Below are positions 1 to 64,000 of a stretch of DNA of 64,000 nt, one piece after another. The notes below the pieces were generated by a model. It searched no databases. It saw only the letters and a list, made by a program, of their open reading frames with translations, and was not told where the DNA came from. Made by a program: the position numbers and the translations under genes. The DNA lies in assembly GCA_021324435.1 (NCBI GenBank), contig JAJPIZ010000028.1, positions 62,001-126,000 of the forward strand. The letters are read 5' to 3'. Origin of the DNA: Anaerolineae bacterium. GTDB lineage: Bacteria; Chloroflexota; Anaerolineae; Anaerolineales; Villigracilaceae. Position 1 is the stretch's first letter. Each line of letters begins with the position of its first letter.

Positions 1-1787
1 ATCCAAAGGAAGTTCTGCTTCCTCCTTTGAAGGATTCTTAATGCTTCTCTTTGAACCATGTCACGAAACATTGAAAGGTGATGGCTCTTAAAAGCTAAGC
101 CCTTCGGTCCGCCCGCTTTTTTAAGAGCATTTGCGGCATAAGGATGAGTTGTGTTCAACCACCAAACATTAAACGTTCTATCAATATCGCCTTGGTATAA
201 AGGAGGGTGACGGTCAGTTAAATCCTTGGTTTCTGCGTCATCTCGAGAAGGGTCTGGATCCCGCCCGCTCAATAACATTTGCGGGAATCGTGACCGCTGA
301 ACACGTTTTGCTTCGCCTGGAGTTTCCACATCTCCACCTTGCCCTTTTCCGCCACCTTTACCTTCATTTCTCTTCCCTTTTCCTCCAGAACCAGTGCGAA
401 CACCACCATCTCCCGATCCTCCACTACCTGCGCCTCCCCCAGAATCGTTGGATACGTAGTCAACCAAGATTTCGGTTTGAACCTGCTGTAGAAAACGTTG
501 GGCGTGTTTATTCAAAGTTTCATTGAGTTTGGCAGCAAGATCCAAATCTTGCTTGATTTTGTTTTCGCGAGCAGTTTTTTCAATAATCTTAATTCGGTCC
601 CAAATTTTCTCAGCAACAAATTCGAGAATCGCTTGGGTTGTAGGTGAATCAACAAGGCGCTCTCGATCATTGGTTACTATCTGTGAGATTTCTGGAAAAT
701 TCAGTTGAAGTTCTCCATGAATAAAACTAAGAAGCGGAGAATGTCCTGGGAACGATAATTCATGGATGGGATAAGACGCTATAGGATTGCCTTTACTATC
801 AGATATAAACAATGAATTTAGGTCTTTCAATCTTCCAGTCAGTTGATTAGCAGATTTATAGACTGTAAACATACCTGCATCTAGCAATCCAGCCTTTAAT
901 GCTGTGACTACCGTTCCAGGAACTACATGAGTTTCACTTGGCCAATTTTCATCTTCTTCAATCGAATATGGCATTAAACGGTCAATTTTGACTTGCCCAT
1001 TTACAAAAACCATAATATTCAATTCTCTGATTGGTCTTCTTGCTTGTTGTGCATCACAGATTTCATCTATCAATTGTTGGTGCTTCCATCGGCCGCCAAC
1101 AACCACATCGTTTGATGACATGGTTTGAACTGCTCGGCGCCCAACAATCACAGAGAAGCCTCTTTTTTGAGTTTCAAGCTCGTTGAAAATATTGGTTAGA
1201 TTGCTTTGAAGGTGTTCAATAATTTCATGAGTTCCACCAAGGTGCTCAGACGTAGGCAAAGCCAAGTTTAAGGCATCTTGCCAAGACATATTTTTATCTT
1301 CAACTTCAAAGTATCCTGTTTCTCCATTATCCGTTTTTTGGACAACTAAACTTGTAGCCTTTCCTTTTTTCCATGTTAAGAATCGTGCGCCATCGCGCCA
1401 CATTTCACGCATGTAAAATTTTCCGCCATTTCCGTGTCCGCCTGTTAACGCAACATCTTTGATTGTTTTTCCATGCGTGGCGGCTGATGTATCTCCCCAA
1501 TACAGGAAGAATTTTTCGATTTCATGATAGTTTGTACCCCCAAAATCAACAACAGCTAAGTTTGGGCCTTTTGATTGATTTGCGCCATCAATCAGATGAA
1601 TAACCACTGGCCAATTACCTGTTAAAGATTCTTCTTTGCTTTTCAAAAGACGTAAGTATTGGTCAAGGGAATTTTTCAACCATTCAGCGATTCCCTTTCC
1701 GTGTTTAAACTTGAAAGATTTCCCTACTGTATCAAGAAAATCTGGATGAATTTTTGTTTGGATAGTTCGACCAGTATTGTTTGCCAT
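1..1787 (-). CDS. GHKL-type (Hsp90/MORC-like) ATPase, 3' end outside window
   Basis: This is an open frame of 595 codons that runs off the left edge, so its C-terminus is missing. The start at 1787 has a strong GAGGAG site and lies 3 nt after the stop of the winged-helix gene. A Bergerat-fold ATPase is visible: an N-box around residues 32-44 (GIAEWLKNSLDQY, with E35 and N39), a G1-like DFGGTN at 81-86, and a glycine-rich lid at 115-125 (TGGHGNGGKFY). A Gly/Ser/Lys-rich linker follows at about 449-485, then a basic C-terminal part. The motif order fits MORC/Hsp90/MutL-like ATPases rather than sensor kinases; no H-box or membrane segment is seen. In bacteria, such lone GHKL ATPases often sit in defence loci. 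The ATPase call is firm; the cellular role is inferred. Confidence 0.8.
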   Translation of the reverse strand, partial: MANNTGRTIQTKIHPDFLDTVGKSFKFKHGKGIAEWLKNSLDQYLRLLKSKEESLTGNWPVVIHLIDGANQSKGPNLAVVDFGGTNYHEIEKFFLYWGDTSAATHGKTIKDVALTGGHGNGGKFYMREMWRDGARFLTWKKGKATSLVVQKTDNGETGYFEVEDKNMSWQDALNLALPTSEHLGGTHEIIEHLQSNLTNIFNELETQKRGFSVIVGRRAVQTMSSNDVVVGGRWKHQQLIDEICDAQQARRPIRELNIMVFVNGQVKIDRLMPYSIEEDENWPSETHVVPGTVVTALKAGLLDAGMFTVYKSANQLTGRLKDLNSLFISDSKGNPIASYPIHELSFPGHSPLLSFIHGELQLNFPEISQIVTNDRERLVDSPTTQAILEFVAEKIWDRIKIIEKTARENKIKQDLDLAAKLNETLNKHAQRFLQQVQTEILVDYVSNDSGGGAGSGGSGDGGVRTGSGGKGKRNEGKGGGKGQGGDVETPGEAKRVQRSRFPQMLLSGRDPDPSRDDAETKDLTDRHPPLYQGDIDRTFNVWWLNTTHPYAANALKKAGGPKGLAFKSHHLSMFRDMVQREALRILQRRKQNFLW

Positions 1788-1790
1788 AAA

Positions 1791-2396
1791 TTAACTCTCC
1801 TCGAACAAAGATGGGAACTTCTTGATAAAAAACTGAAACAAATCATTCAAATTTACAGCTTCAGGTAGCTCTAGTGCAAGGGCTTTTTGAATGGCATCTT
1901 GTGCATTTTCAAGCTTTCTTTTTCTTTCCCTAATGGGAGTTCCTGTACTAAATTGAAAGAACAGTCTAGCATCGTAATCAATTAGATCCACTTTCTTATT
2001 TTGTTTCCAAGTTGCTAATGCTCGAGACTTAATTGCATGATTAAAAAACTCTTCTTCATCTCTAGTAAGGTTGTTAATTTTAATCTTCTCTTCTTTAACC
2101 GAACTACGGGATTCTAGTTCTCTTGCTATTTCTATGCCTTTATCTGTCAATCTGTATACTTGCTTTCGAAGAGACACAAGCCATCGTTCAGTAATAAGTG
2201 TTGTGTAAATTCTGTTATAGACTCGATAAGAATCAGGGTGTTCTGGATGATTACGTAAACTAAATTGATCTGGGTAGTCTTTCCATGCCTGAACCACCAA
2301 ATCTTCAAATGGAATTCGGTTTCCAACCATTTGAGATACCCTGTATATCGCAAGCAAGACCATTTTTGCTTGACTAATATCATCAGACTCTTTCAT
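1791..2396 (-). CDS. Winged-helix DNA-binding-like protein
   Basis: A 201-residue protein encoded just upstream of the GHKL ATPase and just downstream of vapC. I chose ATG 2396 because AAAGAG lies 8 nt before it; a GTG at 2405 would add three residues. Residues about 10-90 look like a winged helix: a helical segment with PFEDLVVQAW, a loop rich in proline and histidine, a helix YRVYNRIYTTLI, and a wing ending in VYRLTDKG. The C-terminal half is charged and helical (RERKRKLENAQDAIQKAL) and may be an oligomerisation or partner-binding region. It could be the DNA-recognition or regulatory subunit of the ATPase downstream, or simply an autoregulator. I do not recognise a named family. Confidence 0.7.
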   Translation of the reverse strand: MKESDDISQAKMVLLAIYRVSQMVGNRIPFEDLVVQAWKDYPDQFSLRNHPEHPDSYRVYNRIYTTLITERWLVSLRKQVYRLTDKGIEIARELESRSSVKEEKIKINNLTRDEEEFFNHAIKSRALATWKQNKKVDLIDYDARLFFQFSTGTPIRERKRKLENAQDAIQKALALELPEAVNLNDLFQFFIKKFPSLFEES

Positions 2397-2411
2397 GTGA
2401 TTCACTCTTTC

Positions 2412-2810
2412 TCAAACCCAAGCAATCTTAATTTCACCGTCCAGCGACTTGAATTCCTTATCGCCAGTGACAAGTTCTGCCTTTTTTAACTTCGCCAGCG
2501 CCGCTGCAAAACAATCGGCATACGAAATATTCCCGCCAGATTTGAACATCGCGGCTTGACGGGTCAAATTCCAATCCGCCTCCACAATTTCAATTCCCAT
2601 TCCCTTGATCTCGTGAACATACTGATCCGCAATCTCAGGGGAGTCGGCGCGGGCAATGGCATACCAGACCTCCCCCAAATTGACGACGGTCATCAGCAGG
2701 TTTGTGTCGCCTTCCACGGCTTTGTGAATCAGCCCCCTCACGAAGTCCGCGCCTGGCTCGTCTTCAAAGAAAGCCATCAACGCATACGAGTCAAGGACTT
2801 TGGTCGCCAT
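2412..2810 (-). CDS. vapC: PIN-domain toxin, VapC family
   Basis: A 132-residue PIN-domain protein. The four acidic residues that bind the catalytic metal in this family are present: D7 in VLDSYAL, E47 in NLGEVWY, D99 in SYADCF and D117 in VTGDKEF. VapC toxins are Mg-dependent ribonucleases, often cutting tRNA or rRNA, held inactive by VapB. The gene begins 2 nt after the antitoxin stop. What is unusual is that the same strand continues, with a 15-nt gap, into the winged-helix and GHKL genes, so the toxin may be co-transcribed with them. Family call secure; RNA target unknown. Confidence 0.9.
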   Translation of the reverse strand: MATKVLDSYALMAFFEDEPGADFVRGLIHKAVEGDTNLLMTVVNLGEVWYAIARADSPEIADQYVHEIKGMGIEIVEADWNLTRQAAMFKSGGNISYADCFAAALAKLKKAELVTGDKEFKSLDGEIKIAWV

Positions 2811-2812
2811 GT

Positions 2813-3043
2813 TTATTTTTCCCTTTCCTTGTCTTTGCGCCGTTCCTCCATCAGCATTTTCAATCCACCCTTGCCTTTGAGCGAACCTTGCAGGCTTTTG
2901 AGATATTGTTCGGTCACAGGTTTCAAGACAATCGCATCGCCCATGTCAGTGACGATGATCTTTGTGCCGTTCTTAATCCCGTATTTCCGCCTCAGTGTCG
3001 CGGGAATGACAATTTGACCTTTTACGGTTGCGTAAGTTTCCAT
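2813..3043 (-). CDS. vapB: AbrB/MazE-fold antitoxin (VapB type)
   Basis: A 76-residue protein whose first 45 residues show the swapped-hairpin AbrB fold: TVKGQIVIPATLRRKYGIKNG followed by TKIIVTDMGDAIVLKP. The C-terminal 30 residues are Lys/Glu-rich (GLKMLMEERRKDKEREK), as expected for the flexible arm that wraps a PIN toxin. It is the first gene of the minus-strand operon, with GGAGAG upstream of the ATG. Antitoxins of this type repress their own promoter, and a good promoter lies directly upstream. Confidence 0.9.
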   Translation of the reverse strand: METYATVKGQIVIPATLRRKYGIKNGTKIIVTDMGDAIVLKPVTEQYLKSLQGSLKGKGGLKMLMEERRKDKEREK

Positions 3044-3069
3044 TTCAAATCTCTCCTTCGTTCGTATAA

Positions 3070-3098
3070 ATACTACACTAATTTAATTTGTAAGTCAA
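3070..3098 (-). promoter_or_regulatory. Sigma-70-like promoter of the vapBC operon
   Basis: On the minus strand a -35 TTGACT (3093-3098) and a -10 TAGTAT (3070-3075) are separated by exactly 17 nt. The spacer is very AT-rich (AAATTAAATT), unlike the GC-rich neighbourhood, and contains TACA/TGTA half-sites that the antitoxin could bind. Confidence 0.6.
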
Positions 3099-3210
3099 GA
3101 TCGAAAATGTAATACTTTTCACCCACAGGCAGACAACTTACATATCCTTCATCAAAAGGGCGCCCAACTTCCAATGCCCTTCGCGCTCTTTGCGTTCTTC
3201 GCGATTAAAG

Positions 3211-3244
3211 ATTCATCATTCATCCTTCATCATTCATCCTTCCC
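3211..3244. repeat. Short tandem repeat of ATTCATC/CTTCATC
   Basis: Four degenerate copies of a 7-nt unit (attcatc, attcatc, cttcatc, attcatc) lie in the 250-nt gap between the divergent vapB and ettA genes. A similar CATCCTT tandem occurs inside the coding sequence near 53126-53147. Function unknown. Confidence 0.5.
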
Positions 3245-3295
3245 CACTCTCTGATACAATACCCCCCAATCCCCAATTACCACTTACCAACACCC

Positions 3296-4969
<1,674 letters not shown>

Positions 4970-4976
4970 ACAAACC

Positions 4977-5003
4977 GTCCCGAAGGCTCATCACCTTCGG
5001 GAC
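4977..5003. terminator. Hairpin between ettA and the DUF2283 gene
   Basis: A perfect 10-bp stem (GTCCCGAAGG/CCTTCGGGAC) with a 7-nt loop lies 7 nt after the ettA stop and just beyond the 3' end of the convergent minus-strand gene. There is no strong T run, so it may act as a bidirectional or 3'-protecting hairpin. Confidence 0.5.
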
Positions 5004-5011
5004 GCTCTGTC

Positions 5012-5221
5012 TTACGTGGACGCCGCCGCTGGTATTCTCTGAAATAGAAACTCCCGCATGTCAGTGGACGCGCTGGCATGTTCAATCGTGATGCTGACGA
5101 TATTGCCGCTGCTGTCCAAATCCAGATAGATGTTTTCGTTTAATTCGCGCGTCTCCACAGGCGGGTTGGTGGAAAGTTCAACCAGTGTGGTATCGGTATC
5201 TTCAAAGTATTTGATCCGCAT
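5012..5221 (-). CDS. DUF2283 family small protein
   Basis: A 69-residue protein with the DUF2283 pattern: MRIKYFEDTDTTLVELSTN, then a short beta segment IYLDLDSSGNIVSITIEHAS. DUF2283 proteins have no proven function; they are often encoded directly after a small DUF4258-like protein, in a toxin-antitoxin-like pair. Here the partner is only a 32-codon remnant (5228-5326), so this may be an orphan. The gene lies between ettA and the first stray copy of the ettA tail. Confidence 0.75.
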   Translation of the reverse strand: MRIKYFEDTDTTLVELSTNPPVETRELNENIYLDLDSSGNIVSITIEHASASTDMREFLFQRIPAAAST

Positions 5222-5227
5222 GGCTTA

Positions 5228-5326
5228 CTACGTGAAGTGTGGAATGACCCGCTCGATCCATTCGTCTCGAATCACGGCGCGGTCAGATCGCTGACGGGTG
5301 TATTGAAAGTATTGCGTGGTCTTCAT
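5228..5326 (-). pseudogene. Truncated DUF4258-like partner of the DUF2283 gene
   Basis: A 32-codon reading frame (MKTTQYFQYTRQRSDRAVI, continuing RDEWIERVIPHFT, then TAG) ends 6 nt before the DUF2283 start. It resembles only the N-terminal third of the roughly 80-90 residue proteins usually paired with DUF2283; the conserved later part (RVVLLEDGETVHNAFFD-type) is absent. I infer decay by truncation. A real short peptide cannot be excluded. Confidence 0.5.
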
Positions 5327-5372
5327 TTTCTTTTGATTATACTTGAAGCGCAAAACCTCCGCCGCAACGATA

Positions 5373-5468
5373 TACATCGGCAACTGGTCGGATTACGAAG
5401 CGATGATGGAAGAAAAATTCGGGAAAGACCCCACCCCGCATCGGGTCAAGTATCGGATGTTGAAACAG
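5373..5468 (+). pseudogene. Detached copy 1 of the ettA 3' end
   Basis: The 32 codons reproduce the last residues of EttA almost exactly (YIGNWSDYEAMMEEKFGKD, then PTPHRVKYRMLKQ; the ettA terminus reads MREKFGKDLTPHRVKYRTLKR). The copy has no start and no stop: the frame continues into a GC-rich hairpin. DNA identity to the ettA tail at 4870-4969 is high by eye. Confidence 0.85.
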
Positions 5469-5475
5469 TGGCCGC

Positions 5476-5566
5476 GAGTGCGTCGCACTTGACTTAATAG
5501 GATTTGCTCTCGGGCGAGGTTGGTCTGATTAAGGAGATAATCCTACCCGTTTGGTGCGGCGCACTC
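5476..5566. repeat. Imperfect palindromic element between the two ettA tail copies
   Basis: Arms GAGTGCGTCGCAC (5476-5488) and GTGCGGCGCACTC (5554-5566) are complementary at 12 of 13 positions, with inner AGGATT/AATCCT also paired. The roughly 90-nt unit lies exactly between two ettA tail fragments, which suggests it was inserted or was involved in their duplication. Confidence 0.65.
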
Positions 5567-5571
5567 CGCAA

Positions 5572-5664
5572 GACAACTGGGCTGATTACGAAGCGATGAT
5601 GAGAGAAAAATTCGGCAAAGACCCCACCCCGCATCGGGTCAGGTATAGAACGCTAAAACAATGA
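5572..5664 (+). pseudogene. Detached copy 2 of the ettA 3' end
   Basis: Thirty codons plus TGA repeat the EttA C-terminus again (DNWADYEAMMREKFGKD, then PTPHRVRYRTLKQ). It lacks the rest of the gene. Together with 5373-5468 and the intact gene, this makes three ordered copies of the same 3' end within 800 nt. Confidence 0.85.
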
Positions 5665-5751
5665 ATTTAGTGACAGTCACGTTGTGGGCGACTGTCACTT
5701 TTTCATATACCTCGTGTTCTATGTATCAAATTATCGGTAAAGGAGTGGAAC

Positions 5752-6231
5752 ATGTACAACTGGCTGGTCTTTCTGCATATCCTCTTCGCATTTCTCTTCA
5801 TGCTCGCACATGGCGTCCACGCCGCAGCAATGTTGAAATTTCGCGGCGAACCCGACCCTGAAAAAGCGCTCACCTTTTTCAACATCGTGCCCGATGTAAA
5901 ATATGTCCGCTATCTCACGCTGGCGATGGGGTTATTCGGTCTCGCCGCGGCTTATCTCGCCGGTTGGTTCAATAAAGTTTGGGTATGGGCTTCGCTGGTA
6001 GTGTTCCTCGCCATCTCGTGGGCGATGTACCAATATGGCGCGATGTATTACAAACGGATTTGGGATGCGATTCTCAATCTCATCGAAGCGAAGAGGACCA
6101 ACACAAGTCTCCCCGCCGCGCAAAAAGAATTCGACGATGCGCGCAACGCTCCAAACGCCATGATCGTCTCCATTGTGGGGATTCTCGGTCTTGCCGTCAT
6201 CCTCTGGCTCATGCGCTTCAAACCACTCTAG
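5752..6231 (+). CDS. Four-helix integral membrane protein (DUF2269-like)
   Basis: A 159-residue protein with four predicted membrane helices, at about 3-25 (FLHILFAFLFMLAHGVHAAAM), 52-72, 76-97 and 134-154. The conserved-looking His in HILFAF and AHGVHA near the first helix recall the DUF2269/CopD-like group of small membrane proteins; the assignment is by pattern only. AAAGGAG precedes the ATG and a strong terminator follows, so it is a single-gene unit. Confidence 0.65.
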   Translation: MYNWLVFLHILFAFLFMLAHGVHAAAMLKFRGEPDPEKALTFFNIVPDVKYVRYLTLAMGLFGLAAAYLAGWFNKVWVWASLVVFLAISWAMYQYGAMYYKRIWDAILNLIEAKRTNTSLPAAQKEFDDARNAPNAMIVSIVGILGLAVILWLMRFKPL

Positions 6232-6263
6232 ACGGCAAGTGCACTGTGCTCGTCCGGCAACTG

Positions 6264-6297
6264 AAAAGACGAAGGTCAATGGCCTTCGTCTTTTTTT
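6264..6297 (+). terminator. Rho-independent terminator
   Basis: A 12-bp stem (AAAAGACGAAGG/CCTTCGTCTTTT) with a 7-nt loop is followed by a run of T. It ends the membrane-protein gene at 6231 and may also serve the convergent gene at 6349. Confidence 0.9.
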
Positions 6298-6348
6298 CCT
6301 TCATGCTCTTCATGTCGCTTTCGACAGGGTCAGTGCAAGTCTTCGTAG

Positions 6349-7509
6349 TTACGAATCAACGACCGTCGCCTCCACCGAATAGATCGGTGGCAGGAAATCG
6401 GCCATCACTTCCCAATTCTCGCCGTTGTCGCGGCTATAAAACAACTGGCCCGTATCGGAGCCAACGTAAATCCCTGCATCCTCGAATGTGTCCGTCGCCA
6501 TCGCTTCACGCAAGACGACCAGATGCGCTTTCTCCGGCAAGCCCTTCGACATCCTCTGCCATGACTCGCCCGCATCCTTACTGCGCCACACGGAGAACTT
6601 CCCGTCCACGCTCATGCGATACTCGTCGCTTTCTTCGAGCGCAATGTAAATTGTCTTTGGTTCGGTGGGATGAACCGCAATCGGAAAGCCGAAACGGGCC
6701 GGAAGTTTACCCTCACCAATGTCAATCCAGTCTTCACCCATATTGTCACTGCGATACACGCCGCAATGATTTTGCTGGAACAACACGTTCGAGTTGGATG
6801 GATGCATAGCCATTTTGTGCACGCATTGCCCAAACTCCGGGAATTTATCGGGCATAAAATCGGCGCGGACATTTTTATTATGCGGCTTCCATGTCACGCC
6901 GCCATCGTCGGTGCGATAACAGCCCGCCGCAGAAACAGCAATGTACATGCGATTCGGATTCGTTGGATCAAGCAAAATAGTGTGCAGGCACAACCCGCCC
7001 GCGCCCGGGTTCCACTGGCCGCGCTGGGGATGGTCGTAGAGATTCTCGTTGAGTGTCCACGTCTCGCCGCGATCTTTTGACACGAACAACGAAGCAGGTT
7101 GCGCGCCCGCATACAAGACATTCGGTTCGCTCTCGCGCCCAGGCTTGATGTTCCACACCTGAATCATTTTCTCGGGCTTGTTCTTGATGCTCTCCCCGCC
7201 TTCGGAGCGGAATGCCTCATCCATTGTGCTGGCCGGCCTGCCGGATTTGGAAGGCCGAGTCAGCGTTGGCACCTGTTTGGCTTGAATCCACGTTTTTCCA
7301 AAATCATCAGAGTAATGAGTTGTCGGCCCATACACAAAGTGACTGGTTGCCACATGCAGGCGCTGATCGCGCGGGTCCATTTGGATGTGCATCACATTCC
7401 AACTCTTGAAGTGAATGTCGCTGACTTGCCAATTCTTCCGTTTAGCATCACTGGAGAAAATAAAGCCGCCCTTCTTGGTCCCGACCAGGACCATCACCTT
7501 TTTGCTCAT
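6349..7509 (-). CDS. BNR/Asp-box (sialidase-like) beta-propeller protein
   Basis: A 386-residue protein without a signal peptide. It carries repeated Asp-box motifs: SDDFGKTW, SKDRGETW, TDDGGVTW, SDNMGEDW, SKDAGESW and SRDNGENW, spaced about 50-60 residues, one per propeller blade. The start MSKKVMVLVGTKKGGFIFSSD is typical of stand-alone sortilin/Vps10-like propellers found in many environmental bacteria. No catalytic sialidase residues are evident (no FRIP motif), so a hydrolase function should not be assumed. A GGAGA site precedes the ATG. Confidence 0.85.
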   Translation of the reverse strand: MSKKVMVLVGTKKGGFIFSSDAKRKNWQVSDIHFKSWNVMHIQMDPRDQRLHVATSHFVYGPTTHYSDDFGKTWIQAKQVPTLTRPSKSGRPASTMDEAFRSEGGESIKNKPEKMIQVWNIKPGRESEPNVLYAGAQPASLFVSKDRGETWTLNENLYDHPQRGQWNPGAGGLCLHTILLDPTNPNRMYIAVSAAGCYRTDDGGVTWKPHNKNVRADFMPDKFPEFGQCVHKMAMHPSNSNVLFQQNHCGVYRSDNMGEDWIDIGEGKLPARFGFPIAVHPTEPKTIYIALEESDEYRMSVDGKFSVWRSKDAGESWQRMSKGLPEKAHLVVLREAMATDTFEDAGIYVGSDTGQLFYSRDNGENWEVMADFLPPIYSVEATVVDS

Positions 7510-7581
7510 CGCAGTCTCCTTTCGCGAACCGTCAGAATATATGTTCTAAATTATACTACGATTGTCCGATTTCATCCCATT

Positions 7582-7617
7582 AAAAATTGCAGGGGCAGAG
7601 CAACGCTCCGCTCCTGC
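7582..7617 (-). terminator. Terminator hairpin of the gene at 7637-8035
   Basis: Read on the minus strand, a long GC-rich stem (GCAGGAGCGGAGC pairing with GCTCTGCCCCTGC, one mismatched pair and a G-U) is followed by AATTTTT. It lies just after the stop at 7637. Confidence 0.65.
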
Positions 7618-7636
7618 TGAAACATCCATTTTAGAA

Positions 7637-8035
7637 TTATTCGCTCTTCGCGACTTTACGTCCGCGCTTGGGAGTTGAATCCGATTCGTTCATTGGCGCG
7701 GCCGGCTTCGGGCGTTGCCCTGAGCCCGGCGAAGGGTCCAGAGTGATGCGGGCGTTGCGTTTACCGAGCCAATAGGCAAAGTACAACGATCCCGCAAAGA
7801 TGAACAATTCCACCAACCTGCCCAACAATCGGAAGCCGCCGAAGAACGGGAATCCAAATCCGCGATGATGCATGATCGGGCCATACCCGCTGGGAGCATT
7901 CGGCCTGAACGGAACATTTCGCGGCGCGAACGCAACGGCTGGATGAGTTCGCAACACGTAGATCACGCCGACCACCGCGGCGACAATCATCAATAGAATC
8001 ACGATCCCAAGGATCCATTTCCAAACTTTACTCAT
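7637..8035 (-). CDS. Small membrane protein, two helices
   Basis: A 132-residue protein. The start MSKVWKW at 8035 is preferred because AAAGGAG lies 7 nt upstream; an upstream in-frame ATG at 8077 has no site. There is one membrane helix at about 5-28 (WILGIVILLMIVAAVVGVIYVL), a Pro/Gly/His-rich middle, a second helix near 75-93 (LVELFIFAGSLYFAYWLG) and a basic tail KRGRKVAKSE. I do not recognise a family. Divergent from the gene at 8157. Confidence 0.6.
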   Translation of the reverse strand: MSKVWKWILGIVILLMIVAAVVGVIYVLRTHPAVAFAPRNVPFRPNAPSGYGPIMHHRGFGFPFFGGFRLLGRLVELFIFAGSLYFAYWLGKRNARITLDPSPGSGQRPKPAAPMNESDSTPKRGRKVAKSE

Positions 8036-8156
8036 TCCATATCTCCTTTGTTGTATGTATGATAATCCTGGAGCCATAAAATGTCATGAGAAAATTATGT
8101 ATTTTTTGTGTGGGTTCAGGACAAATGTTTCAGATCATCCTTGATAGAATCTGTAT

Positions 8157-8771
8157 ATGTTGAAATCAAAACATTGGCCATTAATTGAATTTGTCATCGT
8201 TGTGATATTGATCGGCCTGCTCGCGCTTGCCGGGCCTGAAGAGGAGACGCTCGGATCAAACGTGCGGATTGTTTACCTGCATGGCGCGTGGGTGTTGACA
8301 GCGGAGCTTGTTTTCTTCGCGGCGGGTCTCGCGGGACTTCCGGCCTTGATTGCGCAAAAGGAATTTTTCCACGCCTGGTCTGCCGCGCTGGGCCGCACCG
8401 GAATCTTTTTCTGGATCACGTATATCCCCCTCTCGCTGTGGGCCATGGAAACCAACTGGAACGGACTCTTCCTCGCCGAGCCGCGCTTCCGCCTCGCATT
8501 GACTTTTGCCATCGTCGGTCTGCTTTTGCAAATCGGACTGTGGATCATCAATGTCAACTGGCTGACTTCCGCGGCTAATCTCGTCTTCATTATTGTTCTG
8601 CGCCTGGCATTCTCCGCCGCGACCTATGTGATGCACCCGCCTCCCTCTCCCATCTTCAACTCGGGCGATTGGCAGATCATTGGATTCTTTATCGCGCTGA
8701 ATTTGCTCACGTGGCTGGCGGCATATTTTCTTACATTAGTCTTTAAATCATACAAGTCCAACAGGTCATGA
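8157..8771 (+). CDS. Multi-pass membrane protein, unassigned
   Basis: A 204-residue protein with six probable membrane helices. The segment GSNVRIVYLHGAWVLTAEL resembles the RIxYLHxPxAW stretch of CcmC/CcsA cytochrome c assembly proteins, and the overall helix number is compatible, but the WxWG-type motif is not obvious, so I leave the function open. The last codons (KSYKSNRS) lie inside the left inverted repeat of the four-helix-bundle element, which suggests that the C-terminus was altered by that insertion. Confidence 0.6.
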   Translation: MLKSKHWPLIEFVIVVILIGLLALAGPEEETLGSNVRIVYLHGAWVLTAELVFFAAGLAGLPALIAQKEFFHAWSAALGRTGIFFWITYIPLSLWAMETNWNGLFLAEPRFRLALTFAIVGLLLQIGLWIINVNWLTSAANLVFIIVLRLAFSAATYVMHPPPSPIFNSGDWQIIGFFIALNLLTWLAAYFLTLVFKSYKSNRS

Positions 8772-8783
8772 ACAAGGAGAATT

Positions 8784-9128
8784 ATGCCAACCTTCAAACG
8801 CTTTGAAGATATGCACGTCTGGCAGTCTGCGCGAGAATTGGTTAAGTTGATTTATTCTGCTACTAACCTTCCGGATTTCAAACGCGATTTCGGTTTACGT
8901 GACCAAATCCGCCGCGCCGCCGTGTCGGTCATGAGCAATATCGCTGAGGGTTTTGGCGCGGGTTCTGACGCAGAGCTCATCCGATTTTTGAGTTTTTCAT
9001 GGCGATCCATCTCGGAAGTTCAATCTCAACTTTATGCGGCACTCGATCAAAGTTATATCTCAGGTGATGAATTTCAAAAGATTTATTCCGCTGCAAATGA
9101 AATTGAACGTCAAGTTAACACCCTTTAA
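8784..9128 (+). CDS. Four-helix-bundle protein (23S rRNA intervening-sequence / S23 family)
   Basis: A 114-residue helical protein with the S23 family pattern: MPTFKRFEDMHVWQSARELV at the start, then LRDQIRRAAVSVMSNIAEGFG and a C-terminal amphipathic helix. The family was named for proteins encoded in 23S rRNA intervening sequences; relatives include the Avd accessory protein of diversity-generating retroelements. No reverse transcriptase or rRNA is nearby, and the gene sits alone inside inverted repeats. A second family member is encoded at 62129-62599. AAGGAG lies 7 nt before the ATG. Confidence 0.9.
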   Translation: MPTFKRFEDMHVWQSARELVKLIYSATNLPDFKRDFGLRDQIRRAAVSVMSNIAEGFGAGSDAELIRFLSFSWRSISEVQSQLYAALDQSYISGDEFQKIYSAANEIERQVNTL

Positions 9129-9138
9129 TAACCAACAA

Positions 9139-9169
9139 GTCTGACAAAGCGCAAAACGACTTGTCAGAC
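9139..9169. terminator. Hairpin between convergent genes
   Basis: A perfect 9-bp stem GTCTGACAA/TTGTCAGAC with a 13-nt loop. It lies between the four-helix-bundle gene and the convergent Fe-S gene, inside the inverted-repeat element; it may be part of the repeat rather than a dedicated terminator. Confidence 0.45.
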
Positions 9170-9194
9170 CTGTTGAACTTGTTAGACTTTTAGA

Positions 9195-10520
9195 CTACTT
9201 CTCCACCAACGCGCCTTCACCTTCAAATAAATGTTCCGCTTCCGTGCCCGGCAGTGGTTTGGGTAATCTCATGGCGCGCACCACGAGATCGGTCAACGCC
9301 GTAATTCTCACATTCAAGTTGTAATGCTCATTCAGATCGCCGATTTGCAGACGGCAATTCTCGCAGGCCGCCACGACCACGCGCGCACCGGTCTTCTTGA
9401 TTTGATCCGCCTTGGGTTTGCCCGCCGCGAGCCGCCGTTCGGTGTATTCGGCGAGAGCAACCAGTCCGCCACCGCCGCCACAACAAATTGCCTCGGCTTT
9501 ATTGGGAGTCATCTCACGGAAGTCGGTGGTGATTTTGTTCAACACATAGCGCGGCTCTTCAATTAATCCGCCATTGCGCGCCAGGTTGCACGAGTCATGA
9601 TACGTCACGCCTTCAGGGATGGCGGTTGGGTCCACTTTGATTTTGCCGTCCCGAATATATTCCGCCAGCACTTCGATCAACGAACGGACTTTGAAATCGA
9701 ACTGGCCCGCGAACCAATTCGGCACATCCCATCTGTATGAAGCATATGCATGTCCGCATTCAGCGATGACGATTTCCTTCACACCCAAGCGGTTGGCTTC
9801 GTCCACGATGCGTTTTGCAACGGCTTTGGCGCGGTTTACATCCGCAAGAAATACGCCATAGTTCGCGGCTTCAAAAATCGAAAGAGTCCAATCTTCCTTT
9901 GCGGCGTTGAACACCACCGCGGGCGGCAGGATGGTATGAGCGCCTGCCAGCGGCACATACAAAATCTTCGTGCCCTGCTTTTCAACGGGAATGCTCGCGT
10001 TCGGATCACCGGTGATGTCGCGCAGTTGTTCTTCCATTTCCCTGATCTGCTCAAGGAACATATCTTTATAGAATGAGGGGTCTTTGCCTTTTTCAATCGC
10101 GGCGTCGGCCAGCATGACCAAAATTTCAGGAGCGTTGCCGGTCGCGGTTGCCATGGCGCGGATGGCGCGCATCATCAGCGGCGTATCCACGCCCAGCGGA
10201 CAATTGACCGTGCATCGTCTGCACAATGTGCACTGGCTGTAGGCCATCTCGGAGAGATTCGCGAGCGTGACCTCGTCGAGTTTCTTCGCGCCGGTCCACG
10301 CCGGAAAGACGCGGCTCAGGAAATCATGCTCGTAGCGATAGACATTTCGCAACTGTTCCGAGCGATACGCGGGAATGTGTTCCACCTTCGGCTCGGCGCG
10401 ATAGTAATGACAGGCCTCCGCGCACAGTCCACAGCGAGCACAGGCTTCCAATGCAGTTTCAAGCGGCTGATTGAGTTGCGCCTCGAGAGTCTTGAGAGCG
10501 AGTTCGATTGTTTCAGTCAT
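9195..10520 (-). CDS. DsrK/HdrD-like iron-sulfur oxidoreductase
   Basis: A 441-residue cytoplasmic Fe-S protein. Two [4Fe-4S] motifs are complete: C27-C30-C33-C37 (CARCGLCAEAC) and C97-C100-C103-C107 (CTLCRRCTVNC). Two CCG-type segments follow, YHDSCNLAR and AICCGGGGG, as in HdrD/DsrK where they hold the catalytic [4Fe-4S] centre that handles disulfides. It is encoded 9 nt after a DsrM-like membrane protein and downstream of TusA and DsrE2, so the likely role is moving electrons between the quinone pool and a thiol/persulfide carried by those proteins. GlpC-like or lactate-utilisation subunits share the motifs, but the context favours sulfur chemistry. No dsrAB or hdrABC genes are in the window. 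Confidence 0.8.
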   Translation of the reverse strand: MTETIELALKTLEAQLNQPLETALEACARCGLCAEACHYYRAEPKVEHIPAYRSEQLRNVYRYEHDFLSRVFPAWTGAKKLDEVTLANLSEMAYSQCTLCRRCTVNCPLGVDTPLMMRAIRAMATATGNAPEILVMLADAAIEKGKDPSFYKDMFLEQIREMEEQLRDITGDPNASIPVEKQGTKILYVPLAGAHTILPPAVVFNAAKEDWTLSIFEAANYGVFLADVNRAKAVAKRIVDEANRLGVKEIVIAECGHAYASYRWDVPNWFAGQFDFKVRSLIEVLAEYIRDGKIKVDPTAIPEGVTYHDSCNLARNGGLIEEPRYVLNKITTDFREMTPNKAEAICCGGGGGLVALAEYTERRLAAGKPKADQIKKTGARVVVAACENCRLQIGDLNEHYNLNVRITALTDLVVRAMRLPKPLPGTEAEHLFEGEGALVEK

Positions 10521-10529
10521 GGCAGGCCT

Positions 10530-11165
10530 CTACTTTGCTGTTTCGGGATGCGGGAAAACCGCGCGGCGTCCGAAGAACTTTCCAAAGAATGTGCGCGAGA
10601 AAAAGAAATATAAACAGTGGCGGATTTTTCCAAGCGGCATGTAGGCCAGCGTGATCGCGGACAAAATATAGAACGCGACCAGGAACGCTTCATTCCAGAC
10701 GGCCAGAGCGGATACCGCCATCCAAACCGTCACCAGCCAGACGGCAAAATGATCGTCGGGAATCGAGAGTCCGCGCAGGTTATGTTCGGTGAGTCGCATG
10801 ACGCCGCCTGCCGCGCCGAGCAAGGATCCGATTCCAAGCACGACCGTCAGCGACAGATTCAAAACCGCGGGCAAGAAGCCCCAAAACGGGCTGACGATCA
10901 GCGCGCCGATGGCAGTGAAAATTCCAATGTGGAAGCCGATGCCGCGCAGATAGGCAATCATGTGAAGGCGAGTCGATTCTTTGGCCCATGGCATCATGCC
11001 AAGGGTGAACGCGTAGGTGACTCCATGTTGTGGATTGCCTTTGAGTGGAGATTTATCGGCGGGCAGGGCGCGGCGTTTGGTCTCAGCGTAGCGGCGGTAA
11101 ATTCCGTAGACGCCCGCTAAAAGTCCCGCGAGAGCGAGGAACTGTGAGAACATGAGCATGTTCAT
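10530..11165 (-). CDS. DsrM/NarI-like membrane cytochrome subunit
   Basis: A 211-residue protein with about five membrane helices. Histidines H68, H79, H128 and H139 lie near helix ends and could ligate two b haems, as in NarI/DsrM gamma subunits. Because the Fe-S partner is encoded immediately downstream, this protein is expected to link it to menaquinone. It is shorter than DsrM (over 300 residues) and the N-terminal half carries only one helix, so it is a minimal or divergent version. Haem binding is inferred from histidine placement only. Confidence 0.65.
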   Translation of the reverse strand: MNMLMFSQFLALAGLLAGVYGIYRRYAETKRRALPADKSPLKGNPQHGVTYAFTLGMMPWAKESTRLHMIAYLRGIGFHIGIFTAIGALIVSPFWGFLPAVLNLSLTVVLGIGSLLGAAGGVMRLTEHNLRGLSIPDDHFAVWLVTVWMAVSALAVWNEAFLVAFYILSAITLAYMPLGKIRHCLYFFFSRTFFGKFFGRRAVFPHPETAK

Positions 11166-11236
11166 ATCTGCATATCCATATATTCAATCAATTTTTTATG
11201 CCCGTCATCCTGAAGACGACGGGCATATCACCGCGC

Positions 11237-11473
11237 CTACTTGGCGCGTTTGACGACGAAGCGAATGTCTTTCTCGCGCTTCTCGAGTTCGACCAGTTCA
11301 TTGCCGCTGGTGCGCGCCCAGGCCGGGATGTCGGCCATCACACCCGGATCAGTGGCAACTGCTTCAACCGTTTGGCCGACCTTCACCTGCTTCATGGCCA
11401 TGGCGATCTTGACCACCGGCATCGGGCACAGCAGGCCTTTGAAATCCAAAGAGAGAGCGGGTTTATCTGTCAT
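11237..11473 (-). CDS. tusA: TusA/SirA-family sulfur carrier protein
   Basis: A 78-residue protein with the family hallmark LDFKGLLCPMPVVK, where C16 in CPMP is the persulfide-carrying cysteine. TusA proteins pass sulfane sulfur to DsrE-type or thiouridylation partners. It lies between DsrE2 (25 nt upstream) and the DsrM/DsrK-like pair. AAAGGAG precedes the ATG. A 9-bp hairpin (ATGCCCGTC/GACGGGCAT, 11198-11226) in the following gap could separate expression of the membrane pair. Confidence 0.93.
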   Translation of the reverse strand: MTDKPALSLDFKGLLCPMPVVKIAMAMKQVKVGQTVEAVATDPGVMADIPAWARTSGNELVELEKREKDIRFVVKRAK

Positions 11474-11497
11474 TTTTGCTCCTTTGCGAATGAAAGA

Positions 11498-11977
11498 CTA
11501 AATGAAATACTGAATGCTTGATTCGTTGGCATGTTCCAGCATGACTGCCACACCAACTGGCTCTTCGGCTTCCGGAATCAGATCGCTGCAACTGATCTCC
11601 ATTACATCCATGCTCATCTGGCATGGAATGAGATGAACGCCCAGGGCAATGGCCGCCTCGCGCAGTTCATTCAACGGTGTGACGCCGTGCATCTTCATCA
11701 TCAGTTTGAACATCCAGCGCCCCATCCCACCCATGTTCAAACGCGAGGGGCCGATCGCGTCCACGCCGCCGCGGTTCATCACGCCCAACATGCGCCCGAA
11801 GATACTCTTGCCCGTCAGGTTGCCCCTCTGGATGGCCTTGAGTCCCCAGAACGTGAAGAACATGATGACTTCCATCCCCGCCGCGGCCGCGCCGTTGGCG
11901 ATGATGTAAGCGGCCATGACTTTGTCCATGTCGCCGCTCAGGACGACCAGCGTCATTTTGTTCTTTTTCTCGATCAT
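11498..11977 (-). CDS. DsrE2-like sulfurtransferase (DsrE/DsrF/DrsH family)
   Basis: A 159-residue protein. I place the start at ATG 11977 (MIEKKNKMTL) because GGAGG lies 5 nt upstream; a TTG 15 nt earlier is unlikely. It has the DsrE fold: VVLSGDMDKVMAAYIIANGAAAAG at the N-terminus, a hydrophobic FFTFWGL segment, and the conserved cysteine C124 in LIPCQMSMDVM, with a further C135. DsrE2 proteins accept sulfur from rhodanese or TusA and are often membrane associated. Gene order DsrE2-TusA is typical of sulfur-trafficking clusters in sulfur oxidisers. Confidence 0.87.
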   Translation of the reverse strand: MIEKKNKMTLVVLSGDMDKVMAAYIIANGAAAAGMEVIMFFTFWGLKAIQRGNLTGKSIFGRMLGVMNRGGVDAIGPSRLNMGGMGRWMFKLMMKMHGVTPLNELREAAIALGVHLIPCQMSMDVMEISCSDLIPEAEEPVGVAVMLEHANESSIQYFI

Positions 11978-12013
11978 TTCTGCCTCCGTCAAAAGGTATC
12001 GCGCCTGCGCGCG

Positions 12014-12346
12014 TTATGCAATTGCCTCGGCTAACTCAGCGCGCTTCGCCAGCATATCGCGCATGGCGGCGCGCAGTAAATCCAAAGCTTGAACCAATCG
12101 TTTATCGCCAAGGCTGTAAACGACCACCGTCCCATTCCGTTTGGTGGTGACCATGCCACGCTCGCGTAAAACTTTCAGGTGACGCGAGATCAGCGGCTGC
12201 GACATATCCAATTCGTTGCACAACTCGGTCACATTGCGCGGGCTTTGCGAGAGTGTATACAAAATCATGATGCGAGTCGGATCCGCCAGCCCGGCGCAAA
12301 TCTCGGCATGCAATTGGTTCACTTCCGTTTCGAGCGTTTTGTTCAT
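12014..12346 (-). CDS. ArsR-family transcriptional repressor
   Basis: A 110-residue winged-helix protein. The recognition region DMSQPLISRHLKVLRERGMV is typical of ArsR/SmtB. The metal-binding ELCVC motif is replaced by ELCNEL with a single cysteine (C43); a second cysteine is C17. That pattern does not match a classic arsenite or zinc site, and the C-terminal helix has no cysteine, so a BigR/SqrR-type persulfide switch would have to use C17 and C43. It heads the sulfur operon and has a perfect dyad 20 nt upstream, so autoregulation of the whole operon is likely. Confidence 0.85.
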   Translation of the reverse strand: MNKTLETEVNQLHAEICAGLADPTRIMILYTLSQSPRNVTELCNELDMSQPLISRHLKVLRERGMVTTKRNGTVVVYSLGDKRLVQALDLLRAAMRDMLAKRAELAEAIA

Positions 12347-12365
12347 CGCGTTACCCTTTCAGAAC

Positions 12366-12385
12366 TATATGCAAATAAGCATATA
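12366..12385 (-). promoter_or_regulatory. Dyad operator upstream of the ArsR-led operon
   Basis: A perfect inverted repeat TATATGC-AAATAA-GCATATA lies 20 nt upstream of the regulator ATG. Its size and AT-rich centre fit ArsR/SmtB operators, which overlap their promoters. Confidence 0.65.
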
Positions 12386-12465
12386 TTTCAATTTGAAGCA
12401 TACTCAGGTATGGTCTTTGCTCACAATGCGGAGTGTCATAGGAACGGGGGACTAAAAGTAATTAT

Positions 12466-12481
12466 TGTGAAATAATTCACA
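12466..12481. promoter_or_regulatory. CRP-type binding site between divergent genes
   Basis: TGTGA-AATAAT-TCACA is a perfect match to the TGTGA-N6-TCACA consensus of CRP-family regulators. It lies about 120 nt from the ArsR gene start and 40 nt from the transporter start. No CRP-family gene is in the window, so the regulator is inferred. Confidence 0.5.
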
Positions 12482-12520
12482 ACTTCACTTGTACAACCCG
12501 TACTTTTTTGTTGGACAAAG

Positions 12521-13753
12521 ATGCGTCTGGGTTTCATGATATGCTTGCCCCCTATGCACCTTCGCACTCAACTTTTTATTGTCACGCTTTTACGAATCAT
12601 CCTGAATACATTGCACAGGATGGTGTATCCGTTCCTGTCCATCTTCGCGCAAGGTCTCGGCGTGGATGTTCGCACGCTTTCTTTTGCGTTGACCGGACGC
12701 AACATGGCTGGGATCTTCAGCCCTGCCCTGGCTCCGATAGCCGATCAGCGCGGACGAAAATTCGCCATGCTGGCCGGCATTGCCACTTTCATCATCGGTG
12801 TTGGTTCAGTCGCAATTGCTCCGAATATTTTCACATTGTCCATCGCTTTGATCTTTGGTATTTTCAGCAAGTCCATGTTCGACCCGGGGATGCAGGCGTA
12901 CTTTGGCGACCGCGTCGCGTACGAACAACGCGGCACCACGCTGGCGATTACAGAAATGGCATGGTCGCTGTCGTTCATCGTTGGAGTCCCACTGATGGGA
13001 TTGCTGATCGCGCGCTTCGGCTGGTCCGCCCCTTTCCCCGTCCTCACCGGCCTCAGCCTCCTGATGTTTGCAATTATCTGGTGGATGATTCCAAAACAGG
13101 ACACGCATCACGAACCGACAAACGCTTCGCGCCAAAACTGGCGGGCGGCGCTGACTTCCGTGCCGGTGTTGGCGGGCGCGTCCATCGCGTTCTGGTCGAG
13201 CGCGGCCAATGAACTGGTCAACATCATTTTTGGGGTGTGGCTTGAAGATTCGTTCGGCTTGAAGATCGCGGCTTTGGCCGGCGCGTCCGCCGTCATTGGG
13301 CTGGCCGAATTGAGCGGAGAGGGAGCCGTCGCGCTCAGCACAGATCGGATCGGGAAGCCGCGCGCCGTCGCGATTGGTTTGACGCTTTGCATCTTCGCAT
13401 CCATTCTTTTGCCGTTCATTGGACGCACGGAAATCGGCGCGCTGGCCGGGCTTTTCTTTTTCTACATCGCTTTTGAATACATGGTGGTCAGTCAACTGCC
13501 GATGATGACCGAAATTATGCCAAAGGCGCGCGCCACGACTATTGCATTGAACCTGCTCGGTTTCAGCCTCGGACGTTCCCTCGGCGCGTTGATCTCGACT
13601 TTCATTTACGAACGCTCCGGTTTTTTGGCTGTCACTTTGGTTGCAACGCTCTTCAACGTCTGCGCGGTGCTGGCGCTCGCAGAGATGCAAAAGAAAATCG
13701 TGATCCTGCCGCGTCTGCTTGCCATTTTCAAACAGACTCCGCACGCGGACTGA
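12521..13753 (+). CDS. Major facilitator superfamily transporter
   Basis: A 410-residue protein with about 12 membrane helices and the MFS loop motif between helices 2 and 3 (APIADQRGRKFAML). The N-terminal start could be ATG 12554 (MHLRTQLFIV), which would begin directly at helix 1; ATG 12521 has a weak GGACAAAG site, so both are possible. Substrate unknown; the sequence looks like drug/sugar-phosphate-type MFS exporters. It is divergent from the sulfur operon, and a CRP-type site lies between them. Confidence 0.85.
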   Translation: MRLGFMICLPPMHLRTQLFIVTLLRIILNTLHRMVYPFLSIFAQGLGVDVRTLSFALTGRNMAGIFSPALAPIADQRGRKFAMLAGIATFIIGVGSVAIAPNIFTLSIALIFGIFSKSMFDPGMQAYFGDRVAYEQRGTTLAITEMAWSLSFIVGVPLMGLLIARFGWSAPFPVLTGLSLLMFAIIWWMIPKQDTHHEPTNASRQNWRAALTSVPVLAGASIAFWSSAANELVNIIFGVWLEDSFGLKIAALAGASAVIGLAELSGEGAVALSTDRIGKPRAVAIGLTLCIFASILLPFIGRTEIGALAGLFFFYIAFEYMVVSQLPMMTEIMPKARATTIALNLLGFSLGRSLGALISTFIYERSGFLAVTLVATLFNVCAVLALAEMQKKIVILPRLLAIFKQTPHAD

Positions 13754-13791
13754 TATAATCGAAAAAATTTCACAGACGAAAGATTCATTCG

Positions 13792-14400
13792 ATGACTTCG
13801 ACTCCGACCAAACTCACGCGCGGCAAAGGTTTGCTTGAACCTATGCTCGCACAACTTCGCACAAAACGCGCCAACCGCCTCATTCCCGCGGACCTGCGAG
13901 CGGGCCGCATTCTCGACATCGGGTGCGGGTCCTTTCCTTATTTCCTCTCTCATACCTCCTTTCAGGAAAAATTCGCGGTGGACCAATTGCCCATGCCAAA
14001 AGAGACCGCCGCGCAAAACCGAATCGAGTTCTTCACGCTCGATCTCAACAAAGCGCCAAAGCTCCCTTTTGAAGATAACTTCTTTAGCATTGTCACCCTG
14101 CTGGCTGTCGTCGAACACCTGAATCCAGATAGCATGGCTTTGCTCTTTCGCGAGAGCCGGCGCGTGCTCAAGCCGGGTGGCATGACCATTCTCACCACGC
14201 CCGCCGCCTGGTCGGACGGACTGCTCAAGTTCATGGCGCGCATCAATTTGGTCAGTGCGGAGGAAATCCATGAACACGCTTTCGCTTATACTCTGCCTTT
14301 GCTCGGCTGGCACTTCGGTCAGGCCGGGTTTGAAATGACCAAAGTCAAGTTCGGTTATTTCGAGTTTATGCTCAACATGTGGGCCACAGCACAGAAATAA
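13792..14400 (+). CDS. Class I SAM-dependent methyltransferase
   Basis: A 202-residue protein with the Rossmann motif I ILDIGCGSFPYF (residues about 38-49), an acidic motif near 60-65 (FAVDQLPMP), and the Methyltransf_11-type post-motif VVEHLNPDSMALLFRESRRVLKPGGMTILTTP. Substrate unknown; the family covers lipids, quinones and small metabolites. It begins 38 nt after the transporter gene and may be co-transcribed with it. Confidence 0.85.
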   Translation: MTSTPTKLTRGKGLLEPMLAQLRTKRANRLIPADLRAGRILDIGCGSFPYFLSHTSFQEKFAVDQLPMPKETAAQNRIEFFTLDLNKAPKLPFEDNFFSIVTLLAVVEHLNPDSMALLFRESRRVLKPGGMTILTTPAAWSDGLLKFMARINLVSAEEIHEHAFAYTLPLLGWHFGQAGFEMTKVKFGYFEFMLNMWATAQK

Positions 14401-14445
14401 TTCACAAACATCACACTCAAGAGCATTTTGTGGACGCGGACAAGC

Positions 14446-14496
14446 GCGGATGAACGCAGAGCAATAGAAAAATCCACGTTTTCCGCGTTCATCCGC
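14446..14496. repeat. Inverted repeat of GCGGATGAACGC
   Basis: Perfect 12-nt arms GCGGATGAACGC (14446-14457) and GCGTTCATCCGC (14485-14496), extended outward by GGACGCGG/CCGCGTCC-like sequence. It lies in the 209-nt gap between the methyltransferase and the glycosyltransferase; apart from it I see no gene in that gap. Confidence 0.7.
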
Positions 14497-14609
14497 GTCC
14501 AAATATGGGATGATGATCTTTACTCTTTCCACTTTTACAATCTTTTTACATTTAGGCCAAACGGAACTAACACCCGCATGGTTTCATTGGGGCAGAAAGG
14601 AAGGAAACC

Positions 14610-16613
14610 ATGAACCCACAAAAGACTCGCTGGTATCACTATCTCACACTCATTGCAATCCTCGGGGTTGCACTCTTCTTCCGCGTCTACAACATCCAGG
14701 CAGTTGGGTATGGGAATTTATATTACGCCTCCACGGTTTTCTCAATGATGACGAGCGCGAAGAATTTCTTCTTCGCTTCGTTCGACCCCGCCGGTTTTGT
14801 CACTGTGGACAAGCCCCCGCTTGGATTTATGATCCAAGCCCTCAGCGCGTCCATTTTTGGATTTGAGGGCTGGGCACTTTTGCTTCCGGAAATCCTCGCG
14901 GGTGTGCTAGCCTGCCTCGTGTTGTATTGGCTTGTGCGCCACTATTATGGTCCGAACGCGGGACTGATCGCCGCGCTGATTCTGGCGGTCACGCCCATTG
15001 CGGTCGCGACGGATCGCAACAACACCGTAGACTCACTGCTGATGTTCACACTTTTATTGTCAGCAGTTGCGGTCGCGCTTGCCGCGGAAAAAGGCTCGCT
15101 CAAATGGCTTCTTGGCGGCGCAATCTTCATCGGCCTTGGCTTTAACATCAAGCAATTGCAAGCCTACATGATTCTGCCCGCATTTTATGGCCTGTATCTG
15201 CTCGCGGCGAAAACAACTTGGTTTAGAAAATTCTCACATCTCGCGCTGGCGACCCTCGTGATCGTCGTCATCTCTTTCGCGTGGGTGGCGGCAGTTGACT
15301 TGACTCCTGCCGATCAACGTCCATACATTGGATCGAGTCAGAACAACACGGTGACCGAACTCATCACCGGCCACAACGGACTCGAACGTATGGGGCAAAT
15401 CGCGATTTGGCTTGGACTCAAGTCGCAAGCAGGCAAACCAGACGATGGATTCGCTTCGCAACCGCCCTCGAACCCGCCTCCGTCAAATCAGAATGGATTC
15501 GTCCCTCAAGGCCGTCCTCCGTTTCCCCCGCCAAATAGACTCGGCCCCAACGCGCAAATCCGGCCTCCGCTCAATGCGCCCAACCAGCCTGATGGACCAA
15601 ACAACAATGGCCCAATGGGAAATGAGACTGGCGCCGCATCTGCGACGCGTCTCTTCAATCAACAACTCGTGGGGCAAGTCTCGTGGCTTCTGCCTTTGGC
15701 TTTGTTCATGATGCTGGCGCTCCTCTTGCGCAACAAATGGACCTGGCCGCTGAATCAAGATATGCAATTCGTTTTGTTCTGGGGTTTGTGGCTGATTCCC
15801 ATGGCGATCTTCTTCAGCTATGCGGGCTTGTTCCATCGCTACTATCTTGAGATGCTGGCGCCTGCGGTCGCGGCATTGGCCGGCGCGGGACTCATGGCGC
15901 TGTGCGATGACTTCGTCGCGGGCCGCTGGCAGGGATGGCTTCTTCCAGCCGCGATCCTCGCCAGTGCGATCTTTGAATCGGCTGTGATCGCCGTGTACTT
16001 CGCGAGTTGGGCGGGATGGCTCGTGCCGTTGATTCTGTTTTTTGCAACGGTGGCCGCTCTCGGTCTCGCGCTGATGCGTTTGGTCCCGCCACTGATGAAT
16101 GTAGGCGCGCATCAAGTGTTGATCGTCGCGCTGGTCGCGTTGCTGGCCGCGCCGGTCTTGTGGTCAACGACTCCGTTGAACAGCGGCGACGTCGCCCTGC
16201 CACATGCAGGCCCCGACATCATCCATCAATCGCGCCCTGATGCGAATTTTGCGAACTACACGGAATTGGTGAATTATTTGCAAACCAATTCGAGCGGCGA
16301 GACGTATCTGGCCGCGGCGCAGAACGCAAACACCGCCGCGCCGATCATTTTGCTGACAGGCAGGCCCGTGATGGCGATAGGCGGCTTCACCGGCTCTGAC
16401 CCAATTTTGACCACGCAGGAATTTGCGGATTACGTCGCGCAAGGCAAACTGCGATTCGTTCTGCTCAACGATGACCGCCGCGGCGGACAGCAGATCGCGC
16501 AATGGGTGCAGACTTCATGCAATGTGGTTGACTCATCGTTGTGGCGCGGCTCGACGAACGCGCCAATGAAACCCGGGCCGGGAGGCCGATTGACTTTGTA
16601 CGATTGCAAGTGA
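14610..16613 (+). CDS. GT39-like (YkcB/ArnT-type) membrane glycosyltransferase
   Basis: A 667-residue protein with about 11-13 membrane helices. The first luminal loop has the acidic pattern of GT-C enzymes (VYNIQAVGYGNLYYASTVFSM) and the following SFDPAGFVTVDKPPLGFMIQ, the hallmark of the ArnT/PMT_2 fold that uses polyprenyl-phosphate sugars. The C-terminal soluble part (about 540-667) is typical of YkcB. Residues about 278-345 are an inserted low-complexity stretch rich in Pro, Asn, Gln and Gly (NPPPSNQNGF, PPFPPPNRLG). Function is likely transfer of a sugar to a cell-envelope acceptor. AGGAAGG precedes the start. Confidence 0.85.
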   Translation: MNPQKTRWYHYLTLIAILGVALFFRVYNIQAVGYGNLYYASTVFSMMTSAKNFFFASFDPAGFVTVDKPPLGFMIQALSASIFGFEGWALLLPEILAGVLACLVLYWLVRHYYGPNAGLIAALILAVTPIAVATDRNNTVDSLLMFTLLLSAVAVALAAEKGSLKWLLGGAIFIGLGFNIKQLQAYMILPAFYGLYLLAAKTTWFRKFSHLALATLVIVVISFAWVAAVDLTPADQRPYIGSSQNNTVTELITGHNGLERMGQIAIWLGLKSQAGKPDDGFASQPPSNPPPSNQNGFVPQGRPPFPPPNRLGPNAQIRPPLNAPNQPDGPNNNGPMGNETGAASATRLFNQQLVGQVSWLLPLALFMMLALLLRNKWTWPLNQDMQFVLFWGLWLIPMAIFFSYAGLFHRYYLEMLAPAVAALAGAGLMALCDDFVAGRWQGWLLPAAILASAIFESAVIAVYFASWAGWLVPLILFFATVAALGLALMRLVPPLMNVGAHQVLIVALVALLAAPVLWSTTPLNSGDVALPHAGPDIIHQSRPDANFANYTELVNYLQTNSSGETYLAAAQNANTAAPIILLTGRPVMAIGGFTGSDPILTTQEFADYVAQGKLRFVLLNDDRRGGQQIAQWVQTSCNVVDSSLWRGSTNAPMKPGPGGRLTLYDCK

Positions 16614-16690
16614 AGCGACAGCCGCTCCGCGAGGGGCAGTTTTATATTTTATGTCATTCCGTGATGTATAATTTCTCTACGGAGACAAAG

Positions 16691-17566
16691 ATGCCAAAGC
16701 AAAAACGAGAAGAAATCAAAATTGAATTTAAGCAGGCATTGAGAGAATTCGTTGAGACTCTCAAGAGTCATGTCTCCACACCTGATGACCAATGGACAAT
16801 TAAAGGCTTTATTGATGTTTTCCGCAACATTTACACAATTTCTGCTGATACAAAAATCGTTTCGAAAATTCTTGAGATCCATCTTTTTCCAAAATTGCTT
16901 GAATTCGCGAGCAAGAATAACTACCGCATTGTGCTGGCAGAACAACAAAACTATTATCCTGATCTATCCTTTGTAAAGGCCGATGATGAAAGCATTAAGT
17001 TCGCAGTTGACTTAAAAACGACCTACCGCCTTCCTGACAATCCTGAATTTTGCAATGGTTTCACCCTCGGTTCGCATGGAGAATATTTCATCAATCGTAA
17101 CAGCAATAAGAATATCCAATTCCCATATAACGAATATCTCGGGCACTTCTGCCTCGGCATTATTTACTCGCGCTCCGGCCCTGAGAAAAGTTATGAAGCC
17201 GAAACCCATCGTCTTGAAGAATTACAATCAATCACATCAGTGATTAACAATTTTCAGTTCTTCGTCCATGAAAAATGGGAAATCGCGAGCGACTATCAAG
17301 GTAGCTCGAATACAGCAAACATAGGCAGTATCACAAAAATCAGTGACCTGCTAGAAGGCAATGGCGTTTTCAAGGAACTCGGCGAAAAATGGTTTGATGA
17401 CTATTGGATGAACTATGGCAAAATTCAAACTACGAAACCAGACGGCAAAATAAAGAAAATTACATTGCTTAAAGAATTTTTGGTTTATCGCGGGAAAGAC
17501 CTAAAACTTGCCAACCCAATGGCTAGAAAACCTGCACGCAAGAACAACAGACGAGCACAAAAATGA
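16691..17566 (+). CDS. Type II restriction endonuclease, EcoRV family (predicted GATATC)
   Basis: A 291-residue nuclease. I start at ATG 16691 (GGAG 7 nt upstream); an upstream frame overlapping the previous gene is not used. From memory it aligns along its length with R.EcoRV: ADTKIVSKILE, QQNYYPDLSF, AVDLKTTY, NTANIGSI and LVYRGKD all have direct counterparts. The catalytic set of EcoRV (E45, D74, D90, K92) maps to E62, D91, D107 and K109, with identical spacing. The protein is about 45 residues longer than EcoRV, mostly at the N-terminus and the basic tail. It overlaps the methyltransferase start by 4 nt. Both genes are clearly more AT-rich than their neighbours, which suggests horizontal transfer. 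Confidence 0.93.
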   Translation: MPKQKREEIKIEFKQALREFVETLKSHVSTPDDQWTIKGFIDVFRNIYTISADTKIVSKILEIHLFPKLLEFASKNNYRIVLAEQQNYYPDLSFVKADDESIKFAVDLKTTYRLPDNPEFCNGFTLGSHGEYFINRNSNKNIQFPYNEYLGHFCLGIIYSRSGPEKSYEAETHRLEELQSITSVINNFQFFVHEKWEIASDYQGSSNTANIGSITKISDLLEGNGVFKELGEKWFDDYWMNYGKIQTTKPDGKIKKITLLKEFLVYRGKDLKLANPMARKPARKNNRRAQK

Positions 17567-18489
17567 CTGTAAATATCCCGCCGCTGAAATGTCAGGGCAT
17601 CAAGACAAAATTGGTTGAATGGATCAAGGATCATGCCGTTCTTAAAAATGACGGCACATGGATTGAACCGTTCATGGGTTCAGGCGTGGTTGGATTCAAC
17701 GTGCGCCACAGCCGCGCTATCTTTGCAGATGTAAATCCGCACATCATCAATTTCTACAATGCGATCAAGCAGGGAAAGATCACAGCAGGGATCGCTAAGG
17801 ATTTTTTGGAAAAAGAAGGCGCACTGCTTCGAGCAAAGGGCGAAGATCATTACTATGAAGTGCGTGAGCGTTTCAACCAAGATGCCAGGCCGTTGGATTT
17901 GCTCTTTTTGAATCGCGCCTGCTTCAACGGCGTAATGCGTTTCAATAAAAAAGGAGCTTTCAACGTACCCTTTGGACACAAGCCTGAACGTTTTGCCAAA
18001 GCTTATATTACCAAGATTACAAACCAAATCAAATATGTAACTCGGGCAACCAGCCAATACGATTGGCAATTTGTTTGCGCTGATTTCAGGAAGACAATTT
18101 CTTCTGCATCGGAAAATGACTTGATCTATTGCGACCCGCCATACATTGGCAGGCACGTGGATTATTTCAATTCATGGTCTGAGCCTGATGAACAGGAACT
18201 CTATGATTTACTTAGCAGGACGCCGGCGAAATTCATCCTTTCCACCTGGCACAGCAACCAATACCGCTCGAACCCAGCCATCGAAAAATACGCATATCGC
18301 TTCACAATTATGACCCGCGAGCATTTTTATCATGTTGGCGCAAGCGAAAAGAATCGCAACCCAATGCTTGAAGCAATTGTCCTCAACTATAAGCCCGCGC
18401 CGCAAATAGAAATTCAGTCGGAAAAACAAATGGCTTTACTTGAAAAGCCGCGCACAAGTGGTTATATAATTTATTCCCCGAAAGGTTGA
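17563..18489 (+). CDS. Adenine-specific DNA methyltransferase, M.EcoRV/Dam family
   Basis: A 308-residue class D12 (alpha) N6-adenine methyltransferase. Motif I is WIEPFMGSGVVGFNV and motif IV is DPPYIGRHVDYFNSW; conserved segments LFLNRACFNGVMRFN and HFYHVGASEKNRNPM match M.EcoRV closely as I remember it. It would methylate the first adenine of GATATC and protect the host from the nuclease encoded by the overlapping upstream gene. The C-terminus is extended by about 30 residues (SEKQMALLEKPRTSGYI). Confidence 0.95.
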   Translation: MTVNIPPLKCQGIKTKLVEWIKDHAVLKNDGTWIEPFMGSGVVGFNVRHSRAIFADVNPHIINFYNAIKQGKITAGIAKDFLEKEGALLRAKGEDHYYEVRERFNQDARPLDLLFLNRACFNGVMRFNKKGAFNVPFGHKPERFAKAYITKITNQIKYVTRATSQYDWQFVCADFRKTISSASENDLIYCDPPYIGRHVDYFNSWSEPDEQELYDLLSRTPAKFILSTWHSNQYRSNPAIEKYAYRFTIMTREHFYHVGASEKNRNPMLEAIVLNYKPAPQIEIQSEKQMALLEKPRTSGYIIYSPKG

Positions 18490-18517
18490 ATTTCGAACAC
18501 CAAAACTGGTCACTTGC

Positions 18518-18883
18518 ATGTTTATCTACCTCGCCTCCAATATTTTAGTTTTCATCGTGGCTGTTCTTCACCTCGGTTTTTTAGTCTTGGAAATGTTTAT
18601 TTGGACAAAGCCGTTCGGTCGTCGAACATTCAACTTAACTCCTGAGTTTGCTCAAGATTCGAAGACTCTTGCCGCTAATCAGGGACTCTACAATGGCTTC
18701 CTCGCGGCAGGGTTGATCTGGAGTCTTTTCCTTGGCGCAAACGGATTTGGAGTCAAAATCTTCTTTCTGCTTTGCGTCATCGTCGCAGGTATCTTCGGTG
18801 GATTCACTGCCAGCAAAAGAATTTTTTGGATACAAGCCTTGCCTGCTGTTATCGCGCTTGGATTTGTTTTGTTGAGTAAATAA
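18518..18883 (+). CDS. DUF1304 family membrane protein
   Basis: A 121-residue protein with four membrane helices. The pattern HLGFLVLEMFIWTKPFGRRTF near the N-terminus and LAANQGLYNGFLAAGLIW in the second helix are hallmarks of DUF1304. Function unknown. It lies 28 nt after the methyltransferase and 3 nt before hutI. Confidence 0.9.
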   Translation: MFIYLASNILVFIVAVLHLGFLVLEMFIWTKPFGRRTFNLTPEFAQDSKTLAANQGLYNGFLAAGLIWSLFLGANGFGVKIFFLLCVIVAGIFGGFTASKRIFWIQALPAVIALGFVLLSK

Positions 18884-18886
18884 TTT

Positions 18887-20161
18887 ATGCTCATCCACTC
18901 CTCCACCCAACTCCTGACCCTCAAAGGCGGCCCGCAACGCGGACGCGCCCTCGGCACGCTGGGCATCATCGAAAACGGCGCGGTGCTGATTCGCGATGAA
19001 AAAATCGTCGCGGTCGGGCCAACTGATGAATTGCGCGCATCATATAAAGATGAACCAACCCTCGACGCCAGCGGATGCGTGGTCATGCCCGGCTTTGTGG
19101 ATCCGCACACGCATCTCATTTGGGCGGGAGATCGAGCGGGCGAATTCGAGATGAAGATGGCAGGCACGCCATATCTCGATATCCTCGCCGCGGGCGGCGG
19201 CATCATTTCAACCGTCAGGCAAACGCGCGCGGCTTCCATTGAGGCGCTCATCGCGCAAACTCGTCCGCGCCTGCTTCGCATGTTCGCGCACGGCACGACC
19301 ACCGCCGAAGCCAAGACCGGTTATGGGCTTCAAACCGCCACCGAACTTCGTCTGCTCAAGGCTCTGCTCGCCCTGATGGATGAAAGTCCAGTGGACCTCG
19401 TCATCACTTTCCTCGGCGCGCACGCCATCGCGCCCGAATTCAAAGACGACCCGCAAGGTTACACCGACCTCGTCTGCGAAACGATGTTGCCGACCGTCCA
19501 TGATTGGTGGCAGACTCACGCGCCGAATCTCCCCCTGCCTTTTGTGGACGTCTTCTGCGAAAATAAAGCCTTCACCCTCCAGCAATCGCGTCAGGTCTTG
19601 ACCAAAGCCGCATCGCTCGGATTCCCGCTCAAGATCCACGCGGACGAGTTCGACAACCTCGGCGGCGCGTCGCTGGCCGTGGAATTGGGCGCGGCCTCGG
19701 CAGATCATCTCGTGAAGACTTCGGACGCAGACATCGCCGCGCTCGCCAAGTCAGATACCGTCGCGGTCTCCCTTCCATGCACACCGTTTGGACTCGCCGA
19801 ACACGAATACACGCCGGCGCGCAAGATCATCGAAGCGGGCGGACTCTTCGCCCTCGCCACCGACTGCAACCCGGGCACCACCTGGAACGAGTCCATGCAA
19901 TTTGTCATCGCGCTGGCCTGCCGCACGATGGGACTGACTCCCGCGCAAGCCATCGCCGCCGCGACGATCAATTCCGCGCACGCCGTTCGCAGGTCCGATG
20001 TAATCGGTTCGCTCGAGGAGGGCAAACAAGCCGATTTGTTGATTCTCAACGTGCCCGATTATCGTCACCTCGGTTATCGCTATGGAACGAATCTCGTCAA
20101 GCAGGTGATCAAGCGCGGCCGAGTCTATTCGGTGGATGTCGGTTATTATCGAACGGCATAA
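18887..20161 (+). CDS. hutI: Imidazolonepropionase
   Basis: A 424-residue amidohydrolase-superfamily enzyme, the third step of histidine degradation (imidazolonepropionate to formiminoglutamate). Metal ligands are visible in PGFVDPHTHLIWAGDR, the substrate-binding YGL follows AEAKTGYGLQTATELRLL, H in KIHADEFDN, and D in ALATDCNPGTTWNESM. Length is normal. The other hut gene recognised here, hutH, is 17 kb away at 37222; hutU and hutG are not in the window. Confidence 0.95.
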   Translation: MLIHSSTQLLTLKGGPQRGRALGTLGIIENGAVLIRDEKIVAVGPTDELRASYKDEPTLDASGCVVMPGFVDPHTHLIWAGDRAGEFEMKMAGTPYLDILAAGGGIISTVRQTRAASIEALIAQTRPRLLRMFAHGTTTAEAKTGYGLQTATELRLLKALLALMDESPVDLVITFLGAHAIAPEFKDDPQGYTDLVCETMLPTVHDWWQTHAPNLPLPFVDVFCENKAFTLQQSRQVLTKAASLGFPLKIHADEFDNLGGASLAVELGAASADHLVKTSDADIAALAKSDTVAVSLPCTPFGLAEHEYTPARKIIEAGGLFALATDCNPGTTWNESMQFVIALACRTMGLTPAQAIAAATINSAHAVRRSDVIGSLEEGKQADLLILNVPDYRHLGYRYGTNLVKQVIKRGRVYSVDVGYYRTA

Positions 20162-20172
20162 GTGCAGGAACA

Positions 20173-20382
20173 ATGGACATCAACAATCTATTATCCAGTT
20201 CGGTTGTTCAATGGGGCATTCTCATTTTCGCATTGATCGTAATCTTCATCGTCCTGCGCTACTTTTTCCACATCGTCATGCACGTCGTGCGCTTCATCCT
20301 TCATTTCTTCTGGCATGGATGTTTCATGACAATCGCCATCCTGCTCCTGTTGTATATTCTGCATGCCTTCAAACTCATATAG
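20173..20382 (+). CDS. Small hydrophobic protein, 69 residues
   Basis: The frame MDINNLLSSSVVQWGILIFA starts with an AGGA site 12 nt after hutI and ends just before a terminator. It has two membrane helices (about 14-32 and 45-66) with several histidines and phenylalanines between them. Codon use and placement between a gene and its terminator support a real gene; no family recognised. Confidence 0.6.
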   Translation: MDINNLLSSSVVQWGILIFALIVIFIVLRYFFHIVMHVVRFILHFFWHGCFMTIAILLLLYILHAFKLI

Positions 20383-20386
20383 AAAG

Positions 20387-20413
20387 AAGAGCCGCTTGCG
20401 AAGCGGCTCTTTT
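20387..20413 (+). terminator. Rho-independent terminator
   Basis: A perfect 11-bp stem AAGAGCCGCTT/AAGCGGCTCTT with a 3-nt loop, followed by TT. It closes the DUF1304-hutI-small protein unit. Confidence 0.8.
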
Positions 20414-20448
20414 GATACAATAGCCGCCTGTGACCAACCGGAGGAAAC

Positions 20449-21351
20449 ATGCAAATTGATATTATCGGCATTCCCATTGATCTCGGCGCGGACCGCCGCG
20501 GCGTGGATATGGGTCCCAGCGCGATACGATACGCGCATTTGCAAAACAAACTCGAAGCCCTCGGCTACACAGTTGAAGATAAAGGCAACATCGAAGTGCC
20601 CATCGCTGAGATGTGCCGAATTGATGAACCGACTTTAAAGTACATTGATTGCATCGTACCGATGTCGCGGCGCGCGGCAGGCGCGGTGGCCACCTCGATT
20701 CAAGCGGGACATTTTCCGCTTGTGCTCGGCGGCGATCACAGCCTCTCGCTCGGTTCGATCCGCGGCGCGGCCAAACACAAAAAACTCGGCCTGCTGTGGA
20801 TTGACGCCCATGCCGATTTCAACACGGAGAAAACGACTCCATCTGGAAACATTCACGGAATGCCGCTGGCCGCGCTGTGCGGACTCGGGGACGCGCGTCT
20901 GACTCAATTATGGGATGAGCCGCTTCCGGTCCTGGACCCGAAGCGGGTGGCCGTTATCGGCGCGCGTGACCTCGACCCGGGCGAAAAAGCCAACTTGCGC
21001 GAGGCCGGCGTGATGGTCATGGGCATGGAACAGATTGATCGCTTCGGCATGGTGACCGTCATGGAAAAGGCCATCGAGCGCGTCTCGCGCGACGCGGACG
21101 GAATCTATCTTTCGTTCGACATGGACGCCATGGACCCGCGTCACGCGCCCGGCGTCGGCACGCCCGTCCCCGCCGGTCTGACTCAGCGCGAAGGTCATCT
21201 GGCCTGCGAGATGATCGCGGAGACGGGCAAATTGATCGGCATGGACATCGTGGAAGTCAACGCGATTCTCGATATTCAAAATCAAACCGGAATGCTGGCG
21301 GTGGAATTTGTCTTGTCTGCCCTCGGCAAACGCATTTGGAACGGAGATTAG
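20449..21351 (+). CDS. rocF: Arginase
   Basis: A 300-residue ureohydrolase. All Mn ligands are present: H97 in GGDHS, D119/H121/D123 in DAHADFN, D224/D226 in SFDMDAMDP. The segment TPSGNIHGMPLA (131-141) is the arginine-binding signature that separates arginase from agmatinase and formimidoylglutamase. It hydrolyses arginine to ornithine and urea. GGAGG precedes the ATG, and the gene follows a terminator, so it has its own promoter. HutG is an alternative because hutI is near, but the sequence argues for RocF. Confidence 0.93.
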   Translation: MQIDIIGIPIDLGADRRGVDMGPSAIRYAHLQNKLEALGYTVEDKGNIEVPIAEMCRIDEPTLKYIDCIVPMSRRAAGAVATSIQAGHFPLVLGGDHSLSLGSIRGAAKHKKLGLLWIDAHADFNTEKTTPSGNIHGMPLAALCGLGDARLTQLWDEPLPVLDPKRVAVIGARDLDPGEKANLREAGVMVMGMEQIDRFGMVTVMEKAIERVSRDADGIYLSFDMDAMDPRHAPGVGTPVPAGLTQREGHLACEMIAETGKLIGMDIVEVNAILDIQNQTGMLAVEFVLSALGKRIWNGD

Positions 21352-21389
21352 GTCTGTCCGTTAGCGGGCATCGGGACTAGAATAGCGGC

Positions 21390-22016
21390 ATGGATAAGTC
21401 TCAGACCCTGCTGGTCGTTGAAGATACTCCTCACATTCTGGAAATGCTCGAACTGACTTTGCGCTTCAAGGGCTATGAAGTGATGACCGCGCGTAACGGT
21501 CAGGACGCGTTGGATATGTTGAAGGAAAAGCGGCCGGCGCTGATCATCACCGACATCCTGATGCCCAAGATGGATGGCTTCAGCCTGATGTACCATTTGC
21601 GCTCCAACCGCGAGACGCGCGATATCCCTGTTGTCTTTCTCTCGGCTACCTATGTTGCGCCCGAAGACAAGGCCTTTGCCAGGAGCCTCGGCGCGACGAA
21701 ATTTATTGAGAAGCCCATAGACACGGAAGAACTGCTCAAGACCATTGCTCAATTGCTCAAGCAGGGTTCCGCCGCGCAGACCAAACCGCTGAAGGAACGC
21801 GAGTTCTTCGAGAAATATCAGGAGCGGCTGGAAACCAAATTGAGTCAGAAGAAGACTCAGATTGCGCGCATCGAGCGTCTGCTCGAAACAATCTCTGCCA
21901 GTGAAAAGCCGGGGTTCGAGGCGTCCCTCAAACAGGCCCTCAGCGACCGCCGCGACATCGAAGCGGAACTGGAACTGGTCCACACACATCTGCAAAGAGC
22001 CAAATCCCAAAAATGA
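21390..22016 (+). CDS. Response regulator (CheY-like receiver plus coiled coil)
   Basis: A 208-residue protein. The receiver domain covers 1-125 with acidic pocket E11-D12, phosphoacceptor D55 (LIITDILMPKMDG), S85-region T/S in FLSAT and K in FIEKPID. The rest (about 130-208) is a charged helical coiled coil (EKYQERLETKLSQKKTQIARIERLL) with no DNA-binding or enzymatic output domain. It may dimerise or bind another protein. No kinase is adjacent. Its end overlaps the next start by 4 nt. Confidence 0.9.
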   Translation: MDKSQTLLVVEDTPHILEMLELTLRFKGYEVMTARNGQDALDMLKEKRPALIITDILMPKMDGFSLMYHLRSNRETRDIPVVFLSATYVAPEDKAFARSLGATKFIEKPIDTEELLKTIAQLLKQGSAAQTKPLKEREFFEKYQERLETKLSQKKTQIARIERLLETISASEKPGFEASLKQALSDRRDIEAELELVHTHLQRAKSQK

Positions 22017-22792
22017 AATCCCCAACATTATCTGAGCTTGAAGAACTGGCCCGCCGCGCCGGTTCCATTTTACGCGAGGGTTACAACAAGAAACATCAGG
22101 TTTCCTACAAAGGCGTGATAGATCTCGTCACCGAGGTGGATCGCGCTTCAGAGGAATTTTTGCTGAAAGAAATCAATAGACGCTGGCCGGGCGGTCACAT
22201 CATGGCCGAGGAAAGCGGCGTGACCCAAGGCGACAACTCGCAGAGTTGGTACATTGACCCGCTGGATGGAACGGTCAACTACGCCCATCACATTCCCATC
22301 TTTTCAGTTTCCATCGGCTACGCCCATCAAGGCCGTATGCAAATCGGTGTGGTCTATGATCCGATGCGCGATGAAATGTTTTCCGCCGAACGCGGCCAGG
22401 GCGCGCATCTCAATGAGAGCGCGCTTCATGTCTCGAACGCGAGAGAACTGCAACAGAGTCTGCTGGTCACGGGCTTCCCATACGACGCGTGGAATACGCC
22501 CAACGACAACTTCGATAACTTCGTCCGCCTGGCAAAGATGAGTCAGGGCGTGCGCCGCCTCGGGTCCGCAGCGCTCGACGCGTGCTACGTCGCGGCGGGC
22601 CGCTTCGACGGCTTCTGGGAACTCTCCCTCAAACCGTGGGACGTGGCCGCGGCGGGTCTGATCGCGGAGGAGGCCGGGGCCATCGTCACAGACGTGAACG
22701 GCAAAGCGGATTATCTCTCCCCGCCGCAATCTATTATCGCGGCCGCGCCAGCCATTCATTCCAAAATTATGGACGCGCTCAAACAAACATAA
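22013..22792 (+). CDS. suhB: Inositol monophosphatase family protein
   Basis: A 259-residue Mg-dependent phosphatase. Motif A is DPLDGTVNYAHHIP and motif B is KPWDVAAAGLIAEEAGA; the upstream metal ligand is E in MAEESGV. These are complete. The family dephosphorylates inositol-1-phosphate and related sugars, or acts as SuhB in transcription antitermination. ATGA overlap with the response regulator gene implies translational coupling. Confidence 0.92.
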   Translation: MKSPTLSELEELARRAGSILREGYNKKHQVSYKGVIDLVTEVDRASEEFLLKEINRRWPGGHIMAEESGVTQGDNSQSWYIDPLDGTVNYAHHIPIFSVSIGYAHQGRMQIGVVYDPMRDEMFSAERGQGAHLNESALHVSNARELQQSLLVTGFPYDAWNTPNDNFDNFVRLAKMSQGVRRLGSAALDACYVAAGRFDGFWELSLKPWDVAAAGLIAEEAGAIVTDVNGKADYLSPPQSIIAAAPAIHSKIMDALKQT

Positions 22793-22871
22793 ATAGTTTC
22801 CCGGCTAAAACGCAGATTCGGTGACAAAACCATGTTTTCAAACTCACCTTAGCGTACAATAATAGGGGAAA

Positions 22872-25800
22872 ATGGAAAGCGCAGGCATTCCGCTCAGCAG
22901 GACCAAGATTACCGTCCCGGCGCGGCGCGAGGGATTACTGACCCGTCCGCGTCTGCTGGAGGAATTGGTCGGGATGCTCGAGAAGAAACTGATCCTCGTC
23001 TCGGCTCCGGCGGGTTACGGTAAAACGTCTCTTCTCACGGATCTGGCCTCGCGCACCGATTTGAAAGTCTGCTGGCTCTCGCTTGACGATCTGGACCGCG
23101 ACCTGCAACGTTTCACATCCTATCTCATCGCGGCCATCACCGCGGTCTTCCCAAACTTTGGAAAAGAATCTCAAAACGCGCTGGCCCGCCTCACGTCCAA
23201 GCAGGGCATCGAGAGTTTGGTCATCACGCTGACCAACGAAGTCTACGAACTTATTCACGAACACTTCATTTTCGTGATGGATGACTTTCATCTCGTTGAA
23301 GACGTCCCCTTGATTCAGGATTTGGTCGGACGTTTCATCCAACTCGCGGACGAAAACTGTCATCTCATCATCGCTTCACGCCGGACCGTGAAACTGCCAC
23401 AACTACCGGTAATGATCGCGCGCCAGCAGGTGGACGGCCTCGACTATGCCGAACTCGCGTTCCAGGCGGAAGAAATTCAATCCCTGCTGGCTCATCGCTA
23501 TCACATCAGCATTTCGACGGAACAAGCCCGTGAACTGGAGTCCGCCACGGAAGGCTGGGTAACCGGCTTGCAATTCATCGGCGCGGACATCCTCCCCGCA
23601 CTGGCAGATAAAACGCGTCCTGCGCGCGTGGCCGGCGTGGACAAGTTCGACTTCCTCGGTCAGCAGGTACTCGATCAACAGCCTGCCGATCTGCAGGAGT
23701 TCCTCCTGCAAACCTCCTTCCTGGAGGAATTCAACGCCGAACTTTGTGAGAGAGTTCTTGCTCCGCTCACACCCGAAAAGCGTGATTGGAATCAGTTGAT
23801 GAGCGAGGTTCTCGAACGGAATCTTTTTGTCCTGCCGGTTGGAGAGCATGGGAACTGGTTGCGCTATCATCACCTGTTTCGTGATTTTTTACAGGCGCGC
23901 CTGAAAGCCAAGTCACCCGAACAGGCAAGGCAGATTCGGGAACGGCTTGCGAAATTTTATGCAGAAGCAAAGGATTGGGAAAAGGCCTTTGCACTCTACC
24001 GAGACCTCGACGATCTGGAGAAATTGGCCGATATGATCGAGGAGGCCGGTTCGACGCTCCTCGTCAGCGCGTCCATCACGCTGGAAGGTATGTTGAACGC
24101 TCTTCCGCCCTCCATTGTTCAGGAGCATCCCTACCTGCTTTCGTTACAAGGCAGTATTCTGGCAAACAAGGGAGATGTGCGTCAGGGCGTGGAATTGTTG
24201 AATCAAGCGGAGGCCGCTTTACGGTCCCGGAACGATACGAAAAATTTATGCATCACACTTGTGCGACGCTCGGTCGCATATAAATATTTAGGCAATTACC
24301 CTGCCTCTCTGCTCGATGCAGAAGAGGCATTGCAATTCAGCAAAAATACGGATGAATTGCAGAATGTCCACGCAGAGGCTCTGCGAATGATCGGAGCCAT
24401 TCTTCATCGTATGGGCCAGCCGCGCAAAGCCATTCTGAGTCTGGAGGAATCTCTTGCAATTTACAAACGCCTGAACGAAAAGATAAATATTGCTATTCTG
24501 TATATGGATACAGGCACAGTGTATCGCGCCTTGGGTGATTACGCCTCCGCAGAAAAAGCATATCAAAAGGCCCTCGAAATCTGGCGCGCGGAAGAAAATC
24601 TGAGCTGGCGGGCAAATTTATTGAACAACCTCGGCGTGCTCTATCACATGCAGGGGCAATATGAAAAGGCTGTTTTGACATATCATGAGGGACTCGCCTG
24701 CGCACAACGCAGTCACTATGCACGAGTAGAAGCCTTAATCCAAGCCGGCCTGGGCGACATCTTTGCAGAAATCGAGGAGTATGACGCCGCGATGCAAATG
24801 TACAGCGAGGCATCAAAGACCGGCCGCGAAATCAAAGACGGCTTCATTACCAATTATCTTGAAATCGCGCTCGCCAACCTGGCGCTCCTGCGCGGGGATA
24901 TTCAAAGCGCCGACTTATTAATTGACAAAACTATTGTGGGTGTGGAACCCGCCGATTCAAAGTTCGAGCGCGGTTTACTAAATCTGGTGCGCGGGCGCGT
25001 CGCACTTGCACGCAAAGACGCAAGCGCGGCCATTTCCGCTTTACAGGAAGCGGAGACCTGTTTCGCAGAAGACGGCCTCGAACTCGAAACCAACTGGAGC
25101 CGCATCTGGCTGGCGGCGGCCCTGCTCGAAAACAAGCAGATCGGGGATGCCGCGGCTAAACTGCATCAGGCCTTATCAAAGAAAATCCAGGCTCCACATT
25201 CGCTTTACGTTCATCTTCGCCGCACCGGTCATCAACTTTCACCATTGCAACGCCACCCGCAGGTTGGGCAGTTTTTGAGTGCGGCCCTCAGGAAGGCGGA
25301 ACAACTTGACTCAGTTCTATCTCGCGCTCGTAGACAACTTCGTATTCACACGAACGCGGCGGAAATGCCTGCTCCACATATTACGATCAAAGCGCTTGGC
25401 AAAGCGGAGATATTGGTCAATGGCAAACCCCTGCCTTCTTCCGAGTGGCAAAAACAGTCCATTCGATTGTTCTTTTACTTCTTTACTTTGCGTGCGCCGG
25501 TGACCAAAGAACAGGCTTTGGATGCACTCTGGCCCGGCGATGAAGACCCCAATACATTGAAGGTACGTTTCAAGAATTTCATCTACCGCCTGCGCCGCGG
25601 CATTGGTCAGGAAGTGATCGTCTTCGAGAACGACTTGTATCAATTCAATCCCGCCCTCGATTTCGAATATGATGTGGAAGCCTTCGATGCCAACCTGATC
25701 CGTGCAAACGCCGCCTCCGACCCCGACGAGAAACTGGCCGCCATTAAAAAAGCCGTGGACCTCGTCCGAGGCCTTTACCTCGACGACCTGGACGATTCCT

Positions 25801-26114
25801 GGTTGAGTGCAGAACGAGATCGACTCCAAAAGGCTTTTCTGGATGCACTACACACGATGGCTGAAATTTACCGACAAAAGGGACAATTCGATGAAGCCCT
25901 CCATGCCTGTCAACAGATGATCCGCTTCGACCGTTTCGATGAAAGTGCTTATCAACTGGCCATGCAAATCAGTGCGGCTCGAGGCGACCGGGCAGACATC
26001 ACCCGTCAATATGAGGCCTGCCGGCTGGCGCTCGAGGAGATTGATCTCTCGCCATCGGAAGAAACAGTATCTTTATACCGTCAACTTAGCGCTCAACTTC
26101 AAAAACTCGGCTGA
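22872..26114 (+). CDS. MalT-like STAND ATPase regulator with TPRs and C-terminal BTAD domain
   Basis: A 1080-residue regulator. The N-terminal NTPase has a P-loop at 45-53 (APAGYGKTS), Walker B FIFVMDDFH near 137, and MalT-like SATEGWVTGLQFI. A winged part and roughly 350 residues of TPR-like helices follow (ALGDYASAEKAYQKALEIW is one clear repeat). Unlike MalT it does not end in a LuxR helix-turn-helix; instead residues from about 840 carry an OmpR-like winged helix (KALGKAEILVNGKPLP, then KEQALDALWPGDED) and a bacterial transcriptional activation domain. Such SARP/LAL chimeras respond to an unknown ligand and activate adjacent genes, here probably the two small genes and the HD-GYP gene downstream. 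Confidence 0.88.
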   Translation: MESAGIPLSRTKITVPARREGLLTRPRLLEELVGMLEKKLILVSAPAGYGKTSLLTDLASRTDLKVCWLSLDDLDRDLQRFTSYLIAAITAVFPNFGKESQNALARLTSKQGIESLVITLTNEVYELIHEHFIFVMDDFHLVEDVPLIQDLVGRFIQLADENCHLIIASRRTVKLPQLPVMIARQQVDGLDYAELAFQAEEIQSLLAHRYHISISTEQARELESATEGWVTGLQFIGADILPALADKTRPARVAGVDKFDFLGQQVLDQQPADLQEFLLQTSFLEEFNAELCERVLAPLTPEKRDWNQLMSEVLERNLFVLPVGEHGNWLRYHHLFRDFLQARLKAKSPEQARQIRERLAKFYAEAKDWEKAFALYRDLDDLEKLADMIEEAGSTLLVSASITLEGMLNALPPSIVQEHPYLLSLQGSILANKGDVRQGVELLNQAEAALRSRNDTKNLCITLVRRSVAYKYLGNYPASLLDAEEALQFSKNTDELQNVHAEALRMIGAILHRMGQPRKAILSLEESLAIYKRLNEKINIAILYMDTGTVYRALGDYASAEKAYQKALEIWRAEENLSWRANLLNNLGVLYHMQGQYEKAVLTYHEGLACAQRSHYARVEALIQAGLGDIFAEIEEYDAAMQMYSEASKTGREIKDGFITNYLEIALANLALLRGDIQSADLLIDKTIVGVEPADSKFERGLLNLVRGRVALARKDASAAISALQEAETCFAEDGLELETNWSRIWLAAALLENKQIGDAAAKLHQALSKKIQAPHSLYVHLRRTGHQLSPLQRHPQVGQFLSAALRKAEQLDSVLSRARRQLRIHTNAAEMPAPHITIKALGKAEILVNGKPLPSSEWQKQSIRLFFYFFTLRAPVTKEQALDALWPGDEDPNTLKVRFKNFIYRLRRGIGQEVIVFENDLYQFNPALDFEYDVEAFDANLIRANAASDPDEKLAAIKKAVDLVRGLYLDDLDDSWLSAERDRLQKAFLDALHTMAEIYRQKGQFDEALHACQQMIRFDRFDESAYQLAMQISAARGDRADITRQYEACRLALEEIDLSPSEETVSLYRQLSAQLQKLG

Positions 26115-26132
26115 TGATCAGCCGAGTTTTTT
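26102..26132 (+). terminator. Rho-independent terminator overlapping the stop codon
   Basis: A 13-bp stem (AAAACTCGGCTGA/TCAGCCGAGTTTT) with a 3-nt loop plus TT. The TGA stop of the regulator gene lies inside its left arm, so the regulator transcript probably ends here. Confidence 0.85.
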
Positions 26133-26206
26133 CAGCTTAGTAGCCTGTTTTGTAGCCCGGGGGATTTTATTCTTTTGACATCAACCTTTGAAAGGAAGGT
26201 GTCAAA

Positions 26207-26356
26207 ATGAAAAATCCTAAACTCGCACAGTTCATTCTCCTGGCCCAGCAGGTTAGCCGCTATCTGCCGATCATCTTCGCTTTTACTACCCTCGTTGGGA
26301 GTTACATTGGCATTTTCTATCCGGATGACAGTGGAAGCGGTACGGGGATCAGATAA
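26207..26356 (+). CDS. Small peptide gene, 49 residues, one membrane helix
   Basis: Reading frame MKNPKLAQFILLAQQVSRYL, one helix around 20-40 (LPIIFAFTTLVGSYIGIFY) and a short tail PDDSGSGTGIR. AAGGAAGG lies about 8 nt upstream. The stop TAA shares its final A with the ATG of the next gene (TAATG), a strong sign of translational coupling and thus of a real gene. Family unknown; a small membrane anchor or a peptide product are possible. Confidence 0.6.
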   Translation: MKNPKLAQFILLAQQVSRYLPIIFAFTTLVGSYIGIFYPDDSGSGTGIR

Positions 26357-26640
26357 TGGCTCTCGTTTCCTATTCTTCCAGAACCACCTATTCCTCGCGG
26401 GCAAAAGCCCCTCAAATGGAGAATCGCATGGGTTTATCTGCACTCTTTGCGGCAGCGGTGGTCAACCGGGAATTCCGGAACCTGCTCCTACGCGACCCGA
26501 AAACCGCGCTCAAAAACGGTTACCTCGGCGAGCAATTCTATCTAAGCAATGAAGAGCAAAGGCGGTTGACCTCCATTCGAGCCGAATCACTGGCCGATCT
26601 GGCGCAACAACTAATGGTCACGAAAACAGTCGGAGACTGA
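26356..26640 (+). CDS. Os1348/NHLP-clan small protein (RiPP-precursor-like)
   Basis: A 94-residue protein. Residues about 35-90 (NREFRNLLLRDPKTALKNGY, then LSNEEQRRLTSIRAESLADL) show the NHLP/Nif11-clan leader pattern: EFRxxLLxDPxxAL, then LSxEExxxLxxIRAxSLxxLA. The N-terminal 30 residues are Ser/Arg/Tyr-rich. In this clan the helix is a leader for modified peptides, or, in the Os1348 group, a stand-alone protein of unknown role. No double-Gly cleavage site or Cys-rich core is seen, and no modification enzyme is nearby, so a RiPP product is not supported. Confidence 0.55.
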   Translation: MALVSYSSRTTYSSRAKAPQMENRMGLSALFAAAVVNREFRNLLLRDPKTALKNGYLGEQFYLSNEEQRRLTSIRAESLADLAQQLMVTKTVGD

Positions 26641-26744
26641 TAAGGACACAGTCGAACTTATTGGCTAACGGAGAGACGCGGTGGGATCGGGGGCGCGGTG
26701 ATAAGGGAATCACCGCGCTCCGCGTCCATTTCTCTGGAAGCAAA

Positions 26745-28217
26745 ATGCAAATAGACCACTTACCAAATGCGGCGGGCCAACTGGACGCCATCTTTCAAGC
26801 CTTCTCCGACCTTCTTTTTGTCATAGATCAAGAAGGCCTGATCTTGGATTACAAAGTCGGGAACACTCAACTTTTATACACCACGCCTGAATACTTTCTT
26901 GGAAAACGAATGAAGGATGTTCTGCCCTTGGATGCGGGAGAGCGTTTTTCAAATGCACTAGAACAAGTCAAAAATGGAGCACTCACCTCCGCGTTGGAAT
27001 ACTCCCTATCCATCAACGGACAGACGCGCTGGTTCGAAACCAGGCTCATTCCTTCTCTGCAAAGTCAAATCATCGTCATGGTCCGGGACATCACACGCCA
27101 CAAACTGGCAGAGGAGAGGAGCCAGCGCCACTTAAAACGACTGGCCGCCCTGCATTCCATTGACCTGGCAATCGCATCCAGCCTTGACTTGAACCTGGCC
27201 TTATCAGTTGTGCTTAATCAAGTAACGACCCAATTGAACGTGGATGCGGCAGACATTCTATTGTATTCTCCGCAGAAAAATATCCTCGAATTTACACAGG
27301 GCGTTGGCTTTCGCACGGACGCGCTCCGTCACACACGGCTTTCGATGGGGGCAGGATACGCGGGAATGGCCGCCCTGAAGCGCGAGCTGATCAGTATTCC
27401 AAATCTGGAATATGGGAAGACAGGCTTCGTCAAATCTCCAAAGTTCTCTGAGGAAGGTTTCTTCTCTTACTTTGGGATTCCACTGATCGCTAAAGGTCAA
27501 GTCCGCGGGGTGATGGAAGTCTTTCACCGAAGTGCGCTTTCCCCGGACATCGAGTGGCTGGATTTTATGCAAACACTGGCAGACCAAGCCGCGATTGCCG
27601 TTGAGAACGCCGTCCTATTCAGGGAGTTGCAACGAACCAACTTTGAATTAAACCTGGCATATAACACGACCATCGAAGGCTGGTCACGCGCGCTGGATTT
27701 ACGCGACCGGGATACCAGCGGCCACACCCAGCGCGTGACCGATCTATCCCTTCGACTTGCCCGACGATTAGGATTGACCGAAAGCGAACTTGTACACATA
27801 CAGCGCGGCGCGATTCTGCATGACATTGGAAAAATGGCTATCCCCGACAGGATTCTCCTAAAGCCCGGCCCGTTGACCGCCGACGAATGGGAAACCATTC
27901 GCCAGCATCCGCGTTTTGCCTTCGAACTGCTCACGCCTATATCACATCTTGGCGCGGCGCTCGACATCCCGCATTATCACCACGAAAAATGGGATGGCAC
28001 CGGCTATCCTCACGGACTCAAGGAAAACCAAATTCCGTTGTACGCGCGCCTCTTCGCGGTGGTGGATGTATTTGACGCGCTTACTTCGGAGCGTCCATAC
28101 CGCCCAGCATGGGCGAGAGGAGAAGCGATTACATACATCCGTGACCAGGCGGGAAAGCATTTCGATCCGGGCATTGCAATGGAATTTCTGGCAATGATAG
28201 AGGCGGGTCAAAGATAA
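26745..28217 (+). CDS. PAS-GAF-HD-GYP signalling protein (c-di-GMP phosphodiesterase)
   Basis: A 490-residue protein. I use ATG 26745 with GGAAG upstream; the frame is open further back to a TTG at 26661, but that part codes for low-complexity residues over a hairpin (26693-26718). PAS is at about 14-118, GAF at about 135-290, and an HD-GYP domain from 300 on, with metal-binding HD at 359-360 (LHDIGK) and the signature HHEKWDGTGYP at 412-422. HD-GYP enzymes degrade c-di-GMP to GMP. It is preceded by the small coupled genes and may share their control. Confidence 0.92.
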   Translation: MQIDHLPNAAGQLDAIFQAFSDLLFVIDQEGLILDYKVGNTQLLYTTPEYFLGKRMKDVLPLDAGERFSNALEQVKNGALTSALEYSLSINGQTRWFETRLIPSLQSQIIVMVRDITRHKLAEERSQRHLKRLAALHSIDLAIASSLDLNLALSVVLNQVTTQLNVDAADILLYSPQKNILEFTQGVGFRTDALRHTRLSMGAGYAGMAALKRELISIPNLEYGKTGFVKSPKFSEEGFFSYFGIPLIAKGQVRGVMEVFHRSALSPDIEWLDFMQTLADQAAIAVENAVLFRELQRTNFELNLAYNTTIEGWSRALDLRDRDTSGHTQRVTDLSLRLARRLGLTESELVHIQRGAILHDIGKMAIPDRILLKPGPLTADEWETIRQHPRFAFELLTPISHLGAALDIPHYHHEKWDGTGYPHGLKENQIPLYARLFAVVDVFDALTSERPYRPAWARGEAITYIRDQAGKHFDPGIAMEFLAMIEAGQR

Positions 28218-28249
28218 CGGCGCAACCAGCGATCTTCAGAATCAGTCTG

Positions 28250-28277
28250 CAAAACAAAAGCCGCCTGGCTGGCGGCT
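28250..28277 (-). terminator. Terminator of the tRNA-Lys gene
   Basis: On the minus strand the stem AGCCGCC/GGCGGCT is followed by TTTGTTTT. It lies just beyond the tRNA 3' end and also faces the convergent HD-GYP gene. Confidence 0.7.
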
Positions 28278-28287
28278 AACATTTTTA

Positions 28288-28359
28288 TGAGCGCGGAGAG
28301 ATTCGAACTCTCAACCAATGGCTTAAAAGGCCACTGCTCTGCCATTGAGCTACGCGCCC
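28288..28359 (-). tRNA. tRNA-Lys (UUU)
   Basis: A complete cloverleaf on the minus strand: acceptor GGGCGCG/CGCGCTC, D arm GCTC/GAGC, anticodon stem GTGGC/GCCAT with loop CTTTTAA (anticodon TTT), T arm GAGAG-TTCGAAT-CTCTC. No encoded CCA. Confidence 0.95.
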
Positions 28360-28452
28360 CAACAAAAGCGGACTGCATTCTAACATGCCAAAACAGCGCC
28401 GTCAACGTAATATAATAGAAGCAGACTGCGTCACTGTTAGCGTGGAGGCCAA

Positions 28453-28776
28453 ATGACTGAAGTCCAATATGTAACCGAGAGCGACTTCCAAAACGAAGTC
28501 CTCAAATCAGAGAAACCCGTACTGGTAGATTTCACGGCGGCATGGTGTCAGCCGTGCAAAATGATTGATCCTATCGTCAAACAACTGGCGCAGGATTGGG
28601 ACGGCAAGGTCAAAGTCGTCAAACTCGACGCTGACCAGAATCCCAACATCATGATGCAATACGGCGTGCTGGGCATTCCGACTCTGATGCTATTCAAGGG
28701 TGGGCAGATAACGGAACGCGTGACGGGTTACCAGCCAAAAGACAAGCTGGTGATGAAAATCAATCCGCATATCTAG
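28453..28776 (+). CDS. trxA: Thioredoxin
   Basis: A 107-residue thioredoxin fold of normal length. The active site reads WCQPC (C32 and C35) where nearly all thioredoxins have WCGPC; the cis-proline GIPTLMLF, the buried D26 in VDFTAAWC and the C-terminal helix are normal. A glutamine at this position would change the redox potential and partner choice. AAGGC-type site is weak; GGAGG lies 5-6 nt before the ATG. Followed by a terminator, so it is a single-gene unit. Confidence 0.93.
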   Translation: MTEVQYVTESDFQNEVLKSEKPVLVDFTAAWCQPCKMIDPIVKQLAQDWDGKVKVVKLDADQNPNIMMQYGVLGIPTLMLFKGGQITERVTGYQPKDKLVMKINPHI

Positions 28777-28782
28777 GATACA

Positions 28783-28810
28783 AAAACGGGTCCCGCGGGA
28801 CTCGTTTTTT
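28783..28810. terminator. Bidirectional terminator between trxA and surE
   Basis: A GC-rich stem (AAAACGGGTCCC/GGGACTCGTTTT, one G-U pair) with T runs on both strands, between convergent genes. Confidence 0.85.
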
Positions 28811-28819
28811 GTATCCCGT

Positions 28820-29629
28820 TTAATGGAATTCTCTCAACCTTTTTTCAAAGTCCGCTAAATCCACTCTCGAGGTCATGTCCAGACTGATGGGCGTCACCGA
28901 CACGAGGCGCTTTCGCCTCAACACATAGACATCGCTGTCTTGATCTTCACCGTCGAGAACTGCCGCTTCTTTATAAGAAGGAGCGCCAGGCACATCCCAC
29001 GAGGTTCGATCCGGTTTTAGCGGCTCATAATAGCGTTGACGAGATACACGCGTTATTTGCCACGGCGTTTGTGATGTCGCATCCGATGGCACATCCACTT
29101 TCAGCAATTGCACATCGGGGGGCATTTTCTTTTCCAACAACATGCGGCCAAAAAATGAAGTGAAGTACGCCGCGGCGGAGAAATTGACTTCTTCGGAATA
29201 CGAAAGGTGATAGCGCTTGTCGGCCTCCAATGAAATGGCTAGCGCAGGAAAGCCAAGCGAGGCGGCTTCCAACGCCGCGCCGACCGTGCCGGAAATGGTC
29301 ACGCCGAGGCCAACATTCTCACCATAATTGATTCCAGAAACCACCAGATCGGGCTTCTGCGGCATGATCTCCAACACGCCGTGCAACACAGCCTGAGCTG
29401 GCGAACCGCCCACTGCATAGACCGTCCATTCCTGCCCGTTGACTTGAAGTTTCTCTTCGTGGATGATGCCGCTCGAGGTGCCTGGCAGGCTCCGCCCCAT
29501 TCCCGAAGATTGCTCTTTCGGGGCCGCGACCGTTACCCGTCCGAGTGAGGCGAGGGCCGCGGCCGCGGCCCATAGTCCGGGTGAACGGATTCCGTCATCG
29601 TTGGTCAATAAAATTTGGCGTCGGTTCAT
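28820..29629 (-). CDS. surE: 5'/3'-nucleotidase SurE
   Basis: A 269-residue protein with the SurE signature: LTNDDGIRSPG at the N-terminus (metal ligands D in NDD), APKEQSSGMGRSLP, and SGINYGENVGLGVTISGTVGAALEA. SurE removes phosphate from 5'- and 3'-nucleotides and is linked to stress survival. It converges on trxA. The start at 29629 gives MNRRQILLTNDDG, the standard beginning. Confidence 0.95.
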   Translation of the reverse strand: MNRRQILLTNDDGIRSPGLWAAAAALASLGRVTVAAPKEQSSGMGRSLPGTSSGIIHEEKLQVNGQEWTVYAVGGSPAQAVLHGVLEIMPQKPDLVVSGINYGENVGLGVTISGTVGAALEAASLGFPALAISLEADKRYHLSYSEEVNFSAAAYFTSFFGRMLLEKKMPPDVQLLKVDVPSDATSQTPWQITRVSRQRYYEPLKPDRTSWDVPGAPSYKEAAVLDGEDQDSDVYVLRRKRLVSVTPISLDMTSRVDLADFEKRLREFH

Positions 29630-29637
29630 ATCGAGGC

Positions 29638-29664
29638 AAAAAAAGAAGCGGGCTGACCCGCTTC
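29638..29664 (-). terminator. Terminator of the tRNA-Arg gene
   Basis: Perfect 8-bp stem GAAGCGGG/CCCGCTTC with a 4-nt loop, followed on the minus strand by seven T. It lies between the tRNA and the start of surE. Confidence 0.9.
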
Positions 29665-29671
29665 AATGGAG

Positions 29672-29748
29672 TGGCGCTCCTGGCGCGACTCGAACACGCG
29701 ACCTTTTGGTCCGCAACCAAACGCTCTAATCCACTGAGCTACAGGAGC
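29672..29748 (-). tRNA. tRNA-Arg (GCG), CCA encoded
   Basis: Minus-strand cloverleaf: acceptor GCTCCTG/CAGGAGC, D arm GCTC/GAGC, anticodon stem TTTGG/CCAAA with loop TTGCGGA (anticodon GCG, reading CGC), T arm GCGTG-TTCGAGT-CGCGC, with one G-U pair. The 3' CCA is encoded. A GCG anticodon for arginine is less common than ACG in bacteria. Confidence 0.88.
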
Positions 29749-29837
29749 AAAGGCAAGCGAGGATTTTAATGCAGAAGCAAGGTATGGTCAAGATTGCTTG
29801 ACCGAGCGTGTGCCTCACGGTAAAATCACGTCGCTTT

Positions 29838-29909
29838 GCGGGAGTCGCCAAGCGGTAAGGCGTCAGCCTTCCAAGCTGATATTCGCGGGTTCGAATCCCG
29901 TCTCCCGCT
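29838..29909 (+). tRNA. tRNA-Gly (UCC)
   Basis: Cloverleaf with acceptor GCGGGAG/CTCCCGC, anticodon stem TCAGC/GCTGA and loop CTTCCAA (anticodon TCC), T arm GCGGG-TTCGAAT-CCCGT. No encoded CCA. Confidence 0.95.
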
Positions 29910-29913
29910 CTCG

Positions 29914-29980
29914 TTGGCGGTTAGCCCTTAGCGTTTAGCGCGTCGAGCAAATGAAACGCTGACTGCTAATCGCTAATTGC
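29914..29980. repeat. Imperfect inverted repeat between tRNA-Gly and tRNA-Ile
   Basis: The left arm contains TTAGCCCTTAGCGTTTAGCG and the right arm CGCTGACTGCTAATCGCTAA, which pair over about 24 nt with a few mismatches. TTAGC units recur within each arm. It fills the whole spacer between the two tRNA genes. Confidence 0.55.
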
Positions 29981-29985
29981 TTTTT

Positions 29986-30058
29986 GGGCCCGTGGCGCAG
30001 TGGTTAGCGCAGGCGACTCATAATCGCTTGGTCGCTGGTTCGAATCCAGCCGGGCCCA
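29986..30058 (+). tRNA. tRNA-Ile2 (CAU, read as AUA after lysidine modification)
   Basis: Cloverleaf with acceptor GGGCCCG/CGGGCCC, anticodon loop CTCATAA (anticodon CAT), T arm GCTGG-TTCGAAT-CCAGC. The D-to-anticodon stretch GCAGGCGACTCATAATCGCT matches the E. coli ileX tRNA as I remember it, not elongator tRNA-Met, so I assign Ile2. This needs TilS for decoding. Confidence 0.8.
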
Positions 30059-30196
30059 CTAATCGGATAGTAGGGGGCAAAGTATCCGCAAATTCTGAGA
30101 AATCCGCCCGTTGCAAGAGAATTACCTCACAAAAATGTTGGGATTCCATGCAGGCAATCGAGTTACAATAATATTGAGGAGAAGACGACTTACAAG

Positions 30197-30219
30197 TACA
30201 GGGCCTGCCTGTATTTTTT
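30197..30219 (+). terminator. Weak terminator-like hairpin before the surface-protein gene
   Basis: Stem TACAGG/CCTGTA with a 5-nt loop and six T. It may end the upstream tRNA transcript, or act as an attenuator, as it lies 25 nt before the ATG at 30245. Confidence 0.4.
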
Positions 30220-30244
30220 GCGTTTCACGTTTTCTGGAGGAACA

Positions 30245-33200
30245 ATGAATATCAAGTTCGTATATTTTGGCCGTCTTACGGCAATCGTGCTGATTACGAT
30301 TGCGGCCTTATTCGCTACATTTTATGGGAATATTAGTAATGTCTCTGCCGCTCCGCTGAAGACGACTTGCCCGACCAACCCATCGGTTCCCAACGATGAT
30401 TTTGACTGCGCGACCGATGTAACTACCCTTCCTGTTGTAAACAACGTCTATACAGATACAAGTATTGCTGACGCCACTCAAGCCACGCCTTACGGTTCCA
30501 ATCCGGGTCCCGGAGACGATCCATCCGTCCCTGAGTGCAATTCTGACTCCGGCTTGGAAACTGTTTGGTATAAATATGACGCTCCGGGCAATGGTGAAAT
30601 GCACGCTGATTCAGTCGGCACCGGGTATCTTGCTGTTCTTTCAGTTTGGAGAGGAACTCGCGGCAATCTAACTTTAATAGCTTGTGACCGTAAGGTTGAT
30701 GGCGGTACAAGTACCAGTCTGGCCGATGTAAGATTCCCGGTTCAAGCGGGTACAACATATTATTTTGAAGTCGCACAATTCGCGGCGGTTCAGTTCACCT
30801 CTCTCTCTACACAGAGTGAGGTAACCACAACAAGTACCAATTCAGTGGTGTTCCATGTATCTTTCCGCGCAACTGCGACCACGAATTTGGCGCCCAGTGT
30901 CCCATCGCTATTAGCGCCAGCAAATGGCGCGATATTAACCACATATATGCCCACATTAGATTGGTCCACCACTGTATTGAAAAGCGGAACGTACTTTTAC
31001 AAATACGAGCTTGAAGTTTCGACCACTTCTAATTTTAGCAGCCCTATTCAACTCTTAGCGCCTTATACGAATGCACAGACTGCCAGAATCTTCAATATCA
31101 ATGACTCGTATTTCACCCCATTCTCAAATCTGGCTTCAAATACAACCTATTACTGGCATGTGCGAGCCTGTAACGCCAGCGGACCGGCTGGTCAATGCAG
31201 TGCGTGGTCGGCCACGCGTTACTTCCGCACTGCCATTCAGCCACCAGTCCTAATTTCTCCGTCAAATAATTTCCCCGAGCAAAGTTTACGCCCCGACTTT
31301 GATTGGCAGAATGTCACCGGCGCTGGGAGTTATAACCTTCAAATCTCCAAATATATCAATTTCTCTCCACTCGTTCTAAACACCAACGTTGTGGCTTCAG
31401 CCTTTACTCCAGCCGCTGACTTGCTGTCCGGCTCCACCCTATATTGGCGCGTACGCGCTAATCCCGCGCCAGGAAATTTTGGCCCAAGCGGCTGGTCTGA
31501 GGTACGCATCTTCACAACCCCCAAACCGCCTTCTGTTCCGATTCTGGTTTCCCCGGCCAATGGCGCACTCGTCACCAACCGCCAGCCTACGCTGGATTGG
31601 AATAACGTCGTCGTGCCCTCGGGAGGAGCCCCCTTCGATCACTATGAAATTCAGATCGCAGACAATCCCGGCTTCACAGGTTTCAACGTAATCATTGCCA
31701 GCACCACAACCGGAGACATCACGGCCTCCAATTACACGCCTACCAGCCCGCTCATCACAAACACAAAATATTATTGGAAAGTTCGTTCCTGGGACAACGC
31801 AGGGAATTTCAGTTCCTGGTCCGCAGTGTGGACTTTCCGCGAAGCAGTTGATCCTCCCGTCTTAAGTACTCCAACAAACGGTCTCGCCTTGAATACCCTA
31901 CGTACGACCTTTGATTGGAATGATATAACTGGCGCTAGTTCATACACCATTCAAATCTCAAAAGCCAGTAATTTTTCCACGCTAATCTTAAGCGTCAACG
32001 TGATGGCTTCGACTTATACACCAACTGTTGATTTGCCCGCCAGCTCCACCCTCTATTGGCGGGTGCGCACGAACGGACTCAACGGCCCAAGCATCTGGTC
32101 ATATCCCATGCCATCAACGTGGAAATTCACCACTCCAAATCCGCCCTCCATTCCAGCATTACTCTCACCCACCAACAATGCACTGTTGACGAATCGTCAG
32201 CCCACATTGGATTGGAAGGACGCCACTGCTCCTCTCGGAACCACTTTCGATCATTATCAAATTCAAATAGCGACTGATGCCACGTTTGCTTCCACGATAG
32301 TGGACGATGTGACACTAAGCGGCGATATCACTGCTTCAATCTACACACCCTCCAGTCCTTTAAGCACGAATACAAAATATTACTGGCGCGTCCGATCATG
32401 GGACAACACAGTTCCGGGCAATTACAGTTCCTGGTCCGCCGTCTGGTCCTTCCGCGAGGCGATTGACCCACCCACTTTGTTCGCTCCTGACGACCTCTCA
32501 CATCAGACCAACCTGCGCCCCATCTTCGATTGGGATAATGTGACAGGAGCCAGCGGCTATAATATTCAAGTTTCCAAAGTCGATACTTTCGCCACCCTCG
32601 TTTTGAACGTCAGCATTTCAGGCGGTAGCAACTCAACATATACACCGACTGCTAACTTGCCAGGCGGCAGTCAACTATGGTGGAGGGTGCGCGCGACTGG
32701 CGCCAATGGCCCGAGCGACTGGTCCAGTGTATGGAGCATCAGCACCTCCAACGGACCTCCGCTTCTTTCCGCCCCGACCAATACTTCCGTTGTAACGACC
32801 ACAACCCCCACCTTGAGCTGGGTCGTGCCCAGCTTGGCGCCCGGTACAACCTTCGATCATTATGAAGTGCAGGTTGCAACAGACTCGGCCTTTACCTCCC
32901 CATTTGTGGATGATATTTCCATCGTAAGCGCAAGCCCAGGCCAATTCACGAATTACGATTATGTCTCTCCCGGTGTTCCGGGTCCACTTACCCCTGACAC
33001 ACTGTATTATTGGCGTGTGAGTTTCTTCTATACATATACAGATGCGAGTTCAACAATAACAACGTATCAGACTGCCTGGTCTTCTACATGGTCATTCAAA
33101 GTATCCATCCCAGCGCCAACACTGAGCGCCCCTGCTAATGGAACTGCTCTGGACGACTTCACCACCACCTTCAAGTGGAACTCAGTTACCGGTGCGGGCA

Positions 33201-34054
33201 GTTATAACATCCAGATTTCGAAGGTTCCCAACTTCTCCTCGACTGTAGTGAATACCAATGTCAGCGGTGCCGGCCCCACAATTACCTACACATCACCCAA
33301 TCTGCCGGGCGGCACGGTCTACTATTGGCGGGTGCGCGCCAACGCGGCTTCCGGTCATTACGGCCCAAGCGGTTGGTCCACGACTCGGAGTTTCTCAACC
33401 ATCAACCTGCCTCCAACGCCGAAGACCCCCGCCAACAATTCAATCGTCACGGCCAATCCACCCACCCTAACATGGACTGTACCAACATTGACTGATGGCT
33501 CAACGCTCACTTATTTCAATGTTGAGATTGCAACAAGCCCAGCCTTTGGAGGCACAATTGTAGACAACACAACCGGGACACTAGGCACACCCAGTTACAC
33601 ACCAACCTCTCCCTTAGCTACCAACACAGTCTTTTACTGGCACGTCCAGTATGTATATAGCAATGGTGGCTCGCACACAACGGCTTGGTCAACTACCTGG
33701 TCATTCAAGACACCGATTGCAATGCCTGTACAGGTTTCTCCTCCTTCGCCTCCAGATGATCCAACACAGGCCACTCCAATATCCGATCTAACCCCCACCT
33801 TCGATTGGGACAACGGCTCCGGCGGCGACATCACCGGCGCGGCCAGTTACACGATCCAGGTATCCACCAGCCCCACCTTCACGACCACCGCGATCAACGT
33901 CACCGTCTCAGGTAATGCGAATTCGTCCTATACCCCCGCGACAAACCTGGCGGCTGGGACTCAGTACTACTGGCGTGTGCGCGCCAACGCCATGTCTGGC
34001 TACTTTGGCCCAAGCCCATGGTCAAGTACTTGGAGATTCACAACTGCCCCATAA
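30245..34054 (+). CDS. Large secreted surface protein with ten Fn3-like repeats
   Basis: A 1269-residue protein. Start ATG 30245 is set by GGAGGA 2 nt away from the usual spacing. The signal peptide is MNIKFVYFGRLTAIVLITIA through NVSAAP, likely cut after VSA. A Cys-containing N-terminal domain (about 40-210) recalls pre-peptidase C-terminal beta sandwiches. Ten Fn3-like units of about 95-110 residues follow, alternating two types: one with PTLDWN and FDHYEIQIA, the other with FDWNDITGASSYTIQISK; each ends in YYWRVRA and STWSF. No LPXTG or membrane anchor at the C-terminus, so the protein may be released or held by other means. Amino-acid use (Thr, Ser, Asn) fits an extracellular adhesin or scaffold. 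Confidence 0.85.
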   Translation: MNIKFVYFGRLTAIVLITIAALFATFYGNISNVSAAPLKTTCPTNPSVPNDDFDCATDVTTLPVVNNVYTDTSIADATQATPYGSNPGPGDDPSVPECNSDSGLETVWYKYDAPGNGEMHADSVGTGYLAVLSVWRGTRGNLTLIACDRKVDGGTSTSLADVRFPVQAGTTYYFEVAQFAAVQFTSLSTQSEVTTTSTNSVVFHVSFRATATTNLAPSVPSLLAPANGAILTTYMPTLDWSTTVLKSGTYFYKYELEVSTTSNFSSPIQLLAPYTNAQTARIFNINDSYFTPFSNLASNTTYYWHVRACNASGPAGQCSAWSATRYFRTAIQPPVLISPSNNFPEQSLRPDFDWQNVTGAGSYNLQISKYINFSPLVLNTNVVASAFTPAADLLSGSTLYWRVRANPAPGNFGPSGWSEVRIFTTPKPPSVPILVSPANGALVTNRQPTLDWNNVVVPSGGAPFDHYEIQIADNPGFTGFNVIIASTTTGDITASNYTPTSPLITNTKYYWKVRSWDNAGNFSSWSAVWTFREAVDPPVLSTPTNGLALNTLRTTFDWNDITGASSYTIQISKASNFSTLILSVNVMASTYTPTVDLPASSTLYWRVRTNGLNGPSIWSYPMPSTWKFTTPNPPSIPALLSPTNNALLTNRQPTLDWKDATAPLGTTFDHYQIQIATDATFASTIVDDVTLSGDITASIYTPSSPLSTNTKYYWRVRSWDNTVPGNYSSWSAVWSFREAIDPPTLFAPDDLSHQTNLRPIFDWDNVTGASGYNIQVSKVDTFATLVLNVSISGGSNSTYTPTANLPGGSQLWWRVRATGANGPSDWSSVWSISTSNGPPLLSAPTNTSVVTTTTPTLSWVVPSLAPGTTFDHYEVQVATDSAFTSPFVDDISIVSASPGQFTNYDYVSPGVPGPLTPDTLYYWRVSFFYTYTDASSTITTYQTAWSSTWSFKVSIPAPTLSAPANGTALDDFTTTFKWNSVTGAGSYNIQISKVPNFSSTVVNTNVSGAGPTITYTSPNLPGGTVYYWRVRANAASGHYGPSGWSTTRSFSTINLPPTPKTPANNSIVTANPPTLTWTVPTLTDGSTLTYFNVEIATSPAFGGTIVDNTTGTLGTPSYTPTSPLATNTVFYWHVQYVYSNGGSHTTAWSTTWSFKTPIAMPVQVSPPSPPDDPTQATPISDLTPTFDWDNGSGGDITGAASYTIQVSTSPTFTTTAINVTVSGNANSSYTPATNLAAGTQYYWRVRANAMSGYFGPSPWSSTWRFTTAP

Positions 34055-34094
34055 GACTTACCTAATGTCAATACAAGAAGACATATATAAACAA

Positions 34095-34124
34095 CAGACC
34101 TCCTGACCAATATCAGGAGGTCTG
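34095..34124. terminator. Bidirectional terminator hairpin
   Basis: A perfect 12-bp stem CAGACCTCCTGA/TCAGGAGGTCTG with a 6-nt loop, between the convergent surface-protein gene and the membrane-protein gene. Confidence 0.75.
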
Positions 34125-34136
34125 TCAAATTCAAAG

Positions 34137-35897
34137 TTAGAAACCTGATGAAAGTTCTCTATTTATTTGTCCTGAATCTTGTATGTAATTCAACACAAAC
34201 AAAATTCCAGGAATAAAGACCACGGCCAGCGGCACGAGGAAGAGTCGCGTCTCGCCGACAATGCTGAGGACGAAATGAATCGCGAACCAGGCGGGAGCCA
34301 TGATCAAAAAGAAATACCGCCACAGGCGCGGCCATTTGAAGATGAACAACAAACCGATGATTGGAACAAGTCCCAAAGTGTAATAAAGCTGATCCCAAGT
34401 GAATGGCCGGGTGACGTTATAAATCAACATCTGGTAGCCCGGTATTTGTTGGTAGGGAATATAAAGCGGACGGTTGAGATAGATAAGATGTAACCCTAAG
34501 AATACAACCGCAAAGACCCCGGCGGACAGGACAAACGGCAGGAAGTTCTTCCAGGAAGATGGCTCATGAATTAGAGCCGCGAGCAACAGAAAAGGAATCA
34601 AGCCGCTGGTTTCCCGATTGAGGGCGGCAAAGAATGTGACGAGGACAACCCAATCATATTTTCGATTCAAAATCAAGATCACAGCCAGCAGATAAAAAAT
34701 CAAATCGAAATACGTGTTAAATGAAAGGTCGTTATCATAAAACGCGTTCTTCATACTGCCGGCAAGCAGAAGAAAGCCAGCCAGCGCAATCCATTTTGAA
34801 GTGGCAATCTTTCGATATAAAGCAAACGCCAGCAGAAAAATGGCGATGTTTTGCAAAACACGCAGGGAGATAAAACCAAAACCGATTGGGTCTTGAATTT
34901 TCAAAAATTGAAAAAAGCGAATAAATCCCTCTGCCACATATTCGGATAGAACCCGATATTGCCAGGGATTCGGTGCTTGACCCTGCAGGACGGCGTTATG
35001 CCTTGCCAATTGCACGCCGTGGATGTAACTTTCCGCGCCGCCGTCGAGGCTGTCGAGTTGAAGTTTGATGGTAACCGCCGCAAGAATGATTGCAAGCAGA
35101 ATAATCCAAAGGCGGGAAGCTGCCGCCGTTTCAATCCATTGGATGAACTTGATTCTTTTACCGAACAAAATCACAAGCAAAAACAAGAACCATGTAATGA
35201 GAATATAAATGGATAAAAACAACAACGCGCCGACGCCAAACGGCGTTGTAAATTTTCTGTTCAAGAGAATTTGCTTCGGTGCATCTTGCGACAACTCAAA
35301 GACACTGCGGGATTGATCCCAATAAACCGTCACGGTTCCGCTGGCGGCTGGGGCTTGAAGCGTTAGGAGCATGGCGTCAGTTGCCGCGCCAACCCAATGA
35401 AGCGAGGCGCCCGTTCCCGGGTCGAGGCTGAACGTATCGCCGGTTGACTGCCACGTCCCGACCGCGCGAAAGGCGCGCGCGTCCAAAACGTCTTTGCCCA
35501 TCTGCAGTCGAACATCGGATTTTGAAAAACTCAGCGGACGCGAATCCGCATTGACATCGTACTGCACCGCCACATCCGTCCACTGCCGCAGAAGCGGATG
35601 GATTGGATAGGCGGGCGGCGCATAAAACAACGGCAGAAACAAAAGCGGTAGAAGAAAGCAAAGACCGATTACCCGCCTGCTGAAAGTTATCAGTCTTGCT
35701 TTCCAATGAAAAACGAGAAGGTAATTTGCGATTGCAAAAACAATGAACAGCGCAAGTGCGATCGCCAGCCTGCTCAGACTGATGACGGGCGTTTGAAGAA
35801 ACGAAATAAAAACGATGAACGCGAAACTGCATCCTGCAAGGACGCTCGAAACCACTGCAATGCGAAAGATGAATCTGCCCTCGGACTTTTGCATCAA
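34137..35897 (-). CDS. Multi-pass membrane protein with an extracytoplasmic beta-rich loop
   Basis: A 586-residue protein. Helices occur at about 10-32, 40-62 and 78-95, then a soluble region of about 120 residues (108-225) rich in beta motifs, then eight or more helices to the C-terminus. The C-terminal half resembles polyprenyl-phosphate sugar transferases of the DUF2029/GT87 kind (NRETSGLIPFLLLAALIHEP, LNRPLYIPYQQIP) but no diagnostic acidic motif is certain. It overlaps the deacetylase gene by 4 nt (ATGA) and is translated after it, so the two probably act in one envelope-glycan pathway. Confidence 0.65.
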   Translation of the reverse strand: MMQKSEGRFIFRIAVVSSVLAGCSFAFIVFISFLQTPVISLSRLAIALALFIVFAIANYLLVFHWKARLITFSRRVIGLCFLLPLLFLPLFYAPPAYPIHPLLRQWTDVAVQYDVNADSRPLSFSKSDVRLQMGKDVLDARAFRAVGTWQSTGDTFSLDPGTGASLHWVGAATDAMLLTLQAPAASGTVTVYWDQSRSVFELSQDAPKQILLNRKFTTPFGVGALLFLSIYILITWFLFLLVILFGKRIKFIQWIETAAASRLWIILLAIILAAVTIKLQLDSLDGGAESYIHGVQLARHNAVLQGQAPNPWQYRVLSEYVAEGFIRFFQFLKIQDPIGFGFISLRVLQNIAIFLLAFALYRKIATSKWIALAGFLLLAGSMKNAFYDNDLSFNTYFDLIFYLLAVILILNRKYDWVVLVTFFAALNRETSGLIPFLLLAALIHEPSSWKNFLPFVLSAGVFAVVFLGLHLIYLNRPLYIPYQQIPGYQMLIYNVTRPFTWDQLYYTLGLVPIIGLLFIFKWPRLWRYFFLIMAPAWFAIHFVLSIVGETRLFLVPLAVVFIPGILFVLNYIQDSGQINRELSSGF

Positions 35898-36634
35898 CCT
35901 TTGTCTTCCTCATTCTCCAAAATCATTACGCGATACGCCTCGGCATATTTCATCCCTTTTTCCTTTCCATCCTCTTCGCCCCACTTTTTGATCCAGTCAT
36001 CCACCTTGTGCGTATCTTTCTGGCTGATGTGTTTCTTGAGCGCCTCGATTTTAATTTCGATGGTCTCACTGATGTCAACCCATGTATCGGGCTTTTCATT
36101 GCCGTGGATGTATAGCCGTTTGACGTTGTGCGGTTCGTACCCCGCCGCTAACAAGTCCGGGAAAATGAGCCGCGTCCCCGCCGACGGAAAGACCGCGTAC
36201 GTCGCGGCCTCCGCCGCGGCGCGGTGATCGGGATGATTGATGTACTCATTTCCATAAAACCATCCGCTTGGATCGCCGGTAACGACCACCTCCGGTTGGT
36301 ATTGACGAATGAGGCGCGTCAGGTCCTTGCGAAGTTTCAGATCAGCGACCAACTCACCATCGGGATAGCGCAGAAAAACTGTCTCTTTGATCCCAAGCAC
36401 TTTATTGGCCGACCGCTGTTCATCCTCGCGGATGCGGGCCAGTTGCGGTTTGTAATCCGCATCGTGGTCAATGTTATTCGATCCCGAATCACCGCTGGTG
36501 ATGATCACAGAAATAATCTCGCATCCGGCTTTGGCCCACTTGGCAAGCGTGCCTGCAACAGTAAAATCTTGATCGTCGGGATGGGCATGGATGCTCATCG
36601 CACTTTTTGGTAGATATACTTTTTTCTCAGACAC
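35894..36634 (-). CDS. PIG-L/LmbE-family deacetylase
   Basis: A 246-residue zinc deacetylase. The N-terminal metal motif is SIHAHPDDQDF (H and D ligands), the second is NHPDHRAAA, and GDPSGWFY precedes it. The family removes acetyl groups from N-acetylglucosamine-type sugars such as GlcNAc-PI, bacillithiol or mycothiol precursors. No signal peptide, so it acts in the cytoplasm. It is the first gene of a two-gene unit with a membrane glycosyltransferase-like protein. Confidence 0.9.
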   Translation of the reverse strand: MSEKKVYLPKSAMSIHAHPDDQDFTVAGTLAKWAKAGCEIISVIITSGDSGSNNIDHDADYKPQLARIREDEQRSANKVLGIKETVFLRYPDGELVADLKLRKDLTRLIRQYQPEVVVTGDPSGWFYGNEYINHPDHRAAAEAATYAVFPSAGTRLIFPDLLAAGYEPHNVKRLYIHGNEKPDTWVDISETIEIKIEALKKHISQKDTHKVDDWIKKWGEEDGKEKGMKYAEAYRVMILENEEDKG

Positions 36635-36685
36635 CGGTGTTCGCTCCTGCTCTTAGAGTATGGCTGATTTTACTCGAAAGCAAAA

Positions 36686-37129
36686 TCAACCGCACATCAC
36701 AACTTGATTTTCCCACTCTGCTTTGAACTTTCCTTTAAATGACTTGCCCGTCTCCAACATGAAGTTGAATTCGCCTTCAATGGGATTCTCTGAATCGACG
36801 CGCCAAAAGATAACTTTACCGTTCAATTGCCTGTATGGGCCAAACAAAGGCTGATAGGTTGCATTGCCAAGTCTCGAAGACGGGTCGGGAAACGAAAACA
36901 CAACTGGTAATTTCATGTCAGGCGATTTCCAAATAGAGATTTGAATGGAAGCCATATCGTATTGAATGGAGATAGTGAATGCCGCCCCGTCCCACGGAGC
37001 GCAATCTCGGTTGACAGTGGCGGGAAAGACTTTGAGATCCTCGCTTTTACCTGTGAAATACAACGACAAAAAGCCAGTGATGATTGCCAGCAAACCGGCC
37101 AGGATATAGAGCAGGGTCCGAAATTTCAT
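36686..37129 (-). CDS. Small exported or membrane-anchored protein
   Basis: A 147-residue protein with one N-terminal helix at about 5-27 (LLYILAGLLAIITGFLSLYF) that can act as an anchor or uncleaved signal. The rest is beta-rich and extracytoplasmic (AAFTISIQYDMASIQISIW), with two cysteines, C43 and C146, which could form a disulfide. No family recognised. Divergent from hutH. Confidence 0.55.
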   Translation of the reverse strand: MKFRTLLYILAGLLAIITGFLSLYFTGKSEDLKVFPATVNRDCAPWDGAAFTISIQYDMASIQISIWKSPDMKLPVVFSFPDPSSRLGNATYQPLFGPYRQLNGKVIFWRVDSENPIEGEFNFMLETGKSFKGKFKAEWENQVVMCG

Positions 37130-37221
37130 CTTGCACGAGTGACGCTGGCGATTTCGAAATGTTCCCCGGAACAGATTTTCCTTTGGAGTACAATAACAAA
37201 AATTCCTTGTGGAGAATGTTT

Positions 37222-38745
37222 ATGCCCATCGTCCTCGACGGTTCATCCCTCACGATTGAAAAACTGGTTGCGATTGCGCGCAACAACGAAAAAGTCGAAT
37301 TGGCTCCCGCCGCGCTGGAGCGCATCAAAGTCTGCCGCGCCATGCTGGAGGAAAAACTGGCGGCAAAAGAAATCATGTACGGCACAAACACCGGCATCGG
37401 GGAATTTTCGGAAAAAGTTCTCAACGATGAGCAGGTCAAAGAATTTCAAAAATATTTGATCTACAATCATGCGGCTGGGATTGGCGAGCCATTGCCGATT
37501 GAATATGTGCGCGCGGCGCTGGCGGGACGAATCAACGTCCACGCGCACGGCAATTCGGGATGCAGACCGGAGATCACATTGACGCTGGTCGAGATGTTGA
37601 ACAAAGGCGTGACGCCGGTTGTTTGCACGAAAGGATCAGTCGGCGCGAGCGGCGACCTCGCTCCGATGGCGCAAGCCGCGCTGTTGCTCATGGGCGAAGG
37701 CGAAGCCTTCTTAAACGGCGAGCGGTTGCCGGGTCAGGAAGCGATGCGGCGCGCCGGAATTGAAATCCCCGGCTTGCAGGCGCGCGACGGTCTGGCGACC
37801 ATCAACGGATCGAACGTCCTGACCGCGATGTCCGCGCTTCACATTTATGACATGGAACGATTTTTGAAGCAAGCCGAGATCGCGGCGGCGATGTCCATTG
37901 AGGCGCTGCTTGGGAATCTCAAACCTTACAATACCAAACTTCACGAACTGCGCGGCTTCAAGGGCGCGATCGCGTCCGCAAAAAATATTATGAAGGTGAT
38001 CGAAGGCTCGGATTTGACGACGGGCAAAATGAAAACCAAAGTGCAGGACGCCTATTCGATGCGTTCGACTCCGCAGGTGATCGGCGCGGCGCGCGACGCC
38101 ATTGCGTATGCGCGCTCGCAAGTCGAAATCGAATTGAACGGCGTGGGCGATAATCCGATTTTTATTCCCGAAGATAAATTGACGTTGACGGGCGCGAACT
38201 TTCAAGGCACGCCGGTTGCCTTGCCGATGGACATGGCGGGCGCGGCCATTACGATGGTCTGCGTTTTAGCGGAACGGCGGCTCAACCGTTTAACCAATCC
38301 GGCTCTTTCCGCGGGACTTCCGGATTTTCTCGCGCATGAACCGGGCTTTTATTCCGGCCTGATGCTTTCGCAATACACCGCCGACCATTTGATCGTGGAG
38401 CAAAGAATTTTATCCGCGCCCGCGAGCATTCAATCCATCCCCGCCGCGGCGGATCAGGAAGACTTCGTTTCGATGGGCCTGAACACTGCTCTTAAGAATG
38501 GACAGATTCTCGATAACGCGTACGGCATTTTGGGAATCGAATTCATGGCGGCGGCACAAGCCTTGGACTTTCGTCAATTTACTCCGGGCAAGGGAACGCA
38601 AAAAGCGCGGGAAGTGATTCGCAAACACGTGGAGCATCTCGAAGTGGATCGTCCGCTGTATAACGATCACAACAAGATGAAAGCGCTGGTGAAATCGGGA
38701 GAGATTTTGGAGGAAGTGGAAAAGGTGGTGGGGAAATTGGGATGA
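37222..38745 (+). CDS. hutH: Histidine ammonia-lyase (MIO-type aromatic amino acid lyase)
   Basis: A 507-residue lyase. I use ATG 37222 (GGAG 7 nt upstream); ATG 37216 is also in frame. The MIO cofactor triad A142-S143-G144 lies in GSVGASGDLAPMAQ, with YGTNTGIGEF near 53-62 and the SIPAAADQEDFVSM segment late in the protein. HAL converts histidine to urocanate. The substrate switch region reads LIYNHAAGIG; histidine lyases normally have SH, tyrosine lyases HL, phenylalanine lyases FL. NH is unusual, so another MIO lyase or aminomutase is possible; the hutI gene in the same window supports HutH. Confidence 0.82.
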   Translation: MPIVLDGSSLTIEKLVAIARNNEKVELAPAALERIKVCRAMLEEKLAAKEIMYGTNTGIGEFSEKVLNDEQVKEFQKYLIYNHAAGIGEPLPIEYVRAALAGRINVHAHGNSGCRPEITLTLVEMLNKGVTPVVCTKGSVGASGDLAPMAQAALLLMGEGEAFLNGERLPGQEAMRRAGIEIPGLQARDGLATINGSNVLTAMSALHIYDMERFLKQAEIAAAMSIEALLGNLKPYNTKLHELRGFKGAIASAKNIMKVIEGSDLTTGKMKTKVQDAYSMRSTPQVIGAARDAIAYARSQVEIELNGVGDNPIFIPEDKLTLTGANFQGTPVALPMDMAGAAITMVCVLAERRLNRLTNPALSAGLPDFLAHEPGFYSGLMLSQYTADHLIVEQRILSAPASIQSIPAAADQEDFVSMGLNTALKNGQILDNAYGILGIEFMAAAQALDFRQFTPGKGTQKAREVIRKHVEHLEVDRPLYNDHNKMKALVKSGEILEEVEKVVGKLG

Positions 38746-38756
38746 TGCCAGACAAC

Positions 38757-38790
38757 GGACTATAGACCGTGGACGATGGAAGATGGCAAA
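38757..38790. repeat. Copy of a dispersed GACCGTGGAC repeat
   Basis: The sequence GACTATAGACCGTGGACGAT with ATGG direct repeats lies in the gap between hutH and the GH5 gene. Related sequences occur at 48421, 60947 and 63298, two of them inside genes. Confidence 0.65.
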
Positions 38791-38807
38791 TGGTCGAGGA
38801 TCAAATT

Positions 38808-39857
38808 ATGAGACGCCTTGCTCTGACATTGCTCGTTTTGATTTTGCTTTCCGCATGTGCCCCGACCGAGAACGCCGCGCCTGCATCCAGCCCGGCGGTT
38901 ATTGATACAACGACACCCACCGCGACACCAATTCCAGTCATTGAATTGCGCCACGGCGTGAACATGGGCAACATGCTCGAAGCGCCCAACGAAGGCGACT
39001 GGGGTCTGACCGTTCACGAAGAATATTTCGATTTGATCCAACAAGCGGGCTTTGACTTTGTCCGTCTGCCGGTGCGATGGAACGCGCACGCCGAAGAGTC
39101 CGCGCCGTACACGATTGACCCGGCATTCTTTCGTCGCATTGACGAAGTCGTGGGCTGGGCGCTGAAGCGCAATCTGACCATCATCATTGACTTTCATCAT
39201 TACGAAGAGTTAATGTCCGACCCGTGGGATCACAAAGATAGATTCTTAGCCATCTGGAAACAGATTGCCGAGCATTACAAAGATCATCCGCCCACAGTTT
39301 TGTTCGAACTGCTCAACGAACCCAGCGACCAAATCGACGCGGCCATGTGGAATCAATATGCGAGCGAAGCATTGTCCATTGTTCGCGAGAGCAACCCAAC
39401 TCGCGATGTGATCATCGGGCCGGTGCAATGGAATTCATTCAATTGGATCACCACGCTCGATGTTCCAAACGACTCCCGCCTGATATTTACTTTCCATTAC
39501 TACGAACCGTTTCACTTTACGCATCAGGGCGCGGAATGGGTCGGCCCGGAAAGCCAGGGATGGCTCGGCACCACCTGGGATGCGACCGATGCAGAGAAGG
39601 CGGAGATCACTAGCAACTTTGACCTCGTCGCGGATTGGGCGAAGCGACATGGAAACGTCCGCATCCTGCTCGGAGAGTTCGGCGCATATTCGCAGGGAGA
39701 TATGGCCTCCCGTGTGCGCTGGACGACTTACGTCCGAAGCGAGGCGGAACGTCACGGGTTCGCGTGGGCCTATTGGGAATTTGGATCCGGTTTCGGCGCG
39801 TATGATCCGGATGCGCATCAATGGCGCGGGAAACTGCTAAAGGCATTGATCCCATAA
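38808..39857 (+). CDS. Glycoside hydrolase family 5 (cellulase-type) lipoprotein
   Basis: A 349-residue protein. Start ATG 38808 gives a lipoprotein signal MRRLALTLLVLILLSAC with cysteine at 17, then a Thr/Pro/Ala linker, then a TIM-barrel. Subsite motif RHGVNMGNMLEAP, acid/base E in LFELLNEPS, nucleophile E in ILLGEFGAYS and the aromatic FHYYEPFHFTHQ are all present. GH5 enzymes cut beta-1,4-glucans or mannans; substrate not predictable here. An alternative start 38769 would put the repeat sequence inside the coding region. Confidence 0.9.
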   Translation: MRRLALTLLVLILLSACAPTENAAPASSPAVIDTTTPTATPIPVIELRHGVNMGNMLEAPNEGDWGLTVHEEYFDLIQQAGFDFVRLPVRWNAHAEESAPYTIDPAFFRRIDEVVGWALKRNLTIIIDFHHYEELMSDPWDHKDRFLAIWKQIAEHYKDHPPTVLFELLNEPSDQIDAAMWNQYASEALSIVRESNPTRDVIIGPVQWNSFNWITTLDVPNDSRLIFTFHYYEPFHFTHQGAEWVGPESQGWLGTTWDATDAEKAEITSNFDLVADWAKRHGNVRILLGEFGAYSQGDMASRVRWTTYVRSEAERHGFAWAYWEFGSGFGAYDPDAHQWRGKLLKALIP

Positions 39858-39859
39858 AA

Positions 39860-39886
39860 CAGGGACACGGCGTCGCCGTGTCCCTG
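39860..39886. terminator. Strong terminator hairpin
   Basis: Stem CAGGGACACGG/CCGTGTCCCTG with the loop CGTCG, between convergent genes. Confidence 0.8.
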
Positions 39887-39893
39887 CTGGTTT

Positions 39894-40946
39894 CTACTTT
39901 GTTACCGACACCACACCGCCCAGCGCGTTCAACTTCAACGTCCATACACTGCCAACCTGGAATTGCCGGAACGTATCCAGATCGCCCGGCGAATATGTTT
40001 TTTGTCCCTTGGAGGTATCGAAAGTAATGGTGTAATCCACTGATTCATTTCCAATGCGCTGATCGTTTGAAATGTTCGGTTGAGAATACACCGGTGAGAA
40101 GTCATGGCCATCGAGGGTGTAGGTTTGAATCGTCTGCCATTCGTCCACTGTGTACGAGCAATAATCCTGGCTTTCGTCGTGACAGTCCTCCACTTTCTCT
40201 CCATAACCGTTGCCCTTGTCAATAATTTTTTCTTCACAGACCTGTTTGGTTTCAGTGTGACACGACACATCGTACGCGTTGGATGGCGGGCTGCCCGGCT
40301 CGTCGGAATAATTCACCGCGTGAAGTTCCTCCACGGGCACGGAGGTCTGCCAACGCACATCGGTTACGGTGGCTTGGACGGAGGAGGTTGGGAAAAAGAA
40401 AAGGGCTACAAGCGCGACACAGCAAATGAGCAACACCGCGCCGATGCCGCCGATCAAAAATGGATTGACTTTTTTCTTTGTGGATGCAGTTCCGGTTCGG
40501 ACTCCGCCGGAAGCGGCTGAGGCCACCGAAGGAGCGGATACACGCGGCAAGGGCGCGCCGCATTTCAAACAATTTCGGTTGGTGGCGGGGTTGACCGTGC
40601 CGCAGTTGGTACAAGTCACATCAGGTTGAGCCGCGGGCGCACGCAATTCCGCGCCGGAAGCGCGGCGTTTGGCTTCGACCAGATCGCCGCCGCATTGTTT
40701 GCAGACTTTTGCATCGCCGCTGTTGCGCGTGTTGCAATATGGGCAGATGAAATCCGCGCCGGCCTGCGCGGCCCGGATAGCATCTTCGTCTGTGACCAAG
40801 TTCTGATTCGCCCCCACTTCAAATTGCACGTTCTCGGGTTGGGGCGCGCCGCAATTGACGCAGGTCTTCTGCGAACCCTTGTTGCGCGTCCCGCAGTTCG
40901 GACAAGTCCATTCCAGCTCGATGTAACCGACCGTTCTCCTCGCCAT
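39894..40946 (-). CDS. Triple zinc-ribbon membrane protein
   Basis: A 350-residue protein. The start MARRTVGYIEL is chosen because AAGGAG lies 7 nt upstream. Three CPxCG-type zinc ribbons are at about 14-32 (WTCPNCGTRN, CVNCG), 68-86 (ICPYCNTRN, CKQCG) and 110-130 (TCTNCGTVN, CLKCG). One membrane helix is at about 165-187 (FLIGGIGAVLLICCVALVALFFF). The extracytoplasmic C-terminal domain has about six cysteines (C230-C260 region) that may form disulfides. Function unknown; such proteins are common in Chloroflexota. Confidence 0.75.
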   Translation of the reverse strand: MARRTVGYIELEWTCPNCGTRNKGSQKTCVNCGAPQPENVQFEVGANQNLVTDEDAIRAAQAGADFICPYCNTRNSGDAKVCKQCGGDLVEAKRRASGAELRAPAAQPDVTCTNCGTVNPATNRNCLKCGAPLPRVSAPSVASAASGGVRTGTASTKKKVNPFLIGGIGAVLLICCVALVALFFFPTSSVQATVTDVRWQTSVPVEELHAVNYSDEPGSPPSNAYDVSCHTETKQVCEEKIIDKGNGYGEKVEDCHDESQDYCSYTVDEWQTIQTYTLDGHDFSPVYSQPNISNDQRIGNESVDYTITFDTSKGQKTYSPGDLDTFRQFQVGSVWTLKLNALGGVVSVTK

Positions 40947-41021
40947 GTTCAATCTCCTTGAAGCCGCATTATAAAAGCGAAGAGCGATTTGTGAAGGCTA
41001 CATTTTCCTTACAAGTTGCGA

Positions 41022-42023
41022 TTAGAACCCGTGCCACTTGCAGACCTTTTCGATGATTTCACTTGCATCCGTCTCTTTGCGCGGAGAGGCATCGCCGGGG
41101 TCAACGAAGTCTTTGTCCATCAACGCGGCGAAGACCGCCGACGCGCCGTTGGCAACATTGACCGGGTCATAGCCGCCCTCGAGCACGAAGACAATTTTGC
41201 CGCCGCAATACTTTTCGGCCAGATTAACCAACTTCTTTGAAAGCATGAAAAAGCCCGCGCTGGAAAGTCCCAGCGTGGTGATGGGATCGTTCCAATGAGC
41301 GTCGAAGCCGGCAGAGACGAGAATCAACTCGGGTCGAAAGGATCGAATGAACGGCGCAAAGATTTCATCCGCGATTCGTTCGTACGTTTTATCGCCCGAA
41401 CCGGCAGGTAGTGGCACGTTGACGATTCTCTTCCTGGCGTGTGGCGCTTCTTCATACCAGCCCGTGCCGGGATAGATTCCCCACTGATGCGTGGATAAAT
41501 AAGCAACTTGCTCATCGTTGACAAACGCGGCTTGAGTCCCATTGCCGTGATGAGCGTCATAGTCCACGATGGCAACGCGTTTGATTCCATTTGCCAGCGC
41601 GTCGCGCGCCGCGACGGCAACATTGTTGAAGATGCAAAAACCCATCGAACGATCCGGTTCCGCGTGATGTCCCGGCGGGCGGACGAGGGCAAACGCGTTT
41701 CGGGCGGATCCGCTCAATACCGCGCGCGCACAGCTCAAGGTCCCGCCGGAGGCGAGCAGCGCGTCATTAAATGAAGTTCGGGTCACAAATGTTGGAGCAT
41801 AATCAATGATGGCCTCGCCTTCTTTGCAAACCTGTTCCAACGTTTCAATCAATTTGAGAGAATGCACGCGCGCCACTTCGTCGCGCGACGCGGGTTTCAC
41901 ATCCAATTTTTGCGCGCCGAACGAATCAAGCCGCGGCGCCAACATATCAAAACGACTCGGGCGTTCGGGATGATCGGGATACACATGCGAAGGCGAAGGG
42001 ACAAATGTATACGCCGTTGTCAT
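41022..42023 (-). CDS. Histone deacetylase-superfamily (AcuC-like) amidohydrolase
   Basis: A 333-residue arginase/deacetylase-fold enzyme. The class hallmark is complete: H-H in RPPGHHAEPDRSMGFCIFNN, zinc ligands D and H in VDYDAHHGNGTQ, the second D in SAGFDAHWNDP, and a final GGY. These proteins deacetylate proteins such as AcsA or small acetylated substrates. A palindrome overlaps its promoter (42030-42081), so it is probably regulated. No acs or acetyltransferase gene is near. Confidence 0.9.
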   Translation of the reverse strand: MTTAYTFVPSPSHVYPDHPERPSRFDMLAPRLDSFGAQKLDVKPASRDEVARVHSLKLIETLEQVCKEGEAIIDYAPTFVTRTSFNDALLASGGTLSCARAVLSGSARNAFALVRPPGHHAEPDRSMGFCIFNNVAVAARDALANGIKRVAIVDYDAHHGNGTQAAFVNDEQVAYLSTHQWGIYPGTGWYEEAPHARKRIVNVPLPAGSGDKTYERIADEIFAPFIRSFRPELILVSAGFDAHWNDPITTLGLSSAGFFMLSKKLVNLAEKYCGGKIVFVLEGGYDPVNVANGASAVFAALMDKDFVDPGDASPRKETDASEIIEKVCKWHGF

Positions 42024-42029
42024 GCAAAC

Positions 42030-42081
42030 ATTATACTTGTGCTTAAACGATTGTCAGGCGTGTCAATGACACGCCTGACAA
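42030..42081 (-). promoter_or_regulatory. Promoter with a perfect 31-nt palindrome
   Basis: On the minus strand a -10 TATAAT (42030-42035) has a -35 CTGACA (42052-42057) at 16-nt spacing. The -35 lies inside a perfect palindrome with 15-nt arms (TTGTCAGGCGTGTCA, 42051-42065, mirrored at 42067-42081). A dimeric repressor binding here would block RNA polymerase. A cruciform or transcript hairpin is the alternative. Confidence 0.6.
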
Positions 42082-42261
42082 CCTTGAGGGGGAGGGACAC
42101 CACCGTCAGTCAACATGGGGGGGACATGCGGACTGGTTGTCGGTGGTTGACACCTTATATACCAGTAAAAGGGAGGGCAGGTGTCTTGTGGCTAATATAC
42201 ATCCGATTTGTCCGGTTAACATTAATGCCGCATTAGAGAAACAAGACACAAACTGTCCGAA

Positions 42262-42732
42262 TTATTCCTCCCTGCCAAATAACTTCAACCACTCATCTAC
42301 TTCTTCAGAAGATACACCTTTCCCCTCTATTGACTTCGATGCCGAACCGCGCGCTTGCTTCAACAAACCGGCAAATGCATCGGATGAAGTCGCGCTGGCG
42401 CGCACAGCGCGTGCCGCGTCCTGCACTTGATGATCGGAACTGACCACCACCCAGTTGCGCGCCGCGCGTCCCATTTTGTGGAGGCGCGACTTGATGGCTA
42501 AGTCCGCCGTCGCACCTTGCCGGACAAAGTGGGCGGTCACCGCGCCAAATTTTTCGGTCCGCGCCTGACCGCTCGGCGCGCCGTCGAAATACACTTCCGC
42601 TTCACGTCGCGAGAGACGGGCAAATTCCTGCAGGATCGCCACCAGTTCCATTTCATCGTCCGGCGAATCCAAACGCAGACCGAGTTTGGGAATCAAGTTG
42701 TGGCCGTCAATCAGGTAAGGCATTTGCCCCAT
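42262..42732 (-). CDS. NYN-domain (YacP-like) putative RNase
   Basis: A 156-residue NYN/PIN-like protein. The first strand LIDGHNLIPKLG carries the conserved D and N, and further acidic residues lie in AEVYFDGAPS and VVSSDHQVQDAAR. YacP/Rae1 proteins cut mRNA on the ribosome in Bacillus, so an RNase role is likely but unproven. Start MGQMPYLIDGHN; MPYLIDG three codons later is equally good. A fragment of a dispersed repeat (GTCATTGCGAGCAAGG) sits at the 5' end, around 42735. Confidence 0.8.
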   Translation of the reverse strand: MGQMPYLIDGHNLIPKLGLRLDSPDDEMELVAILQEFARLSRREAEVYFDGAPSGQARTEKFGAVTAHFVRQGATADLAIKSRLHKMGRAARNWVVVSSDHQVQDAARAVRASATSSDAFAGLLKQARGSASKSIEGKGVSSEEVDEWLKLFGREE

Positions 42733-42760
42733 TGTACCTTGCTCGCAATGACGCAAATGA

Positions 42761-43144
42761 CTAATTCATCGTGGTCGTGATCTCGAACTTCGGCGGATGT
42801 TCCAGATGTTTCTTGACCGCGCACAATTGCGCCGAGTTGATCACCGCCTCGCGATATTTCTCTGGGAAACCCTGGGGCAGTTGAATCTCCAGATCAATCT
42901 TCTCCACCATGCCGGTCATCGGATTGCTGAATACACGCTGGACGATCTTCATCCCATCGGTGGAAAGCCCCCGCTGACGACAGAATCCCAGCACATAAAT
43001 CCCGGCGCAAGTTCCAATCGAGGAAAGAAACAATGCAAACGGCGTCGGCGCCGACGCTGACGGAGGCTGATCCGTTTGCACAGTGAACGGCCCAAAATGT
43101 GCGTCCACTCTTGACCCGCCCGGAAAATCAATGACCATTTCCAT
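42761..43144 (-). CDS. OsmC/YhfA-family thiol peroxidase-like protein
   Basis: A 127-residue OsmC fold protein. ATG 43144 (MEMVIDFPGG) has GGGAG 7 nt upstream, and an upstream ATG at 43198 lacks one. Two family cysteines are present: GTCAGIYVLGFC and AQLCAVKKHLEHP, the second being the conserved resolving position. It could reduce organic peroxides or bind hydrophobic ligands. Divergent from the DUF1232 gene. Confidence 0.85.
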   Translation of the reverse strand: MEMVIDFPGGSRVDAHFGPFTVQTDQPPSASAPTPFALFLSSIGTCAGIYVLGFCRQRGLSTDGMKIVQRVFSNPMTGMVEKIDLEIQLPQGFPEKYREAVINSAQLCAVKKHLEHPPKFEITTTMN

Positions 43145-43249
43145 GTTGCCACTCCCAAAAAGATTTTTCGTACAACCTATTGATACATCAAAACTCAAAA
43201 ATCTTCCGCGTGTATAATGTAACTAATTCCAGTATGACAGGAGTATGAC

Positions 43250-43609
43250 ATGGCTGATAAAAAAGATATCATGATCCCGCCGCAGGGTATGTGGCGCGGC
43301 TTGATCTTGCGCACCAAACTTATTCTGCGACTGCTGGGCGATAAGCGCGTCAGCCCGTGGGTCAAACTGATTCCCATCGGCGCGTTGGTATACGTCGTCT
43401 CACCCATTGACCTCATCATGGGCATCCCGGGTGTGGATGCGCTGGACGACGCGGCGATCCTGGGCCTCGGATCCTATCTTTTTATTGAAATGTGCCCGCC
43501 GGATGTCGTGAAGGAACACGTCAAAAAACTCACCAGCAACATGGATGTGGCCGACGGGCAGGACGATGTTGTGGACGCTGAGACCAAAGATATAACCGAA
43601 AAGAAATGA
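43250..43609 (+). CDS. DUF1232 (YkvA-like) membrane protein
   Basis: A 119-residue protein with the YkvA/DUF1232 core WVKLIPIGALVYVVSPIDLI followed by GIPGVDALDDAAILG, two adjacent hydrophobic stretches at about 44-65 and 72-92, and an acidic C-terminus. Function unknown. TATAAT lies at 43213-43218, 31 nt before the start. It ends 6 nt before the next gene. Confidence 0.85.
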   Translation: MADKKDIMIPPQGMWRGLILRTKLILRLLGDKRVSPWVKLIPIGALVYVVSPIDLIMGIPGVDALDDAAILGLGSYLFIEMCPPDVVKEHVKKLTSNMDVADGQDDVVDAETKDITEKK

Positions 43610-43615
43610 CTCAAG

Positions 43616-44845
43616 ATGAAACGCGCGCTTCCTTTACTGGTAACGATTTTTCTCCCGGCTTGTGGATTATTCGGGACTCCGCTTCCTCCCACGCCGGAAC
43701 CGGCCACCGTTACACCGACTCTCACGTCCACCTTTACACCGGTCCCGCCTACCGCAACGCTGACGTTTACGCCAACCCCCCTTAGCACATTTCCCGATTC
43801 CACGGCTTATCAATGGATTCCAGTGGTCCCTGGCCTCAACTCGCCCGTGGACATTCAATTCCCCGACGACGGCTCAGGCCGCATGTTTATTGTGGAACAA
43901 GCCGGGCGCATTCGCGTCGCGGAAAACGGTCAATTAAACGAAACGCCCTTCCTGAACATCAACAATGAAGTCGGGAGTGCCGGCAACGAACAGGGATTGC
44001 TCGGCCTGGCTTTCCATCCGAATTTCAAAGACAATCCCTACTTCTACGTCAACTACACGGACAACAACGGCAACACCGTCATCGCGCGCTTTCAAGCCAA
44101 TGGCAATACAGCAGATCCCAACAGCGAAAAGATTCTCCTGCAAGTGGATCAGCCATTCGCCAACCATAACGGCGGCGAAATAACTTTCGGCCCGGACGGC
44201 TATCTCTATATCGGGCTCGGAGACGGCGGTTCACAGGGCGATCCCAACGGCAACGGTCAGAACACGGATGTTTTGCTTGGGAAGATTCTGCGCCTCGACG
44301 TGGATCATGGCGAACCGTACACGATTCCCAACGATAATCCTTTCATCAATGGTGGAGGCAGGCCGGAGGTCTGGGCCTATGGATTCCGCAACCCGTGGAG
44401 ATTCTCGTTTGACAAATTGAACAACGATCTTTACATCGCGGATGTTGGCCAGAACACCTGGGAAGAAATTGACCACGTCCCGGCTGGGCAAGGCGGCGGA
44501 TTGAACTTCGGCTGGAATTACTACGAAGGTCTTCATCCATACGCGGGCGAGCCGCCCGCGGGCGTCAATATTACGATGCCGGTCGTCGAATACAGTCACG
44601 CTGAGGGCGGGTGCGCCGTCACCGGCGGATATGTTTATCGCGGCTCGATGTCCGAGTGGAATGGCATCTATCTCTATGGAGACTTTTGCACGGGGATCAT
44701 TTGGGGGTTGATTAACTCAAATGGCGGCTGGCAACACCAGGTCCTGTTTGATTCGAGCGCCCTCATCACCACATTCGGGCAGGACCCATCCGGCGAAATC
44801 TATCTTGCCGACCGCCGCGGCACCATCTACCGTCTGGGCAAATAA
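43616..44845 (+). CDS. PQQ-dependent sugar dehydrogenase-like (GSDH/HHIP) lipoprotein
   Basis: A 409-residue protein. Lipobox MKRALPLLVTIFLPAC (C16), then a Thr/Pro-rich linker of about 40 residues, then a beta-propeller: GLNSPVDIQFPDDGSGRMFI, EQGLLGLAFHPNF, HNGGEITFGPDGYLYIGLGDGG, AYGFRNPWRFSFD, ADVGQNTWEEI. These are the glucose/sorbosone dehydrogenase motifs, with the catalytic histidine in NHNGGE. It oxidises sugars at the outer face if PQQ is available; whether the host makes PQQ is unknown. Confidence 0.9.
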   Translation: MKRALPLLVTIFLPACGLFGTPLPPTPEPATVTPTLTSTFTPVPPTATLTFTPTPLSTFPDSTAYQWIPVVPGLNSPVDIQFPDDGSGRMFIVEQAGRIRVAENGQLNETPFLNINNEVGSAGNEQGLLGLAFHPNFKDNPYFYVNYTDNNGNTVIARFQANGNTADPNSEKILLQVDQPFANHNGGEITFGPDGYLYIGLGDGGSQGDPNGNGQNTDVLLGKILRLDVDHGEPYTIPNDNPFINGGGRPEVWAYGFRNPWRFSFDKLNNDLYIADVGQNTWEEIDHVPAGQGGGLNFGWNYYEGLHPYAGEPPAGVNITMPVVEYSHAEGGCAVTGGYVYRGSMSEWNGIYLYGDFCTGIIWGLINSNGGWQHQVLFDSSALITTFGQDPSGEIYLADRRGTIYRLGK

Positions 44846-44848
44846 CAC

Positions 44849-44879
44849 AAAAGACCAGGCACAATAAACCTGGTCTTTT
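44849..44879 (+). terminator. Rho-independent terminator
   Basis: Perfect 11-bp stem AAAAGACCAGG/CCTGGTCTTTT followed by T, right after the dehydrogenase gene. Confidence 0.9.
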
Positions 44880-44914
44880 TAGTCCTGAATTGGGGTCGTT
44901 TGTCATCGTCTTTC

Positions 44915-44928
44915 GTGACGCGCGTCAC
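44915..44928. promoter_or_regulatory. Palindrome of CRP/FNR-family type
   Basis: GTGACGCGCGTCAC is a perfect palindrome of the form GTGA-N6-TCAC, 52 nt upstream of the small Cys-rich gene. It fits a CRP-family half-site arrangement. Confidence 0.4.
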
Positions 44929-44979
44929 TGGCAGGCCTGTCTGACATCTCGTACACTTGGCTTGTAGTTGGAGGTAGCA

Positions 44980-45198
44980 ATGGCCTTCCGAACCTGGCAA
45001 GTGAGCAAGATCAACTATTGCGAACATGTTGGGCACGAGATCGCGCTGGAGACCGAAGTGGTTTATCCCGCGGAGCATCTGCCCGAGCAACCTCCGAGAG
45101 TGATCGCGCACCGCTGTTCCAACGCGATGGTTTGTAATCAGTTCGATAAACCGGTCTGCGTGTGGTGCGGCACGAACCCCGATCACCAACCCATCTAA
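44980..45198 (+). CDS. Small cysteine-rich (putative zinc-binding) protein
   Basis: A 72-residue protein. ATG 44980 follows GGAGG at 5 nt. Five cysteines and three histidines, as in NYCEHVGHE, HRCSNAMVCNQ and PVCVWCG, could hold one zinc ion. No family recognised. Located alone after a terminator. Confidence 0.65.
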   Translation: MAFRTWQVSKINYCEHVGHEIALETEVVYPAEHLPEQPPRVIAHRCSNAMVCNQFDKPVCVWCGTNPDHQPI

Positions 45199-45265
45199 AA
45201 CCAGCTAGGCTTCAAAAGCCTATTTGGCAGACTCTCTCTCCTCCCTCTGAGTTGGTCTTTGGCTG

Positions 45266-45285
45266 CCCCGCGAGCGATCGCGGGG
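45266..45285. terminator. Hairpin between convergent genes
   Basis: Perfect 8-bp stem CCCCGCGA/TCGCGGGG with the stable loop GCGA, between the Cys-rich gene and the ABC ATPase gene. No T run. Confidence 0.5.
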
Positions 45286-45319
45286 TATGCCGTTAATTTG
45301 GTCTCGTGGTCGAATTGGT

Positions 45320-46045
45320 CTAACTGGTCAGTTCTTTCAAAAAAGATGCAACCGCCTCATCCGCCGGTTTGGCTTTGATCTGCCGCGCCGGGCCGATCTG
45401 CCGTAACACGCCTTTGACGATGACCGCGATGCGATGACTCAATCTGGCGGCCTCATTCAAATTATGTGTGACGAAGATCGCGGTGCGATGATCCTGTTTC
45501 AGCAATACAGATAAATCTTCAATCCGTGTTGCGCGCGTGGGAGGATCAAGCGACGAGAACGGCTCATCCAGTAAAAGCAGTTCAGGCTCCAACACAAAGG
45601 CTCTCGCCAGACTCACTCTCTGCGCCTCGCCGCCGGACATTTGGCCGGCTCGCCGTTTCGCCAGTGACTCTATGCCCAATTGTTTCAGCCACTTTCCCAC
45701 CCGCGCATTGATCTCCTCTTTCGGCAACCCGCGGAACTTGAGTCCCAGCGCGACGTTCTCTTCAACGGACATATCCAGTAGTAGAGGGTCTTGAAAGACA
45801 AACGAAATCTTGCGGCGATATTCAAGTTCATCCAACCCCATGAGGGATTTCCCATCATAGATAATTTCGCCGCCCGCCGGTTTGATCAAGCGCGCCAACG
45901 CCAAAAGCAGTGTGCTTTTACCTGCGCCGTTCGGCCCCACGATAGCCAGTGTCTCGCCGCGCGGGATGCTAAGCGAAGCAATGTTCAACGTCTCGCGTCC
46001 GCCGCGCTGAACAACCAGATCACGTATTTCGATCAGAGTGCTCAT
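45320..46045 (-). CDS. tupC: ABC transporter ATPase, tungstate/molybdate type
   Basis: A 241-residue ATPase with Walker A GPNGAGKST, signature MSGGEAQRVSLARA, Walker B ELLLLDEPFSSLD and H-loop IFVTHNLNEA. The start MSTLIEIRDL at 46045 overlaps the permease end by 4 nt. A longer open frame on this strand continues through the permease gene in another frame and is not coding. TupC/WtpC assignment rests on the adjacent TupB-type permease. Confidence 0.85.
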   Translation of the reverse strand: MSTLIEIRDLVVQRGGRETLNIASLSIPRGETLAIVGPNGAGKSTLLLALARLIKPAGGEIIYDGKSLMGLDELEYRRKISFVFQDPLLLDMSVEENVALGLKFRGLPKEEINARVGKWLKQLGIESLAKRRAGQMSGGEAQRVSLARAFVLEPELLLLDEPFSSLDPPTRATRIEDLSVLLKQDHRTAIFVTHNLNEAARLSHRIAVIVKGVLRQIGPARQIKAKPADEAVASFLKELTS

Positions 46046-46689
46046 CGCCGCCTGGCACTCCTCTGCTGAATCCACGTCAATGCCAAATTGATGAGATATG
46101 TCAGCACGAGCAGAAGCGTGCTCAAAGCCAGCGCAGTACTGAAATCGCCTTTGCTGGTTTCGAGCACGATGGCCGTCGTCAGCACGCGGGTTTGACCTTT
46201 GATATTGCCGCCTACCATCATGGACGCGCCGACTTCCGAGATGACCGAGCCGAAGCCCGCCATCAACGCGGCCAGCAGAGGCAGTCGCGCTTCGCGCCAC
46301 AACAACCAAACCATCTGCGGACGGGACGCGCCGAGTCCGAGCAGTTGCTGTTGCAGACGCGGATCGAGCGCCTCGAGCGCGGCGGCTGTCAGACCGGTCA
46401 CGACGGGCGCGGCGATCACGGTCTGGGCGATGACGATGGCCGCGGGCGTGTAAATCAGCTTCAAGTCCCCGAGCGGACCCGAGCGCCACAGCGCCATCGC
46501 GACGACAAGGCCCACCACCACGGGCGGAAGCGCCATCCCAGTGTTGATGATACTCAAAATAAACGATCTCCCGCGGAAACTTCCCAGCGCAAGCCATGTG
46601 CCGAAGGGCAGGCCAATGAATAGACTGATACTCGTTGCTATCGCGGAAACCTGAATTGAGAGGAGCGTGATATTGAAAATTTCGGTCAT
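46042..46689 (-). CDS. tupB: ABC transporter permease, TupB/WtpB type
   Basis: A 215-residue protein with five to six helices and the EAA loop (GASRPQMVWLLWREARLPLLAALMAGFGSVISEVGASMMVGGN). The start MTEIFNITLLS is preferred over an in-frame ATG at 46725, which lies in a palindromic region. TupB proteins import tungstate. The usual substrate-binding gene tupA is not adjacent, nor elsewhere in the window. Confidence 0.82.
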   Translation of the reverse strand: MTEIFNITLLSIQVSAIATSISLFIGLPFGTWLALGSFRGRSFILSIINTGMALPPVVVGLVVAMALWRSGPLGDLKLIYTPAAIVIAQTVIAAPVVTGLTAAALEALDPRLQQQLLGLGASRPQMVWLLWREARLPLLAALMAGFGSVISEVGASMMVGGNIKGQTRVLTTAIVLETSKGDFSTALALSTLLLVLTYLINLALTWIQQRSARRR

Positions 46690-46701
46690 GGGATGAATTA
46701 A

Positions 46702-46741
46702 GCATACAGGTATGCAGGTGTACATGTGTTTACCTGCATAC
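46702..46741 (-). promoter_or_regulatory. Nested dyads upstream of the tungstate-type transporter
   Basis: GTATGCAGGT (46710-46719) is mirrored by ACCTGCATAC (46732-46741), and GCATAC-AG-GTATGC (46702-46715) forms a second, overlapping dyad. The site lies 13-52 nt before the permease start. It could be the operator of a tungstate or molybdate regulator, or one more dispersed palindrome. Confidence 0.45.
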
Positions 46742-46881
46742 GTGTTCGCCAGTTCACTTTCTCACGACAATCCCAGCTCTGCATCTATCGTGTTCGCGAT
46801 TATAAACCTAAACTCATGTTGCTCTTATTGACATCGCCCTGCGCCTATGATAAACTCCCGCCACAATTTGATATTGCTATA

Positions 46882-47052
46882 CTCATCCAGAGAGGCTGAG
46901 GGACCGACCCGGTGAAGCCTCGGCAACCGAATTTAGTTCGATAGTTGGTTAGTTTGATAGTTGCGTAGTAAACAACTACGAAACCAGATAACTACAAAAC
47001 TACACAACTAAGACAGGTGCCAATTTCGGCAGACGAAAGTCTGAGAGATGAG
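46882..47052 (+). ncRNA. SAM-I (S-box) riboswitch
   Basis: The conserved core is present: AGAGAGGCTGAGGGACCGAC, CCGGTGAAGCCTCGGCAACC, and AGGTGCCAATTTC, closed by the P1 helix CTCATC (46882-46887) with GATGAG (47047-47052). S-box RNAs switch off methionine and SAM genes when SAM is high. The P3 arm (about 46934-47013) is expanded to some 80 nt by a repeat-like hairpin built of TAGTT/AACTA units. Downstream genes are a YdeI-like gene, a SnoaL-like gene and metH. Confidence 0.93.
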
Positions 47053-47070
47053 AGATGACCGTGTTGGATG

Positions 47071-47102
47071 TCGCCTCTCATTTTAGAGAGGCGATTTATT
47101 TT
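47071..47102 (+). terminator. Riboswitch expression-platform terminator
   Basis: Perfect 9-bp stem TCGCCTCTC/GAGAGGCGA followed by TTTATTTT. Sequences GAGAGATGAGAG just upstream can pair with CTCTC to form the alternative anti-terminator. Confidence 0.85.
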
Positions 47103-47109
47103 AGGAGTA

Positions 47110-47220
47110 TCATTCTGAGCCGCATTCGCGCTGAGCGGAGGGCGAAGCCTGAAGTCGAAGCGAGCGGCGAAGAGTCTACTTTCAAAACGAGATTCTTCGC
47201 GCCTGCGGCGCTCAGAATGA
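47110..47220. repeat. Dispersed palindromic repeat with TCATTCTGAGC ends
   Basis: Arms TCATTCTGAGC (47110-47120) and GCTCAGAATGA (47210-47220) are exact; inner GCGAAGA/TCTTCGC also pair. This sequence type (CATTCTGAGCG...GAAGAATC) is a widespread REP-like element. It fills the gap between the riboswitch terminator and the next gene. Confidence 0.75.
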
Positions 47221-47231
47221 CATAAAAGACT

Positions 47232-47576
47232 ATGGACATCGGCGAAACGCTCTACGTAACCACCCGCGAGGATTTCCGCAAATGGCTGATGAAGAATCAT
47301 CAGGCCAAAAAGGAGATCTGGCTGGTGCAGTATAAAAAGGCGACCAAGAAGCCGTCCATCAACTATGTCGAGGCGGTGGAAGAAGCCATCTGTTTCGGCT
47401 GGATTGACGGGTTCGAAAAAGGCATGGACGCTGAACGCTATGCCACGCGCTTCACGCCGCGCCGACCAAAATCGAACTGGACCAACACCAACAAAGAGCG
47501 CGCCCGTAAAATGATCGCTGAAGGAAAGATGACCAAAGCCGGACGGGAGACCCTGCCGGCGGATGTTATGAGTTGA
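47232..47576 (+). CDS. YdeI/OmdA-family protein
   Basis: A 114-residue protein with the DUF1905-associated YdeI core: TREDFRKWLMKNHQAKKEIWL, SINYVEAVEEAICFGWIDG, TPRRPKSNWTNTNKERARKM. The family is named for bacteriocin-protection proteins of unknown mechanism. It lies between the S-box and metH. Whether SAM controls it is unclear, as a repeat separates the terminator from its start. Confidence 0.85.
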   Translation: MDIGETLYVTTREDFRKWLMKNHQAKKEIWLVQYKKATKKPSINYVEAVEEAICFGWIDGFEKGMDAERYATRFTPRRPKSNWTNTNKERARKMIAEGKMTKAGRETLPADVMS

Positions 47577-47586
47577 AGGATATAAC

Positions 47587-48015
47587 ATGGAAAAAGATAT
47601 TCTGGAAATTCAAAAAGAGATCGCCCGCTTCGCCACCTCCTTTGACGTAAAGGATTGGGATGGACTACAAGCTTGCTTCACCGAATCTCTTTTCACAGAT
47701 TACTCTGATCTGCGCGGCACTCCCCCACAAACTATCACTGCGGCTGAATATGTTCGTCAACGCCGCGAATCATTGGATCATTTGAAACTGCATCATCTGG
47801 TCGGCAATTACGAAGTGGGCTTCACCGACTCGAACTCCGCCACCTGCTGCGCTTCAATGGTCGTCTGGCGCAAATCGGACAAGGAAGAATTCACGTCGCA
47901 CTGCGTCTATGTTTTTCAACTGACGAAACCGGATTCGGATTGGAAGATCACCGGCATCACGCAAAAAGTGTTATGGAACGAAGGGACTTCGTCCATTCAT
48001 CAAGGCGCAAAGTAG
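47587..48015 (+). CDS. SnoaL-like (NTF2-fold) protein
   Basis: A 142-residue protein with the SnoaL_4 pattern: IARFATSFDVKDWDGLQACF near the N-terminus, SDLRGTPPQTITAAEYV and a beta-rich end (YVFQLTKPDSDWKITGITQK). Fold likely; ligand or enzymatic role unknown. Starts 10 nt after the YdeI-like gene. Confidence 0.78.
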   Translation: MEKDILEIQKEIARFATSFDVKDWDGLQACFTESLFTDYSDLRGTPPQTITAAEYVRQRRESLDHLKLHHLVGNYEVGFTDSNSATCCASMVVWRKSDKEEFTSHCVYVFQLTKPDSDWKITGITQKVLWNEGTSSIHQGAK

Positions 48016-48075
48016 AAAAGAAAAATCTGTACAGCCCGCATAATCTGCGGATGAAACTTTAGGAGAATTAACTTA

Positions 48076-51000
48076 ATGACCAATCGCAACTACACCAACC
48101 GCCGCTACCTCGACGCCCTCGAAACGAAAGTCCTTGTCTTCGACGGCGCGATGGGCACCAGCCTGCAAAACCAACATCTCGCTGCTGAACACTTCGGCGG
48201 CGATCAATACAACGGATGCAACGACTACCTCGTCATCTCGTATCCCGAAGCCGTGGAAAAAGTCCATCGCTCGTTCCTCGAGGTCGGTGTGGACGTGATC
48301 GAGACGAACACCTTCCGCTCGAATCGAATCACGATGAAGGAATATGGCCTGCAAGACCGCGTGATCGAGATCAACGAGACCGCCGCGCGCCTCGCTCGTC
48401 GCTTGGCTGATGAATACTCGACCGTGGACAATAGACCGTTGACGGTAAACGGTCCACCGTCCACCGTCCACCGTCAACAGCGCTTCGTCGCTGGTTCCAT
48501 CGGCCCTTCAGGCAAACTTCCCTCCGCGAATGACCCCGAACTTTCAAACGTCAGCTTCGATGAACTCGCCGATGTTTTTCGCGAGCAGGCTGTCGGTCTG
48601 ATTCGCGGCGGCGTGGACGTTTTGCTCATCGAAACCTCGCAAGACATCCTCGAAGTCAAAGCCGCCATCACCGGCATTCACAAGGCTTTCGACGAGACTC
48701 AAATCTATCTGCCGATCCAGGCCCAGGTCACGCTCGATACGACGGGACGCATGTTGCTCGGCACCGACGTCAACGCCGCGCTCGCCATCCTCGAGGGCAT
48801 GGGCATTGACGTCATCGGCCTCAACTGCTCCACCGGACCCGAACACATGCGCGAGCCAATCCGCATCCTCGGCGAAAATTCCACGCTTCCGGTTTCGTGC
48901 ATCCCCAACGCGGGGCTTCCGTTGAACGTGGATGGGCAGGCCGTGTATCCGCTTGAACCCGAACCGTTCGCGAATGATCTGTATGAATTCGTAACCAAAC
49001 ATAACATCTCGATTGTCGGCGGATGCTGTGGGACGACGCCCGAACATCTAAAGTTATTGATCGAAAAATTAGGCACGCATCCACATCCCGCGCGCCCGCT
49101 TCACGCGGACCCGAAACTGGCCTCCGCCATGTCAGCCATTGCCATGCGACAGGATCCTCCGCCAACCCTGCTCGGCGAACGCTGCAACGCGCAAGGCTCG
49201 CGCAGGTTCAAGAAGATGCTGCTCGAAGAAGATTACGACGGCATTCTGGAGTTGGCGCGCGAACAAGTGGACGGCGGCGCGCACGCCCTCGACATCTCCT
49301 GCGCGGTGACTGAACGTCCCGACGAAGCCGAACTCATGCGCAAGGTCGTCAAGAAACTCGAAATGGGCGTGGACGTTCCGCTCGTGATTGACACCACCGA
49401 ACTCGACGTGCTGGAGGTCGCCCTCAAGACCGCGCCCGGACGCTGTCTCATCAACTCCACGCATCTCGAAGCGGGACGCACCAAAGCCGACAAGGTTTTC
49501 AAACTCGCCAAAGAACATAACGCCGCTGTCATCGTCCTGACCATTGACGAAAACGGCATGGCCAAGACGCGTGAGAAAAAACTGGAAGTCGCCAAACGAA
49601 TCTACGACATTGCCGTCAATGAACACGGACTCAAGCCCGAGGATTTGGTCTTCGACGCGCTGACTTTCACGCTGGCAACGGGCGACCCCGAATTCGCCAA
49701 CTCCGCCATCGAAACCATCGAAGGCATTCGCCTGATCAAACAGAATTTGCCGGGCGTGATGGCCTCGCTTGGCGTCAGCAATTTGTCATTCGGACTTGCG
49801 CCGCAGGCCCGCCCGGTCTTGAACTCGGTCATGCTGTATCACTGCATGCAAGCCGGGCTTGACATGGCCATCGTCAACGCCGCCCACGTCAAGCCTTATG
49901 CCGAGATTGATGAAAAGGAACGCGAGCTGGCCGAAGACTTGATCTTCAACCGCCGTCCCGACGCGTTGCAGAGATACATCGAATACTTCGAGAAGGTTAC
50001 TCCAACATCCGAATCATCCGCTGCCGATCCGACGGAAGGCATGACCCCCGAACAGCGCCTGCACTGGAAGATCGTGCATCGGAAGAAAGAGGGAGTGGAG
50101 GCGGATATTGATGAGATCATCACTCGCTCCCTCACCCCTAACCCCTCTCTCGAAGGGAGAGGGGGACTCCCTTCCCCCTTCGGGGGAAGGGTCGGGGATG
50201 AGGGCGGACTCCCTCTCCCACTGGGAGAGGGCAGGGGTGAGGGAATACCTCGCGAATACAACCCGCGCCTCCCCGACGAACTCAAAAAACGCATCCGTGA
50301 ACTCCGCAAAAACGTCACCGACGCGGAAAAACTCTTGTGGAGAATCCTTCGCAATCGTGGATTTCACGACGCCAAGTTCCGCAGACAACATCCGAAAGAA
50401 GGTTTTATCCTAGACTTCTACTGCCATGAAGCAAAGCTTTGTGTTGAACTGGATGGAAGTCAACACAAGGAGGACGAGCAAGTCAAATATGATGAAGAAC
50501 GCACAAAGATTTTGTTTGAAAGAAGAGGAATCAAAGTTATTCGATTCTGGAATAGCGATGTTCTAAACAAAACCGAAGAAGTATTAAATGTCCTTTGGGA
50601 TTTATTAGACGAGAGGTTGCCCTCGAACTCCCTCACCCCTAGCCCCTCTCCCGTTGGAGAGGGGAACTCGCTCCCTTCTCCCTTCGGGAGAAGGGCTGGG
50701 GATGAGGGCAACTTCCTTCCCCTTTCGGGAGAAGGGTCGGAGATGAGGGAAGACCCCCTCTCCCCTCGGGAGAGGGCTGGGGTGAGGGCTAGCCAGCACG
50801 AAACCGCCGTCCACACCCTCAACACCGTCCTCCTCCCCGCCATGAAGGAAGTCGGCGACAAATTTGGCGCGGGCGAACTCATCCTGCCCTTCGTGCTGCA
50901 ATCCGCTGAAGTGATGAAAAAAGCCGTCGCGCATCTCGAAAATTATCTTGAGAAGAAAGAAGGCACGAGCAAGGGGCTGGTCGTGCTGGCCACGGTTTAC

Positions 51001-52278
51001 GGCGACGTGCATGACATCGGGAAGAATCTCGTCAAAACGATTCTCTCCAACAACGGCTATGATGTGATTGACCTCGGCAAGCAGGTACCTGCCGAAACCA
51101 TTATTTCCAAAGCCGTTGAAGTCAACGCCACCGCGATTGGACTTTCGGCGTTGCTTGTATCAACATCAAAACAAATGCCGCTCATCGTCAACGAACTTCA
51201 CCGCCGCAATTTGAAATTCCCGGTGCTGGTGGGCGGCGCGGCCATTAATCGCCGCTTCGGGCGTCGCATCCTGTTCGCTGAAGATGGCAACGCTCACGAA
51301 CCCGGCGTCTTCTACTGTAAGGACGCATTTGAGGGTTTGGAGACGATGGATCAACTCATCGTCCCCGAGAAACGCGAAGAGTTGCTGGCGCAAATCCGCC
51401 GCGAAGCGGACCTCGAAATGGGTCGCGCTTCACAGGTGCCTGAGCATCGTAAAACAGCGACCCGCTCACAGGTCCAGCCTGAGCCGATCAATCATCCCCT
51501 CAAATGGGGTGCGCGCGTGGTCAAGGACATGCCGCTCGAGATCGTGTTGAAGCATCTCAGCCTCAATGAGTTATATCGTTTGTCGTGGGGAGCGAAGAAC
51601 GCCCACGGCGCGGAATGGGACAAATTGAAAAAGGAATTCGATGCGCGTCTGCAAAAGATGACCAGGGACGCATTGCGATTCAAATGGCTTAAACCGCAGG
51701 GCGTGTATGGACTCTTCCCATGCCAATCGGACGGCGATGAATTGATTATCTATGATCCTGAAACAATCAACTCTGCCTCGCCGGATGAACTGACGCGCTT
51801 CTCGTTCCCGCGCCAACCCTACGACGATCATCTGGCGCTGTCTGATTATTTTGCTTCAGTGAATTCAGGAAAAATTGATGTCGTTGCATTCCAAGTCGTG
51901 ACTGTCGGACAGGAAGCCACAGAAAAATTTGACGCGCTTCAGGCTAAGGGCGATTACTCCGAGGCGTACTTCACGCACGGGCTGGCCGTCCAGACCGCGG
52001 AGGCGACGGCGGCCTATTTGCACAATCACATCCGCCGCGAGCTGGGCATTGCGGAGGATCAGGGCAAACGCTATTCGTGGGGCTATCCCGCCATCCCCGA
52101 GCTCGAGGACCACAAGAAGGTCTTTGAGTTATTGCCCGCCGAAAAAGAACTCGGCATGACTCTCTCCGCCGCATACCAATTGATTCCCGAACAATCCACC
52201 GCCGCGATCATCGTCCACCACAAGGACGCCAAGTATTACAGCGTGGGCGAAAGCCGCGTGGAGCAGTTGATGAAGTGA
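48076..52278 (+). CDS. metH: Cobalamin-dependent methionine synthase with an inserted nuclease domain
   Basis: A 1400-residue MetH, about 200 longer than usual. Homocysteine domain: zinc cysteines C251 (GLNCSTGPEHM) and C317-C318 (GGCCGTTPEH). Pterin domain: ALDISCAVTERPDE and VPLVIDTTELDVLE region. B12 domain: cap and GDVHDIGKNLV, with H979 as the cobalt ligand. C-terminal activation domain: VQTAEATAAYLH, YSWGYPAIPELEDHK. Two insertions stand out: residues 116-135, encoded by a dispersed repeat, and residues 686-905, a DUF559 nuclease domain with GC-rich repeats on both sides in the cap region. Removing both gives about 1160 residues, the normal size. The frame is intact throughout. It is the third gene after the S-box. 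Confidence 0.93.
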   Translation: MTNRNYTNRRYLDALETKVLVFDGAMGTSLQNQHLAAEHFGGDQYNGCNDYLVISYPEAVEKVHRSFLEVGVDVIETNTFRSNRITMKEYGLQDRVIEINETAARLARRLADEYSTVDNRPLTVNGPPSTVHRQQRFVAGSIGPSGKLPSANDPELSNVSFDELADVFREQAVGLIRGGVDVLLIETSQDILEVKAAITGIHKAFDETQIYLPIQAQVTLDTTGRMLLGTDVNAALAILEGMGIDVIGLNCSTGPEHMREPIRILGENSTLPVSCIPNAGLPLNVDGQAVYPLEPEPFANDLYEFVTKHNISIVGGCCGTTPEHLKLLIEKLGTHPHPARPLHADPKLASAMSAIAMRQDPPPTLLGERCNAQGSRRFKKMLLEEDYDGILELAREQVDGGAHALDISCAVTERPDEAELMRKVVKKLEMGVDVPLVIDTTELDVLEVALKTAPGRCLINSTHLEAGRTKADKVFKLAKEHNAAVIVLTIDENGMAKTREKKLEVAKRIYDIAVNEHGLKPEDLVFDALTFTLATGDPEFANSAIETIEGIRLIKQNLPGVMASLGVSNLSFGLAPQARPVLNSVMLYHCMQAGLDMAIVNAAHVKPYAEIDEKERELAEDLIFNRRPDALQRYIEYFEKVTPTSESSAADPTEGMTPEQRLHWKIVHRKKEGVEADIDEIITRSLTPNPSLEGRGGLPSPFGGRVGDEGGLPLPLGEGRGEGIPREYNPRLPDELKKRIRELRKNVTDAEKLLWRILRNRGFHDAKFRRQHPKEGFILDFYCHEAKLCVELDGSQHKEDEQVKYDEERTKILFERRGIKVIRFWNSDVLNKTEEVLNVLWDLLDERLPSNSLTPSPSPVGEGNSLPSPFGRRAGDEGNFLPLSGEGSEMREDPLSPRERAGVRASQHETAVHTLNTVLLPAMKEVGDKFGAGELILPFVLQSAEVMKKAVAHLENYLEKKEGTSKGLVVLATVYGDVHDIGKNLVKTILSNNGYDVIDLGKQVPAETIISKAVEVNATAIGLSALLVSTSKQMPLIVNELHRRNLKFPVLVGGAAINRRFGRRILFAEDGNAHEPGVFYCKDAFEGLETMDQLIVPEKREELLAQIRREADLEMGRASQVPEHRKTATRSQVQPEPINHPLKWGARVVKDMPLEIVLKHLSLNELYRLSWGAKNAHGAEWDKLKKEFDARLQKMTRDALRFKWLKPQGVYGLFPCQSDGDELIIYDPETINSASPDELTRFSFPRQPYDDHLALSDYFASVNSGKIDVVAFQVVTVGQEATEKFDALQAKGDYSEAYFTHGLAVQTAEATAAYLHNHIRRELGIAEDQGKRYSWGYPAIPELEDHKKVFELLPAEKELGMTLSAAYQLIPEQSTAAIIVHHKDAKYYSVGESRVEQLMK
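48421..48480. repeat. In-frame GACCGTGGAC repeat inside metH
   Basis: The 60-nt stretch begins ACCGTGGACAATAGACCG, identical for 18 nt to the copy in pheT, and continues with CCACCGTCCACCGTCCACCG tandem units. It encodes TVDNRPLTVNGPPSTVHRQQ (residues 116-135), in a surface loop just before FVAGSIGPSG. Confidence 0.85.
50131..50789. mobile_element. Repeat-flanked DUF559 nuclease cassette inserted in frame in metH
   Basis: Left block 50131-50243 and right block 50631-50789 both begin CTCACCCCTAxCCCCTCTC and end in GGGGTGAGGG, so each is palindromic and together they bound the central piece with inverted ends. The centre (50251-50623) encodes a complete DUF559 (Vsr-like PD-(D/E)xK fold) domain: NVTDAEKLLWRILRNRGFHD, FILDFYCHEAKLCVELDGSQH with D780, E791 and D793 in MetH numbering. 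Everything, including the repeats, reads through in the metH frame. The central gene would normally be a free-standing protein of about 120 residues. Confidence 0.8.
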
Positions 52279-52290
52279 TGCGCGAATTTA

Positions 52291-52336
52291 CGCTAATCTT
52301 CGCGAAAGGATCTGTGTAAATTCGCGAAGATTAGCG
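52291..52336. repeat. Perfect 16-nt inverted repeat after metH
   Basis: CGCTAATCTTCGCGAA (52291-52306) is mirrored by TTCGCGAAGATTAGCG (52321-52336) around a 14-nt loop. It lies between metH and the next gene and may end the metH transcript. Confidence 0.75.
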
Positions 52337-52345
52337 GAGTAAGTG

Positions 52346-54133
52346 ATGACTTTTTTGAAAAAGCAATCTCCTTTAATCATCTTCATAATTGCTGTCATTC
52401 CTGGCTTATTCATCACGCACCAGTACGGCGAATCGTGGGACGAACTGCAATTCTACAAATATGCCGACCGTGCCCTCGCTGCCTATTCGTCGTGGCCGCG
52501 CACAGGGCAGATCGAACTGACCGGCAACACCTACGACAACTACGGCCCGGCCTTCGTGATGGCCGTCCAACTCGGCGCGAAAATCCTCCAGCCCATTTTC
52601 CGCTGGAGCGTCTCCGACCTGCGCCATCTGCTTTACTTCATCACCTATCTCGTCGGCATCTGGGCTTTTTACGCGCTCGCAAAAAGATGGCTGAGTCAAA
52701 CCTCGGCGGTCGGCGCGACCCTGCTGTTCGCGACCCAACCGCTCTTCTGGGGTCACGCCTTCATCAGCCCGAAAGACATTCCGTTCCTCACCTTCCTTTT
52801 GCTGACTCTCGAATTCGGATTCAGAATGGTTGACTCATTGCCTGAATGGTCTTCACCCAATCGGACTCTGCTCGCTCTGACCGCCCTGTGGCTGGCTTCC
52901 GTGTTCGGACTCTTCCTCGCCACCCCGGGCATCCACGCGTGGATCGAATCCCTCGTGCGCGCCGCGGCCGCCGGACAGACAAATATAATTTCTTCTATCG
53001 CGTCCGACATTCACACAGCGAAGCCTGAAATCTACATTCAAAAGTATTTCGTCTACTTCCTCTGGGCGCGCGCCATCTTCTTTCTTCTTTCCACTTTCCT
53101 TCTCGCACTTCTCTATCGCAAATATCATCCTTCATCCTTCATCCTTCTGGCTTCCATTGCCCCCGCGGCCATCCTGCTGGGAGTCACCACCTCCATCCGC
53201 GTGCTTGGACCGTTCGCCGCGTTCTTCGTCACGCTTTACGCATTACGCAATAAAGGAAAGAAGACCCTCCCCGCGTTGGCCGTCTATGCCATCATCTCGT
53301 TGGTCGTCACGTATTTGACCTGGCCGTATTTATGGCTAAATCCCATCGGACACTTTGTCGAGAGTGTGCGCGTGATGTCGGAATATCCCTGGCAGGGACG
53401 GGTGCTGTTCAACGGCGCGGACTATCCGTCCACCGGGTTGCCTGCTTCGTATCTGCCCGTCCTGTTGGGGATTCAATTAACGGAACCGGTTTGGGTTTTG
53501 TTTGCAGTTGGTTTGGCGGTGACCGTCTACGGGTCCGTGAAGAAGCGGATGGAGAGTCTCACATTGCTCGCGTTGACTGTTATCTGGTTCATCCTCCCGC
53601 TGATCGGATTCATCGTCACGCGTTCGCCGTTGTACGATAACTTCCGCCAGATCTTTTTCATCCTTCCGCCGATCTTTCTTGTGGCGGGAGTCGTGTTTGA
53701 AAAAATCAAACGCCCCGCGCTGCAAATCGCTTTGATTGCGTTATGTGTTCTGCCGGGTGTCATTGACGGCGCGCGCTTGCATCCATACGAATACATTTAT
53801 TACAACCGCTTCATCGGCGGCGAGGCAGGCGCGTTCCGCAGATTCGAATTGGATTACTGGGGCACGTCGTATCGCGAGGCCGCGGGCTGGCTGAATGTCA
53901 ACGCGCCTGCCAACGCGACCATTTGGGCCGAAGGCCCGGCGCATTTGCTCGGCTTGTATCTGCGCCCCGATTTGAAACTTTATTCATCCTACGAAGCCCA
54001 GCGCGCCGACCGTTATGATTACGTGGTGGCGCTCACACGCTACAATTTGGATTTGCAGTCCTACCCCGATGCACCGGTCGTCCACACGATTGAACGCAAC
54101 GGATCACTTTTAGCGGTGATCAAGAAACCCTGA
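52346..54133 (+). CDS. GT39/ArnT-like membrane glycosyltransferase
   Basis: A 595-residue protein with about 11 helices. The first loop ITHQYGESWDELQFYKYADR carries the acidic pair of the GT-C fold, and FISPKDIPFL is in the expected loop. The C-terminal domain (about 480-595) is soluble. Start ATG 52346 has GGAG 7 nt upstream; a GTG one codon earlier is possible. The substrate is unknown. It sits between two methionine-pathway genes without an obvious link. Confidence 0.78.
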   Translation: MTFLKKQSPLIIFIIAVIPGLFITHQYGESWDELQFYKYADRALAAYSSWPRTGQIELTGNTYDNYGPAFVMAVQLGAKILQPIFRWSVSDLRHLLYFITYLVGIWAFYALAKRWLSQTSAVGATLLFATQPLFWGHAFISPKDIPFLTFLLLTLEFGFRMVDSLPEWSSPNRTLLALTALWLASVFGLFLATPGIHAWIESLVRAAAAGQTNIISSIASDIHTAKPEIYIQKYFVYFLWARAIFFLLSTFLLALLYRKYHPSSFILLASIAPAAILLGVTTSIRVLGPFAAFFVTLYALRNKGKKTLPALAVYAIISLVVTYLTWPYLWLNPIGHFVESVRVMSEYPWQGRVLFNGADYPSTGLPASYLPVLLGIQLTEPVWVLFAVGLAVTVYGSVKKRMESLTLLALTVIWFILPLIGFIVTRSPLYDNFRQIFFILPPIFLVAGVVFEKIKRPALQIALIALCVLPGVIDGARLHPYEYIYYNRFIGGEAGAFRRFELDYWGTSYREAAGWLNVNAPANATIWAEGPAHLLGLYLRPDLKLYSSYEAQRADRYDYVVALTRYNLDLQSYPDAPVVHTIERNGSLLAVIKKP

Positions 54134-54143
54134 TGGAGAAACC

Positions 54144-56003
54144 ATGAGCAATCTACTTGAACGTCTTAATTCGGAAGTGATCCTGGCCGATGGCGCAATG
54201 GGAACCATGCTCCACAGCCGCGGCGTGAGTTTCGACAAATGTTTCGATGAATTGAATCTCACCAACCCCGCGGCGGTCGCCGATGTGCATCGTGAATACA
54301 TCGAAGCGGGCGCACAGTTGGTGTTGACCAACACCTTCGGCGCGAATCGATTCAAACTGGGCAAACATGGACTCGAGAAAAAAGTTACAGAGATCAACAA
54401 AGCCGGCGTGGAATTGGCAAAGCGCACGGTGGCCGCGTCGTTCAAAGACGTGTTGGTGGCAGGCGACATCGGGCCGCTGGGCGTGCGCATCGCCCCATTC
54501 GGACGAGTCCAGCCCGAGGCGGCGCGTGAAGCGTTTGCCGAGCAGATCAACGCGTTGTGCGAGGCTGGCGCGGACTTGATCGTCATCGAGACCATGACCG
54601 ATCTGCATGAAATCCGCGAGGCCATCAAAGCTGAGAAGGAAAATTGCACATTGCCCGTCGTTGCCTCGGTCACCTTCACGCGCGATGACCGCACCGTGCT
54701 CGGCGATGATCCGATGAAAGTGGCGCGCACACTGCATGAAGCAGGCGCAGACATCATCGGCGTCAATTGCTCCGGCGGCCCCGCGCAACTGCTCCGCATT
54801 TTGAAACAGATGCGCCATGCCGTGCCGGATGGAAAGTTCTGGGTCAAACCGAACGCGGGCTGGCCCGAACAAGTCGGTGGCCGCATCATGTATCCCGCAG
54901 ACCCTGATTACTTCGGCGATTATGCGCTGTCCTTTCGCGAGGCGGGCGCCTGTATCGTCGGCGGATGTTGCGGAACCACGCCTCAACACATCGCGGCGAT
55001 GCGCAAAGCGCTTGACACCGCGCCGGAAATCAACCCGATGCACATCACCATGTTACCCGCCGAGGAAATCATCGAAACCGCGCAGGAACAGCCCACACAG
55101 TTCGCGCAAAAACTGGCGGCGGGCAAATTCACCATCTCGGTCGAGATGGATCCGCCGCGCGGTCTATCCACCCATAAACTTTTGGCGGGCGCGTCCCTTT
55201 TGACCGAGGCCGGCGCGGACGTGATCAATGTGGCCGACTCGCCGATGGCGCGCATGAGAATGTCCGCCTGGGCAGTGTGCGACGTGGTGCAACGCAAAGT
55301 CAATGTGGAGACCACGCTTCATTTCCCGACCCGCGGCCGGAATCTGCTGCGAGTGCAAGGCGACCTGCTCGCGGCGCACGCGCTCGGCATCCGCAATGTG
55401 TTCGTGGTGATGGGCGACCCGACTGCCATCGGCGATTATCCCGAAGCGACCGATAATTATGATCTCGTTCCCTCCGGCTTGATCAAACTTATCAAGCAGG
55501 GATTCAACGCGGGCGTGGATCATTCCGGGACGAGCATCGGGCAACCGACCAACTTCTTCGTCGGCGCGGCGCTGAATCTTTGTCCGCCGGATGCAGATCA
55601 CGAGATCAAGAATCTGCATCGCAAGGTCAAAGCCGGGACCGATTTCTTCATCACCCAGCCCATCTATCAAGCCAAAGACGGTGAAGGATTCTTGGCGAAG
55701 AATGAATTGAAGCATGGCGCGTTGAACAAGCCGGTGCTGGTCGGCGTCCTGCCGCTGGTTAGCTTGAAACACGCCAACTTTCTCAATCACGAAGTGCCCG
55801 GCATTTCGATTCCTGATGAAATCATCGCGCGCATGGAAAAAGCGGGCGACCATGCCGCAGAAGAGGGCGTGAAGATCGCGGTAGAATTGATCGAACAGAT
55901 CAAGCCGTGGGCGCAGGGCGTTTACATCATGCCGCAGTTCAGCCGCTTCGATTTGATCGCAGACATCATAGACAAAGTAAAAGAGCCAGAGAGAGCCGCA
56001 TGA
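54144..56003 (+). CDS. Bifunctional homocysteine S-methyltransferase / methylenetetrahydrofolate reductase
   Basis: A 619-residue fusion. The N-terminal half is a homocysteine methyltransferase domain with the zinc site GVNCSGGP and VGGCCGTTPQH; the C-terminal half (from about 330) is an MTHFR barrel: FTISVEMDPPRG, NVADSPMARMRMS, VQGDLLAAHALGIRNVFVVMGD, DFFITQPIYQ. The same architecture is known from Bacillus YitJ. It supplies methyl-THF and can pass a methyl group to homocysteine. It works alongside metH, from which it is separated by a glycosyltransferase gene. Confidence 0.92.
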   Translation: MSNLLERLNSEVILADGAMGTMLHSRGVSFDKCFDELNLTNPAAVADVHREYIEAGAQLVLTNTFGANRFKLGKHGLEKKVTEINKAGVELAKRTVAASFKDVLVAGDIGPLGVRIAPFGRVQPEAAREAFAEQINALCEAGADLIVIETMTDLHEIREAIKAEKENCTLPVVASVTFTRDDRTVLGDDPMKVARTLHEAGADIIGVNCSGGPAQLLRILKQMRHAVPDGKFWVKPNAGWPEQVGGRIMYPADPDYFGDYALSFREAGACIVGGCCGTTPQHIAAMRKALDTAPEINPMHITMLPAEEIIETAQEQPTQFAQKLAAGKFTISVEMDPPRGLSTHKLLAGASLLTEAGADVINVADSPMARMRMSAWAVCDVVQRKVNVETTLHFPTRGRNLLRVQGDLLAAHALGIRNVFVVMGDPTAIGDYPEATDNYDLVPSGLIKLIKQGFNAGVDHSGTSIGQPTNFFVGAALNLCPPDADHEIKNLHRKVKAGTDFFITQPIYQAKDGEGFLAKNELKHGALNKPVLVGVLPLVSLKHANFLNHEVPGISIPDEIIARMEKAGDHAAEEGVKIAVELIEQIKPWAQGVYIMPQFSRFDLIADIIDKVKEPERAA

Positions 56004-56425
56004 TCATCAAGTGGTTGCAGAGACTTTTTATTGCATTGATCGTAGTGATGAGTCTCTATGCAAGCATTCAGACATTGATCTCCACAAAAGATTTGGGAAG
56101 CACCAGCGATGACCCGGTCGCAGATTGGGAAACCCGCTTCGAGCCGCTGAAGAAGCGGCTTCCGTTTGAACGCGGGGTCGTTGGCTATATTTCTGACTCA
56201 AGCGTGCCCGGCGCAGAATTCGATCCCGCCGATGAGGAGGGTGAATATGTTCTCGTGCAGTATGTGATGTCGCCCATCATCATCGTCAAAGGCACAGAGC
56301 AAGAATGGAATATTGCCAACCTGAGTCCAAAAGCCTATAAAATCTGGAGCAAGTCGAACACGGGACAGTTTGATATCATCCCGTTCAAGGGCAACATCTA
56401 TCTTCTCCATCGGGTGAGTAAATGA
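56000..56425 (+). CDS. Single-helix membrane protein
   Basis: A 141-residue protein starting at the ATG that overlaps the previous stop (ATGA). One helix at about 5-25 (WLQRLFIALIVVMSLYASI), then a soluble extracytoplasmic domain (VADWETRFEPLKKRLPFERG). It precedes another membrane glycosyltransferase and probably works with it. No family recognised. Confidence 0.65.
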   Translation: MIIKWLQRLFIALIVVMSLYASIQTLISTKDLGSTSDDPVADWETRFEPLKKRLPFERGVVGYISDSSVPGAEFDPADEEGEYVLVQYVMSPIIIVKGTEQEWNIANLSPKAYKIWSKSNTGQFDIIPFKGNIYLLHRVSK

Positions 56426-56441
56426 TGATACGCAGTTTCAC

Positions 56442-56528
56442 GTCGTTGCGAGGCGGTGCTTTTCCGCCGAAGCAATCTCCGCTGATGCCACGCGAGGGAA
56501 TTGCTTCGGGCTTCGCCCTCGCAACGAC
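56442..56528. repeat. Dispersed palindromic repeat with GTCGTTGCGAGG ends
   Basis: Outer arms GTCGTTGCGAGG (56442-56453) and CCTCGCAACGAC (56517-56528) are exact; inner GAAGCAAT (56469-56476) pairs with ATTGCTTC (56500-56507). This is the common CATTGCGAGCGAAGCAATC type of repeat. A fragment is near 42735. Confidence 0.8.
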
Positions 56529-56549
56529 ATCAAAAAGAAAGGTGGGGCA

Positions 56550-57959
56550 ATGATCCTGCTCATTGTCATCTTTCTTGTGCCCATTCTCATCGGCGGGCTG
56601 GTCGTTCATCTTCTCTGGCCTGAGAGAGATTTCAAGATTCTGATTTTCAAAGCCTTCCTGGGAATTGGGATTGGCCTCGGACTTTCATCCCTGCTCTATT
56701 TTCTTTATCTGCTCCCGTTTGCAGGCCAACACTGGTTCATCTTCGTTCAACTGACGATCTTCCTGACGCTTTTGGCCCTCACGATTTGGAAAGAAAGAAA
56801 GCAGGCCTGGCCTCCCCTCCCGCGCTGGAATTTGACGCGCACACAAACGATTCTTTCCGCGCTTGCCCTGATCGTCTTTTCGATTTCTCTCGCCAGCACC
56901 GCCAGTTATCTCCTGCGCCGCAAGCAGGGAGATTGGGACGCGTGGATGATGTTCAACCGCGCCGCGCGCTTCGTCTATCGCGACCAGGCTCACTGGCTCG
57001 AATCCTTTTCGCGCCAAATGGACCCGATCTTCCACGCCGATTATCCTCTGCTCCTGGCGATGAATACCGCCTCCGGCTGGGATGCACTCGGCATGGAGAC
57101 GCCCCGCGTGCCGATGATTCAGAGCGCGTTGTTCGCAATTGCGTGTCTAGGATTGGCGGTCAGCGCGCTGGCCTCGATCAAATCCACCTCGCAGGCCGCG
57201 CTGGGACTGATCATTTTGTGGGGCACCCCCGCGCTGGTGGACGAAGGTTCACGCGAATTGGCAGATGTCCCGCTGGCGTTTTATATTTTGGCAACCGGAA
57301 TTTTGATTTATCTTTTTGTGATTCACAGAAAACCGGCCTTGATTGCATTGGCGGGTCTCACCGCGGGCCTCGCCGCGTGGACAAAGAACGAAGGCAGTCT
57401 GTTCGTGATCGCGGTTGGCATCGCGCTTGCTGTCGCTTTCTTCAAGCAAAAGCCTTTCCGCATCCTTTCGCTTTACGGGCTGGGTCTCGCCTTCCCCTTT
57501 ACCATCGTGCTTTATTTCAAACTTTTCCTCGCCCCGCCCAGCGATGTGTTGAGCAACGGCGCGACGCGTTCGCTTCAACAAATCCTGAACCCCGCACGCC
57601 ATCTGGAAGTGCTGAAATTCTTCTGGGATCAATTCATCCACTTCGGCAACTGGACGGGTGTGTCACTGGTCATCGGTATCATCCCAATCCTGTTGGTCTA
57701 TTTCCTGCTTTTTCGTGCTCCGATCAACAAAGAACGTCTCCCGTTCTACTACGCAGGGATTACAATTCTCGTCATTCAGGCGTTTGGCGATTATGCGGTC
57801 TATCTCATCACCCCTTATGATCTAACCTGGCATCTGACCTACTCCGCAACCCGCATCGTCCTGCAGGTCTTTCCGTTGATCACGTTTTTGATTTTGTCCG
57901 CCAGCCAAACACCGGAGACAGTTTTCAGCAACGAACGGCTCGTGAAGCAATCTGCTTAA
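56550..57959 (+). CDS. Multi-pass membrane protein, GT-C-like
   Basis: A 469-residue protein with about 12 helices. The luminal loop contains RRKQGDWDAWMMFNRAARFV, a WD..A..N pattern seen in DUF2029/GT87-like and ArnT-like transferases, and QMDPIFHADYPLLLAM. It probably moves a sugar from a lipid carrier to an envelope polymer. GGTGGG precedes the ATG. It follows the small single-helix gene and the repeat. Confidence 0.7.
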   Translation: MILLIVIFLVPILIGGLVVHLLWPERDFKILIFKAFLGIGIGLGLSSLLYFLYLLPFAGQHWFIFVQLTIFLTLLALTIWKERKQAWPPLPRWNLTRTQTILSALALIVFSISLASTASYLLRRKQGDWDAWMMFNRAARFVYRDQAHWLESFSRQMDPIFHADYPLLLAMNTASGWDALGMETPRVPMIQSALFAIACLGLAVSALASIKSTSQAALGLIILWGTPALVDEGSRELADVPLAFYILATGILIYLFVIHRKPALIALAGLTAGLAAWTKNEGSLFVIAVGIALAVAFFKQKPFRILSLYGLGLAFPFTIVLYFKLFLAPPSDVLSNGATRSLQQILNPARHLEVLKFFWDQFIHFGNWTGVSLVIGIIPILLVYFLLFRAPINKERLPFYYAGITILVIQAFGDYAVYLITPYDLTWHLTYSATRIVLQVFPLITFLILSASQTPETVFSNERLVKQSA

Positions 57960-57983
57960 TCCGTGAAATCTGTGGATGGAACC

Positions 57984-58748
57984 ATGCTACTCACCGTTGA
58001 TATCGGAAACACCAATTTAACCCTCGGCCTGTATGAGGGCGATAAACTCAATCCGCACTGGCGGCTCGCCACCGACCATAATCGGATGCCGGATGAATAC
58101 GGCCTGCAATTGCTCGGCCTGCTTCAACACGCGGGCAAATCGGTCAAGGATTTGACCGGCATCTGCCTCGCCTCGGTCGTGCCGCCATTGACCAACCGCG
58201 TTGTGCAGGCTTGCCGCGAATATTTGAAACAAGAGCCACTGGTCGTGGACACGGGAGTCAAGACCGGAATCCGCATCCGTTACGAGGACCCGAAAGCGGT
58301 CGGCGCGGACCGTGTAGCGGACGCGGTCGCGACGATGCACCTCTACGGCGGCCCGGCCTGCATCGTGGACTTCGGCACCGCCACCACTTTCAACGCCCTC
58401 ACCAAAGAAGGCGATTACCTCGGCGGCGCGATCACCGCCGGCATCAACCTCGCCGCGGACGCGCTCTTCACACACGCGGCCAAACTTCAGCGCATTGATC
58501 TGCAACGCCCTCCCTCCGTCATTGGCCGCAACACCGTCCATGCCATGCAATCGGGACTGCTCTTCGGATATGTGAGCATGGTCGAGGGCATGGTGGCCCG
58601 CTTTCGGTCCGAGTTGGGAAGCGACATGAAAGTCATCGCCACGGGCGGCCTCGCGGAAACCGTCGCGCAGGAAACCAAAGTCATCAACATCCTCGCGCCG
58701 TGGCTTACACTGGACGGTCTGCGCATCATTTGGGAACTCAATCGTTAA
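57984..58748 (+). CDS. coaX: Type III pantothenate kinase
   Basis: A 254-residue ASKHA-fold kinase. Motifs: phosphate-1 MLLTVDIGNTNLTLGLYEG, GADRVADAVATMHLYG, DFGTATTFNALTKEGDYLGGAITAGI. It phosphorylates pantothenate, the first step of coenzyme A synthesis, and needs a monovalent cation. ATG 57984 is used; an in-frame GTG at 57963 has no better site. Followed by a terminator. Confidence 0.94.
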   Translation: MLLTVDIGNTNLTLGLYEGDKLNPHWRLATDHNRMPDEYGLQLLGLLQHAGKSVKDLTGICLASVVPPLTNRVVQACREYLKQEPLVVDTGVKTGIRIRYEDPKAVGADRVADAVATMHLYGGPACIVDFGTATTFNALTKEGDYLGGAITAGINLAADALFTHAAKLQRIDLQRPPSVIGRNTVHAMQSGLLFGYVSMVEGMVARFRSELGSDMKVIATGGLAETVAQETKVINILAPWLTLDGLRIIWELNR

Positions 58749-58770
58749 AGTTGCATAAGCATTCGAAAAT

Positions 58771-58810
58771 AAAACGCGGACGGGTGTACAATCCACCGTC
58801 CGCGTTTTTT
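58771..58810 (+). terminator. Rho-independent terminator
   Basis: Stem AAAACGCGGACGG/CCGTCCGCGTTTT with a 12-nt loop and TTTTTT. Closes coaX. Confidence 0.9.
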
Positions 58811-58822
58811 CAAGGAAGGAAT

Positions 58823-59809
58823 ATGAACTCTCGTTTCGCCCTCGTTTTGATCACCACATTATTATTGACCGGATGCAACGGAACCGTGTTCGCCGCCGAT
58901 CCCACCGCGACGGAAACAACCACGCCTCTTCCTCCGACGGAAACGGCCACCGTTACATTGACTGCTTCGCGAACCATCACCCCAACGTTTACTCCCTCAC
59001 CCACCGCAACGCCAACCTGGGTGGTGCAAGGCCCGGACGCGGTCCAAGTGCCGATCCTGATGTATCACCACATTGCGGTCTCGCCCGTGGACAGCCGCTA
59101 CTACGTTCCGCCCGATAGATTCGAAGACGAGATTCGCCTGCTTCACAATTGGGAATACACGCCCATCACAACCACCATGCTGGTGGACGCGATTCAAAAC
59201 GGAGCCTCGCTTCCGCCGCGTCCGATCATCATTACCTTCGATGACGCCAACGAGGATAACTACACCAACGCGTTTCCGATCATGAAGAAATATGGCATGA
59301 CCGGCGTTCTCTATCTTCCTTATGACTACATCGGCGGCACAGGCTATTTGACAGTGGACGAAATCAAAGAGATGGCCGCCGCGGGCTGGGAAGTGGGAAG
59401 CCACAGCCTCGATCATCCCAACCTGACCATTCTGGATCAACCGCGTCTGCGCGCCGAGATCGTAGATTCACGCAAGAAACTACAGGAATTGCTTGGAGTT
59501 CCCATTTTGACCTTTGCCTATCCATTCGGCGATGTGGGAAGCGCCGAAGTGGATTACGTGAAGTTCGCGGGCTACATCGCCGCCATGGGCGCGACGGGGT
59601 ACACCGCCGATCAGGGAAAGAATAACTTATACGTCTTGCAACGCTCCGAGATCAAAAGCTCAGACGATGCGAAATCTTTTATCCGTTTTCTGCCCTGGGC
59701 CGGAGACCCGTCATTCATTCCCACGGATACGCCCACACCCACGCCGACGGCTTCGCGCACACCAATCCCAACATATACACAATACCCAACGAAGACGCCA
59801 ACTCCGTGA
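58823..59809 (+). CDS. Polysaccharide deacetylase (CE4) lipoprotein
   Basis: A 328-residue protein. AAGGAAGG precedes ATG 58823. Lipobox MNSRFALVLITTLLLTGC (C18), a Thr/Pro-rich stalk, then a NodB domain: VPILMYHHIA, catalytic base and metal ligand in ITFDDANED, metal ligands H in GSHSLDHPN, and TFAYPFG. A second Thr/Pro-rich tail ends the protein (TPTPTASRTPIPTYTQYPTK). It likely removes acetyl groups from peptidoglycan or envelope glycans outside the membrane. Confidence 0.9.
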   Translation: MNSRFALVLITTLLLTGCNGTVFAADPTATETTTPLPPTETATVTLTASRTITPTFTPSPTATPTWVVQGPDAVQVPILMYHHIAVSPVDSRYYVPPDRFEDEIRLLHNWEYTPITTTMLVDAIQNGASLPPRPIIITFDDANEDNYTNAFPIMKKYGMTGVLYLPYDYIGGTGYLTVDEIKEMAAAGWEVGSHSLDHPNLTILDQPRLRAEIVDSRKKLQELLGVPILTFAYPFGDVGSAEVDYVKFAGYIAAMGATGYTADQGKNNLYVLQRSEIKSSDDAKSFIRFLPWAGDPSFIPTDTPTPTPTASRTPIPTYTQYPTKTPTP

Positions 59810-59835
59810 AAAATCTGTAGCCGCTGGAGGATGCC

Positions 59836-60603
59836 ATGCCAGACTTTCCGGTCATTCGGGCTTTTCGAGAAAGCAAGACGCCGATCCGTCCGTTACTGCG
59901 TCGCTTTGGCGTGGTGAAAACAACCATCGCGGTTACGCTTATCGCCATCGTCTTCTCGGTGATCATCACCGCGGCCATTGACTTTGTAATAGACGGTTAT
60001 ATCTCCCAGACGGCCATCATCCTATCCATTGCCGCGCCAGCCATTATTGCGCCTCTCTTTGAGTATCGTTCTCTTTCCCTGCTCGATCAATTGGACAAGA
60101 CCGAACAGCAGTTGAGAATTCTGTCCGTCACCGACGACCTGACCGGGGCTTACAACCGCCGTCATTTCTTTGAACTGGCAAACAACGAGATCGCACGCAT
60201 CCAGCGTTACGGCGGGACCTGCTCCATCGCCATTTTGGATTTCGACAATTTTAAAATGGTCAACGACACCTACGGTCACATTGCAGGCGACCAGGCGCTT
60301 GTACAGGTCAGCAAAGCCTGCATGGAAAACATCCGCGGGAACGATGTGTTTGCAAGATACGGCGGCGATGAGTTTGTCTTTTTGTTCCCTCAAACAAGCG
60401 ATGCGCAGGCCAAGGAATGCCTGGATCGAGTGATGAAGAAGATTGCCGAGATCACCATCCACGCGGAGGTTGACATTCATCCTAAAGTCAGCATCGGCTT
60501 GTACACCTTCAGCCCGAAAATCAACACCCTCGACAGCCTCCTGCAAAACGCAGACATCGCGTTATACAAAGCCAAACAAAGCGGCGGAAATCGAGTCGCT
60601 TAA
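59836..60603 (+). CDS. Membrane-bound diguanylate cyclase
   Basis: A 255-residue protein. Two helices at about 29-50 and 56-74, a short coiled coil, then a GGDEF domain from about 95: DDLTGAYNRRHFFEL, DFDNFKMVNDTYGHIAGD, and the active-site loop RYGGDEFVFLFP. The RxxD product-inhibition site is not evident before the loop. It makes c-di-GMP, the counterpart of the HD-GYP protein at 26745. Confidence 0.92.
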   Translation: MPDFPVIRAFRESKTPIRPLLRRFGVVKTTIAVTLIAIVFSVIITAAIDFVIDGYISQTAIILSIAAPAIIAPLFEYRSLSLLDQLDKTEQQLRILSVTDDLTGAYNRRHFFELANNEIARIQRYGGTCSIAILDFDNFKMVNDTYGHIAGDQALVQVSKACMENIRGNDVFARYGGDEFVFLFPQTSDAQAKECLDRVMKKIAEITIHAEVDIHPKVSIGLYTFSPKINTLDSLLQNADIALYKAKQSGGNRVA

Positions 60604-60670
60604 CCCGCACTTGACAGTCCCTTGTTTTTGCAGATAATAAAGGCCAACAGGCGAGCCTAATAAAGGCAAT

Positions 60671-60946
60671 GAAAGAGGAAAGTAGATCGGCGGATGCCGT
60701 CAGAGAGGCGCAAGAGCAAAGTTGGAACTTACGCCCGGCACAAACCAGTCGAAGTTCCCTCTTGAGCCGCTCGAGTGAAGCGTGCCATGGTCGCTTCAAG
60801 TGTCACGTGTGTAGTCCGAGCCGCAGTCCCAGCGTTAAGCGGGAGGCCGATAATTGTCGGCGCAAAGTGGATTCATAGAATCAACGTGGGTGGTACCGCG
60901 GGAAGTCTCCCTCCCGTCCCATTGTGTGGACGGGAGGTTTTGTTTT
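60671..60946 (+). ncRNA. T-box leader, phenylalanine specific
   Basis: The T-box sequence AACGTGGGTGGTACCGCGG is at 60883-60901 and the terminator stem CCTCCCGTCC/GGACGGGAGG with T run at 60910-60946. Stem I base pairs AAGAGG (60673-60678) with CCTCTT (60758-60763); the enclosed internal loop has AGTA on one side and GAAG-TTC on the other, placing the specifier TTC (Phe) at 60755-60757. Uncharged tRNA-Phe would stabilise the antiterminator and switch on pheS-pheT. This fits the gene downstream. Confidence 0.93.
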
Positions 60947-60985
60947 AGACCATAGACGATGGTCAATCGTCCACGGTCCATCGTC
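60947..60985. repeat. Copy of the dispersed GACCGTGGAC repeat upstream of pheS
   Basis: AGACCATAGACGATGGTCAA and TCGTCCACGGTCCATCGTC form an inverted repeat directly after the T-box terminator and before the pheS ribosome site. Confidence 0.65.
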
Positions 60986-61000
60986 ATTTTGGAGGCATGA

Positions 61001-62059
61001 ATGCTCGATAAATTAAGCGAGATCGAAAAAAACGCGTTGGATGCTTTGCAATCTGTGCAAGACGCATCTTCCCTCGACGCGTGGCGGGTCGCCCAACTGG
61101 GACGTAGTTCGCCGCTGATGAAGGTCTTTGCAGAGTTGGGCAAACTCTCAAAGGAAGAGAAACCCGTTGTCGGGGCGGCCGCGAACCGAGTTAAAGTCGC
61201 GTTGGAGGCCGCGCTCGAGGAACGGGCAAAGGCCGTCAAGTCCGCGGCATTGGCAAAGTCGCTCGAAGAAGAAGCGCTGGATGTGACTCTGCCGGGCCGC
61301 ACGATCCACCATGGACGCCTGCATCCGTCCACGCAACAACTGCGGCGCGTGCTTGCCATTCTGGCTGAGATGGGATTCCAGGTTTACACATCGCGCGAAG
61401 TCGAAACCGATGAAATGAATTTCCAACTGCTGAACTTCCCGCCGCATCATCCTGCGCGCGACATGCAGGATTCATTTTACGTGGAGGCAGGCCAGCGTGG
61501 CGACAACCCGATTTTGTTACGCACCCATACTTCGCCGGGACAAATTCATGCCATGCGGCAGTTCGCGGCAATGAATCCGAAAGACCCGCCCCCCATCCGC
61601 ATCGCGTTGCCCGGCATGTGTTTTCGCTATGAACAGATCACGGCGCGTTCCGAGATTCAATTCAATCAAGTGGAGGGACTGGCCGTCGGCAAAGGCATCA
61701 CATTCAGCGATCTGAAAGGCACGCTGATTGACTTTGCGCATCGCATGTTCGGGCAGAACGCGCGCACGCGTTTCCGCGCTTCGTATTTCCCGTTCACAGA
61801 GCCATCCGCAGAAATGGATGTGGAATGTTTCGTGTGCGGCGGCAAAGGCTGTCAGGTCTGCAAGAATTCGGGCTGGCTCGAAATTCTCGGCTGCGGCATG
61901 GTGCATCCGGTCGTTCTACAAAATGGCGGATACGATCCGAAAATCTATTCGGGCTACGCCTGGGGCATGGGGCCGGAACGTCAATTGATGTTACGCTACA
62001 GAATCGAAGACATCCGGTATTTCTGGGGAAATGATGTTCGATTCCTGGAACAATTCTAG
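61001..62059 (+). CDS. pheS: Phenylalanyl-tRNA synthetase alpha subunit
   Basis: A 352-residue class II synthetase. N-terminal coiled coil (about 1-90), motif 2 region PGMCFRYEQITARSEIQFNQVEG and motif 3 GYAWGMGPERQLMLRYRIEDIR. Two additional cysteine pairs in CFVCGGKGCQVCKNSG may bind zinc, as in some bacterial PheS. GGAGG lies 5 nt before the ATG. Controlled by the T-box. pheT follows, but only after a four-helix-bundle gene. Confidence 0.95.
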   Translation: MLDKLSEIEKNALDALQSVQDASSLDAWRVAQLGRSSPLMKVFAELGKLSKEEKPVVGAAANRVKVALEAALEERAKAVKSAALAKSLEEEALDVTLPGRTIHHGRLHPSTQQLRRVLAILAEMGFQVYTSREVETDEMNFQLLNFPPHHPARDMQDSFYVEAGQRGDNPILLRTHTSPGQIHAMRQFAAMNPKDPPPIRIALPGMCFRYEQITARSEIQFNQVEGLAVGKGITFSDLKGTLIDFAHRMFGQNARTRFRASYFPFTEPSAEMDVECFVCGGKGCQVCKNSGWLEILGCGMVHPVVLQNGGYDPKIYSGYAWGMGPERQLMLRYRIEDIRYFWGNDVRFLEQF

Positions 62060-62086
62060 ATTTGCAAATGGTGAATCGGATAAATG

Positions 62087-62613
62087 GATATTCGATAATT
62101 TGATACTCGATATTCGAAAGGGAACAGTATGAGCATCAGCGGATTGGAAAAGTTGGATGTTTGGTGCAAGGCGAGGGACTTCGCAGTGCGTATCAACAAG
62201 GAAGTTCTACCTTTGCTCCCAGTTGAAGAGAAATGGTCGCTCGATCAACAACTCCGCCGCTCCTCCCAGAGTATTTCTGCGAACATTGCCGAGGGCCATG
62301 GGCGTTTTTACTTTCAAGACAACGTTCGTTTCTGCTATATTGCTCGTGGTTCATTGGAAGAAACTTTGAGTTACATCGTCTACGCAAACCAAGTCGGATA
62401 TATTTCCGAGGCCCTTTACAAAAGTCTGGCATTAGATGGAGAGAATCTGAACCGGCTTATCAATGGCTACATTGGCTTTCTCAAAAAGAGCAAACAAGGA
62501 GCCAACGGACCTGGCGCAAATTACACTATCCGCGAGACTCTGTCAGATTACATCGTCGAAGATAATTTGGCATTGCCAACAGACTCGAATATCGAATAAC
62601 GAATATCGAACTC
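62087..62613. mobile_element. Putative inverted-repeat element splitting pheS and pheT
   Basis: The left side contains GATATTCGATA and TCGATATTCGA (62107-62117), the right side TCGAATATCGA (62585-62595) and ATATCGAACTC; 16 of 21 positions match over the longer arm. The element holds only the four-helix-bundle gene, whose last codons and stop lie inside the right repeat. No transposase is seen. The arms differ in sequence from those at 8738-9196. Confidence 0.45.
62129..62599 (+). CDS. Four-helix-bundle protein (S23 / intervening-sequence family), second copy
   Basis: A 156-residue helical protein. The S23 pattern is LEKLDVWCKARDFAVRI, then SLDQQLRRSSQSISANIAEGHGRF, and a long C-terminal helix. 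It is divergent from the copy at 8784 and has a C-terminal extension of about 40 residues. It lies between pheS and pheT in the same direction, so it is co-transcribed under the Phe T-box. No relation to translation is implied. Confidence 0.88.
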   Translation: MSISGLEKLDVWCKARDFAVRINKEVLPLLPVEEKWSLDQQLRRSSQSISANIAEGHGRFYFQDNVRFCYIARGSLEETLSYIVYANQVGYISEALYKSLALDGENLNRLINGYIGFLKKSKQGANGPGANYTIRETLSDYIVEDNLALPTDSNIE

Positions 62614-62626
62614 CGAAGGAGTATTT

Positions 62627-64000
62627 ATGAAGATACCTCTATCATGGTTGAAAGATTTCATTGACCTCGACGGCCTGTCCGTGGAAGACATTGCCCGCAA
62701 ATTGACGCTTGCCGGTTTGGAAGTGGATGAGATTCAATATGTTGGCCTGCCCATGCCGACTTACAAAGACGGCGAAAAGCATGAATTCAAAACCAGCGGC
62801 ATCGCATGGGACCGCGAGAAGATCGTCGTGGCGGAAATTCGCGAGGTCATGCCGCATCCCAACGCGGACCGACTGACTCTGCTCGATCTATTCGACGGAC
62901 AGCAGGCCCAAACCGTGCTCACCGGCGCGCCAAATATTTTTCACTTGAAAGGACAGGGCAAACTCGCTAAACCAATCAAGGTCGCGTATGCCAAAGAGGG
63001 CGCGACGCTGTATGACGGTCACGCCGAAGGCTTGCAATTGACGACTCTCAAGCGCGCCAAGATTCGCGGCGTAGATTCGTATTCGATGGTCTGCTCGGAA
63101 AAGGAATTGGGCATCACCGAAGAACACGAGGGCATCATCCTGCTGGATGACGACGCGCGGGTCGGAATGCCGCTTGCAGATTATATGGGCGATGCGGTGC
63201 TGGACATTTCCATTTTGCCCAACATGGCGCGCAACGCGAATGTGATCGGCGTGGCGCGCGAACTCGCCGCGCTGACCGGACGCAAACTTAAAAAACCAAC
63301 CGTGGACAATAGACCGAAGACCGTCCACGGTCCACGGTCTAAGGTCGAAAATATCAGCGATCTCGTCTCCATCGAAATCACGAATCCTGAATTGAATCCC
63401 CGTTTCGTGCTGGGATTGATTCGAGACGTTGAGATCAAGCCCAGCCCGTATCAAATCCAGCGGCGGCTCAAGCTGGCGGGCATGCGCCCGATCAACAGCA
63501 TTGTAGACGCGACCAACTACGCCATGCTCGAGCTCGGTGAACCGCTTCACGCCTTCGATTACGATGTGCTCAAAGGACGCGCGGGAAAGAAAAAGATCAA
63601 GATCATCACGCGCAGCGCAAAAGACGGCGAGAGACTCACAACACTCGACAACGTTGAACGCACACTCACTTCCATGAACGTGCTGGTCTGTGATGAAAAA
63701 GGTCCGCTTTCGATGGCAGGCGTGATGGGCGGCGCAGAGTCCGAGGTCACAGAAAAGACGCGCAATGTTCTGCTCGAAGGCGCGGCGTGGAACTTCATCA
63801 ACATCCGCCGCACCGCGAAACAACACAACCTCCCATCCGAGGCTTCGTTCCGATTCTCGCGCGGCGTGCATCCTGCGCTGGCCGAAACCGGCGTGAAGCG
63901 CGGACTGCAACTCATGGCTGAATGGTCCGGTGGAAACGCCGCGCCGGGCCTGGTGGACGAATATCCGCTCAAACCGAACGACCCGACCATCACCGTCACG
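62627..64000 (+). CDS. pheT: Phenylalanyl-tRNA synthetase beta subunit, 3' end outside window
   Basis: The first 458 codons of PheT. The start MKIPLSWLKDFIDL and the tRNA-binding OB-fold region MPHPNADRLTLLDLFDG, then RGVDSYSMVCSEKELGI and the B3/4 editing region (MRPINSIVDATNYAMLELGEPLHAFD) are normal. Residues 225-239 (TVDNRPKTVHGPRSK) are encoded by a dispersed repeat and lie in a linker between LTGRKLKKP and VENISDLVSIEI. GAAGGAG precedes the ATG. The gene is in frame to the window edge. Confidence 0.95.
   Translation, partial: MKIPLSWLKDFIDLDGLSVEDIARKLTLAGLEVDEIQYVGLPMPTYKDGEKHEFKTSGIAWDREKIVVAEIREVMPHPNADRLTLLDLFDGQQAQTVLTGAPNIFHLKGQGKLAKPIKVAYAKEGATLYDGHAEGLQLTTLKRAKIRGVDSYSMVCSEKELGITEEHEGIILLDDDARVGMPLADYMGDAVLDISILPNMARNANVIGVARELAALTGRKLKKPTVDNRPKTVHGPRSKVENISDLVSIEITNPELNPRFVLGLIRDVEIKPSPYQIQRRLKLAGMRPINSIVDATNYAMLELGEPLHAFDYDVLKGRAGKKKIKIITRSAKDGERLTTLDNVERTLTSMNVLVCDEKGPLSMAGVMGGAESEVTEKTRNVLLEGAAWNFINIRRTAKQHNLPSEASFRFSRGVHPALAETGVKRGLQLMAEWSGGNAAPGLVDEYPLKPNDPTITVT
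63298..63345. repeat. In-frame GACCGTGGAC repeat inside pheT
   Basis: ACCGTGGACAATAGACCG is identical to the metH copy over 18 nt, followed by GACCGTCCACGGTCCACGG. It encodes TVDNRPKTVHGPRSK. The arms GACCGTGGAC and GTCCACGGTC are inverted. Confidence 0.85.

Follow-up and report, generated by a model that had tools for sequence, protein, structure and literature searches.

Introduction

How can a gene for methionine synthase hold a complete nuclease domain and still read through, and how did that domain come to be there? The metH gene of an Anaerolineae bacterium raises this question. It lies in the stretch of DNA analysed here (hereafter the window), which is 64,000 nucleotides long and corresponds to bases 62001–126000 of contig 19 in a 3.11 Mb genome. 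An earlier note on the window had described a complete DUF559 nuclease lying in frame in the cap domain of MetH, between palindromic GC-rich flanks and with the host frame open, and had raised the idea of a mobile unit adapted to insert without breaking genes.

A nuclease domain within the MetH cap domain

The ORF read of the window gives metH as a single open frame on the + strand (48076–52278, 1400 aa). Its Pfam domains are S-methyl_trans (residues 20–329), Pterin_bind (367–601), DUF559 (736–840, E 6.6e-32), B12-binding_2 (909–955), B12-binding (968–1056) and Met_synt_B12 (1191–1398). The B12-binding_2 match covers only profile positions 28–74 of 74, and the cap domain is therefore split. 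The protein scores 1079.5 bits against the metH equivalog model TIGR02082 (cut-off 1010.85), and is 1178 aa long when the insert is subtracted. A second intact metH, which the earlier note had considered, was not found in a search of the genome for another full MetH.

The limits of the insert, drawn by eye against the empty alleles of relatives, correspond to residues 685–906 of the window MetH. The insert consists of three GC-rich hairpin repeats, the DUF559 nuclease and four further GC-rich hairpin repeats (Table 1), and a hairpin followed by a mirror purine third arm, as in the BoxC/triplex motif, is present in both flanks. The in-frame nuclease, the palindromic flanks and the open host frame of the earlier note are thus all upheld. 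One repeat consensus has 34 copies across the window genome, and its reversed control has 0. Within the window, repeat matches (at most 2 mismatches) are confined to the insert, with the single exception of a match at 50816, which lies in metH immediately 3′ of it; 8 and 6 matches were found, where 1.26 and 1.18 were expected by chance. The sequence CTWGG, which brings to mind a Vsr site, was noticed between the repeat arms.

Table 1. Features of metH and its insert, in window coordinates.
Feature	Position	Strand	Basis
metH 5′ part: homocysteine- and folate-binding domains, first portion of B12 cap domain	48076..50127	+	ORF, Pfam, empty alleles
Complete insert, reading in frame with metH (666 nt, 222 codons)	50128..50793	+	comparison by eye with relatives' empty alleles
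Left array repeat 1: hairpin, outer arm CCCTCACCCC	50129..50164	.	
Left array repeat 2: hairpin and mirror third arm, triplex type	50169..50204	.	
Left array repeat 3: hairpin and third arm GGGGTGAGGG	50211..50243	.	
DUF559 (PF04480) Vsr-like PD-(D/E)XK nuclease domain	50281..50595	+	Pfam, alignment, AlphaFold/Foldseek
Right array repeat 1: hairpin, outer arm CCCTCACCCC	50630..50664	.	
Right array repeat 2: hairpin and mirror third arm	50673..50708	.	
Right array repeat 3: imperfect hairpin and third arm	50715..50749	.	
Right array repeat 4: hairpin and third arm GGGGTGAGGG	50756..50788	.	
metH 3′ part: remaining cap domain, B12-binding domain, activation domain	50794..52278	+	ORF, Pfam, empty alleles

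The window DUF559 has no ATG in the 45 codons upstream and no stop in the 40 codons downstream, and at the level of sequence the element therefore relies on the host's start. An AlphaFold model of the MetH region with the insert (468 aa, 4 rows) reached a pLDDT of 45.5 and was unusable. Elsewhere in the window, Rfam identifies two elements: a SAM riboswitch (46880–47054), lying 5′ of the metH region, and a T-box leader (60660–60924). The same genome holds a short DUF559 remnant (L004, contig 19, 60419–60604), decayed in appearance.

Family and fold of the nuclease

The window domain matches the PF04480 profile with 110.1 bits (cut-off 20.6). Residues E25, D54, E65 and H71, among others, are invariant in a 56-row DUF559 alignment, and all are present in the window. 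The AlphaFold model of the domain has a pLDDT of 87, and its closest Foldseek matches are NGO0050, a gonococcal relative (3hrl, E 2.9e-8), and the catalytic domain of I-Bth0305I (3r3p, E 2.8e-4); the match to Vsr itself (1vsr) is weak (E 0.78). A profile search of solved structures again placed NGO0050 and I-Bth0305I first, along with five enterotoxin B-chain rows (E 0.06–0.1) that I take as chance. The Escherichia coli member, YcjD, has been assigned to the PD-(D/E)XK group, near Vsr (PMC1189080). The insert thus resembles the Vsr-like homing endonucleases such as I-Bth0305I in fold and by a distant sequence match; I-Bth0305I is labelled a mobile intron protein, whereas no intron was found in the MetH insert. 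A regular-expression search recovered DUF559 in 0 of 18 loci, and the profile was used instead. Among 50,697 phage records, 5 hold DUF559 matches.

Occupied and empty alleles of MetH

The earlier note proposed looking for empty metH alleles in relatives. The joined MetH flanks, used as a query, matched in 97 of 101 genomes, many of these matches being to corrinoid proteins alone. The set of MetH loci comprises 51 (the window and L042–L091). The nuclease is present in frame at the same site in 13 of these (the window, L072–L082 and L089) and absent in 36, one of which (L059) is counted nuclease-free from a one-piece flank match alone; the remaining two (L090, L091) are cut at the site. Another search added three occupied alleles (L124, L127, L128), for a total of 16. 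Several of the occupied contigs end within metH, but in each of the 16 the frame stays open through both junctions. Among the occupied genomes are a genus-mate of the window (G002) and a member of another family (G066), whereas three further genus-mates (G003–G005) have no nuclease there. No clean target duplication was seen at the borders of the MetH insert.

Four nuclease-free loops retain repeat-like peptides alone (L044, L053, L083, L086). Seven other alleles (L046, L047, L052, L084, L085, L087, L088) hold, by eye, other sequence repeats in the same loop, which therefore appears to be a place generally tolerant of insertion and looks like a general insertion hotspot.

The median pN/pS is 0.29 for the insert (105 pairs, maximum 0.50) and 0.26 for the C-terminal part of the host (91 pairs), values that are rough because pS is near saturation. 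By these sequence-based ratios the insert shows purifying selection. The window and G002 share 92% of residues in the host and 75% in the insert, and the window and L074 share 78% in both. Insert and host disagree in their trees: with 14 alleles, each data set rejects the tree of the other (insert data on the host tree, dlnL 123, p-AU 3e-7). L081 was left out of the host comparisons, and L089 out of the identity, pN/pS and tree-conflict comparisons. The conflict suggests that the insert moved laterally between hosts, on the evidence of these alignments; old alleles combined with loss could explain part of it. As in a homing endonuclease element, some relatives carry the insert at this one site and others do not, and there are signs of lateral spread.

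The 16 MetH inserts form a supported group together with the inserts of two restriction-type proteins (100/97), separate from the free-standing DUF559 genes found in the same family. Support for the MetH inserts as a clade on their own is not firm (51/90; 47% of bootstrap trees).

The repeats and the BoxC class of E. coli

The DUF559 gene of E. coli, ycjD, is located between sapF and fabI; a 2300-base query around it matched over at least 80% in 3362 of 5426 E. coli genomes. Strain KE47 holds 13 copies of GGGGAGAGGGTTAGGGTGAGGGG (at most 3 mismatches, 10 of them exact; reversed control 0). Two of these follow ycjD directly on its downstream side; upstream of the gene there is a hairpin of a different, AT-rich type. 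The core of GGGGAGAGGGTTAGGGTGAGGGG appears 13 times in PMC4666352, where the E. coli sequence of the motif, first described as BoxC and later as PIT, is reported to fold in vitro into an intrastrand triplex. The repeats of the MetH insert share its order of Y-arm, loop, R-arm, loop and mirror R-arm (Holder et al. 2015, PMC4666352), and on these grounds belong to the BoxC/PIT/intrastrand triplex class of E. coli. They differ in location: the motif is 'always located intergenically' in E. coli MG1655 (PMC4666352), whereas the repeats described here lie in frame in MetH and other hosts.

The same paper describes BoxC loci as unusually variable, with an origin that 'remains unclear', and reports no transposase or integrase remnant near the motif; its main text contains no word starting with DUF or endonuclease (PMC4666352). 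At two E. coli BoxC sites, presence differs among strains (as judged on the 40 rows listed out of 5409 and 4621 records). The borders of both sites look replaced rather than cleanly inserted, and neither shows a clean target duplication. A clean empty ycjD site was not obtained in E. coli. In two strains without ycjD (O157:H7 strain 7636 and ST131 strain 5392; L227, L228), efflux genes adjoin the sapF side.

Repeats beside DUF559 across phyla

Other DUF559 genes with the same kind of flanks, a further suggestion of the earlier note, were sought by scanning one genome for each of 84,980 species. The best 80 of 566 confirmed loci were kept (L142–L221); embedded members are over-represented among them because they are the best matches of an embedded-type query, and their counts overlap with other sets because L142, L143, L144, L148 and L177 are apparently the same contigs as L073, L075, L128, L122 and L271. 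These best 80 of 566 come from Chloroflexota, Pseudomonadota, Thermodesulfobacteriota, Bacteroidota, Cyanobacteriota, Planctomycetota, Nitrospirota, Myxococcota, candidate phyla and others.

Perfect hairpin arms (at least 9, within 250 nt) are found in 61 of 79 upstream and 54 of 79 downstream windows of this best-80 set, compared to 12 of 353 control windows taken from the same DUF559 loci. For the triplex type, a mirror third arm was required and 4 of the 80 loci, with short flanks, were left out. It is present upstream in 47 of 76 loci, downstream in 37 and on either side in 57 (still among the best 80 of 566), that is in 84 of 152 flank windows versus 5 of 451 control windows, and is absent on both sides in 19 of the 76. 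Eleven DUF559 loci were fetched separately (E. coli, Azospirillum twice, Neisseria, Synechocystis, Deinococcus, Pseudanabaena, Picosynechococcus, Sinorhizobium, Sphingomonas, Photobacterium). Seven have a GC-rich perfect arm of at least 9 on at least one side, and the remaining four (L222, L223, L260, L261) show, by eye, shorter or imperfect repeat copies. On a Sphingomonas plasmid (L263), DUF559 and repeats lie between sufB and sufC.

At the genome level, in a class sample of 121, DUF559 is found in 24 of the 27 genomes with at least 5 copies of one repeat consensus versus 33 of the 94 others (Fisher 5e-7, not corrected for kinship); these 33 have fewer than 5 copies of that consensus, in a count that leaves out other spellings. 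Three repeat-rich genomes (at least 5 copies) have no DUF559 match (G195, G213, G233): the nuclease may have been lost, the genome may be incomplete, or there may be another driver.

The chief doubt about the proposed element is whether the repeats are driven by the nuclease or only accompanied by it. GC-rich repeats of many kinds might gather passively in tolerant loops by illegitimate recombination, with DUF559 a passenger beside them that has no part in their spread. I consider this unlikely. It would account for the other repeat types in the same MetH loop, the replacement-type borders at the E. coli sites and the three repeat-rich genomes without a DUF559 match, and would agree with the reported link of the triplex motif to local instability (PMC4666352). 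It fits poorly with the tight repeat-DUF559 association in many phyla (among the best 80 of 566 loci), the genome-level co-occurrence (with kinship uncorrected), the purifying selection on the nuclease, and the tree conflict within the MetH-type insert lineage.

Other host proteins

DUF559 also lies in frame in other proteins, with host domains recognised on both sides: MetG (L150, L160, L164), ValS (L152, L167), MmeI-like (L155, L162, L267) and Eco57I/MmeI-like (L156) proteins, type ISP enzymes (L173, L275), HrpA (L149), PriA (L220) and BioA (L170). One further MetH (L147) holds it at another place, between the B12 and activation domains. HrpA, PriA, BioA, MetG (L160) and ValS (L167) score above the cut-offs of their curated models; L152 is a partial contig with ValS as its best curated-model hit. 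In HsdM (L154, L159), a domain is recognised on the left and the stretch on the right is common to both loci. One side was assigned by eye or left unassigned in L122, L270, L123, L126, the DUF1156 proteins (L174, L268, L273) and the N6_N4 methylases (L177, L265). A Synechocystis plasmid (L225) holds a DUF559 gene between annotated pieces that look like an interrupted DUF1156 gene; this is the disruptive counterpart to L174. L145, L146 and L169 resemble C-terminal additions, and the open frame of L161 starts directly before the nuclease. Among the strong DUF559 matches of the class sample (the first 69 DUF559 rows, E up to 2.3e-27), 22 lie in frames of at least 400 aa, four of these being MetH and six intein-type loci.

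MetG and ValS are essential enzymes. The sole MetG found in three genomes and the sole ValS found in two (G190–G194, without completeness figures) carry the insert, the best other matches there being distant (E 4.6e-9 to 3.5e-6). Since these are essential and the only copies found, the insert-bearing enzymes, or a processed form, should work.

Among the best 80 of 566 loci, a stop follows within 40 codons of DUF559 in 1 of 25 embedded loci (frames of 350 aa or more) and in 47 of 51 free-standing ones, so that it is lacking in 24/25 and 4/51 respectively; an in-frame ATG lies within the 45 codons before DUF559 in 10/25 and 39/51. Separate translation is therefore possible in some embedded loci. 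On the DUF559 tree, the embedded rows are clustered (13 changes, compared to 27.8 for shuffles; 0/500 shuffles), and supported branches force at least 6 changes, indicating that embedding changed more than once. The tree has 34 rows labelled embedded, with L145, L146, L161 and L169 not clearly host-bracketed; L122 and L148 are identical, and the E. coli and plasmid loci were left out.

These observations bear on the earlier note's idea of a mobile unit adapted to insert without breaking genes. Mobility is suggested by the tree conflict. Adaptation is favoured by the lack of nearby stops and by the clustering of embedding, but is not borne out, because selection leaves in-frame survivors in needed genes. 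Besides, the note missed the described repeat class (PMC4666352), the recurrence in other hosts and phyla, and the unrelated repeats in the MetH loop.

A host might instead keep the domain for its own benefit, such as a role in defence or in DNA repair connected with the host enzymes. Purifying selection on the insert and the frequency of restriction-modification proteins among the hosts would agree with such a domesticated fusion, which I nevertheless find improbable: occurrence is patchy inside one genus and family, the host functions (MetH, MetG, ValS, PriA, BioA) are unrelated, repeats flank both sides, and the insert and host trees conflict.

DUF559 in inteins, and the question of splicing

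In the same class, DUF559 sits between Hint-type intein halves in six loci (L277–L281, L284). By eye, L277–L281 end in HN before cysteine and L284 lacks that end; the intein C-terminal model TIGR01443 scores in 3 of 4 scanned loci. Where a host is assigned it is a DNA methylase, by Pfam for L279 and L280 and on reading by eye for L278 and L281. All six inteins precede a CGSGTT motif, and repeat-type peptides lie near the intein start. Given its occurrence inside inteins and its I-Bth0305I-like fold, the DUF559 family probably serves in homing in one setting at least.

The MetH insert itself is not an intein, as the earlier note had stated: none of the 21 NCBIfam hits of the window protein is an intein model. 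A group I/II intron is ruled out too, as no Rfam family reaches its gathering score at the insert and the frame is open through the junctions. Unlike the MetH loop, intein sites are usually not variable. Splicing of an unrecognised kind, after transcription or translation, would leave mature MetH insert-free; the length of the insert, its place in a core domain and the true DUF559 inteins of the class speak for this, yet I regard it as very unlikely. The DUF559 inteins are largely detected by an intein model (3 of 4 scanned) where the window protein is not, no intron family is seen at the insert, the MetH loop is variable, and all 16 alleles are open over insert and junctions, which removal at the RNA level would not need.

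That metH is decaying or misassembled is barely credible: repeats are known to break assemblies and two loci (L090, L091) end at the site, but the same structure occurs in 16 genomes, this is the sole full MetH, and pN/pS is well below 1 in insert and host. An assembly error, which the earlier note had considered, is unlikely because 15 other genomes have the same arrangement, and a pseudogene, simple or otherwise, is ruled out by the open frames, the sole full MetH and the low pN/pS.

Proposed mechanism

I consider it probable that the insert is a mobile homing-type DUF559 nuclease element, bracketed by BoxC/triplex repeats and carried unspliced and in frame as an extra domain of MetH. The element would be co-translated with MetH from its place in the cap-domain loop, and MetH would be made whole and functional, the nuclease being tolerated as an additional domain; that MetH works with the insert is inferred from the 16 open frames, the sole full MetH and the only-copy MetG and ValS inserts. 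Between MetH alleles, the element would spread at the same site, most likely in the manner of homing endonucleases: the nuclease would cut a vacant allele, and repair would then copy the occupied one into it. The repeats may be the structures on which nuclease or repair acts. New host genes would be reached rarely, probably via repair-type capture at breaks, which is proposed because the two variable E. coli sites show replaced borders and no clean target duplication. In needed genes, the survivors would be in-frame captures in tolerant loops alone, and nuclease-free repeat copies may be by-products or relics of the element.

A broader reading can be offered tentatively, and falls somewhat short of an even chance: DUF559 and BoxC/triplex repeats would form one widespread class of mobile element, found between genes, inside inteins or unspliced in essential proteins, in which the nuclease spreads the BoxC repeats and MetH, MetG, ValS and PriA carry a live domain.

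Relation to known elements, and implications

Several known systems resemble the MetH insert in part. Inteins share an in-frame nuclease domain, a fixed site in relatives and signs of lateral spread; the insert, unlike these, has no intein model hit, lies in a loop and is repeat-flanked. In REP/RAYT systems, the RAYT gene lies between dispersed palindromes whose spread is attributed to its product, a Y1 (HUH) transposase. DUF559 loci have the same layout, with the difference that the gene between the repeats is a PD-(D/E)XK nuclease, not a Y1 transposase. Rickettsia palindromic elements (RPEs), ∼150 bp long and peptide-coding, are reviewed together with in-frame MITE fusions (PMC10969869), and likewise place short palindromic DNA in frame in unrelated protein genes. 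The MetH insert differs in its 666 nt and its conserved nuclease, and elements of its kind differ in their occurrence in many phyla, while the review's account of RPEs mentions no nuclease (PMC10969869).

In the open-access literature consulted (subscription papers and preprints were outside this scope), I found no report joining DUF559 to such repeats, or of an in-frame DUF559. Since the tested features of inteins, introns, RPEs and REP/RAYT fail and no such report was found there, I rate the arrangement as new, built from known parts; a stricter reader could place it among homing elements.

If this interpretation is true, it names a nuclease partner for an E. coli repeat class known since the 1990s, whose origin has been called unclear (PMC4666352), and the origin of the BoxC repeats becomes testable in E. 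coli strains carrying ycjD. It also offers another reading for Vsr-like DUF559 proteins taken as mismatch-repair enzymes, as proposed for Caulobacter VsrA (PMC12907096), and a caution that many DUF559 'fusion proteins' may be element insertions. Beside introns and inteins, there would then be a further way for a nuclease element to reside in essential genes, which is not to be removed at all.
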